Origin: Aquisphaera giovannonii
Lineage (GTDB): Bacteria; Planctomycetota; Planctomycetia; Isosphaerales; Isosphaeraceae
Length of the DNA stretch: 64,000 nt
Assembly: GCF_008087625.1 (NCBI RefSeq)
Contig: NZ_CP042997.1
Location: 2,294,001 to 2,358,000 of the forward strand
Direction: 5' to 3'
In this document: positions 1 to 64,000 of the stretch, in pieces
Layout: every line of letters starts with the position of its first letter
Numbering within the stretch: position 1 is the first letter of the stretch
Program-made: the position numbers and the translations under genes
The notes under the pieces: model-generated
The model's database searches: none
Seen by the model: the letters and a program-made list of their open reading frames with translations, nothing else
Told to the model about the DNA's origin: nothing

Positions 1-3000
1 AAGCGCCCGGACGCGCTCGACGTACTCGGCGATCCGACCCGGCTGCACCCGCTCGACGACCGGAAGCAGGGCCGCGGCCAGGTTCGCCGCCGCATTCGGC
101 CCCCACACGCCGCCTCCGCCGAATCCCCGTTCCATGACTCGCGGGAAGGTCCGGAAGGCCTCCTCAAGGAGTTCCCGGGCTGCCGCGGGATCCGTGGAGA
201 ACAGGTCGTCCGCCATCCTCCCGAACGCCAAGCCGCGGAGCACGTCGAGCCTGATCCCCGTCGCGATGCGACGGGCGCGGGCCAGGTCCGCCCGGGCCAT
301 CCGGACGCATACCTTGACTGGGTCGTTGGCGGAGTTGTTCCAGGTCTGGAGACCGAGGAACCGTTCCGCCTCTTCCGGCCGGCTCGCGGCGATCCCGCGA
401 GCGACCGCCCCGCGGAGGTCGTTGAGCTCGCGTTCATCCCCCGCTGCCGGAATTCGACCAAGTGCCGCCTTCAGGTCGATCCGGGCGAGCATGGGCAGGA
501 TGGTCTGGAGGCGCCGCGGCGACGGGGCCGGATCACCTCCGATCGGCACCAGCGCGACGGCCTCGTCGACGATCTTCCCCGCCTGGTCCTTCTCCCCCAG
601 GTCGAGCAGGCGGATTGCCGCCTTGATCAGGAGCGATGCCCGCGTGTCCGGGTCCCCCTCGCGGCGGGCATCAAGGAGGGCCTCGTTCAGGAGCGACTTT
701 CTCAACGCGCCGCGATCGTCCGGCAAGGCGTCGAGGACCTCGAAGCGGGTGTAGCCGCGCCAGAAGTTGTTCGTGATCGTCGGGAGGATGGCCGCCGCAT
801 CCTCCGGTTGCGAGGCCATGATGGAATGCACGGCGGCGATCCGCACCGCGTTGTGGTTCCAGGGCGATTCGTTGGCGAGGCAACGCCGCATCGCGTCCGA
901 GGGATCGATCTTCGTCAGGACTTCCAACCCGCGGCCGAGGAGGTCCGGATCGTGCCCGTCCAGGATGGACTCGCGGAGCGGCTCGATGACTCGGCGGGCG
1001 AGCGCCACCGTCTCCTCGCGGCTCAGGCCGGTCCCTCGCGGCCGGATGGTCCCCTCCGGCGGCTGGTCCTCCCTGCGCAGCCTCATCGTGACGGTGGAGG
1101 CGTCCGGGCCGACATCGTGCCCATGGGCCCGGAACCCGTTCGCCTCGACGAGGAGCCGGGACGCGGCGGGCGGCAATCCGCCGAGCTCGAATCGGCCGTC
1201 CTCCCCGGTCGCCACCACGGTCAGCGGGCCGGGATTTCCCCAGTTCATCACCCGCGCACCGGCTATCGGCTTGCCGGCCGTGTCCGTCACCAAGCCGGCG
1301 ACAGATCGCAGCCGGTCCACTCGAAGGGGGCCGAGGTCCGCGGCGGACTTGCCATCAGACGTGATCTCTCGCGTCCCGGCGATACGGTAGCCCTGCGGAA
1401 CCGCGAACGCGCGGACGGTCGAGCCCGCGGTAAGCGGTAACAAGTGGTGAAAGCGACCCTGCGAATCCGTGGCGAGCGATTGCCTCTTCTGAGACATCGT
1501 CCCGGCCGCGGCGACCGGTCCTGGCTTGCCCAGGAGGTTGGCGATCACGAGGACGGCCGCGTCGGAGACCGGAGTTCCCCGCGTGTCCACCACGGTCCCC
1601 GAGATGGGGACGCTCGCGGTCTCGTCCGCTTGATGGGCATCGAGCCTCAGGACGAGGGGATCCCTGGAGGCGACGTCGAGCGATTCCCATTTCGGCTCGT
1701 CCCCCTCGAGGAGGGCCATGTACCGGTCGATCGGCCCTTCGGGCACGCCGCCGAGGGTGAACTCGCCGTGGTCGTTCGTCTTACCATGACCATGGTGCAA
1801 CGAATCCTGGATCGCCGCGACGGTCGCCCCGGCGACGGGCATCCCTGTGGCGCGGACCAGCTTCCCCTTGATCGTGACCGCGGGGACGGCTTCCAGGGGC
1901 GGCAGGTCGAATACCGCCGTCCCCGAAGTCACGCTGATCGGATCTCGCCTGTCCTCGCGAACCGCCGCGTAATTTCCTTTCATGGCGATGATCTGCATGG
2001 TCAGCATCCCGGGCAGGACATACGCGTCGAACCGGCCTTCCCCGTCGCTGGTCACCGTCTCGCCATGACCGGCGGGCCCGGAATTGCCCACATAGACGGA
2101 AGCCCCGGGGATCGGTTTGCCGGAGCCGTTCAGCCGAATGCTCCCGCGGACCTTGACCGCGGCGACGAGCGGGATGTCGGCCCGTGCGGTCGCGCCGGGT
2201 ATGACCTCGATCGGCTTCTGCCACCAGGGGCGGACCGGCCAGGACGGGTTGACGCGGCAACCGATCGTGAGGTTCCCGGAGGCGATGGCCGGCACGGAGA
2301 ACCGGCCGTCCTCCCCCGTCACGACCTCCGCCGCCCCCTCGGGCGGCATGCCCGTCGGATCGTTCAAGTTGGCCTCGCCCTCGGTGCTGAGATACACGGT
2401 CAGGCCACGCGCGTGTTCCGGCCGATCGGCGACGATCCGGCCCTCGACACGGCCCGCCCTTCGGAACACGATCGTCCTCCTGGCCGGCTCGCTCGCCCTG
2501 TCCACCAGCCGAAATCGCTGGATCCCGTGCTCCTTCGACGCGGCCTGGACCCTGAACAGCCCCTCCCGCGGCACGCCGGGGAGCGACGCGACGCCAGCGG
2601 CATCCGTGACGCCGCGTAGCTCGGCCAGCAGGCCGTGCGGGAGGTAGTTGTACGCCATCGGCGTCTTGAAGTGATGCGGCTCGACGACGACCCCGGCGAG
2701 CGGAAGACCATCCGGCCCCTGGACCCGGAACGACGTGTCGGTCGCGCCGCCCAGGCATAATTCGACGGGGCCTGGCCTACCGTCAAGGATCTCGTAGACG
2801 CTCACGCAGCCGATCGCATGACCGGGAGCATGGGCCCAGACAATCCAGGACTTCTCGTGGATCGGCCTGGAGGCCCAGGAGGCGGGGACGGAGAGCGTGA
2901 ATTGCCCCTCCGCATCCGTCGTCGCGTGGGCCGTCTCCGCGGGCGTCTGGACCATTGTCCAGGGCATCCAGATGCCGGCCCCGGCGATCGGTTTGCCGGC

Positions 3001-3951
3001 CTCGTCCGTGACTCGCCCGGTGACCGCACGGACAGGTTCCTTGCGGATCTCCCCCGCGGCCACGAGACCGATGGCGGCCATCCCAAGGCACGCGGCGACG
3101 CATCCCGTCAGGCCGATCACTCGCCGCAGGGCGGATCGCGTCATGGCCCCGATCACGCCGCGGGCGGCCTCCTCGGCCGCCGAGGAGACGAGGGTCGCCC
3201 CGTCCGCCTTCGTGCCCTTTATCACCGCGCGGGCGGTGCGTTCGGCCAGCTTCTCGAGCAGCATGTCTGAAGCCGCGTCTGCTTGTCGTCCGGCTAGGGC
3301 CACTAGGCCGGCGAGGGCCGCCGCCGGGGCGAGGCCGCGGCGGACGAGTCGCGACCGCAATTTCTCCTTGCCCCGGAGGAGCCGCGTCTGGAGGGTCCGC
3401 AGCGGGCAGGCGAGATCGCGGGCGGCCTGCTCATGGGTCTTGCCCTCGACATAGCAGAGGACGATCGGCGCCCGGTAACGCTCGGGGAGACGGCCCACCT
3501 CGTCGAAGACGCCGTGCAACCCGTCGACGGGCCCCGCCTGGGTCGCCCCGGTGACGGTGCTCCTCGATTCGGCCGCCTCTCGCTCGACGGCCCGGCGCCG
3601 GGCCGCGTCCACTTTCAGATGGCGGGAAACGCGGACGGCGACGCCGAACAGCCAGCTGGCGAGGGCGTCGCGGTCGCGGATCGAGGCGGCCCGGCGGGCC
3701 AGGACGAGGAAGGTGGCCTGACACGCGTCCTCGGCGTCGGCCGCGTCGCCCAGGATCGACCGGCAGACCCGCTCGACCATCGGACCGTGGCGCCGGGCGA
3801 GGGCCTCGAACGCCGAGTGCGCGTCCGCGGGATGGTCGCGGTCCAGGAACCGTTCGAGCAGCTCGCGATCCGAGTCGCGTCCGACCGCGCCGGCCGCGAA
3901 GAGGACGCCGATGTGCCTGGAGCTCTCCGCCGCCATCGCCTGCCGGGTCAT
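1..3951 (-). CDS. ECF sigma factor with membrane segment and carboxypeptidase-regulatory-like extension (partial)
   Basis: The frame is open for 1317 codons from ATG 3951 and runs off the left edge, so the C-terminus is missing. Residues about 30-110 form sigma region 2 (DAEDACQATFLVLARR) and about 145-205 form region 4 (LPERYRAPIVLCYVEGKTHEQAA). A hydrophobic segment follows at about 279-299. After it come repeated beta-sandwich units of the carboxypeptidase regulatory type (VTGRVTDEAGKPIAGA at about 310, RSVAGLVTDTAGKPIAGA later), then an Ala/Leu-rich, probably helical tail. Seen: sigma domains, membrane segment and repeats in one chain. Known: planctomycete ECF factors often carry long C-terminal extensions. 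Inferred: the sigma part is cytoplasmic and tethered to the membrane, and the extension senses something outside. The target regulon cannot be seen. The whole frame is GC-rich and continuous, with no frameshift. Confidence 0.85.
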   Translation of the reverse strand, partial: MTRQAMAAESSRHIGVLFAAGAVGRDSDRELLERFLDRDHPADAHSAFEALARRHGPMVERVCRSILGDAADAEDACQATFLVLARRAASIRDRDALASWLFGVAVRVSRHLKVDAARRRAVEREAAESRSTVTGATQAGPVDGLHGVFDEVGRLPERYRAPIVLCYVEGKTHEQAARDLACPLRTLQTRLLRGKEKLRSRLVRRGLAPAAALAGLVALAGRQADAASDMLLEKLAERTARAVIKGTKADGATLVSSAAEEAARGVIGAMTRSALRRVIGLTGCVAACLGMAAIGLVAAGEIRKEPVRAVTGRVTDEAGKPIAGAGIWMPWTMVQTPAETAHATTDAEGQFTLSVPASWASRPIHEKSWIVWAHAPGHAIGCVSVYEILDGRPGPVELCLGGATDTSFRVQGPDGLPLAGVVVEPHHFKTPMAYNYLPHGLLAELRGVTDAAGVASLPGVPREGLFRVQAASKEHGIQRFRLVDRASEPARRTIVFRRAGRVEGRIVADRPEHARGLTVYLSTEGEANLNDPTGMPPEGAAEVVTGEDGRFSVPAIASGNLTIGCRVNPSWPVRPWWQKPIEVIPGATARADIPLVAAVKVRGSIRLNGSGKPIPGASVYVGNSGPAGHGETVTSDGEGRFDAYVLPGMLTMQIIAMKGNYAAVREDRRDPISVTSGTAVFDLPPLEAVPAVTIKGKLVRATGMPVAGATVAAIQDSLHHGHGKTNDHGEFTLGGVPEGPIDRYMALLEGDEPKWESLDVASRDPLVLRLDAHQADETASVPISGTVVDTRGTPVSDAAVLVIANLLGKPGPVAAAGTMSQKRQSLATDSQGRFHHLLPLTAGSTVRAFAVPQGYRIAGTREITSDGKSAADLGPLRVDRLRSVAGLVTDTAGKPIAGARVMNWGNPGPLTVVATGEDGRFELGGLPPAASRLLVEANGFRAHGHDVGPDASTVTMRLRREDQPPEGTIRPRGTGLSREETVALARRVIEPLRESILDGHDPDLLGRGLEVLTKIDPSDAMRRCLANESPWNHNAVRIAAVHSIMASQPEDAAAILPTITNNFWRGYTRFEVLDALPDDRGALRKSLLNEALLDARREGDPDTRASLLIKAAIRLLDLGEKDQAGKIVDEAVALVPIGGDPAPSPRRLQTILPMLARIDLKAALGRIPAAGDERELNDLRGAVARGIAASRPEEAERFLGLQTWNNSANDPVKVCVRMARADLARARRIATGIRLDVLRGLAFGRMADDLFSTDPAAARELLEEAFRTFPRVMERGFGGGGVWGPNAAANLAAALLPVVERVQPGRIAEYVERVRAL

Positions 3952-3989
3952 CGCGTGGCCTCCGCCAACCGGGCCGGATCATCGGTCAT
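3948..3989 (-). other. Short upstream ORF overlapping the sigma factor start (ATGA)
   Basis: A 13-codon frame starts at ATG 3989. Its TGA stop overlaps the ATG of the ECF sigma gene as ATGA. This could be a leader peptide giving translational coupling, or chance. No clear ribosome binding site was identified for it. Confidence 0.25.
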
Positions 3990-4040
3990 GATCCCATGGT
4001 GCCCGGGGCGGCGTCGGCCTGCTTCAAAAATCCTCGACGC

Positions 4041-5363
4041 TCAGCAGAATGGCTTGAAGGCGCGACGCATCGACGCGGCGTCGGGGAACCGCTCCTTCGG
4101 CTCGCGGGCCAGGCACTTCTCGATGACCGCGGCCAGTTCGCGGGGGATGTCCCGCCGGCGCTGGAGGATGGGGACGGGCCTCTCCTCGAGGAGCATCCGG
4201 ATCAGGTCTCCGCCGCCCGCCGGCTCGTCGTAGATGTAATTCTGCGTCAACATGTAATAGAGCGTGGCGGCCGTCGAGTAGAGGTCCGCCAGCGGCGTGA
4301 CGGTCTTGAAGTCGAGCATCTGCTCCGGGGGCATGAAGGGGATCGTCCCCCGCATCTCGCCGGAGAAGGTCAGGCCGGAGAGGCCCACGCCGCGGAAGCT
4401 CTTGGCGAGGCCGAAGTCCGAGATCTTGGCGATCAGGCCGTCCTCATTCCGCGTGATGAGGATGTTCTCCGGCTTGATGTCGCGATGGACGAACCCCATG
4501 CGATGGGCCTGCTCCAGCCCCTTGAGGACCTGGCAGATCAGGCGGCAGGCCTGGTTGACGGGATACGGGCCGCCCTGCTCGTTGACCAGGGCCTCCAGGT
4601 TCGTGCCCGCCACGAGCTCCATCGCGAACCAGAACTGGCCGCGGGTCATGCCCTGCTCGTACCATTCCACGATGTTCGGGTGCCGCAGGCGGCTGATCAC
4701 CGACATCTCGCGATAGAACCGGTCGATCGCGGTCCGCGTGGTCGCCGTCTCGGGCATGATCAGCTTGAGGGCCGCCATCTGGCCCGTCTGATTGTGCCGC
4801 GCCTGGTAGACGATGCCCATCGCCCCGCGTCCGATCTCCCGCAGGGTCGTGTAGTGAGGGACCGGCTGCGGCAGCGCGCCGGACTCGGCCCGGCAGAGCG
4901 GGCACCACCACTCGACGACTTCCGTGGCCTCGCCGCTCACCGGGCCGGTCACCGTCACGTCCATCGGCGCGGCGACCCCGCAGCCCGAGCAACGGATCGC
5001 GGCGATCCCGCCCTCTTCCCCGGGGCGTCCCGCCACCGCCCCGCCGGATTCGCTCGTGGCGGAACCCAGCTCCACCCTCACGCGGAAGAGGCTCTGCCCC
5101 GCCGCGATCACGTCCCCGGACGCCAGCCTCGCCCGCGAGACCCTCTCGTTGTTCACGAAGGTCCCGTTCGTGCTCCCCAGGTCGCGCAGCTCGCAGATCG
5201 GCGGGTTGATCTCGATCATGAAGTGGTCACGCGACAGCGCCATGTCGTCGGACATCGGGCAATGCACGAACCGGGACCGGCCCACGATGAAGGTGTCGTG
5301 GCGGTCGAACGTGAAGGAACGACCCTTGCGCGGGCCCTGGAGAACTTCGAGGATCACTCGCAT
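4041..5363 (-). CDS. FHA domain-zinc ribbon-Ser/Thr protein kinase
   Basis: A cytoplasmic signalling kinase of about 440 residues. Counting from the chosen start (ATG 5363), an FHA domain occupies about 1-100 (IVGRS, SRDHFMIE, LGSTNGTFVNN). Two CxxC pairs at C125/C128 and C154/C157 look like a zinc ribbon. A Hanks-type kinase follows from about 172 with glycine loop IGRGAMG, ATP lysine K200 (AALKLI), HRDIKPEN at 293-300 and DFG at 316. All catalytic residues are present. An in-frame ATG at 5447 would add 28 residues without homology to the FHA fold, so the inner start is preferred. No transmembrane segment is visible. It lies just upstream of the ECF sigma gene on the same strand, but a functional link is only inferred. 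FHA domains bind phosphothreonine, so autophosphorylation may recruit partners or self-regulate. Confidence 0.9.
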   Translation of the reverse strand: MRVILEVLQGPRKGRSFTFDRHDTFIVGRSRFVHCPMSDDMALSRDHFMIEINPPICELRDLGSTNGTFVNNERVSRARLASGDVIAAGQSLFRVRVELGSATSESGGAVAGRPGEEGGIAAIRCSGCGVAAPMDVTVTGPVSGEATEVVEWWCPLCRAESGALPQPVPHYTTLREIGRGAMGIVYQARHNQTGQMAALKLIMPETATTRTAIDRFYREMSVISRLRHPNIVEWYEQGMTRGQFWFAMELVAGTNLEALVNEQGGPYPVNQACRLICQVLKGLEQAHRMGFVHRDIKPENILITRNEDGLIAKISDFGLAKSFRGVGLSGLTFSGEMRGTIPFMPPEQMLDFKTVTPLADLYSTAATLYYMLTQNYIYDEPAGGGDLIRMLLEERPVPILQRRRDIPRELAAVIEKCLAREPKERFPDAASMRRAFKPFC

Positions 5364-5813
5364 CGATTCATTCCGCGGCTCGTTTATCCCTCGACCCTGG
5401 GGCGTCGCACGACTCGGCAATGTTCCTGATTGCATGAGACCTGCCATCGCGCGTCACGCGACCCTCGCTTCTGCCTCAGTGGATCCTATCAGTGAGTACG
5501 TCGAACGGCCCCCTGTCGTGGCAGAGAAATCCCTAGTTCGGCACCGCAGCGGGCAGAGATCGACCACCGATGTATGAGGCAATGAGGCTTCCGGCATGGG
5601 AAGGGGAGATTGGGGAGGCATCACCCCTCGCGGATTCCGGCACGATACAGATAGTATGCGCACGGCTAGTGGCCCGGAGCGAACTACCCGAAATTCGCCC
5701 GCGGCGCGTATCATGTGTGAATGAATGCCTTTTGTGCGCCGCGGCCTTGGCGTGGAGCGATAAGGCCCCGCAGGCTTGCCCGGGGCCGACTCACCAGCAG
5801 CGAGAGGGGAATG
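5364..5813. other. Intergenic region between divergent kinase and psuG genes
   Basis: About 450 bases between divergent genes. It should hold promoters for both, but I see no convincing -35/-10 pair. A GAGAGGGGA ribosome binding site sits at its right end just before psuG. Confidence 0.4.
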
Positions 5814-6788
5814 ATGAGCGGGGACCGTCCCTGGATCTCCGGACCTCCGAGGGGCGAAGCGTCCGGCGGGCCGATCGTCGTGCTGGAATCGACGGTCATC
5901 GCCCAGGGCCTGCCGTGGCCGGAGAACCTCGAGATGGCCGCGGCGATGGAGGGGGCGGTCCTCGCGGCCGGGGCCAGGCCCGCGACCGTCGGCGTACTCG
6001 ATGGCCGGGCCCGCATCGGTTTGGACGGCGTCGATCTCGAGCGGCTCGCGCGGCCGGCCGGCGACGATCCCCGGGCCGAGGGGAAGGACCGGGAGGGCCT
6101 CGATGGCCGGCGCATCCGGAAGGCGAATCGCCGCGATCTCTCGGCCGTTCTGGCCGCCGGAGGCTCGGCCGCGACGACGGTCTCGGCGACCCTCTGGCTG
6201 GCGCGGAGGTACGGATTGGATCCCTGCGTCATGGCGACGGGAGGGCTCGGCGGTGTCCATCGCGGCGCGGGGATAAGCTTCGACGTATCGACCGACCTGG
6301 ATGAACTCGCCCGCGCCGATGGCTGCCTGGTCGTCTGCTCCGGCTTCAAGTCGATCCTCGACATCCCGGCCACGCTCGAGGCGATGGAGACTCGCGGCAT
6401 CGCCATCGTCGGCTATCGTACCGACGAACTCCCCGCTTTCACGACGGCTTCTTCCGGGCTGCCGCTGGAGCACCGGGTCGAGTCTCCCGAGCAGGCGGCC
6501 CGGATCGTTTGGATGCACAGGCGCATGTGCGTGCCGGGTGCGGTGGTCCTGGTGCAGCCCGTGCCGGAAGAGGATGCGATCGACCGGGAGGAGATGGAGC
6601 AGGTCCTGACCGAGGCCCTCGCCGAGGCCACCAGGGCGGGGATCACCGGCAAGGCGATCACCCCTTTCCTGCTCGGCCGCATCAGCCAGGGCACGGCCGG
6701 GAAGAGCCTCCGCGCCAACATGTCGTTGCTCGTGTCCAATGCCCGGCTGGCGGGCGAGATTGCCGTCGCGTTGTCCGCCGGATCGTGA
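5814..6788 (+). CDS. psuG: Pseudouridine-5'-phosphate glycosidase
   Basis: A 324-residue protein of the PsuG/indigoidine synthase A family (E. coli PsuG is 312 residues). It reversibly cleaves pseudouridine 5'-phosphate into uracil and ribose 5-phosphate in pseudouridine salvage. Family signatures visible: VVLESTVIAQGLPWPEN near the N-terminus, GARPATVGVLDGRARIGL, the GGSAATTVSATLWLA stretch, MATGGLGGVHRGA, and a C-terminal segment with GKAITPFLLGRI. ATG 5814 is chosen over 5811 and 5721 because GAGAGGGGA at 5802-5810 gives normal spacing and the family fold begins soon after. No psuK kinase or nucleoside transporter lies next to it. It ends 4 bases before a convergent gene, leaving no room for a terminator. 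Confidence 0.9.
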   Translation: MSGDRPWISGPPRGEASGGPIVVLESTVIAQGLPWPENLEMAAAMEGAVLAAGARPATVGVLDGRARIGLDGVDLERLARPAGDDPRAEGKDREGLDGRRIRKANRRDLSAVLAAGGSAATTVSATLWLARRYGLDPCVMATGGLGGVHRGAGISFDVSTDLDELARADGCLVVCSGFKSILDIPATLEAMETRGIAIVGYRTDELPAFTTASSGLPLEHRVESPEQAARIVWMHRRMCVPGAVVLVQPVPEEDAIDREEMEQVLTEALAEATRAGITGKAITPFLLGRISQGTAGKSLRANMSLLVSNARLAGEIAVALSAGS

Positions 6789-6792
6789 TTCG

Positions 6793-8184
6793 TCACCCCC
6801 ACCGGCGCATCCAACGACGCCCGGGCTTCGTTCCCGCGAGCATCGCCAGGAGTGCGGGGAGCGCCAGCGGGCCCGGCTCCGGGACGGCGGCGGGCAGCGG
6901 CCCCGCGGTGATGCCGGGGAGCGTCCCGGCGATGACGCTCGCGTCGGTGACGACGGAGTCCGGGAGCCTGGGAGTCGGTATCGCGAGGCCGACATCCGCC
7001 GGCAGGGCCGTCGCGACCGAGGATGTCGGGGCCGTCGGTGCTGCCATCCCGGCCGCAAGCGAGGCCGGAGGAGCACCCGGCGTCGTCGCGACCGGCACCG
7101 TGGAGGCGGCCAGGGCGAGCATCGCGCCGCGGAGGAGCGGCGAGTCGCCCGCGGGCGAGATCGATGCGTTCGCCGTGGCGGCGGGCGTGGCCGTCGTGGC
7201 GGCCCCCTGAGTGCCGAGCCCGGACACGTCCTGGGGCTGGGAGGCCCCCGAGTTCGTCGTCGAAGGCGAGATCGTCCCCCCGATCGTCTGGCTCAGGAGG
7301 GGGAGCGCAAGGACCTGCGCCACGACAGTCGCCCCTTGGGATGGCGCGGACGGGGCTGCCGTTCCGACGGCCGTGGCCGCCGAGCCCGCGGGCGACGGCA
7401 CGGTGGCTCCCGGGGCGGCCGCGCCCTGGCCGGTCGAGGGAGATGCCGTCACGGCCGGAGCCGCGACCGGCTGGCCCGACGATGAGGGCAACGTCGAGGC
7501 CGATGAGCCGCCGCCGGTCGCCGCGGGGCTCGAGGCCGATTCCCCCGGCGTGCCCCCCTGGGCCTGGGGCGAGGCGGCCGTCGCGATGGACGCAGCCGCC
7601 GACGTCCCGCCCTGAGGCTGGGCTGGAACCGGGGCGGCCGTCGAGGTCGATACGCCGGGACCTGGCTGAGGATGGGAGGCCGAGGCCTGGGAGTTCGCAG
7701 GGCCGCGAGACGGCCCTCCGTCGGCGAGCAAACGGGGGGGCGTCGCCGCGGGCACGGGACTCGCCTCCCCGGTCGCATTCGAGACGGGCGATGCAACCGC
7801 CGGCAGGGCCGTGGCCTGCTGCAAGGCCTGGTCGGGGACGGCCAGGGGATTCGTGGCAGGCGGCAAAGACGCGGTCGCCTCGGCGCCTCGTTCGGCGGCC
7901 CCGGCCCTCGGCGGAGCGTCCGAGGGGAGGGGGGCCGCGTTCGACGATGCGGTTCGGCTCGCGAATGCCGGGCCGCCGGCGCCTTCAGGCCCGGACGGCA
8001 CCGCCGCGTCGGTTGGCCGTGCGGACGCGGCAGGGCGGGGCTCGCCGGGCGGGCGGCCCGTCGACGCGGGCGACTCGAGGCGGTGGAGGATGATGGGGGC
8101 GCCGAGGGACGGTCCTGCGACGGCCATCGCCGACGCCGCCAGCGCGATGTTGGCCCATCCGAGGGGAAGGATTCTTGGCGTCAC
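6793..8184 (-). CDS. PEP-CTERM sorted low-complexity secreted protein
   Basis: A 463-residue exported protein made almost entirely of Ala, Pro, Ser, Gly and Thr, with no recognisable enzyme domain. GTG 8184 is chosen because AACAAGGAGGAGCC lies just upstream. The N-terminus (ILPLGWANIALAASAMAVAG) is a signal peptide. The C-terminus reads VPEPGPLALPALLAMLAG, then a basic end (RRWMRRWG), which fits a PEP-CTERM signal: PEP motif, hydrophobic span, Arg cluster. Known: such proteins are processed by an exosortase and often need extracellular polysaccharide. No exosortase lies in this window. The central region looks like a stalk or surface-coat filler. The repetitive composition means homology will be weak. 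Confidence 0.75.
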   Translation of the reverse strand: MTPRILPLGWANIALAASAMAVAGPSLGAPIILHRLESPASTGRPPGEPRPAASARPTDAAVPSGPEGAGGPAFASRTASSNAAPLPSDAPPRAGAAERGAEATASLPPATNPLAVPDQALQQATALPAVASPVSNATGEASPVPAATPPRLLADGGPSRGPANSQASASHPQPGPGVSTSTAAPVPAQPQGGTSAAASIATAASPQAQGGTPGESASSPAATGGGSSASTLPSSSGQPVAAPAVTASPSTGQGAAAPGATVPSPAGSAATAVGTAAPSAPSQGATVVAQVLALPLLSQTIGGTISPSTTNSGASQPQDVSGLGTQGAATTATPAATANASISPAGDSPLLRGAMLALAASTVPVATTPGAPPASLAAGMAAPTAPTSSVATALPADVGLAIPTPRLPDSVVTDASVIAGTLPGITAGPLPAAVPEPGPLALPALLAMLAGTKPGRRWMRRWG

Positions 8185-8607
8185 AGGCTCCTCCTTGTTG
8201 TGAGGCCGGGTTGTGTCGCGGCGAGGCCCCGGGGCGTCGTCCGCCGGCATTCGGCCGGCCGGGACGACGGATCGCCGCGAGTGTCGGGACGATATTCGCC
8301 GTCGCCCCCCACGTCAATGACAAAAACTTATATGGTCATGGTGGATACCATCACCCATCCCGCCCCGCGCGCGAGGCGCCGTGCGAGGGAGGTGGGGCCG
8401 GGCCGGCGACGGCGGCGGGCGGGAAAGTCGCCCTCGGTGGGGGATGGGATACGACCGTCAGCATCGCCAGGTCCGTTTCTCGGGCCCTCGCGTCTCGTTG
8501 GCGGGCCCCGCCGGGATGTGATACGCTACGCTGGACGCCGGTTCATCGGAAGAATTGGGCGCGGCCGAGGCCGGCGGCACGCGGTCCAGCCCGGAGCGAG
8601 ATCGACG
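8185..8607. other. Intergenic region between divergent PEP-CTERM gene and dnaE
   Basis: A 423-base spacer. A relatively AT-rich patch at about 8316-8358 contains CTTATA and a short inverted repeat (ATGGT-GGAT-ACCAT). It may include the promoter of the PEP-CTERM gene or an operator, but no -35 box at proper spacing is clear. No gene is seen in it. Confidence 0.35.
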
Positions 8608-11600
8608 ATGGCGACTCCCCCGTTCGTGCATCTCCACTGCCACAGCCATTACAGCCTGCTCGATGGCCAGAGTAAGCTTCCGGACCTGACGAAGCGGGTC
8701 CATGACCTGGGCATGTCGGCGATCGCCCTGACGGACCACGGCAACCTGTTCGGGGCGGTGGAGTTCCTCCGGGAGGCGAAGAACGCCCACATCAAGCCGA
8801 TCGTCGGGATCGAGGCCTACGTCGCGCCGGGGAGGCGCACCGACCGATCCACCGGGGCGGCCGGCTCAGGCGAGGAGCGGTTCGCCTATCACCTCACGCT
8901 CCTCGCGAAAAATGGCGAGGGCTTCCGCAACCTCCTGCGGCTCTCGTCGCGGTCGTACATGGAGGGGTTCTATTACAAGCCGAGGATCGACAAGGAGCTC
9001 CTCGCCCAGCACAGCGAGGGGCTGATCTGCCTCTCCGGGTGCGTCGGGTCCGAGTTCTCGCAGAAGCTGCTGGGCGACCGCGTGGAGGAGGCGGAGAAGC
9101 TGGCCGCCTGGTACGCGAAGACCTTCGGCGAGGGCAATTTCTACGTCGAGGTCCAGAACAACGGCCTGCAGATCCAGCGCGACTGCATGGAGCGTGAGCT
9201 CGACGTCGCCAGGCGGCTCGGCCTGCCCGTCGTGGCGACGAGCGACGCGCACTACCTGACGCAGGAGGACTATCTCGCGCACGACGTCCTCCTCTGCATC
9301 AACACCGGCAAGACGGTCGACCAGCCGCTGGACAAGCCGCGGTTCGTGGCCGACGACGGCAAGCTCTCCGACCAGTTCCACGTCCGCGGGCCGGAGGAGA
9401 TGCACAAGGCCCTGCCGGGGATGGAGGAGGCGCTGGCGATGTCGGCGAGGATCGCCGACATGGTCGAGGAGAACTACACGAGCGTCGGCCTGGGCAAGCG
9501 CCAGTTCCCCTCGTTCAAGCCGCCGGACGAGAAGACCCCCGAGGACTTCCTCCGCGAGCTCTGCGAGGCCGGCCTTCTGGACCGCTACGGCGACCCGCCC
9601 GCGGCCGAGGCGCGCGACCGCATGGAGCACGAGCTCGGCATCATCAACCGGATGGGCTTCGCCTCCTACTTCCTGATCGTCTGGGACTTCGTCCGCTACG
9701 CCCGCGAGAAGGGGATCCGCGTCTCGGCCAGGGGCTCCGCCTGCGGTGCGCTGGTGAGCTACGTCCTGCGGCTGAGCAACGTCTGCCCGATCAAGTATGA
9801 CCTGCTCTTCGAACGGTTCCTGGATCCGAACCGATCCGAGGCGCCCGACATCGACATCGACCTCGACCAGGGGCGCCGGTACGAGGTCATCGAGTACGTC
9901 CGCAAGAAGTACGGCGACGCCAATGTCGCGCAGATCGGCACGTTCGCGGCGATGAAGGCCAAGGCCGCCATCAAGGACGTCGGCCGAGTCCTGAACATCC
10001 CGCTGGCCCGCGTGGAGCAGATCAACAAGCTGATCCCGACCCGGCTGGGGATCACGCTCGAGCAGGCGCTGAAGGAGGAGCCGACCCTCCGCCAGATGGC
10101 CGAGCAGGACCCCGAGATCGACCGGCTGATCAAGTTCGCACGCCGGCTCGAGGACTCGGTCCGCAACACGAGCACCCACGCCGCGGGCGTCGTCATCGCG
10201 GACAAGCCGCTGGAGTCCCTGGTCCCGCTCCAGGTGATCCGCCGCGGCGACAAGGAGGAGATCCTCTGCACCCAGTGGGAGATGGGGGACGTCGAGAAGG
10301 CCGGCCTCCTGAAGATGGACTTCCTGGGCCTGCGCAACCTCACGACGCTCGAGGCGGCCGTCAACCTCATCACCTCCCGGCACCCCGAGGCGCCCAGGGA
10401 CCTGGACGTCCTCCCGCTCACCGACCGCAAGACGTTCGAGCTGCTCCAGCGCGGCGAGACGAAGGGCGTCTTCCAGCTCGAGAGCGCCGGCATCCGCGAC
10501 CTCGTCATCAAGATGCGGCCGGACCGCTTCGCGGACATCATCGCCATCAACGCCCTGTACCGCCCCGGCCCGCTCAACGGCGGCATGGTGGACGAGTACG
10601 TGGACGTGAAGAACGGCCGCAAGCAGGCCACGTACATCCACCCGGTGCTGAAGGAGGTCCTGGAAGAGACCTACGGCGTGATGGTCTACCAGGAGCAGGT
10701 GATGCGGATCTTGAACCGCCTCGGCGGGATCGAGCTCTCGCGCGCCTACGCGACCATCAAGGCGATCTCCAAGAAGAAGACGGAGGTGATCGCCGAGGGC
10801 CGGGGGATGTTCGTCAAGGGCGCCGTCGAGCGCGGGATGGACAAGGACCAGGCGGTCAAGATCTTCGAGCTAATCGAGTTCTTCGGCGGCTACGGCTTCA
10901 ACAAGTCGCACAGCACCGCCTACGCCATGGTGACCTACCAGACGGCGTACCTGAAGGCCCACTACCCGACCGAGTACATGGCCGCGGCGCTCTCGTCCGA
11001 GATGGACGGCATGGAGCGCGACAAGTTCTTCCTGGAACACATCGATGACTGCAAGCGGATGGGGATCGAGGTCCTGCCGCCCAACCTGAACGAGGGGGAG
11101 CTGGGCTTCAGCGTGGCCCGCGAGAAGCAGATCCGCTTCGGCCTGGGCGCGATCAAGGGCGCCGGGACCAAGGCGATCGAGGCGATCCTCCGCGAGCGCG
11201 AGAAGGGGGGCCCGTTCCGCAGCCTGGACGACTTCTTCGAGCGGATGTCCTCCAAGGAGGTGACCGCCGGCTGCGCCGAGACCCTGATCCGCGCCGGGGC
11301 CTTCGACTTCCTGGGCGCCCGCCGCTCGCAGCTGCTGGCCATCCTCCCCCGCGCCATCCAGGGGGGCCAGTCGAAGCAGGAGGACCGCCGCCGCGGCCAG
11401 CGCGGGCTTTTCGACGCCTTCGACGGCGACCCCGGGGCCAACGGGCACGGGGCCGGAAATGGCAAGGCCGCGGGGCCCTCCCCGTCTAACCTCCCCGACG
11501 TGCCGGAGCTGAACGACGTGGAGCTGCTGGCGGGCGAGAAGAAGGCGCTGGGCTTCTACATGTCCAGCCACCCGCTCTCGCAGCACGCCGGGCTCCTCCA

Positions 11601-12282
11601 GGCCCTCGCCAGCCACCGCTGCGCCGACCTCGCCAACGTGCCGGACAAGGCGGAGGTGACCCTCGGCGGCATGATCACCAACGTGCAGGCCCGGAACGTG
11701 CAGAAGAGCCGCTCCGGCCTGACGCGGATGGCCAAGCTGACCTTCGAGGACCTCACCGGCTCGACCCCGGCGATGCTCTGGCCGGAGGAGTTCGCCAAGC
11801 TCGGCGACCTCGTCCGCGACGACCTCATCGGCTTCGTCAAGGGGACCCTGGACCGCCGCCGCGAGCCGGCCGAGCTGATCATCAGCAAGATCATGCCCAT
11901 CGAGACCGCCGCGGCCGACCTCGCCCGCGGCGTGATCGTCCGCCTCAACCGCCCGGCACTCCACGAGGAGGACCTCGAGCGCCTGCTCCGCCTCATCCGA
12001 GTCCGCCCCGGCCACCTGGACCTCTACCTGGAGCTGACGGGCATCGAACACATGCGCCGCGCGATCTACCGCGCCGGCCCGTCGCTCCGCGTCCGCTACG
12101 ACAACCAGCTCAAGTCCGACCTGGAAAACGTGGTCGGCATCGGCAACGTCCGGCTCCTGGGCCAGCGAGGCGCCACGGCCCGCGTCGATTCCCCGCCGCA
12201 GCCCTCCGCGTCCGCCGCCCGCCCCGCCGCGGTCCTGGTACCGGAGATCGACGACGCCGCCCAGGACGACGACATGGATTGA
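8608..12282 (+). CDS. dnaE: DNA polymerase III subunit alpha
   Basis: The replicative polymerase catalytic subunit, 1224 residues (E. coli 1160). The N-terminal PHP domain keeps candidate metal ligands: the HLHCHSHYS cluster at 8-16, TDHGN, GIEAY, SGCVGSEF and TSDAHY. It may therefore have its own proofreading activity, unlike E. coli DnaE. The polymerase motif PDIDIDL at about 413-419 supplies two catalytic aspartates (D416, D418), and KMDFLGL near 569 supplies the third. A helix-hairpin-helix region and an OB fold (VTLGGMITNVQARNVQKS) follow toward the C-terminus. ATG 8608 is chosen because the PHP motif begins within ten residues; the frame is open far upstream, but that part has no homology and lies antisense to the PEP-CTERM gene. 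No intein or frameshift is seen. Confidence 0.97.
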   Translation: MATPPFVHLHCHSHYSLLDGQSKLPDLTKRVHDLGMSAIALTDHGNLFGAVEFLREAKNAHIKPIVGIEAYVAPGRRTDRSTGAAGSGEERFAYHLTLLAKNGEGFRNLLRLSSRSYMEGFYYKPRIDKELLAQHSEGLICLSGCVGSEFSQKLLGDRVEEAEKLAAWYAKTFGEGNFYVEVQNNGLQIQRDCMERELDVARRLGLPVVATSDAHYLTQEDYLAHDVLLCINTGKTVDQPLDKPRFVADDGKLSDQFHVRGPEEMHKALPGMEEALAMSARIADMVEENYTSVGLGKRQFPSFKPPDEKTPEDFLRELCEAGLLDRYGDPPAAEARDRMEHELGIINRMGFASYFLIVWDFVRYAREKGIRVSARGSACGALVSYVLRLSNVCPIKYDLLFERFLDPNRSEAPDIDIDLDQGRRYEVIEYVRKKYGDANVAQIGTFAAMKAKAAIKDVGRVLNIPLARVEQINKLIPTRLGITLEQALKEEPTLRQMAEQDPEIDRLIKFARRLEDSVRNTSTHAAGVVIADKPLESLVPLQVIRRGDKEEILCTQWEMGDVEKAGLLKMDFLGLRNLTTLEAAVNLITSRHPEAPRDLDVLPLTDRKTFELLQRGETKGVFQLESAGIRDLVIKMRPDRFADIIAINALYRPGPLNGGMVDEYVDVKNGRKQATYIHPVLKEVLEETYGVMVYQEQVMRILNRLGGIELSRAYATIKAISKKKTEVIAEGRGMFVKGAVERGMDKDQAVKIFELIEFFGGYGFNKSHSTAYAMVTYQTAYLKAHYPTEYMAAALSSEMDGMERDKFFLEHIDDCKRMGIEVLPPNLNEGELGFSVAREKQIRFGLGAIKGAGTKAIEAILREREKGGPFRSLDDFFERMSSKEVTAGCAETLIRAGAFDFLGARRSQLLAILPRAIQGGQSKQEDRRRGQRGLFDAFDGDPGANGHGAGNGKAAGPSPSNLPDVPELNDVELLAGEKKALGFYMSSHPLSQHAGLLQALASHRCADLANVPDKAEVTLGGMITNVQARNVQKSRSGLTRMAKLTFEDLTGSTPAMLWPEEFAKLGDLVRDDLIGFVKGTLDRRREPAELIISKIMPIETAAADLARGVIVRLNRPALHEEDLERLLRLIRVRPGHLDLYLELTGIEHMRRAIYRAGPSLRVRYDNQLKSDLENVVGIGNVRLLGQRGATARVDSPPQPSASAARPAAVLVPEIDDAAQDDDMD

Positions 12283-12679
12283 GGACGTCTCGCGTTCGCA
12301 AAACCATGGCCGAACATTAGCCCAATCTTCATATCTCCGCGGCCCCCTCGCGATACAATTAAGGGGCACACGGGGGCGTCTGGTCCCGGGTCGACCTCAG
12401 CAGGGACCGCGTGCCACGCCTCCTGGCTCCTTCCCCGACCTCCCGGCGCTTGCCGGGGAGGATGTGAAGCTGATCGCGGATGCCCGCCGAGGCTCCCGAG
12501 CGGAATTCCATGCCGGCCTCCGGCCGGGTTGAAGCTTGCTCGGGTTCATCAGATCTTCACTTGAAAACACAATGTTGGATGGATATTGTTGGGTCGCATC
12601 CGCTGGCCTCCCTCCGACGACCTCCACGAACAACGAAGTTATTCGGTCCGAAGGCGGCGGCCCTTTCGAGCGAGCATTC
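12283..12679. other. Intergenic region downstream of dnaE
   Basis: About 400 bases with no supported gene. A TACAAT hexamer at 12354-12359 could be a -10 box, but no -35 is visible. A hairpin with one bulge (CCTCCCGGC...GCCGGGGAGG) at about 12441-12463 may end dnaE transcription. Confidence 0.35.
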
Positions 12680-13207
12680 ATGAGAAACGTAGCGACGGTC
12701 GTCCAGTCATCGTGCCGTCTCATTGGCCCGATGGTCGCAATCTGTCTGGCCGCGATTGTGGCCGCCGGCTGCGGCGATCCGGTCGGCGTTGAGAGGATGA
12801 CGGTGTATCCCGCGAAGGGCAAGGTCCTCCTGAAAGACGACAAGCCGCTGAGCGCGGGCCGCGTCGTCTTCACCCTCCAGGGGCGAGGCCTCGACTTCTC
12901 GGCGCCGATCAGTGCCGACGGGACGTTCACCATGACCTCCCAGTTCGGCGATGGCATTCCGGAAGGCTCCTACCTGGTCCGTGTGGAGCCCGAGGCCCCC
13001 ACCACCCTGGGGCCGGCGGGGAAGAAGCCCGCCGCCAAGGGCGCATGGACGCAACCCTATCCGGAGAGCTACAGCGACGAGACGACCTCCGGGCTCACCG
13101 CCAAGGTGAATCCCGGCGAGAACACCCTCGAGCCGTTCAAGCTCGTGCCCCAGGCGGGCGCGGCGCGTGCCAAGTCCGGGAAGGCCGGCGGGCGCGGCGA
13201 GGATTGA
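12680..13207 (+). CDS. Putative lipoprotein with transthyretin-like domain
   Basis: A 175-residue predicted lipoprotein. The signal peptide ends in a lipobox (IVAAGC, Cys at about 31). The mature part (VYPAKGKVLLKDDKPLSAGRVVF ..., GTFTMTSQFGDGIPEGSYLVRVEP) resembles the small carboxypeptidase-regulatory/transthyretin-like proteins common in planctomycetes, ending in a Lys/Gly/Ala-rich tail. The gene immediately downstream on the same strand encodes a DUF1559 protein, a pairing that recurs in this phylum, so the two are probably co-transcribed. The function is unknown; a cell-envelope structural or binding role is inferred. ATG 12680 is chosen because the signal peptide starts there. Confidence 0.75.
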   Translation: MRNVATVVQSSCRLIGPMVAICLAAIVAAGCGDPVGVERMTVYPAKGKVLLKDDKPLSAGRVVFTLQGRGLDFSAPISADGTFTMTSQFGDGIPEGSYLVRVEPEAPTTLGPAGKKPAAKGAWTQPYPESYSDETTSGLTAKVNPGENTLEPFKLVPQAGAARAKSGKAGGRGED

Positions 13208-13324
13208 GCGAACCGTGGTCCGGACTCCGGCCCCGGCTACTGTCTCCCCGTTACTGCTCGCAGCACAGAACCACGTGAGTTTTTATAGCCTTTCGAACCT
13301 CTCGTCTCTTGGAGAATGCGTTCC

Positions 13325-14416
13325 ATGACCCTGCCCTCGTTGTCGACGTCCAGGCGCCGAGCGTTCACGCTCATCGAACTCCTGGTCGTCATCGCCATCA
13401 TCGCCGTCCTCATCGCCCTGCTGCTACCCGCGGTCCAGTCGGCCCGCGAGGCGGCCCGCCGCGCACAGTGCACCAACAACCTCAAGCAGATCGGCCTCGC
13501 CCTCCACAATTATGAGAGCGCCAACGGTTGCTTCCCGCCTGGCGGCGAGTCCACGAATTTCAACCTGAGCACACCCGGCACGCAATTCGTCGACGGCGGC
13601 TGGAGCACCCTGGCCCGCCTGCTTCCTTTCCTCGAGGGCGGCACGTCGTTCAATGCCCTGAACTTCTATGTGGACTACAACGAAGCGACCGGCATGAATT
13701 TCACGGGCGCAAGCACGGTCGTGAACACGTACATCTGTCCGTCCTCCACCCGGTCGACCGACGGCAACGATGGCCCCGACCCGAACGACACGATCACCCA
13801 AACTTACGGCCGGGGTTACGGCTATAATGACTACGGCCCGACCGTCTACACGGACATCGACCCCACAGGCACGGCCCAGGCCGCCTTCGCCGGCACCGCC
13901 ACCCCCTACCGCAACAAGGCCGCCCGCGCCGACGGCCTGCTGAAGCAGGGCAAGACGCGTATCTCGGAGATCACCGACGGCACTAGCAACACGATCGCCA
14001 TCGGCGAGGACGCCGGCCGCGACGCCCGCTTCATCAGCCCCTATACCGAGGCCTACTACGACGGTACCTCCACGACCCGCCCGATCCTGGGCCAGGGGCC
14101 GGCCGGCCCGAACGCCCCTCGCCGTTACTGGAGGTGGGCTGAGCCCGATGGCGGCTACGGCGTCTCCGGCGGCCCGAACAACAAGTGGAAGCCCGCCTAC
14201 GAGGCCACGACCTGGACCCAGAATCCCGCGAGCGCCCTCTCCGCTGGCAAGAACGGCGGCAACAACGACGAGTTGTATTCCTTCCACCCCGGCGGCGTGA
14301 ACGCCCTCTTCGGCGACGGCTCCGTCCGCTTCATCAAGGACTCGGTCAACGTCGTCGCCCTGCGTGGGCTCGTTACCCTCAAGGGCGGTGAGGTGATCTC
14401 CGCCGACGCGTTCTGA
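13325..14416 (+). CDS. DUF1559 domain protein with prepilin-type N-terminus
   Basis: A 363-residue protein of the large planctomycete DUF1559 family. A type IV pilin-like leader (RRRAFTLIELLVVIAIIAVLIALLLPAVQSAREAARR, split here only for description) gives a prepilin peptidase site before the Phe, then a long hydrophobic helix. The family features NNLKQIGLALHNYESANG and a C-terminal FHPGGVNALFGDGSVRFI are both present. It is probably exported and anchored like a pseudopilin; the biochemical role is unknown. ATG 13325 is chosen because GGAG at 13311-13314 lies 10 bases upstream, while ATG 13316 would leave only one base. It follows the lipoprotein gene by 117 bases and is followed by a strong hairpin. 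Confidence 0.9.
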   Translation: MTLPSLSTSRRRAFTLIELLVVIAIIAVLIALLLPAVQSAREAARRAQCTNNLKQIGLALHNYESANGCFPPGGESTNFNLSTPGTQFVDGGWSTLARLLPFLEGGTSFNALNFYVDYNEATGMNFTGASTVVNTYICPSSTRSTDGNDGPDPNDTITQTYGRGYGYNDYGPTVYTDIDPTGTAQAAFAGTATPYRNKAARADGLLKQGKTRISEITDGTSNTIAIGEDAGRDARFISPYTEAYYDGTSTTRPILGQGPAGPNAPRRYWRWAEPDGGYGVSGGPNNKWKPAYEATTWTQNPASALSAGKNGGNNDELYSFHPGGVNALFGDGSVRFIKDSVNVVALRGLVTLKGGEVISADAF

Positions 14417-14446
14417 TCCGAGTCATCGCCCGATGACAGACGAAAC

Positions 14447-14484
14447 GAGACCGGCATCGGCCCAAAAGGGCTGGTGCCGGTCTC
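14447..14484. terminator. Bidirectional intrinsic terminator
   Basis: A perfect 10-bp outer stem (GAGACCGGCA / TGCCGGTCTC) continues inward with GC and wobble pairs to an AAAA loop. It lies between the convergent DUF1559 and asparaginase genes. Short T-rich runs follow on both strands. Confidence 0.75.
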
Positions 14485-14499
14485 GCTTTGCGTCGGGGG

Positions 14500-15552
14500 T
14501 CACTTCGTGTCGTAGAGCGGCTCGCAGTCGACGAGCTTCGCGGAGTCGCCGTCGTGGACGGCCATCTTGCCGCCGGGGTAGATGCTGCCGCCGAAGAACG
14601 TGCCGTCCTTGCTGACGGCGTAGAACTTCACGTCGAACGTCGTCCGTCCGTCGGGCCGACGCCGCTTGGGGTCGCGGACGCTCGTCGTCGCGATCCGCTT
14701 GCAGGCGTCCATCACGGCGTCCTTGGGGCCCTTGCCGGCCCGCATCCCCTCGACGACGAGGTGGCTGGAGAGGTTCAGCAGGTTGGCCTCGCCGACCCCC
14801 GTCGAGCCGGCCGAGCCGACCTCGTTGTCCAGGTACAGCCCCGCGCCCAGGATCGGCGAGTCGCCCACGCGGCCCGGGATCTTCCACGAGAGTCCGGACG
14901 TCGTCGTCGTGCAGCCGAGGTCCCCGTGCGTGTCCAGCACGGAGCAGTGGATCGTCCCGGTCACCCGCTTCCTGATGTACTCGGGCACGAAGGCGGCGAC
15001 GGCCTCGGGCGGGGGCGGGACCCAGTCGTCGTCCGGGTCGCGCGTCTCCTTCCAGTGCAGCCAGATCTGCCGCGCCTCCTCGGTGAGCAGGTTGATCTCC
15101 GGGAAGCCGTGCGCGCGGGCGAACCGCAGCGCGCCCTCGCCGACCAGGAGGACGTGCCGCGTCCGCTTCATGACCAGCCGCGCCACGGCGGCCGGGTGCA
15201 GGATGTTGCGGAGGGACGCCACCGAGCCGCCGCCGTGCGTCGGGCCGTGCATGACCGCGGCGTCGAGCTCGACGACGCCATCCTCGTTTGGCAGGCCGCC
15301 CAGGCCCACGCTGTGGTCGGTCGGATCCGCCTCGACGATCGCGACGGCCTCGATGGCGGCGTCGAGCGGGTCGCGGCCCTGCTTGACCATCTCCATCGCC
15401 TTCTCGATCGCCTTCAGCCCGTTGGCGCTCGCGACGACGATTGGCCGCTTAGGCCCCGGCGGCCTCGCCGCAGCCGCGCCGATGGCCAGCGTGCTCAGGC
15501 TCGCGGCCGCGGTCGTCCCCAGGAATTCTCGTCGATGGATCGGCCGGCGCAT
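14500..15552 (-). CDS. Tat-exported N4-(beta-N-acetylglucosaminyl)-L-asparaginase-like hydrolase
   Basis: A 350-residue Ntn-hydrolase of the glycosylasparaginase family. This family cleaves the GlcNAc-Asn bond of glycoasparagines or, in relatives, isoaspartyl peptides. A twin-arginine signal (HRREFLGTTAAASL) predicts export folded. The catalytic threonine is most likely T208 in VLDTHGDLGC, preceded by the region where autocleavage makes alpha and beta chains. PGRVGDSPILGAGLY and GSAGSTGVGEA match the substrate-binding segments. The N-terminal half contains the conserved LDAAIEAVAIVE and VGLGGLPNEDG. It could take part in glycoprotein scavenging. The neighbour downstream in position (15737-16231) is on the same strand but 184 bases away. 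Confidence 0.88.
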   Translation of the reverse strand: MRRPIHRREFLGTTAAASLSTLAIGAAAARPPGPKRPIVVASANGLKAIEKAMEMVKQGRDPLDAAIEAVAIVEADPTDHSVGLGGLPNEDGVVELDAAVMHGPTHGGGSVASLRNILHPAAVARLVMKRTRHVLLVGEGALRFARAHGFPEINLLTEEARQIWLHWKETRDPDDDWVPPPPEAVAAFVPEYIRKRVTGTIHCSVLDTHGDLGCTTTTSGLSWKIPGRVGDSPILGAGLYLDNEVGSAGSTGVGEANLLNLSSHLVVEGMRAGKGPKDAVMDACKRIATTSVRDPKRRRPDGRTTFDVKFYAVSKDGTFFGGSIYPGGKMAVHDGDSAKLVDCEPLYDTK

Positions 15553-15736
15553 CGTGGTGGCTCCCTCGTGCCATCTGGGTGGGCGTCAAACGCGACGAGG
15601 ACCGGCACGGGCGAGCGTCGCTCGCACGCCGGTCCCTGCGGGGTCGCATCATTCTGGACGGCGAGGGCGCGAAAAGGAACAGGAGAGCGGCGGCCAAGTC
15701 GCCGCCGCGCTCGCCCCGTCACTCGGCCGCGACGGG

Positions 15737-16231
15737 TCAGCGGACGGTGGTGCCCTGGTTCGAGAGGCGGGCCAGCTTGGAGGGCGAGTTCAGGTAGCAG
15801 GTGAACGCCTGGGAGGCCGGCAGGGGCTGGTCGGCGCGGCCGTTGATCCGGAAGGCCCGGTAGATCGTCCGGGCTTCCTGGCCCGGCTCGCGGACCGTGA
15901 TGGCGAACGAGCAGGTCCGGTCCGCGCCGAGGACTTCGACGCCGCGGAACCGGAGGCTCATCTCGCCGGTCTTCTCCACGTGCTGGCTCTGCGCCTTGAA
16001 CCGGCAGCTCCGATGCCCGGGCTTCACCTCGATGTCGCACCCGCCTTCGGCGAGCCCCGCGATCTTCACCTTCAGGTCGATCTGGCAGGTCCCGTCCAGG
16101 GACGGCTGCGCCGCCCGGCTCGACTCCGCGGCCTTCGAGCCCTCGGGCTTCTGTGCCCGCGCAGGGCCTTGCAGGAAGGGGGTCGCTCCCGCGACGAGCA
16201 CGACGGCGGCCATCCATGACCTGAGCAGCAT
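15737..16231 (-). CDS. Small secreted protein of unknown function
   Basis: A 164-residue protein with a signal peptide (MLLRSWMAAVVLVAGATPFL, cleavage likely after ARA). The mature part has several cysteines (GTCQIDLKVKI, GGCDIEVKPGHRSCRF, RTCSFAI, FTCYLNSP) alternating with beta-strand-like stretches, so a disulfide-bonded beta-sandwich is plausible. I do not recognise the family. ATG 16231 is chosen because GGGAG lies 10 bases upstream and the signal peptide begins there; an upstream in-frame ATG at 16318 adds residues of no obvious meaning. Confidence 0.6.
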   Translation of the reverse strand: MLLRSWMAAVVLVAGATPFLQGPARAQKPEGSKAAESSRAAQPSLDGTCQIDLKVKIAGLAEGGCDIEVKPGHRSCRFKAQSQHVEKTGEMSLRFRGVEVLGADRTCSFAITVREPGQEARTIYRAFRINGRADQPLPASQAFTCYLNSPSKLARLSNQGTTVR

Positions 16232-16698
16232 AGCGGTTCGACTCCCTTCCGTTCGGGGACGGCCCGTCCTGGGATGCCCCTCAAGCCTGACGGCGTCGGC
16301 GAACGCGACCGACTTCATCGCGTGACCGTCCGAGCCGAGTCTGGACCGAGATCCGCGCGGGGCGAAGTCACGCCGCCCTCGCTGTTGGGAACCGCCGAGG
16401 TGGGCCGCAAGGTAACCCGACTCGACGGATGCCGCAAGGGCGGTTCGCCGGGACTCTTCCCCGCTTCATCGAGGGGATGTCGGTGTCAGCCCCGTACGCA
16501 CGCCGTGGTTGCGCCCGGAACCCGCTGCGGCCCGCGCCCGGCAACCGGATGAGCTGGGCTCGATTCCCCCCTCACGACGGGTGGATAGATGCGGTCCTTC
16601 GATGGCCTCGGCCCGCCCCATCCACGCCTTCTAACTCCGCCTGCGTGAGGGGGAGAACGGAAAGATCGTCGCCGCTCGCGGAAGTCGGATTGGGGCTC
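16232..16698. other. Intergenic region, no gene seen
   Basis: About 470 bases between the start of the secreted-protein gene and the 3' end of the RND permease gene. It should hold the promoter of the secreted protein. No supported coding frame or RNA was recognised. Confidence 0.4.
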
Positions 16699-19600
16699 TC
16701 ATGGGACGGCCTCGGCGCCGGCCTGACTCGCCGGATCGCTCCCCGAATAGAGAAGCCAGTACGTGACCGGGATCACGAACAGGGTGAAGACGGTCGAGGC
16801 GATCAGGCCGAAGATCAGCGACCACGCGAGACCCGAGAAGATCGGGTCGAGGGTGATCGGGATGCTCGAGAGCATCGCCGCGCCGGCGGTCAGCAGGATC
16901 GGCCGCAGGCGGATGACGCGGCTCTCCATGATCGCGTCGAACAGCGAGCGACCCTTCGCCACCGACTGCTGGATGAAGTCCACGAGGATGATCGAGTCCC
17001 GCGTGACGATGCCCGCCAGGGCGATCATGCCGATCATCGCCGTCGCCGTGAAGAAGACCGGGTCCGCGAAGCCGCCGACCGTCTGGCCCGCCACGCGGTT
17101 GAGGAGCCAGAATCCCGGCATCACGCCCAGGACGGTCAGCGGGATGGCCAGCATGACCACGACAGGGATGAGGAACGAGTTCGTCTGGGCGACGAGGATC
17201 ACGTAGATCATCACCATCGCCGCCGCGAAGGCCAGCCCCAGGTCGCGGAAGACGTCGAGCGTGATCTTCCACTCGCCCTCGCCCGCGAACTCGACCCGGA
17301 TGCCCTCCGGCACAGACCACGGGATTCCGCCGCCGATCGAGAAGAAGGTCCGGTCGTCGAGGGGCCGCGGCGAGGCGGCGGACACGGAGCCGGCGCGGTC
17401 GCGGGCATTCCTCACGCGATCGAAGCTGACGTCGAGCACGCACTCGGCCGGCGTGCGCCCGGCCGTCTCGGCGTAAACGTACATCACGCGCTCGAGGTTC
17501 TTGTGGTAGGTCGTCTGGTCGACGCGAGTGGTCCTCCACGCGCCGATCTCGGCCAGGGGGACGAGCCTGCCCGATCGACCCTTCACCCTGATGCGTCCCA
17601 GGTCGTGCGGGCTGGAGCGGATCGGCCTCGGAAGTCGCAGCTCGATGCCCAGCGGATTCCGCTCGCCGGCAAGGCGCACGGTGCCGACCACCTCCCCGCC
17701 CAGGGCCACCTGGAGCGTCCGGGCGATCTCCTCGACCGAGACCCCGCCGAGCGCCGCCTTCTCCTGGTCGGCCTCGAAGACGAGCCTGGTGGCGGCCGCC
17801 TCGACCATGTCATCGACCTCGATGACGCCGGGCTCCCTGCGAAGCCGGTCGGCGACGACCCCGGCCGCGGCCGCCTGGTCGCCGTACGAATGATCGGGGC
17901 GGCCGTAGACCTCGGCCACGATCGACGAAAGGACCGGGGGGCCGGGCGGCAGCTCGACGACCTTGACGACGGCGTGGTGCCGCTCGGCGACCCTCGCCAG
18001 CGGCTCGTGCAGCCGAAGGGCGACCGCGTGGCTCTGCGCCTGGCGGTGCTTCTTGCCGACCAGGCTGAGCCGCACCTCGGCCTGGTGCGGCATCCGGCGG
18101 AGGTAATAGTGCCGCACCAGGCCGTTGAAATCGATCGGGCCCGCGACGCCGACGTAGCAGGTGAAGTCCATCACCTCCGGCACCTGCCCGACCACCGACT
18201 CCATCTCGCGGACGACGGCGTCGGTGCGCTCGAGGGTCGTCCCCTCGTCCATGTCGAGCGTCAGCAGCAGCTCGTTCTTGTTGTCGAACGGCAGCATCTT
18301 GAGCGGCACCGAGCGGTACGCGGCCAGCCCCATCGCGGCGGCCGTCAGGAGGAGGATGAACAGCAGGAACAGCGCGGCCGTGAATCGCGAGCGGAGGAGC
18401 GGTCTCATCAGGGGATAGAAGACCTTGTAGAGCCGCGTCTCCTTGATCGCGTCCGGGTCGTCCGGTTCGTGGCCGTGGAGGCCGCCGCCGTCGCCCTCGA
18501 ATTTCCGCCGAAGCACGCGGTAGGCCAGCCACGGCGTGATCGTGAAGGCCACGACCATGGACATGAGCATGGCGACCGGCACGTTCAGGGCCATGGGCGC
18601 CATGTACGGCCCCATCATGCCGGTGATGAAGAACATCGGCAGGAAGCTGACGATGACCGCCAGCGTGGCGCTGATGAGCGGCGGCCGGATCTCCGCGACG
18701 GCCTCCAGGACGATGTCACGCGTGGCCTTGCCGCGCATCGAGAAGTGCCTCGCGATGTTCTCTACGTCCACGATCGGGTCGTCCACCAGCAGGCCGAGCG
18801 AGAGGATCAGCGCGAAGAGCGTGACGCGGTTGATCGTGTAGCCGAAGAGGAGGTTCACGCCCAGGGTGAGCCCGAAGACGACCGGCACGGCCACGGCGAC
18901 GATGATCGCCTCGCGCCAGCCGAGGCTGAGCGTCAGGAGCGCGACGACGATCAGGATGGCCACCCACAGGGCCTCGATCAGCTCATTCACCTTGTCGTCG
19001 GCGATGAGGCCGGAATTGCGGGTGACGACGATCGCGACGTCCGAGGGGACGACCTCCCGGCGGAGCGACTCCGCGGTCTTCAGCACGGCGTCGGAGACGG
19101 CGACCGCGTTGGTCCCCTTCTGCTTGGAGATCGCGATCGTCACGGCCGGCCGCGCCTCGGATCGCGACGGGGCGGGGCCCGCCCCCGACGTCCCGTCCCA
19201 GAATCGGCCCGCGTCCACCTCCGCGTCCTCGCCGACGACGGTGCCGACCGAGCCGTGCTCGCCCTCGGCGTGCCTCGACGGCCCCCAGCCGTGGCGGACG
19301 TAGCTCGCCGCCTCCGCCGGGCCGTCCCGCACGGTGGCGACGTCCTTGAGGAAGACCGGACGGCCCTCGGAGACGCCGACGACCACCTGCGGCAACTGCT
19401 CGGGCCGGTCGACGACCAGCCCGGCCTCGACGCGGTACACGGCGTCGCCCCGGGTGAATTCGCCGGCGGGCCGGACGACGTTGGCCCCGGCGAGGGCCTT
19501 CTGGACCTCGAGCGGGCTGAGGTTGTATCCCTGCAGGCGTTCGGGGTCGAGGTCCACGCGGACGGTCCGCGGCTCGCCGCCGATCACCTCGGCCCTGGAG

Positions 19601-20163
19601 ACGTTAGGCAGCGCCGAGAATCGCTGCACCAGCTCCTCGCCGACCCGCCGCAGGCCGTGGCTGTCGCCGTCGCCCTCCTCGTCGGTCAGGGTCAGGGTCA
19701 CGACCGGCACGTCGTCGATCTCGACCGGCTTCACGACCCATCCGGTCACGCCGGGAGGGACCACGTCGCGGTTCTCGTCCAGCTTCTTGAACAGCCTCAC
19801 CAGGCTCCGCTCGCGGTCCTGCCCGACGTAGAAGCGGACGGTGATCAGCGCCTGGCTCTCCCTCGACATGCTGTAGACGTATTCGACCCCATCGATCTGA
19901 TAGAGGTACTTCTCCAGGGGCGTGGCGACGAGCTGCTCCACCTGGCCGGCGGAAAGTCCCGGCGCGTTGACGTACACGTCCGCCAGCGGGACGACGATCT
20001 GGGGATCCTCCTCGCGGGGCGTGACCAGGAGCGCCGCCAGGCCGACGAGCAGGGAGACGAGGATCAGGATGATGGAGAAGTTCGTGTGCAGGAACCGGTG
20101 GACGATGCCGTTGAGGAAATCGTGCTTCCCGTGAGCTGGGACGGCCCGCTCTTCGCCGTTCAT
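16699..20163 (-). CDS. Efflux RND transporter permease subunit
   Basis: A 1154-residue inner-membrane proton-driven exporter of the AcrB/CusA superfamily. Visible features: an N-terminal helix followed by TPREEDPQI, the porter domain (PGLSAGQVEQLVATPLEKYLYQIDGVEYVYS), a central block of helices with GLLVDDPIVDVENIARH (the family proton-relay region), and a second half repeating the pattern with GIVTRDSIILVDFI. Length and topology fit the usual twelve helices. The closest type by eye is the HAE1/CzcA-like group; the substrate is unknown. Its ATG overlaps the stop of the adaptor gene by 4 bases (ATGA), so the two are translationally coupled. No outer-membrane factor gene is beside it. Confidence 0.92.
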   Translation of the reverse strand: MNGEERAVPAHGKHDFLNGIVHRFLHTNFSIILILVSLLVGLAALLVTPREEDPQIVVPLADVYVNAPGLSAGQVEQLVATPLEKYLYQIDGVEYVYSMSRESQALITVRFYVGQDRERSLVRLFKKLDENRDVVPPGVTGWVVKPVEIDDVPVVTLTLTDEEGDGDSHGLRRVGEELVQRFSALPNVSRAEVIGGEPRTVRVDLDPERLQGYNLSPLEVQKALAGANVVRPAGEFTRGDAVYRVEAGLVVDRPEQLPQVVVGVSEGRPVFLKDVATVRDGPAEAASYVRHGWGPSRHAEGEHGSVGTVVGEDAEVDAGRFWDGTSGAGPAPSRSEARPAVTIAISKQKGTNAVAVSDAVLKTAESLRREVVPSDVAIVVTRNSGLIADDKVNELIEALWVAILIVVALLTLSLGWREAIIVAVAVPVVFGLTLGVNLLFGYTINRVTLFALILSLGLLVDDPIVDVENIARHFSMRGKATRDIVLEAVAEIRPPLISATLAVIVSFLPMFFITGMMGPYMAPMALNVPVAMLMSMVVAFTITPWLAYRVLRRKFEGDGGGLHGHEPDDPDAIKETRLYKVFYPLMRPLLRSRFTAALFLLFILLLTAAAMGLAAYRSVPLKMLPFDNKNELLLTLDMDEGTTLERTDAVVREMESVVGQVPEVMDFTCYVGVAGPIDFNGLVRHYYLRRMPHQAEVRLSLVGKKHRQAQSHAVALRLHEPLARVAERHHAVVKVVELPPGPPVLSSIVAEVYGRPDHSYGDQAAAAGVVADRLRREPGVIEVDDMVEAAATRLVFEADQEKAALGGVSVEEIARTLQVALGGEVVGTVRLAGERNPLGIELRLPRPIRSSPHDLGRIRVKGRSGRLVPLAEIGAWRTTRVDQTTYHKNLERVMYVYAETAGRTPAECVLDVSFDRVRNARDRAGSVSAASPRPLDDRTFFSIGGGIPWSVPEGIRVEFAGEGEWKITLDVFRDLGLAFAAAMVMIYVILVAQTNSFLIPVVVMLAIPLTVLGVMPGFWLLNRVAGQTVGGFADPVFFTATAMIGMIALAGIVTRDSIILVDFIQQSVAKGRSLFDAIMESRVIRLRPILLTAGAAMLSSIPITLDPIFSGLAWSLIFGLIASTVFTLFVIPVTYWLLYSGSDPASQAGAEAVP

Positions 20164-21305
20164 GACCGGTCCTCCGCGATGGGGGCGGCCCCGGTCAGGA
20201 CGACACGCTCACCGGCCCTCAGGCCCGACAGGACCTCGCGGCCTTCCTTCAGCGTGCGGCCGAGCTGGATGGCCCGCCGTCGCACGACGGCTCCGTCCAC
20301 GACGAGCACCTCGTCGAGCTGGCCGATGCGCCGGACGGCCTCGGCCGGCACCACGAGGACGTCTTCGTCCTCGAGCGGGATGAAGATGCGACCGAACATG
20401 CCGCTGTAGACGTTGGGCGGGCAGGGCCCGGAGACCTTCACCTGGAATGAGCGGGTGTCGGCCTGCGACTCGGGGACGATCTCCGTGACCCGGGCGTGGC
20501 ATTCCAGGCCGAGGGCGTCCAGCCGGGCGGGGAGCTCCTGGCCGACCTGGAGCCGCATCGCCAGCGCGTCGCGGACCGTGGCCACCATCTGCATGCGGCC
20601 CGGGTCGTACATCGAGAGGAGCACCTGGCCGGGCGTGACGGTGTCCCCCTCGTTCACGCGCTTGTCCACGATCCGGCCGCCCATCGGCGCGCGGACCGTC
20701 GCGTAGCCCAGGATGATCTCGGCCTCCTTGACGGCCTGGCGGGCCCGCTCCCACTCGGCTGACGCGGTCCGGAAGGCCGTGGCGGAGGTCTCCAGCTCCT
20801 GCTGGGAGATCGACTGCTGCTTGCGGAGCCGCTCCGCCCGGTCGCAATCGACGCGGGCCTGCTCCTGCTTCGCCTGCGCGGCCGCCTCGGCGGCCACCGC
20901 CTGCCGATGCTTCGCCTTCAGGTCGGCGTCATCGAGCACGACGAGCAGCTCGTCGGCCTTGACCTCCTGGCCGGCCTTGACCCGCATCTCCCCGACGCGT
21001 GCCAGGAGCTTCGAGGCCACGTTCACCTCGTACACCGCGCGGATCGTCCCGATGGCCGACTCGGCGCGGGGCCGCCTGATCAGCCGGACCTCGGCCGTCG
21101 CCGACGGCGGCGATCCCGCCTCCACGTTCCCCGCGCGTCTGGACTCCACCTTCGGCTCGAATCTGCCGGCGAGCTGCATCATCAGGAGCGCGATCCCGGC
21201 CGAGAAAAGGGCGAGCAGCACGATCGAGACGATCGCCTTCCACCAGCCGGGCCGCCGCTGCGAGCGGCCCGGCGACTCGGGTGCCTTCTCGATCAAGGCA
21301 TTCAT
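20160..21305 (-). CDS. Efflux RND transporter periplasmic adaptor subunit
   Basis: A 381-residue membrane-fusion protein of the HlyD/AcrA type. One N-terminal membrane helix (AIVSIVLLALFSAGIALLMM) is followed by a lipoyl/barrel-sandwich half (VGEMRVKAGQEVKADELLVVLDD), an alpha-hairpin rich in Ala/Gln/Arg (about 130-190), the second lipoyl half (VRAPMGGRIVDKRVNEGDTV), then beta-barrel and membrane-proximal domains. It links the RND pump to an outer-membrane channel. ATG 21305 is chosen over upstream starts because GGAGG lies about 7 bases before it. The start shares a base with the TGA of the ancestral frame of the preceding rhodanese gene (TGATG), supporting an operon. Confidence 0.92.
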   Translation of the reverse strand: MNALIEKAPESPGRSQRRPGWWKAIVSIVLLALFSAGIALLMMQLAGRFEPKVESRRAGNVEAGSPPSATAEVRLIRRPRAESAIGTIRAVYEVNVASKLLARVGEMRVKAGQEVKADELLVVLDDADLKAKHRQAVAAEAAAQAKQEQARVDCDRAERLRKQQSISQQELETSATAFRTASAEWERARQAVKEAEIILGYATVRAPMGGRIVDKRVNEGDTVTPGQVLLSMYDPGRMQMVATVRDALAMRLQVGQELPARLDALGLECHARVTEIVPESQADTRSFQVKVSGPCPPNVYSGMFGRIFIPLEDEDVLVVPAEAVRRIGQLDEVLVVDGAVVRRRAIQLGRTLKEGREVLSGLRAGERVVLTGAAPIAEDRS

Positions 21306-21927
21306 CACATTCCTCCACGAGGGGGACCGGGATCGGACGGCCGTTCGCCGGAAGGGCACGACGACGCGACCTCACTCGCCCGATTCCAGGGCATCCTGGC
21401 CACGACCCGGGCGAGGGGCAGAAGCCGGTCGCCCCGGCGAGGAGCAGCCCGCAGCCTGCGAATCCGGAGAGCAGATTCCAGCGCGGATCGGCGAGCCAGC
21501 CCAGCAGCACGCCCGCCAGGGTGACCGCCCCCATTGCCATCTGCGTCTGCCGATCCAGGGGCACGACCTTCCGCTCGCCTCGGACCACGGGCAGCCCTTC
21601 CTTCTCCCAGGCGAGCGTGCCCCCCGCGACGCTGACCACGTTTCGGTAGCCCGCGCGAACCAGCCTCGCACACGCCGTCTCGCTGCGAGCGCCCGATCGG
21701 CAGATCAGATATACCGGCGCCTCCCTCGACGTGCTCCTCGCCCGGTCGATGGACAGCGGCGTCACCTCATCCAGCGGGATCACCCGCGCCAGGGTCGCGT
21801 GCAGCGCCTGGTACTCGGCCCTGGTCCGCACGTCGATCAAGTCCACCGGGTCGCCGCTTTCGATGCGGTCGTGGAGCTGACGCGGCGTGATGGTCGCCAC
21901 GCCTCCGGAACTTTCGCTCACTCTCAT
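21305..21927 (-). pseudogene. Rhodanese-DUF2892 membrane protein (YgaP-like), single-base frameshift
   Basis: First gene of the efflux operon. Residues 1-110 are an intact rhodanese domain with active-site loop CRSGARSE (Cys persulfide site). It is followed by a DUF2892-type pair of membrane helices (MAMGAVTLAGVLLGWLAD, LLSGFAGCGLLLAGATGFC). After TGFCP the frame breaks: the expected LARVVARMPWN continues in the next frame and ends at TGA 21305, which overlaps the adaptor ATG. As sequenced, the frame instead runs on to 20929 inside the adaptor gene, giving 332 residues with a nonsense tail. Adding one C to the four-C run (21415-21418 on this strand) restores the gene. Only about the last 45 residues are affected, so the sulfurtransferase domain could still work. 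It could be a sequencing error. Known relatives carry persulfide sulfur and often sit with sulfide- or metal-responsive operons. Confidence 0.8.
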
Positions 21928-22049
21928 GGTTCATTCATCCCGCAGGAAGTCGGACGGTCCGGCCTCGCAGCCGCGGCCCGAGCCGCACCTTCCCGTATCT
22001 CTCGAGGGAGCCCGTGGGCGAACGAGTCCGCGACGTCGACGTCAATCAT

Positions 22050-22078
22050 ACTATATAACTAATAAGCGATACAATCAA
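22050..22078 (-). promoter_or_regulatory. Probable sigma-70 promoter of the rhodanese-RND operon
   Basis: On the minus strand, TTGATT (22078-22073) and TATAGT (22055-22050) are separated by exactly 17 bases in an AT-rich island. It points at the rhodanese gene, whose ATG is at 21927. The remaining spacer up to 22311 holds no other recognised feature. Confidence 0.5.
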
Positions 22079-22311
22079 GGGCGCAGTCGGCAGGCGTGTC
22101 CGTGAAGCCGCGTTGGCGTGGCCGATGGCGCGTAGGAATGGCCGTTCCGGATTAGGAGACGAGCCGGGCCCGCCGTGCGACGCACCGGGAAGACGGGCCG
22201 CCATCGGGGCCGCCCGCACCGGCCGACGCGGGTTGATCTCTGCCGCGGTCGTGCAGCCGGCGGTCGGTCCCACGGCTGCAGCTTTCGCGCGTGGTCGAGG
22301 AGCTGAGGACG

Positions 22312-23397
22312 ATGCCAGAGTCGCGAAGGCCGGAGTCGGTGCCGAGTTCCCGGGTATTTGCGGTGGGGGTGCTGCTGGCCATGGCCGCCTTCGGAGCCTG
22401 GGTCTCGCGGGCCTGCCTCGCGGTCCGTGCCGCCGAGGCCGAGGTGGTGAAGCTTGGCGGCGAGGTCCGGCCCCTCGGCGAGCGAGCATGCCTCGGCGCG
22501 GTGCGCTTCGCAGGCCGTCCGATCACCGACGCCGATCTGGCCACGCTCCGGCCCTGCTTCCTGGCGACGGGGGGGCCGGCCAGCCTGGACCTCTCGGGCA
22601 CGAGGGTGACCGACGCCGGGCTCGCCTCGCTCGAAGGTCTGGAGGTCATGGCGGTCCTGATCCTCGACGGGACGGATGTCCGCGGGCCCGGCCTCGCCCA
22701 TCTGAGCGGGATGGCGACCCGCGAGGACATCGCCGCCGAGCTGAGCCTGGCCCGGACCCGGGTCGATGACGACGGGCTGTCTTACCTCCGGCCGATGAAG
22801 TCCCTCTCGGGGCTCGACCTGGCCGGCACGCGCGTCACCGGGAAGGGCCTTCGTCACCTCCGGGGCCTGCCGCTCCTGTCGGTCCTCCGGCTGGACGACT
22901 GCCCGGTCGACGACGAGGGACTGTCCGGACCCGGCGGCTGGCCGGACGTGGCCGACCTCAGCCTCGCGGGGACACGAGTCACGGACGCGGGCCTGCCGAG
23001 GCTGCGGCCGCCTCACCTACGCTGCCTCAGCCTCGATCGGACCTCGGTGACCGACGCCGGGCTCGTGATCCTGGCGGGCTGGGACGGTCTGACCCACCTC
23101 GCCGTCGCGGCCACGCCGATCACCGATGCCGGGCTCGCGCGGCTCCGTCGCCATCCGACCCTTCTCTCACTCAGGCTGGGTGGTGCCTCGGTGACCGACG
23201 CCTCGATCCGGAGGCTGGACGGATGGCCGTCGCTCGAATCGCTCGCCCTCGACGGGACGAACGTCACGGACGCCGGGCTGCTCGGGTTGGCTGGTGTCCC
23301 GCGGCTCGGTCGGTTGGTCCTTCGCGACGGCCGGACGTCCGAGGCCGGCGCGGCCGCGCTGACGGCGTTGCGGCCGAACGTGAGGATCGACCGTTGA
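22312..23397 (+). CDS. Leucine-rich repeat protein with N-terminal membrane anchor
   Basis: A 361-residue protein with an N-terminal hydrophobic segment (VFAVGVLLAMAAFGAWVSRA, about 15-34) and then about ten leucine-rich repeats of roughly 24 residues. Each carries the signature LxLxGTxVTDAGLxxL (for example SLAGTRVTDAGLPRL, ALDGTNVTDAGLLGL). This is the cysteine-free, RNI/GALA-like LRR type frequent in planctomycetes. LRRs form a curved protein-binding surface; here it probably faces the periplasm or outside. The partner is unknown. ATG 22312 is preferred to GTG 22291 because GAGGAG lies 9 bases upstream. It stands alone; the following glycosyltransferase starts 74 bases later. Confidence 0.8.
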   Translation: MPESRRPESVPSSRVFAVGVLLAMAAFGAWVSRACLAVRAAEAEVVKLGGEVRPLGERACLGAVRFAGRPITDADLATLRPCFLATGGPASLDLSGTRVTDAGLASLEGLEVMAVLILDGTDVRGPGLAHLSGMATREDIAAELSLARTRVDDDGLSYLRPMKSLSGLDLAGTRVTGKGLRHLRGLPLLSVLRLDDCPVDDEGLSGPGGWPDVADLSLAGTRVTDAGLPRLRPPHLRCLSLDRTSVTDAGLVILAGWDGLTHLAVAATPITDAGLARLRRHPTLLSLRLGGASVTDASIRRLDGWPSLESLALDGTNVTDAGLLGLAGVPRLGRLVLRDGRTSEAGAAALTALRPNVRIDR

Positions 23398-23471
23398 TGG
23401 GGTGCCGCGGCCGTCGCGGCGGGTGATTCGACGCGGCCCGGGGACCCTGGACCGGTGGGGAGGCGAGTGCG

Positions 23472-24855
23472 ATGGCGAACGAGATGGGCTCGACGGACCG
23501 CCCGGGTCGCGACGGGATCGTCGGCAAGCGGATCGTCCTGGCGACCTCGGGGACGCTGGGGGACCTGTACCCGTACCTGGCCCTGGCCCTCGGCCTCGCG
23601 AGGCGGGGCCACCGGCCGGTCCTTGCGACGAACCCGTCGCACCGGGCGTGCGTCGAGGCGGCCGGGGTGGCCTTCCGGCCGATGCGGCCCGACCTGGGCG
23701 CGTTCGGCGGGGACCCGTCGCTCGCCCGGCGCTACATGGATTCCCGGCGATGGTTGAGGCGGGTGCTCCGGGAAGTCGCGATGCTTGCTCCGGGACAGCT
23801 TCGAAGACCTCAGGGCGGCCGTCTGGGGCGCCGACCTGCTGGTCACGCACACGATGACGTTCGCCGGGCCGATCGTGGCGGCCTGCGAGGGGATACCGTG
23901 GGCCTCGGCGGTCCTGGCGCCGGCGAGCCTGATGTCGAGATTCGATCCTCCCGTCCTCTCGCAGGCGCCCTGGATGAGCCGGCTCCGGCCGCTCGGCCCG
24001 CGGTTCCACGGGCCCGTGCTCCGGCACGGGATGGCCCTGGCGGGCCGGTGGGTGCCGGAGGTCGACCAACTCCGCGCCGATCTGGGCCTGCCTCCGGGCG
24101 ACAACCCGCTCGGCGACGGCCAGCATGCCCCCGGCTGCGTCCTCGCCCTGTTCTCGGGCGTCCTCGGGGTCCCTCAGGCCGACTGGCCGCCGCAGGCGGT
24201 GCAGACGGGGTTCCCGTTCCTGGACGCCCCCCAGCCCGAAACCGACCCGGACTTGGAGCGGTTCCTGGATGCGGGCGACCCGCCCGTCGTCTTCACCCTG
24301 GGATCCTCGGCGGTCCACGACGCGGGCCGTTTCTATGCCGAGAGCCTCGACGCCGCACGCCGGGTCGGTCGGCGGGCTGTCCTGATCGTCGGCCCCGACC
24401 CTCGCAACCGGCTCCGTGGGCGCCTGCCGAGCTGGGCGTTCGAGGCGGGTTACGCCGATCACGGGTCGCTCTTCCCCAGGGCCTGGGCCGTCGTCCATCA
24501 CGGCGGGGTCGGGACGACCGCCCAGGGACTTCGGGCCGGGAAGCCGATGCTCGTTGTGCCTTACACCTTCGACCAGTTCGACAACGCCGACCGGGTGGTC
24601 CGGCTGGGCCTCGCCGCGTCGATCTCGTCGCGGCGATACAACGCCTCGAGGTCCGCCAGGGGGCTGGGCCGGCTCGCCGAGCCGGGATGCCAGGAGCGGG
24701 CGGCCCGGATCGGCCGGGCCGTTCGGGCCGAGGATGGCGTGGAAACCGCCTGCCGACGGCTCGATGCCCTGATCGCATCGCGAGGTGCCGGCGCCCCCGC
24801 CCGGTCCGCGAACCCGAGGTGGAGAACGTGGGCCCGACCGGGCGGGCGCGACTAA
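23472..24855 (+). pseudogene. Glycosyltransferase (UGT/MGT type), frameshifted
   Basis: A GT1-type glycosyltransferase of about 460 residues in two frames. From ATG 23472 the first frame encodes the N-terminal Rossmann domain (RIVLATSGTLGDLYPYLALALGLARRGH) up to about 23783. The family then continues in the +1 frame from about 23785 (LRDSFEDLRAAVWGADLLVTHTMTF) to the stop at 24855. That part includes the nucleotide-sugar motif AVVHHGGVGTTAQGLRAG and PYTFDQFDNADRV. The break lies near ATGCTTGCTCCGGGAC and equals one extra base or two missing bases. As sequenced, the N-terminal frame runs to 25154 with no homology. Relatives glycosylate lipids or natural products using activated sugars. It converges with the kinase gene 20 bases away. 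It may be a real pseudogene or a sequencing error. Confidence 0.78.
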
Positions 24856-24874
24856 TCCCTCGAGGCCGCCCGGA

Positions 24875-26743
24875 TCACCGCCGTCCCGGCGACGCCTGGC
24901 CGTCGCGACGGGGCTCCCCGTCCCGGATCTCGGATGCGGCGACGTCCTCGCGGCCGAGCCGGCGGAGATGGAGCCCGACGGCCAGCAGGATGGTCGGGAT
25001 CACGAGGCTGAAGGCCAGGGGGGCCCACGTCAGGTCGATTGTCATCATCGGCGCCGCGGCGAAGCAGACGAGCCCCGCGAGATACAGCCGCCCCCAGAGC
25101 GGCGCCCCGAGGGCGAAGAACATCATGCCCATCGAGGCGGTGCAGATGGGGTAGAAGGCCAGGTACCCGTTCGGCTGCGGGGCCTCCGTGAGGCGCCGGT
25201 GCACGTCGCAAAGGACGACCGTGCCGGCGACCTGCCCGATCAGGGTGGACATCACGAGCTGGGCGAGCGGCCCGGGCGCCGCCGGGAGTCGACGCCCGTG
25301 GATCGCCGCGCCGAAGGCCAGGAGGAAGAAGACCACGACGACGGGCAGGTTCAGGCTCGCGTGCAGGAGGGGCGACCCGAGCCGGGCCAGGACGAACACC
25401 GTGAAGTGGGCCAGGAAGACCAGCGGGCAGGCCATCAGGAGCATGAGCGGCCCCCAGGCGACGAACTCCCTGTCGCCTCGGCCGCGGGCGACGACGCGGG
25501 CGACCCGCTCCAGGGCGCCCGCCGGCCGGGCGACGATCGGCTCGCCGCGGAGGAACCGGTCCAGGTCCTCGGCCAGCGTCCGGGCGTCGCCGTAGCGGAG
25601 GAGGGGGTCCTTCTCCAGGCACTTCAGGCAGATCGTCTCCAGGTCGCGGGGCAGGCCGTGCACCAGCGAGCGGGGCGGCGCCGGGGCGGCGGTCCGGACC
25701 TGCTCCAGGGTCTCGATCAGCGACGGCCCGGGGAAGGGCCGGCGGCCGGTCATCAGCTCGTACAGGAGGGCCCCGAGGGCGTGCACGTCGGCCCCCGGCC
25801 CGACCCGGGAGGCCCGGCCCTCGGCCTGCTCCGGGGCCATGTACCCGGGCGTCCCCAGCAGGGCCCCGCTCCTCGTGATGGGCGCCCTGGCCCCCGAGTC
25901 GTCCAGGAGTTTGGCGAGGCCGAAATCCGTGAGCTTCGGCGTCCCGTCGGCCGAGAGGAGCACGTTGGCCGGCTTGATGTCGCGATGCACCACGCCGAGC
26001 CGGTGCGCCTCATGCACGGCCCTGGCCAGCGCCTTTACCAGGGCGGCCGAGTCCCGCGGGGGCCGGGGGCGGCCGTCGAGCCGGTCAGCCAGCGACCCGC
26101 CGTCCACGTACTCCATCTCGAAGTACGGATGGCCCTCGTGGTCGCCGACCCCGTGGACGCGGACGATCTGCGGATGCTCCAGCCGGGCGATCGCCTCGGC
26201 CTCGGCGAGCAGCCGCGAGATCGCCTCCGGCGAGGCGTCAGCGGCCGGGAGCGTCTTGAGGGCGACGACGCGGTTGAGCCGCAGGTCGCGTGCCTTGTAC
26301 ACGACCCCCATGCCTCCGCGGCCCAACTCGCCCAGGATCTCGTATCCGGGCACGCCGGCCGTCGACCGCAGCGGCCCAGCCCGCTCGACCCTGTGAAAGC
26401 TCTTGCCCGGTCCCGGGTCGGCTCGCATCGTGGGGTCAGCGAGCGTATCGGGGACGCCGACCGCGTCGAACGCGGCCGAGATCGCGGCGGAGTGGCCGGG
26501 GAAGCGGTCCAGATAATCGGCCGGGGCGGGACGCTCGCCACCGATCAGTCGGGCCTCCAGCTCCGAGGCGAGCAATTGACCGAGGAACGTCGAGCGATCC
26601 GGCTCGGGGACGGCTTCCAGGTAGTCCTCGATCCGCGGCCGCGTCCCCTCGCGCCAGGCGGCCTCGAAGAGGTCGCACGCTCGGTCCACCCGGGCCGCGA
26701 GGCTCAGCGAGAAAGACGGCGGGGAGGCCTCGCTCTCGCTCAT
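24875..26743 (-). CDS. Membrane Ser/Thr protein kinase paired with ECF sigma factor
   Basis: A 622-residue kinase. Residues about 1-120 form the N-terminal helical region typical of planctomycete sigma-linked kinases (RPRIEDYLEAVPEP, RPAPADYLDRFPGH). The kinase domain is about 134-420 with LGRGGMGVVYKA, ATP lysine K163 (VALKTL), HRDIKPAN at 253, DFG at 273 and GTPGYMAPEQAEG. A C-terminal block of several hydrophobic helices (about 440-600) places it in the membrane. ATG 26743 overlaps the stop of the ECF sigma gene (ATGA), so they are coupled. Known: such sigma-kinase pairs occur throughout Planctomycetes. Inferred: the kinase controls the sigma factor by phosphorylation. What it senses is not visible. 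Confidence 0.92.
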   Translation of the reverse strand: MSESEASPPSFSLSLAARVDRACDLFEAAWREGTRPRIEDYLEAVPEPDRSTFLGQLLASELEARLIGGERPAPADYLDRFPGHSAAISAAFDAVGVPDTLADPTMRADPGPGKSFHRVERAGPLRSTAGVPGYEILGELGRGGMGVVYKARDLRLNRVVALKTLPAADASPEAISRLLAEAEAIARLEHPQIVRVHGVGDHEGHPYFEMEYVDGGSLADRLDGRPRPPRDSAALVKALARAVHEAHRLGVVHRDIKPANVLLSADGTPKLTDFGLAKLLDDSGARAPITRSGALLGTPGYMAPEQAEGRASRVGPGADVHALGALLYELMTGRRPFPGPSLIETLEQVRTAAPAPPRSLVHGLPRDLETICLKCLEKDPLLRYGDARTLAEDLDRFLRGEPIVARPAGALERVARVVARGRGDREFVAWGPLMLLMACPLVFLAHFTVFVLARLGSPLLHASLNLPVVVVFFLLAFGAAIHGRRLPAAPGPLAQLVMSTLIGQVAGTVVLCDVHRRLTEAPQPNGYLAFYPICTASMGMMFFALGAPLWGRLYLAGLVCFAAAPMMTIDLTWAPLAFSLVIPTILLAVGLHLRRLGREDVAASEIRDGEPRRDGQASPGRR

Positions 26744-27354
26744 GACCGGTCCTGGTCCCGCTCCCAGCTCTTGCGGATCAGGTCGAGCTTGCGGACGACG
26801 GAACGAAGGCCGATCCCGAGCTTGGCCGCGACCTCCTCGTTCGTGTAGCCCTCCATCCGGAGCAGGGCGATGCTGCGGAGGGTGTCGTCGGCGAGTCCTT
26901 CGAGCCGCCGGCGGCACTCGTCGGCCACCATCGCGGCGAACTCGGGGGACGGCTCCGCGCCGGCGAATCCGTCCAGCCCCATCCCGTCGCGCCCGGGGCC
27001 GGCCAGGGCGGCCTCGTCGGCCAGCCGGCCGCCGCCCCGCTTCTGGGCCCCCTCTCGCTCGAGCTGATCGGCGACCTTGCGGCGCGTGATCGTCACCAGC
27101 ACCTTCCACAGGTCCTCGCGGTCGTCGAGGCGCGGGAACCGCCCCGACGACGCCTGGGCGAAGAAGCTGTCGAAGGCGCTCAGGACCACGTCCTCCTCGT
27201 CCGCGGCGGCTCGACGGGCGTCTCGCAGCCGGGCCCGGGCCAGGCCCACCAGGGTCGCGAAGTACCGCTCCCACAACTTCTGGGCCGCGCGCGGGTCGCC
27301 CCCCTTGAGGTCGCCGATCCAGAGCGTGACCGATCCGCCCGCGTCGTGGTCCAT
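26740..27354 (-). CDS. ECF-type RNA polymerase sigma factor
   Basis: A 204-residue sigma factor of the planctomycete ECF group (Sigma70_ECF). Region 2 spans about 5-90 ([30 protein letters not shown]), region 4 about 135-200 ([41 protein letters not shown]). It lacks any transmembrane segment or long extension, in contrast to the first sigma factor of the window. ATG 27354 is chosen because GGGAG lies 7 bases upstream; an in-frame ATG at 27378 is less well placed. It is the first gene of the operon with the membrane kinase. No anti-sigma factor is present, consistent with control by the kinase. Confidence 0.92.
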
Positions 27355-27597
27355 GGTCGCTCTCCCGTGGTGAGGCATGAAAAGCCGCCCGGCACGGATT
27401 CTATCAGGAACATGCGGCGGCCGTCACAGGGCAGGCCGCGGGGCCGACGCCCCGAATTCCGGGTTGGAGGCGGCGCGTCGCCGCGGCGGATTCGGATGGA
27501 AGGGGGCGGGGCCGGGCGGCGGCCCGCAAGCGACGGATCGGGGCCTACTCGCATGACGAAGCCCCGACGCCAATCATCGAGAATCGAGGTCCCCACG

Positions 27598-28809
27598 ATG
27601 CGACATCTCCTCGGCATGCGATCCAACCCGGGGCGGCCGCGACGCGGCCGGTCCCGCCACGCGGCCTTCCTGCTGGAGTCCCTGGAGCGACGCGATCTGA
27701 AGACGACCGGCTGCTGGTTCGACGCGAACACTCACGTCCTCCACGTCGAGGGCGATGATGCCGCCGACACGGCGAAGGTCGAGGCCCCGAACTGGCAGAT
27801 GGGGGCACCTGGGACCCCGATGGACGTCTACGTCTACCAGACCGGCGGCGGCTTCCAGACGACGCATCACCTCGTCTTCTACAAGCAGGCGGACTCGAGC
27901 GAGCCCATCTCCTACATCCACTACGAGGGCCACGGGGGCAACGACCACTTCGTCAACCACAGCCCGATCTCGTCCTACGTCCGCGGCGGCGACGGGGACG
28001 ACGTCCTCGACGGCGGCTTCGGCCACGACGTCATCTACGGCGACGCCGGCAAGGACACCATCCGCGGCGATGGCGCGTACACGTCCCCTCCGGCCGGGCA
28101 GACCGCTCCCCTCGGGGGCCGCGACATCATCTACGGCGACGGGGGCGACGGACAGTCGGGGGACGCGGACGTGATCGACGGCGGCTTCGGCGTGGATTCC
28201 ATCAAGGGCGACGGCGGCAACGACTGGATCCTGGGCGGCGCCGACGACGACGACGTCGAGGGCGGCGCCGGGAACGACATCATCAACGGCGGGGCCGGGG
28301 CCGACTGGATCCGCGGCGGGGCCGGCGATGACACGCTCGTGGGCGCCGCCGGGAACGACACTCTCCTCGGGGACGCCGGCAAGGACAACCTCTCCGGCGG
28401 CGTCGGCATGGACACGCTGTACGGCAACGAGGACGACGACAGCCTCGACGGCGGCGCGGACAACGACCTGCTCGTGGGCGGTGGCGGCAATGACATCCTG
28501 CTAGGAGGCAGCGGGGCCGACAACCTCTACGGCCTGGACGGCAACGACCTCCTCGACGGCGGTGCGGACAACGACCGCCTCTACGGCGGCTCCGGCGACG
28601 ATAGGCTCTTCGGCGGACTCGGGTTCGACACGCTCCACGGCGATGCGGGCAACGATCAGCTCCATGGCGGTGCCATGTCCGGCCCGGTCGCCGACGGCGC
28701 AATCGACATCCTTTACGGCGACGACGGCATCGACGTCTTCTGGTTCGAGACGTCGATCGAGAGGAAGCTCTCCGACTTCGGCAACGGCTACGACCTGAGC
28801 CTTTCCTGA
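27598..28809 (+). CDS. RTX-like calcium-binding repeat protein, copy 1
   Basis: A 403-residue protein. Residues 26-36 carry [11 protein letters not shown], the N-terminal motif shared by many large planctomycete surface proteins. From about 130 to 360 it consists of RTX nonapeptides (GGxGxDxLx type: [20 protein letters not shown] and others), which fold into a beta-roll that binds calcium. The C-terminus ([19 protein letters not shown]) closely matches the end of the next gene. RTX proteins are usually secreted by a type I system; none is encoded here, and the N-terminus suggests a different route. ATG 27598 has GAGGT 7 bases upstream. The gene is divergent from the ECF sigma gene (244-base spacer). 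Confidence 0.85.
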
Positions 28810-29045
28810 TCCCAAGGGGCCCGGGGCCGCGGCCCTCCTCCGGAGCCGGCGGCCAGCCTACGGGCGGGCCGCCGGACCACGGGGAGGAGGCACGGCATGG
28901 GGCCGGTCCGCACGCCAGCGACGGCTGCGTCGGTTCGGTGGGAGGGGTGATAGACCACAGCGGCCGTCGCTCCTCGCGGTATTCGAGCGAGGGCGCGGGG
29001 ACGCCGCTTGAATGCACGGCGACTCAAACTGAAGGGACTTCCACG

Positions 29046-30440
29046 ATGATCAAGTTTCGGCGGCCATACGTCGCGGGCCCGAGAGCCCGGCCTCGCGGGC
29101 AGACGCCCCAGCTAGAGGTGCTCGAGCGCCGCGACCTGAAGACGGCGGGCGTGCTCTACGACCCTTCGACGCTCCATCTGACCATCGAGGGGAACGACGG
29201 TGCCGACGCGGCGATCGTCGAGGACGCCGGCTGGACCTCCTGCCTCCCGCCGGGCGGCCGTGACATCCGGGTCAGCCAGACCCTCGACGGCGTGACGACC
29301 GTGAAGGTCTTCTCGTGGCAGTCCAGCCCGGTCGTCGCCATCGTCTACAACGGGCACGACGGCAATGACGCCTTCGTCAACCTGAGCGGGATTCCATCGA
29401 CCGTCCACGGAGGCAACGGCGACGACGCCCTCGACGGCGGCTACGGGCGGGACATCATCTACGGCGACGCCGGCAAGGATACCATCCGCGGCGACGGGGC
29501 CTTCGCGTACCGATCGGACGGCTCGCATCCCGGGCCGGTCGGCCTCCCAGTCGGAGGGGACGACGTCCTGTACGGCGACGGCGGGGGCCAGGTGATCGGC
29601 GGCCCGGCCGGCGCGGACGTGATCCACGGCGGCTTCGGCAACGACCTCATCATGGGCGAAGGCGGCGGCGACCGCCTCTACGACGACGGTGGCGCCGACC
29701 GGCTCGACGGCGGCTCCGGCAGCAACGTCCTCGAGGGGGGCGACGGCAACGACACGCTGCGCGGGGGCACGGGCAACGACCTCCTGCTCGGCGTCGCCGG
29801 GAACGACGACCTATCGGGGGGCGACGGTGTCGACGATCTCCAAGGCGGCGACGGCAACGATCGCCTGGACGGTGGGGTGGGCAACGATTGGCTGTTCGGA
29901 GATTCCGGCGACGACAAGCTCCTGGGCGGCGACGGCTGCGACCGGCTCGCCGGCGGCTCGGGCGGCGACCGCCTGGAAGGCGGGGCCGGCGACGACTGGA
30001 TGGACGGCGGTTCCGGCGCGGATTTCCTGCAGGACCTCCTCGGCGACAACGAGGCCCACGGGGGATTGGGCAACGATACGATTCGCTGCGGGGATGGGGC
30101 CGATCGGATCTTCGGCGACGCCGGCGACGACCAGCTCTTCGGCGGCGGCGGCGATGATCGCGTCTACGGCGGGTCGGGGGACGACCGCCTCGAAGGCGAC
30201 GGCGGCGATGACCTCCTCAGCGGCGACTCCGGCAACGACCTCCTGCACGGCGGCCTCGGCGCCGACAAGCTGTACGGCGAATCCGGCACCGACGTCCTCG
30301 TCGGGGGCACGGCCTCCAAACCCTTCGACAAGGCCATCGACGAGCTGTACGGCGACGCGGGCGTCGACTTCTTCTGGTTCGAAGGCCCGGCCGAGAATGG
30401 GAGATCCGACTTCGATTCGAGCGCCGACGTCGCGGTCTGA
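29046..30440 (+). CDS. RTX-like calcium-binding repeat protein, copy 2
   Basis: A 464-residue paralogue of the previous gene, 236 bases downstream. It shares the N-terminal motif ([11 protein letters not shown] at 24-34), the linker with HDGNDAFVNLSGIPS, the opening repeats ([15 protein letters not shown]) and the C-terminal segment with YGDAGVDFFWFEGP. Repeats run from about 122 to 408, more than in copy 1. Tandem duplication with later gain or loss of repeats is the simplest explanation. It is probably a secreted or surface calcium-binding protein. GAAGGGA about 9 bases upstream supports ATG 29046; longer in-frame starts exist but lack the motif context. It is followed by convergent tRNA genes. 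Confidence 0.85.
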   Translation: MIKFRRPYVAGPRARPRGQTPQLEVLERRDLKTAGVLYDPSTLHLTIEGNDGADAAIVEDAGWTSCLPPGGRDIRVSQTLDGVTTVKVFSWQSSPVVAIVYNGHDGNDAFVNLSGIPSTVHGGNGDDALDGGYGRDIIYGDAGKDTIRGDGAFAYRSDGSHPGPVGLPVGGDDVLYGDGGGQVIGGPAGADVIHGGFGNDLIMGEGGGDRLYDDGGADRLDGGSGSNVLEGGDGNDTLRGGTGNDLLLGVAGNDDLSGGDGVDDLQGGDGNDRLDGGVGNDWLFGDSGDDKLLGGDGCDRLAGGSGGDRLEGGAGDDWMDGGSGADFLQDLLGDNEAHGGLGNDTIRCGDGADRIFGDAGDDQLFGGGGDDRVYGGSGDDRLEGDGGDDLLSGDSGNDLLHGGLGADKLYGESGTDVLVGGTASKPFDKAIDELYGDAGVDFFWFEGPAENGRSDFDSSADVAV

Positions 30441-30611
30441 GGCCTCCCCACTCGAACGTGCCAGCCCCCCGCCCGGCTCCCTAGCGGTCGGTTGAGGGAG
30501 GAGGACCTTCAAGGGGAAAGGCGTCGCGGGGCGGCGCGAGGCCAGCCCCGCGCCCCGCGGGAGCTCGCCGCAGCCCTGGACTTCCGTGCGGCCCGTCGGC
30601 CCGAGTCGCAA

Positions 30612-30696
30612 TACCGGCGGTGGGATTCGAACCCACACTCCGCTTCCGCGGAAGAGGATTTTAAGTCCTCAGCGTCTGCCGTTCCGCCACGCCGGC
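30612..30696 (-). tRNA. tRNA-Leu (anticodon TAA)
   Basis: Reads on the minus strand with a 7-bp acceptor stem (GCCGGCG / CGCCGGT), anticodon loop CTTAAAA with anticodon TAA, a long class II variable arm (TTCCGCGGAAGCGGA region) and T-arm GTGGGTTCGAATCCCAC. Discriminator base A. The CCA end is not encoded. Confidence 0.95.
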
Positions 30697-30808
30697 GCGG
30701 GATCATTTGGATACGGCCGTTCGGGCCCTTCCGGACTCGGGACTCGGGGCCCGGCGCCCCGGAAGGGGCTCCCCGGGGCGGGTCAGGTGGCCGGCCTTGG
30801 CGGGGAAG

Positions 30809-30895
30809 CGGAGGGGGTGGGATTCGAACCCACGGGAACCTTGCGGCACCTACGGTTTTCAAGACCGTCCCAATCGACCACTCTGGCACCCCTCC
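30809..30895 (-). tRNA. tRNA-Ser (anticodon TGA)
   Basis: Minus strand, acceptor stem GGAGGGG / CCCCTCC, anticodon loop CTTGAAA with anticodon TGA, a long variable arm and T-arm GTGGGTTCGAATCCCAC. Discriminator G as expected for serine. It lies 112 bases from tRNA-Leu on the same strand. Confidence 0.95.
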
Positions 30896-31011
30896 GTAGC
30901 GTCGCTTGCTTGATTCTCGACAACGCCCGGCGAAAGGCAAGGGGAATCCCGCCTCGAAAGACTCCCGGCTCAGGACACGCCGCCGACGCCCGGGGTTCGG
31001 CCCCGGGCCCT

Positions 31012-31407
31012 TTACTGGCCCACCTCGTCGATGATGTCGGGCGCGACGTAGATCGGCACGTCCACGGTCACGGCCAGCGCGATGGCGTCGCTCGGGCGCG
31101 AGTCCACCTCGATGATCTCGCCCTCGCGGCGGATCCGCAGCTTGGCGAAGTAGGTGTGCTCGCGGAGCTCGTTGATGAAGACGTCCTGCAGCTCGCCGCC
31201 GAGGTGCTCGATCACGCTCGCCAGCAGGTCGTGCGTCAGCGGCCGCTGGGAGGCCTGGTTCTTCACGCGCCGCTCGATGCTCTGGGCCTCGTACACTCCG
31301 ATCACGATCGGGAACATCCGATCCCCCTCCGACTCCTTGAGGAAGAGGATCTGCTGATCGCTGTTCTCGTTGATGATGATCCGCATCAGTTCCATCAGGA
31401 TCCGCAC
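31012..31407 (-). CDS. Bifunctional nuclease family protein (DUF151)
   Basis: A 131-residue protein of the BFN/DUF151 family. Signatures seen: SDQQILFLKESEGDRMFPIVIGVYEAQSIERRV, then LTHDLLASVIEHLGGEL and a C-terminal SRPSDAIALAVTVDVPIYV. Plant BFN proteins have RNase and DNase activity; in bacteria the function is not established. It is probably cytoplasmic. GTG 31407 follows GGTGAG; ATG 31395 is an equally credible start. It lies 148 bases downstream of valS on the same strand and may be read with it. Confidence 0.85.
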   Translation of the reverse strand: MRILMELMRIIINENSDQQILFLKESEGDRMFPIVIGVYEAQSIERRVKNQASQRPLTHDLLASVIEHLGGELQDVFINELREHTYFAKLRIRREGEIIEVDSRPSDAIALAVTVDVPIYVAPDIIDEVGQ

Positions 31408-31555
31408 GACAGCTCACCCCCCTCGGAAGACACCCGCGGATCCCCGCGACGGCCGGCCCGGGCGATACGGTCGACCAAGCCCGGATCGGCCCCAAGTCCC
31501 GGCCGTCCCTGATCATAAAGGCAGCGCGGCCGGGGCGTCAACGTGGCGAGAGAGC

Positions 31556-34357
31556 TCAGCCCGCCCCGGCGATCAGGGCCTTCACGGCGGCTTGCTGGGC
31601 CTCGAGCTCGGCGAGCTTGGCGCGCTGGGCCTCCACGACGTCGGCCGGCGCCCTCGAGACGAACGCCTCGTTCCCCAGCTTGGCGCGCAGGCCGCCCATC
31701 TGCTTCTCCAGATCGGCGAGGTTCTTCTTAAGCTTCGCCTTCTCCGCCTCCTTGTCGATCAGGCCCTCGAGCGGCAGGATCACCTCGGCGTCGGCGAGGA
31801 CCGCGACGGCGGCCTCCTTCGGCCGCACGGCCGGCGGGTCGAATGAGATCGACTCCGCGTTGGTCATCCCGCGGAGGAAGGCCTGGCCCTGGATCAGCCT
31901 CTCGCGCACCGGCCCCTCGGCCGTGATGATGGGCGCGATCTTCGCGTCCTTGGGGACGTTTCGCTCCGCCTTCAGGTAGCGGATCGCCTGGATCTTCTCC
32001 TGCCACTGGGCCACGGTGGCGAGCGCCTCCGCGTCGGTCCAGCCGAGCGGCCTCGGCCAGGCGGCCGTGCAGACACTCTCCTCGGCCGGCCGTTGCTCCG
32101 GGACGCCCCGGGCGGGGGCGAGGCCGGCCATCGACTGCCAGATCTGCTCGGTCACGAACGGCATGATCGGGTGGAGGAGCCGGCAGAGCACGTCCACCAG
32201 GTGCGCCAGCACCCGCTGGGCGACGGGCCGCGTCTCCGGGTCGCGGAGCCGGCTCTTGGCGAACTCCACGTACCAGTCGCAGAACTCGCTCCAGGTGAAT
32301 TCGCGGAGACGCCGCGTGGCCTCGGAGAAGCGGAAGGCCTCCAGGTCCGCGGTCGTCTCGGCGATCGTCGCGTCGAGCCCGGCGAGGATCCAGCGGTCCT
32401 CCGTCGGGAGCTCCTCGACGTGCACCGGGCCGGGCTCGAACCCCTCCAGGTTCATCATCGCCAGCCGGGCGACGTTCCAGAACTTGTTGGCGAAGTTCCG
32501 GCCCTGCTCGAACCGCTCCGAGGTGTTGATCCTGCGGCCGTCGGGCAGCTTCAGCTCCTCGACCGGGATGCGCAGGTCCTGGGTCTCGGTGGCGCCCAGC
32601 GCGAGCGTGTATCGCAGGGCATCCGCCCCGTAGATCTCGACGATGTCGACCGGATCGACGCCGTTGCCGGCCGATTTGGACATGCGGCGGCCCTTGCCGT
32701 CCTGGATCACGGGGTGGATATAGACATCGCGGAAGGGGACGTCCCCCGTGTTGAACTGGCCGAAGATCACCATCCGGGCCACCCAGAGGGTGATGATATC
32801 TCGGGCCGTGGAGAGGACGCTCGTCGGGTAGAACTTGCGCAGCTCGGGCGTCTCATCCGGCCAGCCCAGGGTGGAGTGCGGCCAGAGGGCGGAGCTGAAC
32901 CAGGTGTCCAGGACGTCCGGGTCCTGCACGAGGGTGTGGCCCTCGCCGAGGGCCTCGGCGGGGAGGTCGGCCTCGGACGAGATCAGCCAGCCGCCGGCCT
33001 CTGCCGGCCGCCAGCAGACGTCGTCGCGGCCGGCGAAGGCCCGCTCGAGGTCCTCCTCGGAGCACGTCGCGCACGACCAGATGGGGATTCGGTGGCCCCA
33101 CCAGAGCTGCCGGCTGATGCACCAGTCGCGCTTCTCGCCGAGCCAGTCGAGGTAGCTGCGGGCGTAACGCTCGGGGTGGATCTTCACGCGGCCGGAGGTC
33201 ACGGCGTCCATCGCCTGCTGGGCGAATCCGGGCGACTCGCCCTGGTCCTCGCCCATCCGGATGAACCACTGGTCGGACCGGATCGGCTCAATGGGGGTCT
33301 TGGAACGGTCGGAGTGCCCCTGGCGGAGCGTGTGCGGGTCCACCCGCTCCAGGAAGCCGCCCGCCTCCAGGTCCGCGAGTAGCCGCTTCCTGACGGCGCG
33401 GGCGTTCAGGCCCGCGTAAGCCCCCGCGACCGGGGCGAAGGTCCCGTCCGGCTCCATGAGGTCGATCGTGGGGAGGCTGTTCCGCTGGCCGCAAAGGTAG
33501 TCGTTCGGGTCGTGGCCGGGCGTGACCTTCACGCAGCCGGTGCCGAAGGCCATGTCCACGAGGACGCCGTCGGCGATGATCGGGATCTGCCGGCCTGTCA
33601 GGGGCAGGTCCACGAGCTTGCCGATCAGGTGCTTGTAGCGAGGGTCGTCCGGGTGCACCGCCACCGCGGTGTCGCCGAGCATCGTCTCGGGGCGTGTGGT
33701 GGCGACGTGGAGGGCTTCGTCCGTGCCGGACACCGGGTACCTGACGGTCCAGATGTGGCCCTGCACCTCCTCGTAGTAGATCTCGTCGTCGGCGACGGCG
33801 GTGCGGAGCTGGGTGTCCCAGTTCACGAGCCGCTTGCCCCGGTAGATCTTGCCGGCCCGGAAGAGGCGGGCGAAGGTGCGGCGGACGGCCCGCGAGCAGA
33901 CCTCGTCCAGGGTGAACCGGGTGCGGTCCCAGTCGCACGAGCAGCCCATGAGGCGGAGCTGGCCGAGGATCCGACGCTCGTACTCGTCCTTCCAGGCCCA
34001 AATCCGGTCCACAAGGGCCTGTCGGCCTAGGTCGTGGCGGGTCTTCTTCTCCTCCTCGAAGAGCCGCTTCTCGACGATGGCCTGGGTGGCGATGCCGGCG
34101 TGGTCGGTGCCGGGCATCCAGAGGCATTCATGCCCCTGCATCCGACGCCAGCGGATCAGGATGTCCTGGATCGTGTTGTTCAGGGCGTGGCCGAGGTGCA
34201 GGGCGCCGGTGACGTTCGGCGGCGGGATCACGATGCAGTAGGGCGGCCGGTCGCTGGCCGGGTCGGCGTGGAAGGAGCCGCGCTCGACCCAGTACGCGTA
34301 CCAGCGGTCCTGGGCGGCCTTGGGGTCGTATTGCTTGGGGATCTCGGTCTGGCTCAT
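31556..34357 (-). CDS. valS: Valine--tRNA ligase
   Basis: A 933-residue class I aminoacyl-tRNA synthetase. The ATP-binding HIGH motif appears as HLGH at 54-57 after PPPNVTGAL, and KMSKS as RMSKS at 558-562. Between them lies the editing domain (VRYPVSGTDEALHVATTRPETMLGDTAVAVHPDD), which removes mischarged threonine. WMPGTDHAGIATQ is the valine-pocket signature. After the anticodon-binding helices the protein ends in a coiled-coil arm (DKEAEKAKLKKNLADLEKQMGGL), typical of ValS. Length matches the family. ATG 34357. No T-box leader is apparent upstream in the 124 bases before cimA's stop. Confidence 0.97.
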   Translation of the reverse strand: MSQTEIPKQYDPKAAQDRWYAYWVERGSFHADPASDRPPYCIVIPPPNVTGALHLGHALNNTIQDILIRWRRMQGHECLWMPGTDHAGIATQAIVEKRLFEEEKKTRHDLGRQALVDRIWAWKDEYERRILGQLRLMGCSCDWDRTRFTLDEVCSRAVRRTFARLFRAGKIYRGKRLVNWDTQLRTAVADDEIYYEEVQGHIWTVRYPVSGTDEALHVATTRPETMLGDTAVAVHPDDPRYKHLIGKLVDLPLTGRQIPIIADGVLVDMAFGTGCVKVTPGHDPNDYLCGQRNSLPTIDLMEPDGTFAPVAGAYAGLNARAVRKRLLADLEAGGFLERVDPHTLRQGHSDRSKTPIEPIRSDQWFIRMGEDQGESPGFAQQAMDAVTSGRVKIHPERYARSYLDWLGEKRDWCISRQLWWGHRIPIWSCATCSEEDLERAFAGRDDVCWRPAEAGGWLISSEADLPAEALGEGHTLVQDPDVLDTWFSSALWPHSTLGWPDETPELRKFYPTSVLSTARDIITLWVARMVIFGQFNTGDVPFRDVYIHPVIQDGKGRRMSKSAGNGVDPVDIVEIYGADALRYTLALGATETQDLRIPVEELKLPDGRRINTSERFEQGRNFANKFWNVARLAMMNLEGFEPGPVHVEELPTEDRWILAGLDATIAETTADLEAFRFSEATRRLREFTWSEFCDWYVEFAKSRLRDPETRPVAQRVLAHLVDVLCRLLHPIMPFVTEQIWQSMAGLAPARGVPEQRPAEESVCTAAWPRPLGWTDAEALATVAQWQEKIQAIRYLKAERNVPKDAKIAPIITAEGPVRERLIQGQAFLRGMTNAESISFDPPAVRPKEAAVAVLADAEVILPLEGLIDKEAEKAKLKKNLADLEKQMGGLRAKLGNEAFVSRAPADVVEAQRAKLAELEAQQAAVKALIAGAG

Positions 34358-34481
34358 GCGTGGCCCTTCTTCTGCCGTGCGTGGGTGGCCAACCGGGTCG
34401 GGCGACTCGGGGACGCCGCGTCGCGCCTTCGCCCCGCCGCGAGGGCGGCCCGGGGACGGTTGTCATGTCCGATCGGGCCCG

Positions 34482-36089
34482 TCAACTCGCGACGTCCGCC
34501 GCCACCTCGGTGACCCCGCCGCGGCAGGGCCGGGAGTCCTTGGCGAGCTTGTATTCGAAGGCATCCCGGAGCGCCAGCCAGCTCGCCTTGATGACGTTCT
34601 CGGAGACGCCGACGGTGCCCCAGACGTCATCCCCGTCGCGGCTCTCGATGACGACGCGGACGCGGGCGGCGGTGCCGGCCCGGGCGTTGATGACTCGCAC
34701 CTTATAGTCGACCAGGCTCATCTCGCCGAGGCGGGGATAGTGCGGCTCCAGTGCCTTGCGCAGGGCGCCGTCGAGGGCGTTGACCGGGCCGTCCCCCTCG
34801 CTGACGGTGTGGGCGACCTGGTCGCCCACGGCGAGCTTGATCGAGGCCTCCGTCAGCGGGTCCCGGCCCGGCTTCCCGGAGACGCTCACGTTGTAGCGGA
34901 GCAATTCGAACCAGTCGGCCCGCCGCCCGGCCAGGCGGTCCACGAGGAGCACGAAGGAGGCCTCGGCCGCCTCGAACTGGTAGCCCTGGTTCTCCAGGTC
35001 CTGGACGCTGTCCAGCACGCGGGCGAGAAGCGACGTGTCGTGCTCGAGCCCGTACTCGGCGAGCTTCTCGGCGATGTTCGACTTGCCGGAGAGCTCGCTG
35101 ACGAGGACCCGGCGTTCATTGCCGACCGTCTCGGGCTCGATGTGCTCGTAGCTCGACGCGTTCTTGCGGACCCCGTGGACGTGCATGCCCCCCTTGTGGG
35201 CGAAGGCGCTGGTGCCGACGAACGGCTGCCCGGGCCGGAAGTTCATGTTGGCCGTCTCGTAGACGAACCGCGAGACCTCCGTGAGGTGGACGAGCTGGCC
35301 GGGCCGGAGCACCTCGTAGCCGGGGTACTTCAGGGCCAGGTTGCCGACCACGCTGCAGAGGTCGGCGTTGCCGCAGCGCTCGCCCAGGCCATTGATGGTC
35401 CCCTGGACCTGCCGTGCCCCCCGGCGGACGGCGGAGAGGGCATTGGCCACGGCGAGCTCGCCGTCGTTGTGAGTATGGATGCCCAGCGGGACCGGGATCT
35501 CGCGGGAGACCCGGTCTACGGCGTCGGCGACGTCCTCCGGGAGCGAGCCGCCGTTGGTGTCGCAGAGGACGATCCAGGCGGCCCCGGCGTCGGCCGCGGC
35601 GCGGATGGTCTCCAGGGCGTAGTCCGGGTTCCGGCGGAAGCCGTCGAAGAAGTGCTCGGCGTCGTAGATCACTTCCGGGACGTGCGAGCGGCAGAAGGCG
35701 ATGGAGTCGCCGATCATCCTCAGGTTCTCGGCGAGGGAGACGCCGAGCACCTCGAGCACGTGCATGTCCCAGGTCTTGCCGACGATCGTCACAACCGGCG
35801 TGCGGGCCGCCACCAGGGCCTTCATCCCCTGGTCGTCCTCGGCCGCGATGTCTCGCCGTCGCGTCATGCCGAAGGCGGCCACCCTGGCGTGCTTCAGGGG
35901 GAGGTCGCCGACGGCGCGGAAAAAGGATGTATCTTTCGGATTGGACAGGGGATAACCCCCTTCCACGTAATCGACGCCCAGCTCGTCGAGGCGCGCGGTG
36001 ATCAGCAGCTTATCCTGGAGGGAGAAATTCACGCCCTCCCCCTGGCTGCCGTCTCGGAGGGTCGTGTCGTAGATGGCGATGCGCGTCAT
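34482..36089 (-). CDS. cimA: (R)-citramalate synthase
   Basis: A 535-residue enzyme of the LeuA/CimA (DRE-TIM) family. It condenses pyruvate and acetyl-CoA to citramalate, an isoleucine route that bypasses threonine deaminase. The DRE motif is visible as YDTTLRDGSQGEGVNFS at the N-terminus. VEGGYPLSNPKD is the CimA version of the LeuA VIEVGFP motif, which favours CimA over isopropylmalate synthase. HTHNDGELAVANALSA supplies the metal-binding histidines. The C-terminal third (NVSVSGKPGRDPLTEASIKL onward) is the LeuA dimer regulatory domain, the site of isoleucine feedback in relatives. It lies upstream of valS on the same strand, an amino-acid pairing that may reflect shared transcription. Confidence 0.93.
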   Translation of the reverse strand: MTRIAIYDTTLRDGSQGEGVNFSLQDKLLITARLDELGVDYVEGGYPLSNPKDTSFFRAVGDLPLKHARVAAFGMTRRRDIAAEDDQGMKALVAARTPVVTIVGKTWDMHVLEVLGVSLAENLRMIGDSIAFCRSHVPEVIYDAEHFFDGFRRNPDYALETIRAAADAGAAWIVLCDTNGGSLPEDVADAVDRVSREIPVPLGIHTHNDGELAVANALSAVRRGARQVQGTINGLGERCGNADLCSVVGNLALKYPGYEVLRPGQLVHLTEVSRFVYETANMNFRPGQPFVGTSAFAHKGGMHVHGVRKNASSYEHIEPETVGNERRVLVSELSGKSNIAEKLAEYGLEHDTSLLARVLDSVQDLENQGYQFEAAEASFVLLVDRLAGRRADWFELLRYNVSVSGKPGRDPLTEASIKLAVGDQVAHTVSEGDGPVNALDGALRKALEPHYPRLGEMSLVDYKVRVINARAGTAARVRVVIESRDGDDVWGTVGVSENVIKASWLALRDAFEYKLAKDSRPCRGGVTEVAADVAS

Positions 36090-36279
36090 GTCGGGTCGGC
36101 CAGCGAGGTTCGCGAGGGTCGCGGGCCGGGCGGCCCGATACGATCAGCCAGTCTATCATCATGATGCCTGCAAGTCACAGGTCACCGACACGCCGCGATC
36201 GCCGCGGTTCGCCACGCCGCCCGGACGTCCCGGCGGGTGCGAGGGGATCGCGGCCCACTTCGGGAAGCGAGGATCGATA

Positions 36280-36984
36280 TTGACTGCCTCTCTGAAGGAT
36301 TTGATCCGCGACATTCGGCGGGAGGCCGAGCGGGCCGATTTCCCGGTCGACCGCGAGGTCTACGAGCGGGCCGGGAAGGAGCCGGCCGAGCCGATCCTCT
36401 TCGCCGGCACGCTGGAGGCGCCGGCCTGCATCTTCGGCCGGGACCTGGGCAAGGACGAGGTCAAGTACGGGCAGCCGCTCGTCGGCGCGGGGGGCAAGCT
36501 CGTCCGGGAAGGGATTCTCCGCGCCTTCGGAACCCCGGGCGATCCGGTGCCCCGGACGCGGGAGGATCTGGAGGCGGCACTCAAGTTCGCGATTCTGACC
36601 AACACCGTGCCGTACAAACCGCCCGGGAACAAGGCCTACGCGGACTCCGTGAAGGAGCGATTCCGCCCCTTCGTGGCCCGGCTGCTGGTCGAGCATTGGG
36701 GCGGGCGTCACGTCATCACCCTCGGGACCGAGGCCTTCCAATGGTTCGCGCGGTACGGGCGGGAGGATGATTTCGCGGGAATCGGGAAGTCCGACCAACG
36801 ATTCAAAGCCGCTTTCCCCTGCCGCCTTGAGGTCGCGGGCCAATCGGGGACCGGGCCCGTGAGCAAGGAGCTGATCGTCATGCCGCTGCCCCATCCCTCG
36901 CCCCTGAATCGAAAGTGGATCCCCAGATTCCCTGCGCTCCTGGACGAGCGGCTGCGAGAAGTGCGTCGAGCTCATGCCGGTTGA
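36280..36984 (+). CDS. Uracil-DNA glycosylase superfamily protein
   Basis: A 234-residue protein of the UDG-like fold. Motif A resembles GRDLGKDEVKYGQPLVGAGGKLVREGI (compare family 4 GEAPGxxEDxxGxPFVG), and motif B is LPHPSPLNRKW near the C-terminus. LTNTVPYKPPGNKAY is the expected middle segment. Only two cysteines are present (PACIFG, FPCRLEV), so the four-cysteine iron-sulfur cluster of family 4/5 enzymes is absent. Substrate and activity are therefore uncertain; base-excision repair is the family role. TTG 36280 is chosen because GCGAGG precedes it; upstream in-frame starts would overlap cimA antisense. It is divergent from cimA. Confidence 0.75.
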   Translation: MTASLKDLIRDIRREAERADFPVDREVYERAGKEPAEPILFAGTLEAPACIFGRDLGKDEVKYGQPLVGAGGKLVREGILRAFGTPGDPVPRTREDLEAALKFAILTNTVPYKPPGNKAYADSVKERFRPFVARLLVEHWGGRHVITLGTEAFQWFARYGREDDFAGIGKSDQRFKAAFPCRLEVAGQSGTGPVSKELIVMPLPHPSPLNRKWIPRFPALLDERLREVRRAHAG

Positions 36985-37277
36985 CGGTGCGAGGGACGTA
37001 GGAATTCGTCCTTGTGGACGAACGATCATGCCTTCTCGGCATGACGGGCCGACATTTCGCCGGGGGACTCCAACTCCGGAGGACGCCACATCTCACGGAC
37101 GTGCGCATCGCGGGATGGAATCCATCCAGGTGACATCTGTTATCCGATTTAATTCGATCCGGCAAACTGAGTTGAGGCAGGAGAGTGCCGAGGGGGGTGG
37201 ATTTGCGCTGGGTGGACCACCGCGACTACGTGGGAAGAGAGAGGCTTGGAGTGATGCCAATTCCGAGTTGCTTAGGC
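36985..37277. other. Spacer upstream of blaI-like gene
   Basis: About 290 bases without a supported gene, comparatively AT-rich near 37137-37175. It precedes the promoter candidate at 37278. Confidence 0.4.
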
Positions 37278-37306
37278 TTGCGTAGGCCCCTGGCGCAGGT
37301 TACTTT
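37278..37306 (+). promoter_or_regulatory. Probable sigma-70 promoter of the BlaI-M56 operon
   Basis: TTGCGT (37278-37283) and TACTTT (37301-37306) are separated by 17 bases. This predicts a start near 37313, about 40 bases before GTG 37352. I do not see a clear BlaI-type palindrome overlapping it. Confidence 0.45.
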
Positions 37307-37351
37307 ACGGACAAGATCATCCCCATTTTTCTCGTCATCTCGGAGGCTGTC

Positions 37352-37783
37352 GTGCGGAAAACTCAAATGGTGACCGATCGGGAGCTCGAGATCATGAAGA
37401 TCTTATGGGCTCGGGGCAAAGCGAGCGTCCGCGAGGTTCAGGACGACCTGAACCGGGACGCGGGACCTGTCGCCTACAGCACGGTGCAGACCCTGCTGAA
37501 CATCATGGAAGAGAAGAAAGGCCTGGTCCGTCATGTCGTCGAAGGGCGGACGTTCATCTACCATCCCAGGAAGACATCGGAGAGGACGATCCGCGAGCTG
37601 ACGACTCGGTTCGTCGATCGGGTCTTCGATGGCGCGTTGGATCGCGTGATGGTGGCTCTGTTCGACTCCAAGCCGCCCACCGTCGAGGAACTCGATCGCC
37701 TGAGGGCCATGATCGACGAGGCCGAGAGGGCGACCCACGAGAATCGCGACGAAGTCCGGGCAGAAGCCGTCGAGATGGCTTGA
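37352..37783 (+). CDS. BlaI/MecI/CopY family transcriptional repressor
   Basis: A 143-residue winged-helix repressor. The signature TDRELEIMKILWARGKASVREV begins the DNA-binding domain, with AYSTVQTLLNIMEEKKGLVRHV as recognition helix and wing. The C-terminal helices (about 85-130) give dimerisation and, in relatives, the cleavage site used on induction. GGAGG lies 5-6 bases before GTG 37352. It is followed 183 bases later by an M56 peptidase gene, the classic repressor/sensor pair. In planctomycetes such pairs are numerous and mostly not tied to beta-lactamases; no beta-lactamase gene is nearby. It probably represses its own operon. Confidence 0.9.
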   Translation: MRKTQMVTDRELEIMKILWARGKASVREVQDDLNRDAGPVAYSTVQTLLNIMEEKKGLVRHVVEGRTFIYHPRKTSERTIRELTTRFVDRVFDGALDRVMVALFDSKPPTVEELDRLRAMIDEAERATHENRDEVRAEAVEMA

Positions 37784-37966
37784 CGCCGTCAGACCGGACG
37801 GGCCATGCTCAATCTGATGTCCGCGGAACAGGACCGGGGATATCTCGCCAAAGGCGGGCTTTCCACCGGTCCTCGTTGCTTGCGGGCCCGGCGTAGTCGT
37901 CGCCGAGCATAGGGCCGTCCCCTGAACATTTCGGGCCGCCCCCGCCGGCCCTCCGAGGTCCCCGCC

Positions 37967-39508
37967 ATGTGGTTCGAGCTGGACCGCTTCAGCCGGACCC
38001 TCACCGATGCGACGCTGGCGACCCTGGCCCTGCTGAGCGCCATGGTCCTGGCGATGCTCTTCTGCGAGCAGCCGGTCCGGCGGATGGTCATCGCCCGCTG
38101 GTCGGTCATCCTGGCCGCCCTGATGCTCCCCGTCGTCGCGCTCAATCCATGGCGCCCGGGGGACGTGCTGGCCTGGCCTCCTCGCGAACGCGCGTCCGTC
38201 GAATCCGACTGGGAGCCCGCACCCGGCGTCGATGCCCCCGCGCGAGGCGCGGGCGGCGAGGTATCGATCTGGCGGACCCTGGCCACGGAGGAATTCACCC
38301 GGCGGATCCTCCGCGAGCTGTCGCTCCTCTACCTGATCGGAGTCGGGGGCTCGCTCGCCTGGAACGTGCTGGGGATCTGGGGGGCGACGAGGCTCGCCGC
38401 CGCCGCGGACGAGCCGGAGGCCGCGACGAAGGCCCTCTTCGCCGACGTCTCCCGCACGCTCGGGGTCGGGCGTGACGAGGTCCTCCTCGCGGTGTCGCCG
38501 CGGGTGAAACGGCCGGTCGCCGCGGGGCTGAGGAAGGTGCACATCCTCATACCCCCGGCGTTCGATCGGCCGGACTTCGATCGCGAGTCGCTCCGGACGA
38601 TCCTCCTGCACGAACTGACGCACGTACGCGAGGGGGACCCTCAGTTCCAGGCCCTGGCGGGGCTCAGCCAATCGCTCTGGTTCTTCTTGCCCCATATCTG
38701 GTGGATCCTGGCCCAGATCCGCATCGACCGGGAGTTCCGCGCCGACCAGCGCGTCGCGGAGGCTCTCGGCTCGGCGTCACGTTACGCGACATTGCTGGTC
38801 GTACTCGCCTCGTATGCGGGCCGGGGGAAGGTGCCGGAGGAACCCGACCGGACGCGATTGCTCGCGCAGTCGGCGCGGCCGGGCTGGTGGTGGGCCGGCG
38901 GCCTGCGAAATCCGCTGCTTCAAAGAGTGGTCATGCTCCTGCACTGTCCGTTCCCGATCGAGGCCCGGCCGCCGCTCTGGTGGACGCGGGTCGTCCCCGC
39001 GCTGGCCTGCGCCCTCGCGGCGTTCGCGTCCTCCTGGACGATCTTCACGCCCCGGGCGGCCGATGCGGGCTGGATATCCGCATCCCCTTCGGCCTCCTCC
39101 CTCGCCGAGAGTCGTTTCCACGTCGATCGCTTCGTGGCCGTCCCCAAGGGTTATGTGCGGATCGGACGCAGTGCGCCCCACGTCCTCCCCGTCCTCCTGC
39201 CGGATCGCTTCATCCTGCGTGTCCGCATCGAGGCCACCACGGAGAGCCTCAGCCGGACCCGGCTCGCAGGGCTTCCCCTGCGCGACTGGAACCTTGCCAT
39301 GGTGCCCCGTCAACCCGAGCTGGATACTCCCTCGTTGCCCGCGATGCATGATGTCGTCATCGAGCGCGACGGAATGTTCCTAAGGCTCTGGGTGGACGAG
39401 GCTCGCATCCGAGTGGACCTTCCCCGCGATCACGTTTCGGAGTGGCTCACCATCGAGCCTCCCCCCGACGATACCGTCGTGCTCCACGAGCTCGACGTGA
39501 GCTGGTAG
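37967..39508 (+). CDS. M56 family (BlaR1-like) membrane metallopeptidase
   Basis: A 513-residue membrane protease. Several N-terminal hydrophobic helices (TLATLALLSAMVLAMLF, WSVILAALMLPVVALNP, LYLIGVGGSLAWNVLG) precede the zinc motif HELTHVREGD (H215, E216, H219). The helix-loop after it (IDREFRADQRVAEAL) contains the third ligand. Another hydrophobic segment occurs near 350 (VVPALACALAAFASSW). The C-terminal roughly 140 residues are probably outside the membrane and do not resemble the penicillin-binding sensor of BlaR1. The signal is unknown. It presumably cleaves or destabilises the neighbouring BlaI-like repressor. The ATG follows GAGGTCCCCGCC. Confidence 0.85.
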   Translation: MWFELDRFSRTLTDATLATLALLSAMVLAMLFCEQPVRRMVIARWSVILAALMLPVVALNPWRPGDVLAWPPRERASVESDWEPAPGVDAPARGAGGEVSIWRTLATEEFTRRILRELSLLYLIGVGGSLAWNVLGIWGATRLAAAADEPEAATKALFADVSRTLGVGRDEVLLAVSPRVKRPVAAGLRKVHILIPPAFDRPDFDRESLRTILLHELTHVREGDPQFQALAGLSQSLWFFLPHIWWILAQIRIDREFRADQRVAEALGSASRYATLLVVLASYAGRGKVPEEPDRTRLLAQSARPGWWWAGGLRNPLLQRVVMLLHCPFPIEARPPLWWTRVVPALACALAAFASSWTIFTPRAADAGWISASPSASSLAESRFHVDRFVAVPKGYVRIGRSAPHVLPVLLPDRFILRVRIEATTESLSRTRLAGLPLRDWNLAMVPRQPELDTPSLPAMHDVVIERDGMFLRLWVDEARIRVDLPRDHVSEWLTIEPPPDDTVVLHELDVSW

Positions 39509-39698
39509 ATTTCGAGTCGCTGCCAAAAAGGCGTGTCGACGGCACTTCTCCTCGGGGACTGCCATTTTGTCGCCGTCTCGGCCACCGGCTCTGAGCGGCT
39601 CACTAGCGTCATTTCGCCTCTCGACACGATTATAAATGCTTTTGCGAAAAGGCCTTCGGCTTCCGCGTCGGTCTTGCTCATTTGGTCGCACGCCAATA

Positions 39699-39714
39699 TG
39701 GCACAAGTCCTGCT
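39699..39714 (+). promoter_or_regulatory. Sigma-54-like promoter upstream of three hsp20 genes
   Basis: TGGCAC-N5-CTGCT, with GG and GC exactly 10 bases apart as required for the -24/-12 elements; one mismatch to TGGCAC-N5-TTGCW. It predicts transcription starting near 39725, about 36 bases before the first hsp20 ATG. No enhancer-binding activator gene is next to it. Confidence 0.5.
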
Positions 39715-39760
39715 TCCTCTCATAATCGAACGTCTTCGATCCTCGAAAGGGCACGATTCT

Positions 39761-40201
39761 ATGAGCGGAGTTCCCTGGCAGAATCGTTGGGATCCACTTC
39801 GCGAATTGCAGCGCGAGGTGGGCCGGCTCTTCGACGGCCTCGACGGCCTGCCGGCATTGCGCCATCTAAGGCCGTATCCGCCAATCAACGTGCATGACGA
39901 GGGGGAGGGATACGTGCTCACCGCCCAGTTGCCCGGGGTGTGTGCGGACGAGGTCGAGCTGACGATCACCGGCGAAACCTTGACGATGCGAGGCGAACGG
40001 AAGCGTCCCGAGGGGGTCAAGGACGACAGCTACCGGCGTCAGGAACGGCTCGTGGGCCGATGGTCGCGGACGATCACGTTGCCGGACCGGGTGGATAGCA
40101 CGCAGGTCACGGCCAGCTTCAGCAATGGGATCCTGATCGTCCGCATCCCCAAGGCCGAAGGCGCGAAGCCCAGGCACATCACCGTGGCGACGGGCGGCTG
40201 A
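39761..40201 (+). CDS. Hsp20/alpha-crystallin small heat-shock protein, copy 1
   Basis: A 146-residue small heat-shock chaperone that binds unfolding proteins without ATP and forms oligomers. The alpha-crystallin domain begins at about 45 (INVHDEGEGYVLTAQLPGV) and ends with ASFSNGILIVRIPKAEGAKPRHI, where the IVR motif (consensus IXI) is near the C-terminus. The N-terminal helix (WDPLRELQREVGRLFDGL) is family typical. ATG 39761 is chosen; AAAGGG lies 10 bases upstream. It is the first of three consecutive, divergent Hsp20 paralogues, probably one transcription unit. Confidence 0.92.
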   Translation: MSGVPWQNRWDPLRELQREVGRLFDGLDGLPALRHLRPYPPINVHDEGEGYVLTAQLPGVCADEVELTITGETLTMRGERKRPEGVKDDSYRRQERLVGRWSRTITLPDRVDSTQVTASFSNGILIVRIPKAEGAKPRHITVATGG

Positions 40202-40270
40202 GCCGCGGCGAGCGAGCCGCCGCCGGCCCCGCACAGCCCCGCCATAGCGACCTCGGGAGCGATCGAAATC

Positions 40271-40711
40271 ATGAACGTCACGAATCCCTCGATCCGGAAC
40301 CCCTCCATCCGCGTGGTGGTCGGTCCCGGTGCACCGGAGGAGGGCTCGCCGGGCCGCCAGCAGGCTGAGTCGCCGCAGCCCTCTCGGGTCTCCACGCCAC
40401 CCATCGACATCCACGAGGGCCCGGATGGCCTGATCCTTGAAGCCGACCTCCCGGGGGCGACGGACAAGGACCTGTTCGTCCAGCTCGAGGACAATGTCCT
40501 CAGCCTCCGCGCCCACGTCCAATCCCCGGTGCCGCAATCGGCGCGACCGATCCACGAGGAGTTCTCCGTCGGGGACTTCCACCGCTCCTTCATCCTCAGC
40601 GACGAGGTGGATCGCGACCGCATCACGGCCGAGCTGAAGAACGGCGTGCTACGCCTGATCCTCCCGCGGGCGGACCGCGCCCGTTCACGCCGCATCGAGA
40701 TCCGGTCCTGA
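40271..40711 (+). CDS. Hsp20/alpha-crystallin small heat-shock protein, copy 2
   Basis: A 146-residue Hsp20 with a proline/glycine-rich N-terminus of about 40 residues in place of the usual amphipathic helix. The alpha-crystallin domain follows (PIDIHEGPDGLILEADLPGA, HEEFSVGDFHRSFILSDEVDRDRITAELKNGVLRLILP). It ends with basic SRRIEIRS, containing an IEI motif for oligomer docking. It lies 69 bases after copy 1. The unusual N-terminus suggests a different oligomer size or client range; this is inferred. Confidence 0.9.
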   Translation: MNVTNPSIRNPSIRVVVGPGAPEEGSPGRQQAESPQPSRVSTPPIDIHEGPDGLILEADLPGATDKDLFVQLEDNVLSLRAHVQSPVPQSARPIHEEFSVGDFHRSFILSDEVDRDRITAELKNGVLRLILPRADRARSRRIEIRS

Positions 40712-40764
40712 GCCTTCTCAGCCCTCTGACGCGTTGAAGACGACCCAAGTGCCAGGAGATATGC

Positions 40765-41235
40765 ATGTCCCGGTCGAACCCCTGGAGACGCGAGCCTTTC
40801 ATCCCCATCCATTTCCTGCAGGGCGAGCTGGCCCGGCTGCTCGACCAGTACCTCCAGCCCGAGGGGCGGCCCGGGACGCAGGCGGCGCCGACCGACCTGG
40901 AGCCGACCGGCTGGAGCCCGCTGCTGGACGTCTACGAGACGCCCGAGGAGACCATCGTCGTGGCGGAGATCCCGGGCGTCGATCCGACGGGCGTCGAGCT
41001 CTCCATAACCGGCAACCTCCTGGTCCTCCGCGGGACCAAGGAGGTTGGCGAGCTCCCCGAGGGGCAGCTCCAGGTCCGAGAGCGCCGCTTCGGGGGCTTC
41101 CTGCGTCAGGTCATGGTGCCCAGCGACGTCGATTTCGAGGCCGCCCAGGCGAACGCCAAGGATGGCGTCCTTACCATCCGGCTCCCCAAGAAGAAGGCCG
41201 CCAGGCCCCGGAACATCCCCATCCGACCGAGCTGA
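40765..41235 (+). CDS. Hsp20/alpha-crystallin small heat-shock protein, copy 3
   Basis: A 156-residue Hsp20. The N-terminal helix contains FLQGELARLLDQYLQ. The alpha-crystallin domain spans about 50-150 (PLLDVYETPEETIVVAEIPGV, RRFGGFLRQVMVPSDVDFEAAQANAKDGVLTIRLPKK), ending in NIPIRPS with an IPI docking motif. AGGAGA lies 6 bases upstream of ATG 40765. It is 53 bases after copy 2. The three proteins share the fold but differ strongly in sequence, so the triplication is old. Confidence 0.92.
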   Translation: MSRSNPWRREPFIPIHFLQGELARLLDQYLQPEGRPGTQAAPTDLEPTGWSPLLDVYETPEETIVVAEIPGVDPTGVELSITGNLLVLRGTKEVGELPEGQLQVRERRFGGFLRQVMVPSDVDFEAAQANAKDGVLTIRLPKKKAARPRNIPIRPS

Positions 41236-41421
41236 GCCGACCTCGGCGAGCGCCCGTGCCGCGGGCGGCTCCGCGCATCGTCGCCGGCTTCAAGGCCGCG
41301 AGGATCCGCAAAGCCGCCCGCGGCCGCGTGTTTTGCGCCCTCCGTCGCCCTCGCCCGAGCCGGAATTTGTGGTAAATTGGCGACGACGGTAAACGTCTCA
41401 CACTCAGCGGAGAGTCGCGTC

Positions 41422-41604
41422 ATGCAGACCGAGAAGGTCGTCACGTACACGGCGGTCGGGATCGCCGGCCTGGTCATCCTGATCTTCCTCCTCGACCTCG
41501 CGGCCAGCATCTTCGGGCGCAACATCGCGATGGACGTGCTATTCATCCTCGGCGGCGGGGTGCTGCTCTGGCAGGGAATCGAGACGATCATGGAGCTGCG
41601 CTGA
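41422..41604 (+). CDS. Small two-helix membrane protein
   Basis: A 60-residue protein of unknown function with two hydrophobic segments (TAVGIAGLVILIFLLDLAAS and AMDVLFILGGGVLLWQGI). ATG 41422 has GGAGAG 8 bases upstream; the frame opens earlier at 41377 without a good site. Its last 17 bases overlap the 3' end of the convergent cobA-hemD gene. It lies 186 bases after the third hsp20 gene. Too short for family assignment by eye. Confidence 0.6.
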   Translation: MQTEKVVTYTAVGIAGLVILIFLLDLAASIFGRNIAMDVLFILGGGVLLWQGIETIMELR

Positions 41605-43189
41605 CCGGAGGGGGCAAGTCAGGGCGTTGCCGGCCGTCGGAGACGACGGCCACGATGGCCTGGACGAGCCCATCCCAGGTGTAGGTGCTCGCCTCGGCCG
41701 CGACGGGCCAGCCCAGCCGGGCGATCGCACCGGATGTCACCGGGCTGATGCTCGCCAACCGCGGATAGCCGCCGCGGATCCTCGCCCTGGCTTCCTCCGG
41801 CAGGACCCCGTGGAGCCGCTCCGCCATGGCCGAGCTGGAGAGGGTGATCCAGTCCACCGAACCCTCGGCGATTCGGTCGAGAACGGCGGCGGGGACTACC
41901 GACGCGTCCCCGTTGCGATAGACCGCGACCTGGTCCACGGTCGCCAGTCGCGAGAGCTCCTCGCGGAGGACGACCCTGCCCCGGTCGGCCCGCGCGAGGA
42001 GGATCCGACATCCGGCGGCCCGCTCGGCGAGCGCCTGGGCGAGGGCCTCGGAGCGGAACTCCGCGGGGATGAGGTCGGCCCTGAGGTGGTACGACTCGAG
42101 GGCCGCGGCCGTCGCCGGACCGATCGCCGCCAGGCTCAGTGAGCCGAGCGCCCGGAGGTCCCGCCCGTGGGCGAGTAGACGATCGAGGAAGAAGCGGACG
42201 CCGTTGGCCGACGTGAACACGAGCCAGTCGTATTCGGCCAGGCGGGAAATCGCCGCGTCGAGCGGGCCGGTCTCGCCCTCGGGCATGGGGCCCACCTCGA
42301 TGGTCGGCGCGATGAGGGCCTCGGCGCCCATCGCCTCGAGCATCGCCGCGGATCGTGCCGCGTCCCCTTCCGGACGCGTGACCACGATCCTCTGCCCGCT
42401 GAGCGGGAGGGACTCGAACCAGGCGATCGCCTCCCTCCGGCCGACGACTTGACCGACGACGAGCAGCGCGGGGGGGCGGATCGCGGCCCGGCGGGCCTCC
42501 TCGGCGATCGTCGCCAGCGACCCGGTGACCACGCGCTGGCTCGCCGTCGTGCCGGACTGCACGACCGCGGCAGGGGTGTCCGGGTCCTTTCCGTGTCGCA
42601 GCAGCGTCCGGGCGATGGCAGGGAGCCGCGTCACCCCCATGTACACGACCAGCGTCCCGGGAAATCGGGCGAGGGCTTCCCAGTCGAGGCCCGCCTTGCC
42701 CGCGTCGGGCGTCCGCCGCTCCTCGGCCGCTTCGGGGTCGTTGTGCCCGGTCACGAACGCGACCGCCGAGGCCATCGCCCGATGCGTCACGGGTATGCCC
42801 GCGTACGCCGCCGCCCCGATGCCGGCCGTCACGCCGGGGACGACTTCGAAGCGGACCCCGAGCCGTGCCAGGTGCTCCGCCTCCTCGCCGCCGCGGCCGA
42901 AGACGAACGGATCTCCCCCCTTGAGGCGGACCACCGTGCGCCCGTCCGATGCGTGCTCGGCGAGCAGGTCGTTGATCTGGGACTGCTCGAGCGTGCAATG
43001 CCCGCTCGATTTCCCCGCGCAGACGAGGAGGGCCCCCCGCGGAGCGAGGCGGAGCAGCCCCGGGTTCGCCAGGTGGTCGTAGACCACGACTTCAGCCCGG
43101 GCGAGCACGTCAGCCCCCCGGCGGGTCAGGAGGCCGGGATCGCCCGGCCCGGCGCCCACGAGGTAGACGATGCCCGCACTCGAGCCCAT
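41588..43189 (-). CDS. cobA-hemD: Uroporphyrinogen-III C-methyltransferase / uroporphyrinogen-III synthase fusion
   Basis: A 533-residue two-domain tetrapyrrole enzyme. Residues 1 to about 250 are the SAM-dependent methyltransferase (VYLVGAGPGDPGLLTRRGADVLARAEVVVYD, VRLKGGDPFVFGRGGEEAEHLA, VVPGVTAGIGAAAYAGIPVTHR, VVYMGV), which makes precorrin-2. Residues about 265-520 are uroporphyrinogen-III synthase (RIVVTRPEGDAARSAAMLEAMGAE, WLVFTSANGVRFFL), which closes the macrocycle. The fusion couples two consecutive steps toward siroheme/cobalamin and occurs in several phyla. It is the last gene of a compact operon, 7 bases after lspA. Cytoplasmic. Other hem genes are not here. Confidence 0.95.
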   Translation of the reverse strand: MGSSAGIVYLVGAGPGDPGLLTRRGADVLARAEVVVYDHLANPGLLRLAPRGALLVCAGKSSGHCTLEQSQINDLLAEHASDGRTVVRLKGGDPFVFGRGGEEAEHLARLGVRFEVVPGVTAGIGAAAYAGIPVTHRAMASAVAFVTGHNDPEAAEERRTPDAGKAGLDWEALARFPGTLVVYMGVTRLPAIARTLLRHGKDPDTPAAVVQSGTTASQRVVTGSLATIAEEARRAAIRPPALLVVGQVVGRREAIAWFESLPLSGQRIVVTRPEGDAARSAAMLEAMGAEALIAPTIEVGPMPEGETGPLDAAISRLAEYDWLVFTSANGVRFFLDRLLAHGRDLRALGSLSLAAIGPATAAALESYHLRADLIPAEFRSEALAQALAERAAGCRILLARADRGRVVLREELSRLATVDQVAVYRNGDASVVPAAVLDRIAEGSVDWITLSSSAMAERLHGVLPEEARARIRGGYPRLASISPVTSGAIARLGWPVAAEASTYTWDGLVQAIVAVVSDGRQRPDLPPPVSAAP

Positions 43190-43196
43190 GACGACC

Positions 43197-43781
43197 TCAG
43201 GCCGGATGCGCCCCCTCGGCTGGCTCGCCCACGAGCGGGCCGCGTGCGGTCGCCTGGGGATCGGCGGCCCGCGACGCCTCCGGGCGGAGCGCGAAGAGGA
43301 TCAGGATGACCGAGCCGATCACGAGCATGTTGTCGGCGAAGTTGAAGATCGCCCAGTCGAAGCCGATCGAGTCCACGTGGAAGTGCACGAAATCCCGGAC
43401 CCGCCCCACCACCAGTCGGTCGTAGCAGTTGCCCATCGCACCCGCCATGATCAGGGCCAGGGCGACGGTCAAGGCCAGGCTCTCGGCGGCCCCGCGGACG
43501 AACAGGTAATAGACGATCGCGACTCCAGCGACGATCGAGAGGCCCGCGAAGAGCTGGCTGCTATACGCGTACGAACCTCCGAACCCCCAGAGCGCCCCCT
43601 TGTTGAGGCTGGTCTGGATGTCCAGGATGCCCGGGACCACACCGAAGATCCGAGAGCCGGGCTCGCCCGGCTCGCCGAATCGGGCGAAGATGAGGGACTT
43701 GGTGACGAGGTCGAAGGCCGCGCCGCCCAGAGCGATCGACCAGAACAGCAGCCAGCGGCCCAGCCCGATTCGTCTCGTCAT
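43197..43781 (-). CDS. lspA: Signal peptidase II (lipoprotein)
   Basis: A 194-residue inner-membrane aspartyl protease that removes prolipoprotein signal peptides at the lipobox. Conserved motifs are all seen: FDLVTKSLIF, LNKGALWG, GNCYDRLVVGRVRDFVHFH and FNFADN. The catalytic aspartates are D130 and D150. Four hydrophobic helices are evident. The C-terminal 35 residues form an extra polar tail. ATG 43781 overlaps the stop of the upstream zinc-finger gene (ATGA). Clients in this window include the predicted lipoprotein at 12680. Confidence 0.95.
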   Translation of the reverse strand: MTRRIGLGRWLLFWSIALGGAAFDLVTKSLIFARFGEPGEPGSRIFGVVPGILDIQTSLNKGALWGFGGSYAYSSQLFAGLSIVAGVAIVYYLFVRGAAESLALTVALALIMAGAMGNCYDRLVVGRVRDFVHFHVDSIGFDWAIFNFADNMLVIGSVILILFALRPEASRAADPQATARGPLVGEPAEGAHPA

Positions 43782-44164
43782 CCGCCGTTCTCCGCCAGCC
43801 TCGCGCAGTTGATGCAATGCCTCGCGTAAGGGATGGCCTGCAGGCGAGGGCGGGCGATGGCCCCGCCGCACTCGATGCAGAGTCCGTACGTCCCCCGTTC
43901 CATGCGGCCCAACGCTTCTTCGATGAGGTCGAGCGTGCCCTGCTCGTTCTCGATGAGTCCCAGGGTGAACTCCTGATCGTAGTTCTCCGTGCCCACGTCG
44001 GCCATGTGGAGGGGCACGTTGGACAGGTTGCTGAAGCCGCTCGCCGCACTCAGGCGCAACGCCTCGTCGGTCATCTGGCTGAGGTCGCCCTTCAGCCGGG
44101 CTCGGAGCCCCTGCAGCGTGCGGCGAAAAGGACCGAGGTCGTCCGGTTTCAAGGTGCCGGCCAT
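43778..44164 (-). CDS. TraR/DksA family zinc-finger regulator
   Basis: A 128-residue protein with an N-terminal coiled-coil-like helical region (LGPFRRTLQGLRARLKGDLSQM, LGLIENEQGTLDLIEEALGRMERGTYG) and a C-terminal C4 zinc finger (GLCIECGGAIARPRLQAIPYARHCINC). This is the DksA/TraR architecture, which binds the RNA polymerase secondary channel. Whether it has the acidic coiled-coil tip of true DksA is not clear, so I give no gene symbol. ATG 44164 is preferred over 44257. In many bacteria a dksA-like gene lies directly before lspA, as here. Confidence 0.88.
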   Translation of the reverse strand: MAGTLKPDDLGPFRRTLQGLRARLKGDLSQMTDEALRLSAASGFSNLSNVPLHMADVGTENYDQEFTLGLIENEQGTLDLIEEALGRMERGTYGLCIECGGAIARPRLQAIPYARHCINCARLAENGG

Positions 44165-44491
44165 GCTGAACGCAACCCTTCTGCAACCCCGACGATGGCT
44201 GCGCGTGCATCGGGGAGAGGGACGAGAAATCCTAGGTGCTCGGCGAGGCCCCGTCAATCCGAACCGCCACGTTCGGGCGCCGAGGCCTGGCGCCTTCGAG
44301 AGTTAAGGGATCCTAAGGTCCAGCCTACACGGCCGGCTGACGGCTCGACTACCCCCCATCAGCGATTTCGACGGTGCGGCCTCGGAGGCGACTGGCCATG
44401 GAGGACCGGGACGCGATCGAGTACCATCCAGGTCGGCGGCGGGCCTCGCGATCCGGGGCCGCCGGGACCGAGGAGGCCAGGGACCTTGCCC
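44165..44491. other. Intergenic region between divergent dksA-like and SDR genes
   Basis: About 330 bases that should hold the promoters of both flanking transcription units. No clear -35/-10 pair, repeat or RNA was recognised. Confidence 0.35.
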
Positions 44492-45538
44492 ATGGACGAG
44501 AACAAAGCGAAGACGATCTTCATCACGGGCGCGACCGGCCTGGTGGGAGGCCACGCGGCCGAGGAGGCCGTACGGCGGGGGCACCGGGTGCGGGCCCTCG
44601 TCCGGGTCAGCAGCGACACGCGATGGCTGGACCAGCTGGGCGTCGAGAAGGTCGTCGGCGACCTGCAGGACGCCGACGCGCTCCGCAAGGGGGCCGAAGG
44701 CGCCGACTGGATCTTCAATTGCGCCGCCAAGGTCGGCGACTGGGGGACCCTCGCGGAGTTCCGCCGGCTCAACGTCGAGGCGCTGCGGCTGCTCCTGGAC
44801 GCGGCCGTCGCGGCGAAGGTCGGCCGCTTCGTCCACGTCAGCTCGCTGGGCGTCTACGAGGGGCGGGACCACCACGGGACGGACGAGACGGTGCCCCCGG
44901 CCGCGGACTCGCTGGACGCCTACACGCGGTCCAAGACCGAGGCCGAGGCGCTGGTGCTCGAGTACGCGAGGGCCAAGGGCCTGCCCGCCGCGATCGTCCG
45001 CCCTGGCTTCATCTACGGCGAGCGCGACCGCACCGTCCTGCCCAAGCTGCTGACGAACCTCCGTCGGGGCACGTTCGCCTACTTCGGCTCCGGCGAGCAG
45101 GCGCTCAACTGCATCTACGCGAAGAATCTGGTCCACGGCCTCTTCCTGGCCGCCGAAAGCCCCGCTGCCCTGGGGGAGGTCTTCAACCTCACCGACGGCG
45201 AGCCCGTGAGCAAGTCGCGCTTCGTCGGCCGCGTGGCGGAGCTCGCGGGGCTCAAGCCGCCGACCCGCCACATCCCCCTCCGGCTCGCGCGGGTGCTGGC
45301 GGGCGTGGTGGAGGGGGCGGCCAGGCTGAGGGGGGCGAAGAACCCCCCGTTGATCAACAAGGCCCGATACAAGTTCCTCGGCCTGAACCTGGACTACTCG
45401 ATCGCCAAGGCGCGCGACGTGCTCGGCTACGACCCGCCGTACCGCTTCGACGAGGCGATCGAGCGGTCCATGGCCGAGCATCGCCCGCGGGCGGGCACGT
45501 CGTCCGGCGCGAAGGAGCATGAAGGAGTCAAGGCATGA
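44492..45538 (+). CDS. NAD-dependent epimerase/dehydratase family protein (extended SDR)
   Basis: A 348-residue extended short-chain dehydrogenase. The NAD(P)-binding motif is TGATGLVGG at the N-terminus. HVSSLGVYEGR supplies the active-site serine region, and YTRSK the catalytic Tyr/Lys pair. RPGFIYGERD and the C-terminal part (YFGSGEQALNCIYAKNLVHGLFLAAE) match the 3-beta-hydroxysteroid dehydrogenase/dihydroflavonol reductase branch. The exact substrate is unknown: a nucleotide sugar or a hydrophobic ketone is possible. ATG 44492 is chosen because the Rossmann motif begins ten residues later. It is coupled to the next gene by a 4-base overlap. Confidence 0.9.
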   Translation: MDENKAKTIFITGATGLVGGHAAEEAVRRGHRVRALVRVSSDTRWLDQLGVEKVVGDLQDADALRKGAEGADWIFNCAAKVGDWGTLAEFRRLNVEALRLLLDAAVAAKVGRFVHVSSLGVYEGRDHHGTDETVPPAADSLDAYTRSKTEAEALVLEYARAKGLPAAIVRPGFIYGERDRTVLPKLLTNLRRGTFAYFGSGEQALNCIYAKNLVHGLFLAAESPAALGEVFNLTDGEPVSKSRFVGRVAELAGLKPPTRHIPLRLARVLAGVVEGAARLRGAKNPPLINKARYKFLGLNLDYSIAKARDVLGYDPPYRFDEAIERSMAEHRPRAGTSSGAKEHEGVKA

Positions 45539-46065
45539 GCATCCTGAAGGGTAAGAAGGCGGCGGTCCTGGTCGAGAAGTTCTACGAGGACCTGGAGCTC
45601 TGGTATCCGGTCCTGCGGCTTCGCGAGGCCGGCTGCGACGTGAAGGTCGTCGGCCCGAAGGCCGGCGAATCCTACGCGTCGAAGCACGGGTACCCGGCGA
45701 AGGCCGATGTCGCGGCGGCCGACGTCGACGCCGCGGACCTCGACGCGGTGATCGTCCCCGGCGGCTATTCACCGGACCACATGCGCCGCCACCCGGCGAT
45801 GGTGGACCTCGTCGCGAAGGCCGCCCAGTTGAACAAGGTCGTGGCGGCCATCTGCCACGGGCCCTGGATGCTCTGCTCCGCGCGCTGCCTGAGCAGGCGG
45901 AAGGTGACCGGATTCTTCGCCATCAAGGACGATGTCGTCAACGCAGGCGGTATCTGGGAGGACGCCGCCTGCGTCCGCGACGGCAACATCGTCACCAGCC
46001 GCACCCCGGACGACCTGCCCGAGTTCATGAAGGGCATCTTCGCCGCCATGGCCGAGGACATGTGA
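45535..46065 (+). CDS. DJ-1/PfpI family protein
   Basis: A 176-residue protein with the DJ-1/PfpI fold (type 1 glutamine amidotransferase-like). The nucleophile elbow AAICHGPW places Cys107 and His108 in the active site; Glu21 (EDLELWYP) is the conserved partner. VIVPGGYSPDHMRRHP is the family oxyanion-side loop. Relatives are proteases, glyoxalase III/deglycases or chaperones; PfpI-like bacterial ones often respond to heat and carbonyl stress. The start overlaps the SDR stop (ATGA), so co-translation is likely. Confidence 0.9.
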   Translation: MSILKGKKAAVLVEKFYEDLELWYPVLRLREAGCDVKVVGPKAGESYASKHGYPAKADVAAADVDAADLDAVIVPGGYSPDHMRRHPAMVDLVAKAAQLNKVVAAICHGPWMLCSARCLSRRKVTGFFAIKDDVVNAGGIWEDAACVRDGNIVTSRTPDDLPEFMKGIFAAMAEDM

Positions 46066-46123
46066 CCGGTCCGCGGTGGGGCGGACGATCACGCCCCCCC
46101 TCGGGCCGCGGCCGCGGGAACCG

Positions 46124-46151
46124 GCCGAGTCGGGAGCCGTCCCGACTCGGC
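46124..46151. terminator. Bidirectional intrinsic terminator
   Basis: A 12-bp stem (core CCGAGTCGGGA / TCCCGACTCGG) with a 4-base GCCG loop lies between the convergent PfpI and xylA genes. No T-run follows, so efficiency is uncertain. Confidence 0.6.
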
Positions 46152-46170
46152 GGCCCCGTCGGGGCCCGCG

Positions 46171-47484
<1,314 letters not shown>

Positions 47485-47777
47485 CAACGTGTCTCGCGCG
47501 GAACACAGGCGGGCCGAGGCGGCAAGTTTGGGATTCCAATTTAAGTCTGCCACGACACCCGGACAAGCCCGAAGGAACGTCGGCAGGCCCCGCGCATGGA
47601 CCGACCGCGGGGCGGCAGCCGTCGCGGCGGAGACGTCCGACACGCCCGCCCAGGCCGCGTCGCTCGGCGCCAGCGGCCGGCGCCCCCTCGCACGCCCTCA
47701 CCTGCCCCTTGCCCCGGGAAGTCGGAGACGTTACATTCGTGGGACACGGCGGGCAACACGCCGCAACTTCAGCAGCC

Positions 47778-47850
47778 GGGCGGCTAACTCAGCGGTTAGA
47801 GTGCCATCCTCACACGGTGGAAGTCACTGGTTCGAATCCAGTGCCGCCCA
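47778..47850 (+). tRNA. tRNA-Val (anticodon CAC)
   Basis: Acceptor stem GGGCGGC / GCCGCCC, D-arm ACTC/GAGT, anticodon arm CCATC-CTCACAC-GGTGG with anticodon CAC, T-arm ACTGG-TTCGAAT-CCAGT. Discriminator A; CCA not encoded. Confidence 0.96.
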
Positions 47851-47999
47851 TTTGAGTCGCGACCGAATTACGCCGGTCCGGCGCGCGATGACCTTCGGGC
47901 TGCAGAAGTTGGCCCCTCCACGGGATCGCTTCCTGCAGTAGATCGGGGGTTGATCTGCTGCCCTTGGGTCTAGAATCCTGGGAGCGCACCATACGGGCC

Positions 48000-48539
48000 G
48001 TGGAAAAGGTCAAGGATCGGCTGTTGCGCGCGACAGCGGCCCTGGAAACGGCGAACGTCGCTTACGCTGTTGTCGGCGGCAACGCCGTTGCCGCGTGGGT
48101 CGGGCGTGTCGACGAGGCGGCGGTACGCTTCACCCAGGACGTCGACCTTCTCATCGCGCGCTCCGACCTCGAAGTGAGTAAGGCGGCTCTCGAAGCGGCG
48201 GGGTTCGTCTATCGACCTGTTGCGAGCATCGACCTCTTCCTCGACGGCCCCGATGCCAGGCCAAGAGACGCGGTCCACATCGTGTTCGCCGGGGAGAAGG
48301 TTCGGGCCGATTATCCCCTGCCCGCCCCCGAGGTGAATGAGTCCGAACCCGCGGGTGCATTCCGCGTGCTCCACCTGGATGCTCTAGTGCGCATGAAGCT
48401 AACCTCGTTTCGCGACAAGGACCGCACTCATCTCCGAGACCTGATCGACGTCGGACTGGTCGATGAAACCTGGCGACTCAGACTGCCGGACGACCTCGGC
48501 GAGCGGCTTCAGAGCTTGCTGGACAATCCCGACGGCTGA
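48000..48539 (+). CDS. Nucleotidyltransferase-fold protein
   Basis: A 179-residue protein of the nucleotidyltransferase superfamily (AbiEii/MNT-like). AVVGGNAVAAWVGRVDEAAVR followed by TQDVDLLIAR gives the GG...DxD active-site pattern; ADYPLPAP and FRVLHLDALVRMKLTSFRDKDRTHLRDLIDV form the C-terminal part. GTG 48000 is chosen because the family homology begins at EKVKDRLLRATAAL; TTG 47964 is possible. No cognate HEPN or AbiEi antitoxin gene lies beside it, so it stands alone. Its position just after tRNA-Val could reflect an integration, but no duplicate of the tRNA end is visible in the window. Confidence 0.7.
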   Translation: MEKVKDRLLRATAALETANVAYAVVGGNAVAAWVGRVDEAAVRFTQDVDLLIARSDLEVSKAALEAAGFVYRPVASIDLFLDGPDARPRDAVHIVFAGEKVRADYPLPAPEVNESEPAGAFRVLHLDALVRMKLTSFRDKDRTHLRDLIDVGLVDETWRLRLPDDLGERLQSLLDNPDG

Positions 48540-48919
48540 TCGACGGCCAGGCGTGCAAGCAGCCTTCGACGTCGTCTTCCCGTGGAGCATGAGTGACCAT
48601 GGTTCCGGCCGAATCGCGCCGCCACGCATATGAGGAATGATGCAACGCGACGCGCGTGTCCCTCCTTGCCTTCCGCGACGGCGGAGGGGAAAATTAGCTA
48701 GGCTCTGTTTGAAAACCCCTGCGATCTGGCTCAGAAACGCTGATTCTTCAGGAAAATTGAGTCGCGAGGCTGGTTTCCCGACAGAGCCTGGACTTCGAGA
48801 CAGGCCCGCGGGCGAAGGCAAACGATCCTTCTCTTCCGGAGGATCGTATACTCTGATGTATGCCGAGTTGACGGCCGTCCTGTCGCGGTCCGCGCGAGCT
48901 CGGTCGAGGAGGATCACGC
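48540..48919. other. Intergenic region, no gene seen
   Basis: About 380 bases. A short stretch at about 48699-48725 (GGCTCTGTTTGAAAACCCC) resembles the terminal sequence of some insertion elements, but no partner end or transposase is present. TATACT at 48847 may be a -10 box for the next gene. Confidence 0.3.
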
Positions 48920-49678
48920 GTGGCGACGAGCAATCCGGCTTTCTCTCAAGACATGTTCGCTGGTTATGACCAGGTCTACGGCGTTCCCCGCAGCGCGGTG
49001 ACCACCGTGCAGGGGACGATGGCGAAGTGCTTCCTGCTGCTCGCGATCATGACCGGGACGGCGCTCTGGTCGTTCCATTCGCTGGCATCGGGCGACCTCA
49101 GCATGGGCGTTGTCCCGGTCGCCGGGATCGCCGGATTCGTCCTGGCGATGGTGACGATCTTCAAGCCCACCGCGGCGCCCTGGACCTCGCCGGTGTACGC
49201 GGCGATGGAGGGGGTGTTCCTCGGCGCGATCTCGCAGCTCGTCGAGATGCGATTCGCAAAGGCCTATCCGGGCATTGCCCTCCAGGCGGTGATGCTCACG
49301 GCCAGTACGCTGCTTGTCATGCTGTTCGTCTACGGCAGCGGGCTCATCCGCGTCACCGAGCGGCTCAAGGCGGGCGTGGTCATGGCGACCGGCGCGGTCG
49401 GCCTCTTCTACCTGGTGGCGATGGTGATGCGGCTCTTCGGCGCGGAGATGCCACTGCTCTGGAGCTCGTCGCTTGCGGGCATCGGCTTCAGCGTGGTCGT
49501 CGTCGGCATCGCCGCGTTCAATCTGCTGCTGGACTTCGACTTCATCGAGGAGGCCGCGGCGCGGCAGGCACCCAAGTACATGGAATGGTACGGCGCCTTC
49601 GGCCTGATGGTCACGCTGGTCTGGCTCTACCTCGAGATCCTCCGGCTGCTCCAGAAGGTCGCGAACAGCCGCGACTGA
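48920..49678 (+). CDS. Bax inhibitor-1/YccA family membrane protein
   Basis: A 252-residue integral membrane protein with about seven hydrophobic helices (for example MAKCFLLLAIMTGTALW, VPVAGIAGFVLAMVTI, IALQAVMLTASTLLVMLFVYG). Family signatures: AMEGVFLGAISQLVE, and the C-terminal FNLLLDFDFIEEAA followed by PKYMEWYGAFGL with acidic residues of the proposed calcium/proton leak site. Bacterial relatives (YetJ) are pH-sensitive calcium channels; YccA modulates FtsH. GTG 48920 follows GAGGAGG with normal spacing. It stands alone, ended by a strong hairpin. Confidence 0.9.
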   Translation: MATSNPAFSQDMFAGYDQVYGVPRSAVTTVQGTMAKCFLLLAIMTGTALWSFHSLASGDLSMGVVPVAGIAGFVLAMVTIFKPTAAPWTSPVYAAMEGVFLGAISQLVEMRFAKAYPGIALQAVMLTASTLLVMLFVYGSGLIRVTERLKAGVVMATGAVGLFYLVAMVMRLFGAEMPLLWSSSLAGIGFSVVVVGIAAFNLLLDFDFIEEAAARQAPKYMEWYGAFGLMVTLVWLYLEILRLLQKVANSRD

Positions 49679-49722
49679 GGCCGGCCCGGGGCCGACCGAG
49701 GCTTGAGCACGAAAAGCAGAGG

Positions 49723-49756
49723 GCCCGGGAGAGCGCTTCGACTCTCCCGGGCCCCG
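49723..49756. terminator. Bidirectional intrinsic terminator
   Basis: A perfect 13-bp stem (GGGCCCGGGAGAG / CTCTCCCGGGCCC) with an 8-base loop lies between the convergent Bax-inhibitor and oxidoreductase genes. Confidence 0.75.
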
Positions 49757-49785
49757 ATCATTTCCATCCGAGATTCGGTCTCGGG

Positions 49786-50958
49786 TCACGCCCCGACCTT
49801 GACCCACGACCGGTCCTTCGCGCTCTGGGCGATGGCCTCGCAGATCTGCACCTCGCGGTGGCCGTCGGCGAACGTCGGGAAGTTGGGCGTCCCCTTGCAG
49901 CCGCCGGCAATGAAGCCGTAGAAGGCCAGGTCGAGCTGCTTGAAGGCGTCCGGGAACCCCTCGGCGTGGCCGCCGGGGTAGTGGCTGGAGTCGGCGACCT
50001 CGGGGGAGAGCAGGGACGGGTCGCGGTTGAGGATCGAGTTCGCGCCTCCCCGGCGGCCCAGCCAGAGGACCTCGGGGGACTCGCTCTCCCAGACCATCGA
50101 GCCCTTCTCGCCGCAGACCTCTAGGTACAGGCGGTTCTTACGGCCGGCGTGCATCTGGTGGACGTGGAAGGTCCCGCGTGCGCCGCCGTCGAGGTGCAGC
50201 AAGACGGCGCCGTAGTCCTCCGTCGTGATCTTCACCGTCTCGGTCGGTTTCTTCGCGGCGTTCGGTCCGGTGAACGTCTCGGCGCCGCCCACGGGCCGGT
50301 TCCGCTCTGCGTGGAAGGTGGCGAGGTCGGCGTTCACCTCCTGGATGTGCAGCCCGGTGACGAACTGGGCGAGGTCCATCCAGTGGGTGCCGATGTCCGA
50401 CACCGCGCGCAGGTTGGTGCCCCCGTCGGGCTCGACGCGCCAGTTGTAGTCATCGGGGAGGAGGAGCCAGTCCTGGGTGTACGAGCCGGTCACCGAGAGG
50501 ATCCGGCCGAGCTCCCCCTTGCTGACGCGGGCGTGCATCTCCTGGCAGAGGGGATAGAAGCGGAGGTTGTAGTTCACGCCCGCGGCCTGCCCGGGGCGGG
50601 AGGCGGCGAGCTTGGCCAGCTCGGCGGTTTCCTTCGAGCTGTTGGCCAGGGGCTTCTCGCAGAGGACGTGCTTGCCCGCCTCCAGGGCCCGCTTGGCGTG
50701 CTCGAAGTGGACGTGGTTGGGCGAGGCGATGTGGACGGCCGTGATCGACGGGTCGGCGAGCAGCTCGTCGAGCGTGCTGTAGACCTTGGCGATGCCCGAT
50801 CGCTCCGCCAGGGGCCTGGCCCTCTCCGGGGAGATGTCGAGCAGGCCGGCGACCTCGACACCGATCCGCCGCAGGGCCTCGGCATGGACGGGCCCGATGA
50901 AACCGCCGCCGATCAGCGCCACTTTCTGAGGATTGGCCAGTACGTGAGGTGCACCCAT
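49786..50958 (-). CDS. Gfo/Idh/MocA family oxidoreductase A
   Basis: A 390-residue NAD(P)-dependent sugar/inositol dehydrogenase-like enzyme. The Rossmann motif is ALIGGGFIGPVHAEAL; HIASPNHVHFEHAKRALEAGKHVLCEKPLA contains the family EKP lysine. SDIGTHWMDLAQFV carries the conserved catalytic histidine region. The C-terminal half is the beta-sheet substrate domain. The substrate is unknown. AAGGAAG lies 6 bases before ATG 50958. It is followed on the same strand (in transcription order, preceded) by a second family member 129 bases away, with which it probably forms an operon. Confidence 0.92.
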   Translation of the reverse strand: MGAPHVLANPQKVALIGGGFIGPVHAEALRRIGVEVAGLLDISPERARPLAERSGIAKVYSTLDELLADPSITAVHIASPNHVHFEHAKRALEAGKHVLCEKPLANSSKETAELAKLAASRPGQAAGVNYNLRFYPLCQEMHARVSKGELGRILSVTGSYTQDWLLLPDDYNWRVEPDGGTNLRAVSDIGTHWMDLAQFVTGLHIQEVNADLATFHAERNRPVGGAETFTGPNAAKKPTETVKITTEDYGAVLLHLDGGARGTFHVHQMHAGRKNRLYLEVCGEKGSMVWESESPEVLWLGRRGGANSILNRDPSLLSPEVADSSHYPGGHAEGFPDAFKQLDLAFYGFIAGGCKGTPNFPTFADGHREVQICEAIAQSAKDRSWVKVGA

Positions 50959-51087
50959 CGCAAGCTTCCTTCAGCGGGAGGAGAGAGAGGGCCTCTTGGC
51001 CCGACAGATCCCAGTTAAGCTAACGGGCCGGCCGGCCCGCCGCAATCGGCAGGCGGGCCGGCCCGAGGGGCCGTTTCCGGAGCCCGC

Positions 51088-52269
51088 TCACTCGATCTCG
51101 CTCAAGGGGACGGGCCTCCGCTCGGCGGCGGCCACGAGCGCCGCCTCGAGCACCCGCTGGGTCTTGTAGGCGTCCTCGAAGTCGGGGATGGGGACGGTGG
51201 GCTCCTCGCCCGCGAGGGCGAGGAGGATGTCGTACGCCTGGTTCACGAACCCGTGCTCGTAGCCCAGGACGTGGGCGTCGGGCCACCAGTTGCCGGCGTA
51301 CGGGTGGTCGCCGCCGTGGGTGCACATGATGGTCGTCCATCCCTGCACGGCGCGGGGGCGGGTGGCGTCGTAGAACTGGAGCTCGTTCATCCGCTCGAAG
51401 TCGAACTTGAGCGCCCCCTTGGAGCCGTTGATCTCGAACCCGTTTCGGTTCTGGTTGCCGGTCGCCTGCCGGGCGGCCTCGAAGCTGGCGACGGCCCCGC
51501 CGGAGAACCGCGCGAGGAAGAGCACGGTGTCGTCCACGGTGACGGGCCCGGTCTCCCCGCCGCCCTGGACGCCCGCCGCGATGCCGCCGGCCGTGGCCCC
51601 GGTCATCCGCTTCCGCTGCTTGATGAACGTCTCGGCGATGGCCCCGGTGACCTCCGTGATCTCCTCCCCCGTCACGAACCGGGTCATGTCGATGATGTGC
51701 GCGTTGAGGTCCCCGTGGGAGCCCGAGCCCGAGCCCTCCTTCTGGAACCGCCAGATGAGCGGGATCGACTCGTCCGCCCAGTCCTGGAGGTAGAACCCGC
51801 GGACGTGGCGGATCGTGCCGACGGCCCCGTCCTTGACCAGCTTATGCGCGAACGCGATGGCCGGGCAGCGGCGGTAGTTGTACCAGACGAACGTCTTCAC
51901 CTGGGCCTTGCGGGCCGCCTCCACCATCTGCCGGGCCTCGGCCAGGGTGCCGGCGATCGGCTTCTCGCAGGCGACGTGCTTGCCGGCCGCGATGGCCGCC
52001 ATGGCGATCTCGGCGTGCGTGTTGTTCGGCGTGACGACGTCCACCAGGTCGATCTCGGGGAGCTTGACGACGTCCGCCCAGTTGGTCGACGTCCGGCCCC
52101 ACCCCCAGTGGCTCGCGAACGCCTTCGAGTCCTCGGCACGACGCCCGCATGAGGTATGCATGACGGGCCGGGCGGGGGGCTTGAAGAACTTGCTCACCTG
52201 GGACCATGCATTGGAATGCGTGCGCCCCATGAAGCCCTCGCCGATCATCGCCACCTTGATCTCGCGCAT
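51088..52269 (-). CDS. Gfo/Idh/MocA family oxidoreductase B
   Basis: A 393-residue member of the same family. The N-terminus MREIKVAMIGEGFMGRTHSNAW has the GxGxxG-type Rossmann loop; VVTPNNTHAEIAMAAIAAGKHVACEKPIA the EKP motif; and GSHGDLNAHIIDMTRFVTG the catalytic histidine region. It differs from oxidoreductase A by a longer central insert (KRMTGATAGGIAAGVQGGGETG). ATG 52269 is chosen because GAGGAG lies 8 bases upstream; longer in-frame starts lack homology. Likely oxidises a sugar or cyclitol in a catabolic set with A and C. Confidence 0.92.
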   Translation of the reverse strand: MREIKVAMIGEGFMGRTHSNAWSQVSKFFKPPARPVMHTSCGRRAEDSKAFASHWGWGRTSTNWADVVKLPEIDLVDVVTPNNTHAEIAMAAIAAGKHVACEKPIAGTLAEARQMVEAARKAQVKTFVWYNYRRCPAIAFAHKLVKDGAVGTIRHVRGFYLQDWADESIPLIWRFQKEGSGSGSHGDLNAHIIDMTRFVTGEEITEVTGAIAETFIKQRKRMTGATAGGIAAGVQGGGETGPVTVDDTVLFLARFSGGAVASFEAARQATGNQNRNGFEINGSKGALKFDFERMNELQFYDATRPRAVQGWTTIMCTHGGDHPYAGNWWPDAHVLGYEHGFVNQAYDILLALAGEEPTVPIPDFEDAYKTQRVLEAALVAAAERRPVPLSEIE

Positions 52270-52571
52270 CGAATGACTCCTCGCCGGGTTAGCGTAGAGG
52301 GCGCGGGAGGGGCGGGCACCCCCGTCACGCCTGGCCTGGTGGTCGTCCATCGCCCGCCCGCCGTCTCCTCGGACGGGGGGCCTTCGACCTGGTCGCAGGG
52401 CCAATATAGCCGGGGCCGGGGCGCTCTCCAAGGGACGAGTGTGCCCGGACTTCGGGATGGATCGGGCCTTGCGATGAGGGCGGCGGGGAGGCTAGTCTCT
52501 CGTGACCCGGGGCGCGGCCGGCCTCCGCCCCCGGCCTCCGATACGCGACCACCAGGGGCGGAAGGGCGAGC
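52270..52571. other. Intergenic region between divergent oxidoreductase genes
   Basis: About 300 bases separating divergent genes B and C, probably holding both promoters. No clear promoter or operator repeat is recognised. Confidence 0.35.
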
Positions 52572-53735
52572 ATGGATCGTCGATCGAAGATGAGGGTGGG
52601 GATGGTCGGGGGCGGCGGCCCGAAGAGCTTCTTCGGTGCGCCCCACCGCCGGGCGATCCTCATGGACAACACGGCCGAACTGACCGCCGGTGCGCTCCGG
52701 AGCAACCCGGAGGACTCGCTGTCCGACGCCCGAGAGCTCTTCTTCGCCCGCGGATATCCGGATTGGCGCTCGCTCGTCTCGTCCGAGTCGGCCCTGCCCG
52801 AGGGGGAGCGGATCGATTACCTCACGATCGTCACCCCCAACGACGCCCACTTCGGCCCCGCCGAGGCGGCCCTCGGCACCGGGATCGCTGTCCTCTCCGA
52901 GAAGCCCCTGACCACGAACCTGGACGAGGCCCGCCAGCTCCAGGCCCTGGTCCTGTCGCGGGAGGTCCCGTTCCTGGTGGCCCACACGTACACCGGGTAC
53001 CCGATGGTCATGCTGGCGCGAGAGCTCGTCATGGGCGGGGCCATCGGCGAGGTCCGCAAGGTCGAGGCCTGGTACCGCCAGGGCTGGCTCTCCACGCGCC
53101 GCGAGGCCGACGGCAACAAGCAGGCGTCCTGGCGGGCCGACCCGGCCAAGGCCGGCGCCTCCGGATGCGGCGGCGACATCGGGACGCACGCCTACATCTT
53201 CATCCGCTTCGCCGCCGGCCTGCACGCGGTGAGGCTGCTCGCGAGGATGAAGTCCGTGGTGCCCGGCCGGCCGCTGGACGACGACTTCACGGTCCTCGCG
53301 GAGCTGAACAACGGGGCCATCGCGACCGTCTCCGCCTCGCAGATCACGACCGGCGCGGAGAACGACAACGGCGTCCGGATCATCGGCACCACCGGCACGC
53401 TCACCTGGTCGCACATTCGCTTCGACGAGCTGGAGCACTGCGTCGGGGGCCAGCCGGTGCGGATCTATCGCCAGGGGGCCGACACGTCATACCTGCCCGG
53501 CTCGATCCGCCCCTACCTGCGGCTCCCGGCGGGCCATCCCGAGGGCTTCCACGAGGCGCTGGCGAATCTCCACCGGACGCTGGAGTGGACGATCCGCAGG
53601 GCCCGCGGCGAGCCGTCGCCGCAGCCGTTCGCCCACCCCGGGATCGCCGACGGCGTGGCGGGGATGGCGTTCATCGAGGCCGCCGTCCAGAGCGCCAGGG
53701 GCGGCGGCTGGGTGGACGTCCCGCGCGGCGGATAG
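52572..53735 (+). CDS. Gfo/Idh/MocA family oxidoreductase C
   Basis: A 387-residue member of the family. Rossmann loop [49 protein letters not shown] has the EKP motif; [20 protein letters not shown] the catalytic histidine region. The rest ([26 protein letters not shown]) is the substrate domain. It is divergent from A and B. The substrate cannot be told from sequence. No transporter, kinase or regulator specific to sugars is adjacent except NikR, which is unrelated. Confidence 0.92.
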
Positions 53736-53806
53736 CCTCCGCCGACCCCTCCGGGCCCGCTAGCCGGCTCGCAACCCCATCCGCCAACCGCCCGGAGCTC
53801 CTCGCG

Positions 53807-54358
53807 ATGAAAGACCCCCTCGTCCGGTTCAGCGTTGCCATCGGCGGCGAGCTCCTGAGGCGATTCGACCGGTACCGCGAGGAACATCGGTACCCGAACC
53901 GCAGCGAGGCCGTCCGCGGCCTGATGACGGCCGCGCTCGTGGAGGACGTGGTGGAGCGGGACGAGAGCGAGGCGATGGGAGTCGTCACTCTCGTGTATGA
54001 CCATCACGCCGGCCGCATCGCGGAGCGGCTGACCGAGCTCCAGCACGGCCATGTGGAGAGGGTCGTCACGACCACGCACGTCCACCTGGACGAGCGGCGC
54101 TGCCTGGAAGTGATCCTGCTCCGGGGCCAGGCGAAGGTCGTGCGTCAGCTCGCCGACGACCTGATCGGCGTGAAGGGGGTGGAGACCGGACGCCTCGTGC
54201 TGACGGCCGCCACGCCCGTCGTGGGCAACGGAGTGCAGTCCCACCACCACGATCACGGTCATGGCCACGGCCATAGACACGAGCATGACCATCCCCATAC
54301 CCACGAAGGGCCGGACGCGAAGGCGGCCCGGCGTCCGGGCAAGCGTCGCCCGGGTTGA
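53807..54358 (+). CDS. nikR: Nickel-responsive regulator NikR with histidine-rich tail
   Basis: A 183-residue regulator (E. coli NikR 133). Residues 1-50 form a ribbon-helix-helix DNA-binding domain (LVRFSVAIGGELLRRFDRY, YPNRSEAVRGLM). Residues about 55-137 form the ACT-like metal domain with the nickel site H80, H91, H93 and C99, whose spacing matches E. coli H76, H87, H89 and C95. After residue 145 the protein has an extra tail with 12 histidines in 21 residues and a basic end. The tail is unusual and could store or buffer nickel. ATG 53807 has GGAG about 9 bases upstream. No nickel transporter or urease/hydrogenase gene is nearby. Confidence 0.9.
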   Translation: MKDPLVRFSVAIGGELLRRFDRYREEHRYPNRSEAVRGLMTAALVEDVVERDESEAMGVVTLVYDHHAGRIAERLTELQHGHVERVVTTTHVHLDERRCLEVILLRGQAKVVRQLADDLIGVKGVETGRLVLTAATPVVGNGVQSHHHDHGHGHGHRHEHDHPHTHEGPDAKAARRPGKRRPG

Positions 54359-54390
54359 GCCGCGCGCTGAGCCGATGATCCGGCCGGCCG

Positions 54391-54756
54391 TCAGGGGGCG
54401 AACGAGCGTATCGCCTCCTCCTCGGTCTCGAAGATCGTCGCCAGCTTGTCCAGGCTGATGATCTCGGCGCCGAGGCGGACCTCGGGATCGAGCTGGCAGA
54501 AGCGGACCACCGAGCCCCGCTCCTGCGCCTCCTTGACGACCTTGAACAGGATGGCGAAGCCGGTGCTGCTGAGGTACTTCGTATGCTTCAGGTTGACGAC
54601 GAGGTGCCTGGCCCAATCCTGCCCCGCGACCAGCGAGAGCTCGGCTCCGAGCTCGCTCGCCTGGGGCGGGAAGCGCAGTTCGCCCGGCAGGACCTCGACG
54701 ACCGCCACGTCGCCGACCATGTTGGCCTTGATGCGCTGGAACTCGCCGGTGGACAT
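54391..54756 (-). CDS. STAS domain anti-anti-sigma factor-like protein
   Basis: A 121-residue STAS domain protein. VAVVEVLPGELRF and HLVVNLKHTKYLSSTGFAILFKVVKEA give the fold; YLSSTGF is the phosphorylation-site loop (serine at about 63-64). In SpoIIAA-type systems the unphosphorylated form sequesters an anti-sigma kinase. No RsbW-like kinase or PP2C phosphatase is next to it. GGGA about 8 bases upstream supports ATG 54756. Its 3' end faces nikR with only 32 bases between them. Confidence 0.88.
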   Translation of the reverse strand: MSTGEFQRIKANMVGDVAVVEVLPGELRFPPQASELGAELSLVAGQDWARHLVVNLKHTKYLSSTGFAILFKVVKEAQERGSVVRFCQLDPEVRLGAEIISLDKLATIFETEEEAIRSFAP

Positions 54757-54952
54757 GTCGCATTTCCCGATCGAATGGCCGAAGGACGTTCGCCTGCCCC
54801 GATTCTAAAGGGAAATGTAGCACGAAAGACACGGAGATCGGCCAACTTCATCGACGGCCGGCCGTCCCGCTCGGCGGAGCGGCTCGCCGGCGCTCCCCCT
54901 TTGCGGGCTCGCGGCCCGGGCTGATCGCCGCCCGCGACGGCCGAATCCTGCC

Positions 54953-55243
54953 TCAGCCGATGAGCACGGTCGGACACCCGAGGACGATCGACCCTCCATG
55001 GGCCGTGACGTCGCCGAGCCTCGCGGCGGGCATGCCGCCGATCAGCACGGTGAAGCAGCCGACCGCGATGACGTCCGGCGGGCCGACGCAGGTGGCCATG
55101 TCGCCCACCCTCGCGGCGGGCATGCCGCCGACGAGGACCGTGGGGCAGCCCGGGGGGAGGATCGGCCCGCCGACGTGGGGCACCACGCCGGTCACCATCG
55201 GGCAGACGTGCATGTCTCCGGCTCGCGCGGCGGGCATGCCCAT
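54953..55243 (-). CDS. PAAR domain spike-tip protein
   Basis: A 96-residue protein made of PAAR repeats (GMPAARAGDMHVCPMV, GGMPAARVGDMATCVGPPDVIAVGC, GGMPAARLGDVTAHGGSIVLGCPTVL). PAAR proteins cap VgrG-like trimers as a sharp metal-bound cone in type VI secretion and related contractile systems. It is of minimal length with no fused toxin domain. AGGAG lies 8 bases upstream of ATG 55243. It is the last gene of a three-gene operon, 10 bases after the unknown protein. Confidence 0.93.
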   Translation of the reverse strand: MGMPAARAGDMHVCPMVTGVVPHVGGPILPPGCPTVLVGGMPAARVGDMATCVGPPDVIAVGCFTVLIGGMPAARLGDVTAHGGSIVLGCPTVLIG

Positions 55244-55253
55244 GACGCGTCTC

Positions 55254-55877
55254 CTATCGCTTCTTGACGGTCGGCCGGGTCGGGGGCGGGATACGCGTCG
55301 GCGAGGGCCAGGTGTCCTTGCCCTCGGCGACTTCCCGCCCGATCGCGAAGAACGTCGCGTGCTTCTCCGGGGCCTTCTCCGGCTGGCGGATCACGGCCGC
55401 GAGAAGGATTGCCCCGGTCGCCGCGCGGGCCGTCAGGTCCTCTCGCGGCGGGACCGCGGTGAGTTCGGGCGGGGCGAGGCTGCCCTCGCTGAGGAACGCG
55501 GCGAGGGCGGTGCAGCCGGCGGGCGTGTCGATCCCCGCCTCCTGCGCGGCCGCCCAGCAGCCGCGACGCCGTTCGTCGCTGGGGTCGGTCACCCAATCCC
55601 TGGCGGCCTTCAGGGCGGATTCCGCGGGGCCCGTCGCGGACCCCTCGGGGTCGGCCGTCGCCACGCAGCGGCACGCCCACCAGACGGCCGCGCGCTTGAT
55701 CATGCCGCGCGCCAGGAAACGGATCCCGTCGAGGTGCAGGCCGCCGGAGGCGAGCAGGTCCAGGTAGGCGCCCGGCGCCAGGCCCTCCCGGAGCAGGGCC
55801 GCCGCGGCCGGTGTCATCTCCGTCCGCGAGCCGATCTCCGCCGCGAACCGCTCGTTGATGAATGCCGGGTCGCTCAC
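55254..55877 (-). CDS. Unknown protein of the VgrG-PAAR operon (possibly DUF6931)
   Basis: A 207-residue soluble, Ala-rich, mostly helical protein. Features: ALLREGLAPGAYLDLLASGGLHLDGIRFLARGMIKRAAVWWACRC near the start, then AARDWVTDPSDERRRGCWAAAQEAG, and a proline-rich tail (PSPTRIPPPTRP). It resembles a family encoded beside VgrG genes in planctomycetes, which I think is DUF6931, but I cannot confirm the name. Position between vgrG and PAAR (22 and 10 bases) suggests an adaptor/chaperone or cargo for loading the spike. GTG 55877. Confidence 0.65.
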   Translation of the reverse strand: MSDPAFINERFAAEIGSRTEMTPAAAALLREGLAPGAYLDLLASGGLHLDGIRFLARGMIKRAAVWWACRCVATADPEGSATGPAESALKAARDWVTDPSDERRRGCWAAAQEAGIDTPAGCTALAAFLSEGSLAPPELTAVPPREDLTARAATGAILLAAVIRQPEKAPEKHATFFAIGREVAEGKDTWPSPTRIPPPTRPTVKKR

Positions 55878-55899
55878 GTCTTTGACATCCCCGGAAGGA

Positions 55900-58185
55900 T
55901 CAGCCGATCATCGTGATGCCGCCCTTGGCCTGCAGCATCGCGTCCGCGCTGACCTGGACCATCAGCCCCTGCACCTGCGTCTGCACCTGCCCCTGGACCT
56001 TGATCATCAGGCCCTGGATCGTCACGCCCGTCTGATCGATCTTGATGCTGTTCTGGCCGACCTTCAGCTCGATGGACTGCATCGCCTCCGTCGAGCTGGA
56101 GCCCAGGTCGAGCTTCGTCGTCTGGTTGCCCATGGAGATCGTCAGCGAGTCGTTCCCCATGTCGATCTTCACGCTGCGATTGCCCTGCTTGATCTCCTCG
56201 GCGACGTCTCCGTTGATGGAGACGGTCCGCTTGCCCTGCGTGACCTCGAGCGAGTCGTCGCCCTGCTTGACCGTCGCCGAGCGGTTCCCCTGCGAGATCG
56301 TCAGCGTGTCGTTCCCCGTCTTCAGCGTCGTCGACCGGTCCTTGTAGATCTCCACGGTCTGGCTGCCGCTCGACGCCTGCGCCTCCCCCGTGCCGACCTT
56401 CAGCGACTGGCCGTTGTAGACCTCGATGGCCTGGCTGCCGTCGTCGCAATTCGCGGTGCCGACCTTCACGGCCTGGTTGTTGTAGATTTCGATCGCCTGG
56501 TCGCCCTTGTCCTTCTTGTCGAATCCGACCTTGAGCGTGTCGTTGTTCTCGACGACTCGGTTGAAGTCCTTCTCGGCGTGGAAGTAGACCTCCTCGGAGT
56601 CCTTCTTGTCCTCGAACCTCAGCTGATTGAAGTTCTCCGCGGTGCCGTCGAGCGAGCTGCGGCTCAGGTATCCGCTCTGCGTCATGTTGTCCGGGAGCGT
56701 GTAGGGGGGCATGTTCGCCGCATTGTAGACGCTGCCCACGATGATCGGGCGGTCCGGATCCCCTTCCTCGAAGTGGACGATGACCTCCTGCCCGACTCGC
56801 GGGATGTGGATCATCCCCCATTGCTGGCCCGCCCAAGGCGTGCCGACCCGGACCCAGCACGAGCTGTTGGCGTCCTTCTGGCCGATGCGGTCCCAGGGGA
56901 ATTGCACCTTCACCCGGCCGTACTTGTCGGTGAAGATCTCGTCCCCAGAGTTGCCGACGACGACCGCCGTCTGGGGCCCCTCGACCACCCGACGGGGGAC
57001 GTTCCTCTCGGGCCGGAACGCGAGGGAGGCCGGGATGCACTCGAATTCGTTCTCATAGGCTCCTTGCCCGTTGCCGCCGGTCGTGTAGGCGTCCCCCATC
57101 GTCAGCCGGTGCGTGACCCGGGTCAGGACGTAGGGGCCGTTGGCGTTGAAGTGCCGGTCGAGGGTGAACTTGCAGCCGGCGGCGAACTGCCGGCACGTAC
57201 TCGTCCCGCGGTTGCGGATGGCCGAGGCGTTCTGCTCCTGAATCCGGATGCCCGCGGTGCGCTCGTTGTCCTCGAAGATGTTCTGGACGTCCGAGGGGCG
57301 GTCGCCCCCGCCTGGCGCGGTGCCGTCGAATCGCTTGGCGTAGCCGCCGGGGAACTCGTAGACCTCGAGGGCGTCGTTGCTGGCGGCGGTGAGGCTCATC
57401 GAGACGGTGCCGCCCTGGACGGTGCCCGCCGCCGACTTGACCGCCTCCAGGTTCTGGCCCGGCAGCTCGAAGCACTGATCCCAGAGCGTGAGCTTGCCCG
57501 GGCGGATGGCCTGCCGCCGTCGCCAGGAATGAACCCGATCCTCGTCGCGGAGCCCGCCCTCCTGCTCCTCGAAGAACACCGTCGTCGCGCCGGGGACGTC
57601 GTCGTGGCCGCCGGGCGTGTCGGCAATCACCATCTGGTGGCTGCCGGACGCATGCTTGAAGTAGTAGTAGATACCCTCTTCTTCCATCAACCGGGCGGCG
57701 AAGTCGAAGTCGCTCTCGCGATACTGGACGCAGTAGTCCCGCGGCTTGTACGTCCCCTGGAGCTGGTTCTTGATGCTGAGGCCGGAGAACACGGCGGTGA
57801 GGATGTCGGGGACGTTCATCTGCTGGAAGATGCGGCTGCCGATCTTCCGGGTCAGGAGCCAGAGCTTGGGCACGAGTTCGGCGTGATAGACGGTGAAATA
57901 GGACGGCCCTAGCGGAGAGGGGAGGCGGCCGCCCTGGTCCACCTCGCTGACGATCCCCGACAAGTACCGCGACGAGCCGTCGGGTAGCCGCATCGTGACC
58001 GTCGCCTCCTGTCCGAGCAGGCTGTCGAATGCGATGTCCTCGCTCGATTCGGCCAGCATCTCGAGGCGGAAGCGATACAGGCCGGAAAGCGACTCGGTCC
58101 CCTCCACGCCCTGGAGGAGCAGGACATCCGCCCCGAGTGGGGTCGAGATGGAGATCGGGCGGTTGGCCTGGCTGATCTGCGGCAT
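55900..58185 (-). CDS. vgrG: VgrG-type spike protein (TssI-like)
   Basis: A 761-residue trimeric spike protein. The N-terminal gp27-like part ([54 protein letters not shown]) is followed by the gp5 OB fold ([66 protein letters not shown]). The C-terminal roughly 200 residues are short beta repeats ([25 protein letters not shown] and similar) that form the triangular beta-prism needle. It ends in glutamine/valine heptad-like [19 protein letters not shown]. No fused effector domain is seen. GGAG about 9 bases before ATG 58185. First gene of the spike cassette. No sheath, tube, baseplate or ATPase genes lie in the window, so the rest of the machine must be elsewhere. Confidence 0.95.
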
Positions 58186-58533
58186 GGTCGCGGACTCCGG
58201 GCACGACGATATAGGGCTGCGGCCGCGGGCGCCGCGGCGTCGTCGTGCGTCAATCCACGCTACGAACATCGAGGAGGTGATTGTGACCTCCCGGGCCGCC
58301 GGAAGCAAGCCGCCACGTACCCGTCCGGTCCGCCAGGGCCCTGGCCTGGACGGGCCACGCACCGGCAATCGGCCGAGACAGGTCCGGGCCCATGCACGAG
58401 GTCCCCATCGGCTCCACCCCTCGTCGCCTGGACGGCCGTTCCCCGGGTCGATTCCGGGTCAAATTGCTCCCGGCGATGGGTTACAATCTCCACGTCGCGA
58501 GTTCGCCGTCCCGGAGGAAAGGACACGCCCGAA
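58186..58533. other. Intergenic region between divergent vgrG and purE
   Basis: About 350 bases that should hold promoters for both flanking genes. It contains no obvious purine riboswitch, PurR-type palindrome or coding frame with homology. Confidence 0.35.
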
Positions 58534-59037
58534 ATGCCCGTGGAGCTGCAACTGCCCGACTCGCCCGTGGTCGGGGTGGTGATGGGGAGCCGGTCGGACT
58601 GGGAGACCATGCGGCACGCGGCCGAAGCCCTCCGATCGCTGGGCATCCCCGCCGAGGCGAAGGTCGTCTCCGCGCACCGCACGCCCCAGCGACTCTTCCG
58701 ATACGCCATGGAGGCCGAAGGTCGCGGGATCGAGGTCATCATCGCCGGCGCGGGGGGCGCGGCCCACCTGCCGGGGATGATCGCGGCGCTGACCATCCTG
58801 CCGGTGCTCGGCGTGCCGGTGGAGAGCAAGGCGCTGCGGGGCATGGACTCGCTCCTGTCGATCGTCCAGATGCCCCGCGGGGTCCCCGTGGGCACCCTGG
58901 CGATCGGCGCCGCCGGCGCACTGAACGCGGGGCTGCTCGCCGGGGCGATGCTCGCCCGCAAGTACCCGGCGGTCCGGGAGGCCCTCGCGATCCATCGTCG
59001 CGACCAGACGGAAGCCGTGGGGGAGTCGCCCGAATGA
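58534..59037 (+). CDS. purE: 5-(carboxyamino)imidazole ribonucleotide mutase
   Basis: A 167-residue class I PurE that moves the carboxyl group of N5-CAIR to give CAIR in purine synthesis. Signature: [51 protein letters not shown], and [33 protein letters not shown]. His in SAHRT is the catalytic base. It is octameric in relatives. Its stop overlaps the purK start (ATGA), which couples the two steps. Confidence 0.97.
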
Positions 59038-60194
59038 CCGACAGTCGGGAGAAGGTCCTCCTGCCCCCCGCCGACCTTGCCGTGATCGGCAGCGGGCAGC
59101 TCGGCCGGATGTTCGTCCAGGCGGCCCAGAGAATGGGATACCGAGCCGGGGTGCTGAGCACCACCGAGGACGCGCCCGCCGCCCAGGTGGCCAACTGGAC
59201 CGTGATCGGGCCGCCCGATCGGCTCGCGGCCCTCCGCGCGGTCTGCGAGAAGGCGGAAGGCGTGACGGTCGAGTTCGAAAACGTCAGCGCGCCGGCCTTG
59301 CGCTGGCTGGCCAGGCGGCGTATCGTCCGCCCGGGGTGGAGGACCGTCTGGACCTGCCAGAACCGGCTCCGCGAGAAGACTTTCCTGACTCGTCACGGCA
59401 TCCCGCACGCCCCGTGGCGTCCGGTCCGGACGGTGGACGAGCTGGAAGCCGCCGGCCGGGGGCTGGGGCTGCCCCTGATCCTCAAGACGGCGAGCTCCGG
59501 GTACGACGGCAAAGGCCAGGTCCTCGTGCACGAGGCCGGGGACCTCCCCACGGCCTGGGTGAGCCTGGGCCGCGTGCCGTGCGTGGCGGAGGGCTGGGTC
59601 GAGTTCGCCGCGGAGGTCTCCGTCGTCGTCGCCCGCGGCCGCGGCGGGGAGGCGGTGGCCTATCCCGTCGGCTTGAATCAGCACGAGCGGCACATCCTGG
59701 ATACCACGGTCATGCCCGCCCCCGTCGGGCCGATCGTCACCCAGGAGGCCCGTAGCATGGCGCTGGCCGTCGCCCAGTCGCTCGGCACGGAGGGCGTGCT
59801 CTGCGTGGAGTTCTTCCTCAAGCAGGACGGCAGGCTCCTGGTGAATGAGATCGCCCCGCGGCCGCACAACTCGGGCCACCTGACCATCGAGGCATCCGTC
59901 ACCAGCCAGTTCGAACAGCAGGTCCGGGCCCTCTGCGGCCTCCCGCTGGGCCGCGAGGACCTCGCCACGCCGGCCGCCATGGCAAACCTGCTGGGCGACA
60001 TCTGGATCGAGGCCGGCGGCGAGCCCCGCTGGGACGCCGCCCTCCGCCGCGACCCGGGCGTCAAGGTCCACCTGTACGGCAAGCGAAGGCCGGCAACCGG
60101 CCGAAAGATGGGCCACCTGACCGTCATCGACCCCGATCCGCAGAACGCCCTCGCCCGCGTCCGCTCGGCGCGGAGGGCGCTGGTCCACGGATGA
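59034..60194 (+). CDS. purK: 5-(carboxyamino)imidazole ribonucleotide synthase
   Basis: A 386-residue ATP-grasp enzyme that carboxylates AIR with bicarbonate and ATP to N5-CAIR, the substrate of PurE. It shows [22 protein letters not shown] at the N-terminus, [18 protein letters not shown] (ATP-grasp loop), [17 protein letters not shown]-type segments, [27 protein letters not shown] (metal ligands) and a C-terminal MGHLTVID. The start is fixed by the 4-base overlap with purE. Downstream is an AT-rich repeat element rather than another pur gene. Confidence 0.97.
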
Positions 60195-60259
60195 ATCGAG
60201 GCGGACCTCTACGGGCCGGCGAGTTCGCGGAGCCACTGGCGAGGAAAACGGGGGAGTTT

Positions 60260-60438
60260 AACCACGGAAAGCACGGAAAGCACGGAAATAATACGCAAAA
60301 GTTCTAAATAATCCTATTTGTATTGTGTTATCAATCAATTATTTCAAGTTTGGAACGACTTTAGTGCCTGCGGGAGTTGCCCAGCCAAGGGCTTGACTGT
60401 CTGGTATTCCTTCCGTGTCATCCGTGTTTTCCGTGGTT
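60260..60438. repeat. AT-rich element with inverted terminal arms
   Basis: Two 28-base arms (60260-60287 and 60411-60438) are inverted copies with three mismatches, each built of CACGGAA-like units (ACCACGGAAA...). The 123-base interior is AT-rich, especially 60288-60362, in a very GC-rich genome. Similar CACGGAA tandem units recur in intergenic DNA of many bacteria; a short related stretch is at about 54817-54836 here. No gene is inside. It may act as a terminator or be a non-coding dispersed repeat. Confidence 0.7.
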
Positions 60439-60504
60439 GATCGCGTTTTCTCATTCGTGCGCTCGTCTCCCCGACCGCCCGTGACTCGTCCGTGGATCCT
60501 CATC

Positions 60505-61536
60505 ATGCAGTTCGCCCACCCAGGTTGGCTGTGGCTGCTCGTCCTGTCGCCGCTCCCGCTGCTGCTGGAGCGGGCTCGGGGGAGGCTGGGGTGGCCGATC
60601 CTGGGCGGGTTCGCCGTGCGTCCGCATGCTGGCGGGCGGGGGGCCGGGCGGGTCGGATCCGCGAGGCTCGGGCTGAGGTTCATTCCCGGGTCGCTGAGGG
60701 GATTGGCGATCGGGGCGATGGGACTGGCGTTGGCCAGGCCGCAGACCGTGGGGGGCGTGGAGCGAATCGCGGGGCAGGGGGTGGCCATCGTCGTGGCGCT
60801 CGACCAGAGCTCCAGCATGAAGACCGAGGACTTCCCCGCCGACCGCGACACGAGGAGGATCGGCCGGCTCGAGGCGGCGAAGGCGACCCTGCTCAGGTTC
60901 GTCGAAGGCCGGCCCGACGACATGGTCGGCCTGGTCCTGTTCGCGAATTATCCCGACCTGGCCTGCCCCCCGGAGCTCGACCACCGATTCCTCGTGGAGA
61001 CCATCCCGACGATCTCGGTCGCTCGGCCGGGCGACGACGGCACGAACATCGGCGACGCGATCGCCTGGTCGCTCGATGCATTGCGGATCACGCCGCCTCG
61101 GAGGAAGGTGCTCGTCCTGATGACCGACGGGAACAACCAACCGGCCGGCCGACGGCCCCTCGACCCCGAGCGCGCCGCGGACCTCGCCCGCCAGCTCGGC
61201 GTGACGATCCACACGATCGCCATCGGCCGCCCCGGGGGGGTCGTCCGCGACGCCGATGCAGAGACCGGCCAGCCGATCCTCGCCGAGGTCGAGGGCCCCA
61301 ACCTGCGGCTCCTCGAGACGGTCGCCGAGGTCGCCGGCGGCCGGTCCTTCATCGCCGCCGACGCGGACGCGCTCGACCGCGTCTTCGGCGAGATAAACCG
61401 CCTGGAGAAGAGCCTCGTGAAGTCGCGGATCCTCACCCGGTACGACGAGCATTTCGCCACCTGGGCCGCGGCCGCGGCCGCGTTCCTGTCCCTCGAGCGC
61501 CTGCTCGCCTCGACCTGGCTCCGCCGGACCCCTTGA
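60505..61536 (+). CDS. vWA domain membrane protein (BatA-like)
   Basis: A 343-residue protein with an N-terminal hydrophobic segment (GWLWLLVLSPLPLLLE), a second one near 65-80, and a von Willebrand A domain from about 93. The MIDAS metal site is DQSSSM (D100, S102, S104) with DGTN and MTDGNNQ completing it. The C-terminal end has another hydrophobic stretch (FATWAAAAAAFLSL). This is the BatA/BatB layout of the Bacteroides aerotolerance operon, usually beside a MoxR ATPase; none is adjacent here. The function is unknown. ATG 60505; GTG 60481 is possible. Confidence 0.82.
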   Translation: MQFAHPGWLWLLVLSPLPLLLERARGRLGWPILGGFAVRPHAGGRGAGRVGSARLGLRFIPGSLRGLAIGAMGLALARPQTVGGVERIAGQGVAIVVALDQSSSMKTEDFPADRDTRRIGRLEAAKATLLRFVEGRPDDMVGLVLFANYPDLACPPELDHRFLVETIPTISVARPGDDGTNIGDAIAWSLDALRITPPRRKVLVLMTDGNNQPAGRRPLDPERAADLARQLGVTIHTIAIGRPGGVVRDADAETGQPILAEVEGPNLRLLETVAEVAGGRSFIAADADALDRVFGEINRLEKSLVKSRILTRYDEHFATWAAAAAAFLSLERLLASTWLRRTP

Positions 61537-61632
61537 CCTTCCGGCTTGCCCCGTCGCGTTCACCCGTTATCATGAAATTGCTGTGGAGACCACGCCGCCC
61601 CGATCAGGATGGCGGCAACCCAGGGAGACGGC

Positions 61633-62493
61633 ATGGACATAATTTACCGATATGATCCGCAGGCTTATGATCACCCGCGGCCCTTGAGGACGGCGGAGGA
61701 CGTGATCCGGAACCTTGCGGAAGGGCACGGCCGTTTCCGGTCGATGATCGAACGCGTGGGGAGGGAGCTGATCGACGCGGAGCGTCAGGAGCCGATCGTG
61801 ATCGACTCCAATCCGCTCTCGCTGGGGTTCTCGGCCGTCGGGGCGCAGGTCCAGGCACCGCACGCGTTGTTCCTCGGCTGCTCGGACGCCCGGGCGCCGA
61901 TCGAGCGGATCTTCGACCAGCCGTCCAACGGGATCTTCGTCGTGCGGGTCGCCGGGAACGTCCTGGGGACCGAGTGCCTGGGATCGATCCACTATGCGGT
62001 CATGAATCTGAGGAGCAGCCTGCGGCTGCTGGTGGTGCTCGGGCACACGGCCTGCGGCGCCGTCTCGGCGGCCGTCGATTCGTACCTCTCGCCGCACGAC
62101 TATCCCGAGATCGGCTACACGTTCGCCCTGCGCTCGCTCGTCGATCGCTTGCACATCGCCGTCCGGGGCGCGGCGAAGTCGCTGGCCAGGGTCTGCGGCG
62201 ACCAGACGAAGCAGGCCGCGGGATACCGCGAGGCCCTGATCGAGACGGCGGTCTATCTCAACGCGGCCCTGACGGCCTTCGACGTGCACAACGAGATCCA
62301 CGCCATCCGGAGCGGCCACGTCCGGGTCGTCTACGGCGTCCTCGACCTGGAGGACCAGCACGTCCGCGCCCTGCCCGGGGGCTCGAAGGAGCCCGGAGAC
62401 CAGACGTTCGGGGAGTTCCCGGTCAGCAGCGACGCGTTCACCGAGCTGGGCGACCGGATCGCCAAGTCGCTGAGGGAGTCGGGGCGAATCTGA
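61633..62493 (+). CDS. Beta-carbonic anhydrase
   Basis: A 286-residue zinc enzyme that interconverts carbon dioxide and bicarbonate. Zinc ligands are C83 (CSDAR), H138 and C141 (GHTACGAV); D85 and R87 form the catalytic dyad. VFVVRVAGNV-type segment (IFVVRVAGNVL) is present. The chain is longer than the 200-220 residues of typical bacterial enzymes because of N-terminal and C-terminal additions (YGVLDLEDQHVRALPGG). ATG 61633 follows AGGGAG; ATG 61609 is less well placed. Bicarbonate supply could serve carboxylating enzymes such as PurK nearby, but this is speculative. Confidence 0.93.
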   Translation: MDIIYRYDPQAYDHPRPLRTAEDVIRNLAEGHGRFRSMIERVGRELIDAERQEPIVIDSNPLSLGFSAVGAQVQAPHALFLGCSDARAPIERIFDQPSNGIFVVRVAGNVLGTECLGSIHYAVMNLRSSLRLLVVLGHTACGAVSAAVDSYLSPHDYPEIGYTFALRSLVDRLHIAVRGAAKSLARVCGDQTKQAAGYREALIETAVYLNAALTAFDVHNEIHAIRSGHVRVVYGVLDLEDQHVRALPGGSKEPGDQTFGEFPVSSDAFTELGDRIAKSLRESGRI

Positions 62494-62576
62494 GCCGGCC
62501 GCCACCCTGTGGGAGGGGGATGGGTCGCGACGTTCGATTCGCGAGACGCTCCTCCGCCGGTCCAGCCCGGATCGAC

Positions 62577-63554
62577 TCAGGCGTCTCGATGATCCCGGAA
62601 GAATCGCTCCATGGCGACCCTCTTGGCCTCGGACACGGAGCGCCTGAGCTTGCGGCTTTCCTCGGGGGAGAGTGGCTTGAACGCGGCGGCCGCGGCCGCA
62701 TTCTGCTCGATGAACTCCCTGCGGGGCATTCCCAGGCTGGCGAGGCTCACCGGCAGCGAAAGCGCATAGGCGATCATCCGATCTGGCGGGATGACGCCGA
62801 GGAGCTGGTCCTGGCCGAAGACCTTCATGGCGATGATACCCATCCCCTTCCGGACCGCCACGGGCAAGGCCAGTTCCTCGAAGCTTCCGCCCGGCGTGGG
62901 CGTCGCCTTCATGCCGCCGGGCGCGGGTGCCATGCGGGCCATCGCGGCGTTCAGGGCCATCTGGGTGCAGTCGAAATCGTGCCGCTCGAGGGCCGTCTTC
63001 AGCGCCACCGGATGGGCATGACAGGTGATGCCGATGGCGCGGACGATCCTCTGTTCGCGAGCCTTGTAGAGTGTCTCGAGCACGGCGCCGCGAGACTCGA
63101 TCCGCGAGAGGTCGTCCAGGTCCTTGAGGTCGTGAATGTGGAGCACGTCCAGGCGGTCGGTCTTCAGCCGCTTGAGGCTGAGCTCGAGCTGTCGGCTTGC
63201 CTCGTCCGCCGTCCGCCCGGGGAGCTTCGTGGCGAGGATGACTTCCTTGCGGCGAGCCGGCATCAGCCGTCCAATCCGGGCCTCGCTCTGACCATCGGAA
63301 TACGCATGCGCCGTGTCGATGTAGGTGACGCCCAGGTCGATCGCCCGGCTGAGGGCCGCGAGGGCCTCGTCATCGTCCTTGTACATGGCGAATCGGCTGC
63401 CCGAGCCGAAGCCGAGGATCGGGACGCTGAGCCCGGTCCGGCCGAAGGCCCTCTGCGGCAGCTTGCCGGGCCTGGTCGTCCCGTCGGCGAGCGAGGTCGC
63501 GCCGACCGTCGTGACGCCGGCCGCTTCCAGGAACTGGCGTCGATTGACTCCCAT
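62577..63554 (-). CDS. Tat-exported aldo/keto reductase
   Basis: A 325-residue NADPH-dependent oxidoreductase. A twin-arginine signal (NRRQFLEAAG) opens the protein. The TIM barrel carries the catalytic tetrad D80 and Y85 (YIDTAHAYSDG), K110 (LATKLPG) and H141 (LHIHDLKD). GKLPQRAFGRTGLSVPILGFG starts the barrel. The signal suggests envelope location, common for planctomycete family members. The substrate is unknown. It converges with carbonic anhydrase (83 bases between stops). Confidence 0.9.
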   Translation of the reverse strand: MGVNRRQFLEAAGVTTVGATSLADGTTRPGKLPQRAFGRTGLSVPILGFGSGSRFAMYKDDDEALAALSRAIDLGVTYIDTAHAYSDGQSEARIGRLMPARRKEVILATKLPGRTADEASRQLELSLKRLKTDRLDVLHIHDLKDLDDLSRIESRGAVLETLYKAREQRIVRAIGITCHAHPVALKTALERHDFDCTQMALNAAMARMAPAPGGMKATPTPGGSFEELALPVAVRKGMGIIAMKVFGQDQLLGVIPPDRMIAYALSLPVSLASLGMPRREFIEQNAAAAAAFKPLSPEESRKLRRSVSEAKRVAMERFFRDHRDA

Positions 63555-63644
63555 GATCGGCTCCTTGCAGGTCGCCCACGGCAGGGTCGCGCGCCGCGCC
63601 AGCCCTTATGGCGCCCTGGGTGAGCGTCTTGTAAGTGGTAAAGG

Positions 63645-64000
63645 TCAAGCTGCCTTCCGGCGGTTGGCCCAGAAGCCGGTCCAGAGGGCGGACTCGCTGA
63701 GGTAGAGGGCCCGGAGGTGGGCCATGGCGTCGGCCCCCTGATGGCCCCAGCGCATCCCGGTGCCGTTGAGCCGCTCGTTGATCACCAGCTTGCAGCCGGC
63801 CTCCATCGGGCCCGAGCCGATCTGCCACCCCTTGGCCAGGTAGGCCGGGTAGTCCATCCGGTGGTGCTGGTTGCGGAAGTAGTTCACCGTCGCCTCCCAC
63901 GTCGCCCGCGCCCGCGGGGCGGCCGCGACGTCCAGGCCCTCCAGCCAGGCCAGCATCGCGGCGCCCCCCTCGTGCTTCAGCCGATGCGACCACGCCGCGT
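63645..64000 (-). mobile_element. Transposase C-terminus, probably ISKra4 family (partial)
   Basis: The frame is open to the right edge, so the gene is cut by the window end. The visible 118 residues include HRLKHEGGAAMLAWLEGLD, NYFRNQHHRMDYPAYLAKGWQIGSGPMEAGCKLVI, and MRWGHQGADAMAHLRALYLSES. This is the conserved end of ISKra4-like transposases (GSGxxEAxCK then a catalytic Glu region). It lies 90 bases upstream of the Tat reductase gene in transcription order. The family is inferred from memory of motifs; the element end is not visible. Confidence 0.6.

Follow-up and report, generated by a model that had tools for sequence, protein, structure and literature searches.

A probable one-piece outside-to-gene sensor of the planctomycete ECF57 family in Aquisphaera giovannonii

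We identified in Aquisphaera giovannonii a sigma factor gene whose product is, judging from its sequence, probably a one-piece outside-to-gene sensor of the planctomycete ECF57 family. The gene lies at one end of the window, the 64,000-nucleotide stretch of contig NZ_CP042997.1 (positions 2,294,001 to 2,358,000) that was analyzed. Computation places an intact sigma fold, a single transmembrane helix, and a long extension homologous to parts of receptor-borne and exported proteins in one polypeptide. Our preferred reading, to which we give a probability of roughly 60%, is that of a one-component, membrane-spanning ECF57-type sigma factor in which an outside ligand or partner would lead to cleavage at the membrane and free the sigma head. 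Planctomycete genomes carry dozens of such sigma factors each, and in the accessible literature we found no worked-out mechanism for them.

The gene (1..3951; minus strand, as are the other features of this gene given below) is a single unbroken frame from an ATG at 3951, with GGAGG 7 nt on its 5' side, to the window edge at position 1. The stop codon lies 411 nt beyond the window in the assembly, so that the full protein has 1453 residues, with 1317 of the 1453 codons inside the window. Sigma region 2 (residues 51-112; 3616..3801) matches Pfam Sigma70_r2 with an E-value of 1e-10, and sigma region 4 (residues 153-198; 3358..3495), which contains the helix-turn-helix, matches Sigma70_r4_2 with an E-value of 1.5e-11. 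Both domains are well formed in an AlphaFold2 model of residues 1-330 made with 50 aligned heads (mean pLDDT of 82.5), and the best PDB matches of this model are sigmaE, SigW, and other ECF factors, with SigK also fitting. Against region 2 of Escherichia coli sigmaE (4lup), the model gives a Z-score of 13.9 and an rmsd of 1.6 over 91 aligned residues. The proposal in an earlier note on this DNA that both sigma regions are intact is thus borne out by Pfam matches and the fold model alike.

Some 1250 residues lie C-terminal to region 4. They comprise a predicted cytoplasmic linker of 80 residues (199-278; 3118..3357), a membrane helix (residues 279-297; 3061..3117), about seven transthyretin/CnaB-like beta-sandwich repeats of the CarboxypepD_reg type (residues 308-958; 1078..3030), and a TPR-like alpha-solenoid tail from residue 978 to residue 1453 (1..1020) that runs past the window. 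In the head model, one unbroken helix, 257-299, spans the hydrophobic stretch. The earlier note had also described carboxypeptidase-regulatory-like repeats and a helical tail, and we recover both: Pfam finds CarboxypepD_reg in five stretches of the protein (E 1e-44), a repeat profile finds seven copies, and a model of residues 301-1453 (mean pLDDT of 81) is a chain of beta-sandwiches that gives way to the alpha-solenoid at about residue 978. The repeats resemble the transthyretin domain of carboxypeptidase D (5aq0; Z 11.9, rmsd 1.7, 77 aligned) and a pilin CnaB2 domain (8bdw; Z 10.9, rmsd 2.3, 94 aligned). The solenoid matches TPR proteins at a Z-score of about 10, a value that for repeats may reflect just a common arrangement. 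The comparison with known ligand-binding domains that had been suggested thus leads to carboxypeptidase D and CnaB folds, which are generic matches from which no ligand can be named.

These structural likenesses, together with the occurrence of related extensions on proteins that have no sigma head, would also suit a decayed or inactive copy, or a structural surface protein whose sigma head is of no consequence, the matched domains being structural in pilins and accessory in carboxypeptidases. We find this barely credible, given that all 1453 codons are open and that orthologues with the same architecture are present in three further genomes, at identities of 59%, 45%, and 42% (in the most distant of them, the contig breaks off after residue 1181). 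The head is also more conserved than the whole protein, with 72% versus 59% identity in the orthologue L095.

The hydrophobic segment had been placed at about residues 279-299, and we see it at 279-297, with a mean Kyte-Doolittle (KD) hydropathy of 2.14. Shuffled versions of residues 199-310 attain this value in 9% of trials, so by composition the segment is not striking in a single protein; what makes it striking is its recurrence at a similar position in the paralogues. After region 4, a hydrophobic segment with a KD of at least 1.45, a value attained by 3.7% of 37-residue windows in long frames, is found in 48 of 51 paralogue heads of the same genome, 40 to 101 residues past region 4 and mostly 55 to 91. 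Across these 48 heads, lysines and arginines flanking the helix are more numerous on its N-terminal than on its C-terminal side in 27, equal in 12, and fewer in 9. The window protein has a second, weaker hydrophobic stretch at residues 202-220 (KD of 1.51), and if the two stretches formed a hairpin of membrane helices, the extension would be cytoplasmic. However, because residues 202-220 are interrupted by charges in the nearest orthologue and the stretch is not conserved, few paralogues having an equivalent, the protein is best read as having one transmembrane helix. Elsewhere, homologous extensions come after signal-peptide-like segments or BlaR1-type helices, and the hairpin seems to us highly improbable.

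There is strong comparative support, from hydropathy and homology, for a topology with the sigma head inside and the extension outside. The search for homologues of the extension covered 45 genomes from the same family and 294 from across the phylum, and 38 extensions, mostly from the window's family and with one double-listed entry left out, were inspected at their N-termini. One is cut off there. Among the 37 that can be read, four sit on a sigma head with a transmembrane helix, four on M56 peptidases, and 29 behind a signal-peptide-like segment, although a few of these 29 (some from other families) match just part of the extension module. The segment has a KD15 of at least 1.7 in 26 of the 29 cases, versus 6% of control windows taken inside extensions, and none of the 38 belongs to an evidently cytoplasmic protein. 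Five further proteins encoded in the same genome pass directly from a signal-peptide-like segment into these repeats. Another, L031, is a BlaR1-type M56 peptidase (PF05569, E 5e-28) with a homologous C-terminal extension, the homology covering the whole length, solenoid included. Directly upstream of the L031 gene, across a gap of 3 nt, is a gene for a BlaI-type repressor (PF03965, E 2e-24), the pair lying at L031 2093-7081 on the minus strand. L143, an M56 protein from a different genome of the genus, is likewise encoded next to a BlaI-type gene. The placement of homologous extensions behind signal-peptide-like segments or on BlaR1-type receptors argues for a head inside and an extension outside, as does the tendency of the paralogues toward positive charge on the inside. 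The outside-sensing topology of the earlier note is therefore backed as to orientation, while the location itself is still read from homology and hydropathy.

The window contains another M56 (BlaR1-family) peptidase domain at about 38300-38803 on the plus strand (genome positions 2332300-2332803), and the genome as a whole gives 18 M56 matches, most of them with a BlaI-like gene nearby.

A search of the same genome with the window protein returned 74 matches. The extensions behind the sigma heads among them are very different from one another; 11 of 50 match CarboxypepD_reg, and others match WD40, PD40, or SBP_bac_10. The linker, in contrast to such variety, is partly conserved across paralogues, with the pattern RRG.AP...VP..L...T.RAA...LA.GV...M. 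Two cysteines, Cys63 (codon at 3763..3765) and Cys166 (codon at 3454..3456), are each present in 49 of the 50 aligned heads, and both are present in 48. A review describes ECF57 as a group with C-terminal extensions and with a conserved cysteine pair that may form a sigma2-sigma4 link; this planctomycete group has WP_015250107.1 of Singulisphaera acidiphila as an example (PMC8999054). Because the cysteines and the extensions match this description, we file the window protein, on its sequence features, with this recognized family as an ECF57-like factor. The earlier remark that planctomycete relatives were known from genome survey was right.

The factor had been expected to work without an anti-sigma factor. 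We saw no anti-sigma gene among the genes adjoining it, and we considered and rejected the idea that the linker harbors an anti-sigma or zinc-binding domain, as residues 199-278 contain no cysteine, no histidine, and no anti-sigma Pfam domain. To this extent the expectation holds, but what supports it is an absence, and the conserved 80-residue linker could itself act as the anti-sigma element.

The upstream neighbor (4041..5447, minus strand) encodes an FHA domain and a Ser/Thr protein kinase, as identified by FHA and Pkinase matches. On the downstream side is a gene that we take, from its sequence, to be phoU. With the kinase gene only 89 nt away on the same strand, and with this arrangement kept within the genus, phoU included, one could suppose that the kinase mainly controls the sigma factor, as in the kinase-linked planctomycete ECF groups, and that the extension is a mere anchor. 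Yet the synteny goes no further than the genus, and the orthologue L096 has no adjoining kinase. An extension of 1150 residues that is conserved at full length in orthologues would also be a costly anchor. We consider control by the kinase improbable and, since the adjacency is lost outside the genus, rejected the kinase gene as a conserved partner.

In the cleavage reading that we prefer, the N-terminal 200 residues would form a complete cytoplasmic sigma2-sigma4 unit tethered by a single membrane helix, and the approximately 1150 residues outside, with seven transthyretin-like domains and the solenoid, would form a rod-like binding part. As long as the protein is uncleaved, the tether and linker would hold the head inactive. 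An outside ligand or partner, or its loss, would trigger cleavage at or in the membrane helix in the style of site-2 proteases, and the freed head could then bind RNA polymerase. We infer signal sensing, inhibition by tethering, and proteolytic release, and favor cleavage because IutY works in this way and SCO4117 is proposed to. IutY, a membrane-fused sigma factor, has been shown to be released by proteolysis, and SCO4117, of ECF52, is a membrane-anchored factor for which such release has been proposed (PMC8999054). M50 site-2 proteases are encoded in the same genome, including one in a 686-residue frame with the two halves of the family apart as in RseP, but as M50 proteases occur in 14 of 14 control genomes, their presence is weak evidence. 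No protease site was identified in the window protein.

The main rival to cleavage is a conformational mechanism, in which the sigma factor would stay tethered and act at the membrane, and regions 2 and 4 would open when the outside part changed the linker or the C63-C166 pair. The near-universal presence of both cysteines is consistent with this, as is the sigma2-sigma4 link proposed for ECF57 (cited in PMC8999054); the proposal for that group invokes protein interaction and cysteine chemistry, not proteolysis (PMC8999054). The predicted helix 257-299 would carry the linker unbroken through the membrane, and linker positions are conserved in paralogues whose extensions are unrelated. A tethered sigma factor would, however, reach promoters across a 10-Mb genome only awkwardly, and the membrane-fused precedent that has been tested, IutY, is released by cleavage. 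We regard the in-place mechanism as unlikely, with cleavage remaining the reading that we prefer.

We also observed, among the paralogues, a conserved internal ATG in the column of Met270, just ahead of the transmembrane helix. Of 50 heads, 35 have ATG here, and the Shine-Dalgarno-like sequence AGGAG is often spelled by the codons that precede it. The glycine of column 265 is encoded by GGA in 19 of 30 heads of the same genome versus 8% of glycines overall (p about 4e-14), in 16 of 18 heads from other genomes of the family (background of 17%), and in 40 of 44 among 54 heads of other families (background of 17%). In each of these three sets, it shows the strongest codon bias of any tested column. 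The AGGAG motif is counted 24 times, compared with 4.3 under a synonymous-codon null (the highest of 2000 trials being 9), and some paralogues have the same nucleotides encoding other amino acids, such as AAG GAG GTA for K-E-V. An ATG follows exactly 11 nt past the motif in 60 of 67 cases. The motif list was drawn up after the sequences had been seen, and the heads from other genomes and families were used as replication sets. With a median of 0.56 changes per site on the end branches of the paralogues, silent sites are unlikely to agree through common descent. Bearers of AGGAG occur among the L033-L079 heads (for example, L054, L060, and L074) and also among L149-L225.

Several results temper this picture. 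Other genes in this DNA mostly have a spacing of 6-9 nt at their starts, as opposed to 11 nt internally. AGGAG is present in 22 of 35 heads with the ATG versus 2 of 15 without it (Fisher p of 0.002), an apparent association for which the tree offers too few independent pairs to be decisive. A pairing-energy version of the internal-start test is weak (Stouffer Z of -1.7), the probable cause being that the anti-Shine-Dalgarno sequence pairs with GGC and GGG codons as well, and the codon test is the stronger of the two. AGGAG-ATG may serve to start translation of a sigma-less sensor internally, or to make the ribosome pause before membrane insertion. We tentatively suggest, at somewhat less than even odds, that many ECF57 genes are two in one, with the internal AGGAG-ATG also giving a sigma-less sensor that is membrane-anchored or secreted, and that the window gene and most of its transthyretin-type relatives have lost it. 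In the window gene, the internal ATG is present (3142..3144) and the upstream AGGAG is absent. If this loss is real, the window gene and most of those relatives would make the coupled form only. Our literature search turned up no report of internal starts within ECF genes, nor one of this extension module on M56 receptors.

Two other arrangements at the internal site were considered and rejected. The short frames that we inspected as possible genes split at the internal ATG proved to be a truncated copy, contig ends, and short extensions, with no clean split, and the sequences looked at showed no slippery run near the internal AGGAG that would suit a programmed frameshift. Separately, the tandem ECF57 copy L206, from a different genome, ends inside the transmembrane helix (MFVHKLKIAAV*) and is probably a truncated duplicate. 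Codon choice is also conserved elsewhere in the heads, with GGG at Gly56 and AGC at Ser189 (own-genome G000 heads, L033-L089 set); the latter may be inertia.

Among known systems, the window protein is closest to ECF57, with which it shares an ECF head consisting of sigma2 and sigma4 only, two conserved cysteines, one near each sigma domain, a C-terminal extension, and no obvious anti-sigma gene. The transmembrane helix is common to it and most ECF57-like paralogues in the same genome, whereas its extension is made of transthyretin repeats and a solenoid rather than WD40, which is prevalent in the group and not obligatory. ECF48, ECF52, and ECF53 (such as SCO4117) and IutY (ECF243) likewise have a C-terminal membrane-spanning extension with an outside part, but they belong to another phylum and carry a different outside part. 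The former have a zinc-finger anti-sigma domain between sigma4 and the transmembrane helix, where the window protein has a linker without one, and IutY has a FecR-like anti-sigma domain that is absent from the Pfam matches of the window protein. Kinase-linked groups (such as ECF59, ECF61, ECF62, and ECF217) have a conserved neighboring Ser/Thr kinase; here a kinase gene adjoins the sigma gene within the genus and is absent beside L096. With carboxypeptidase D and the CnaB domains of Gram-positive pilins, only the fold is shared, and the window protein contains no catalytic carboxypeptidase. The likeness to BlaR1/MecR1 and BlaI lies in the homologous outside module that M56 receptors carry in this genome and elsewhere in the family. 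The window protein differs in lacking the M56 peptidase (with the HExxH motif present in L031) and in carrying its own transcription factor, and the penicillin-binding sensor of BlaR1 is absent. Because a sigma factor, BlaR1-type receptors, and exported proteins share an outside module, a sensing role can be tested directly, and an exchange of sensors between one-protein and two-protein signaling routes is suggested.
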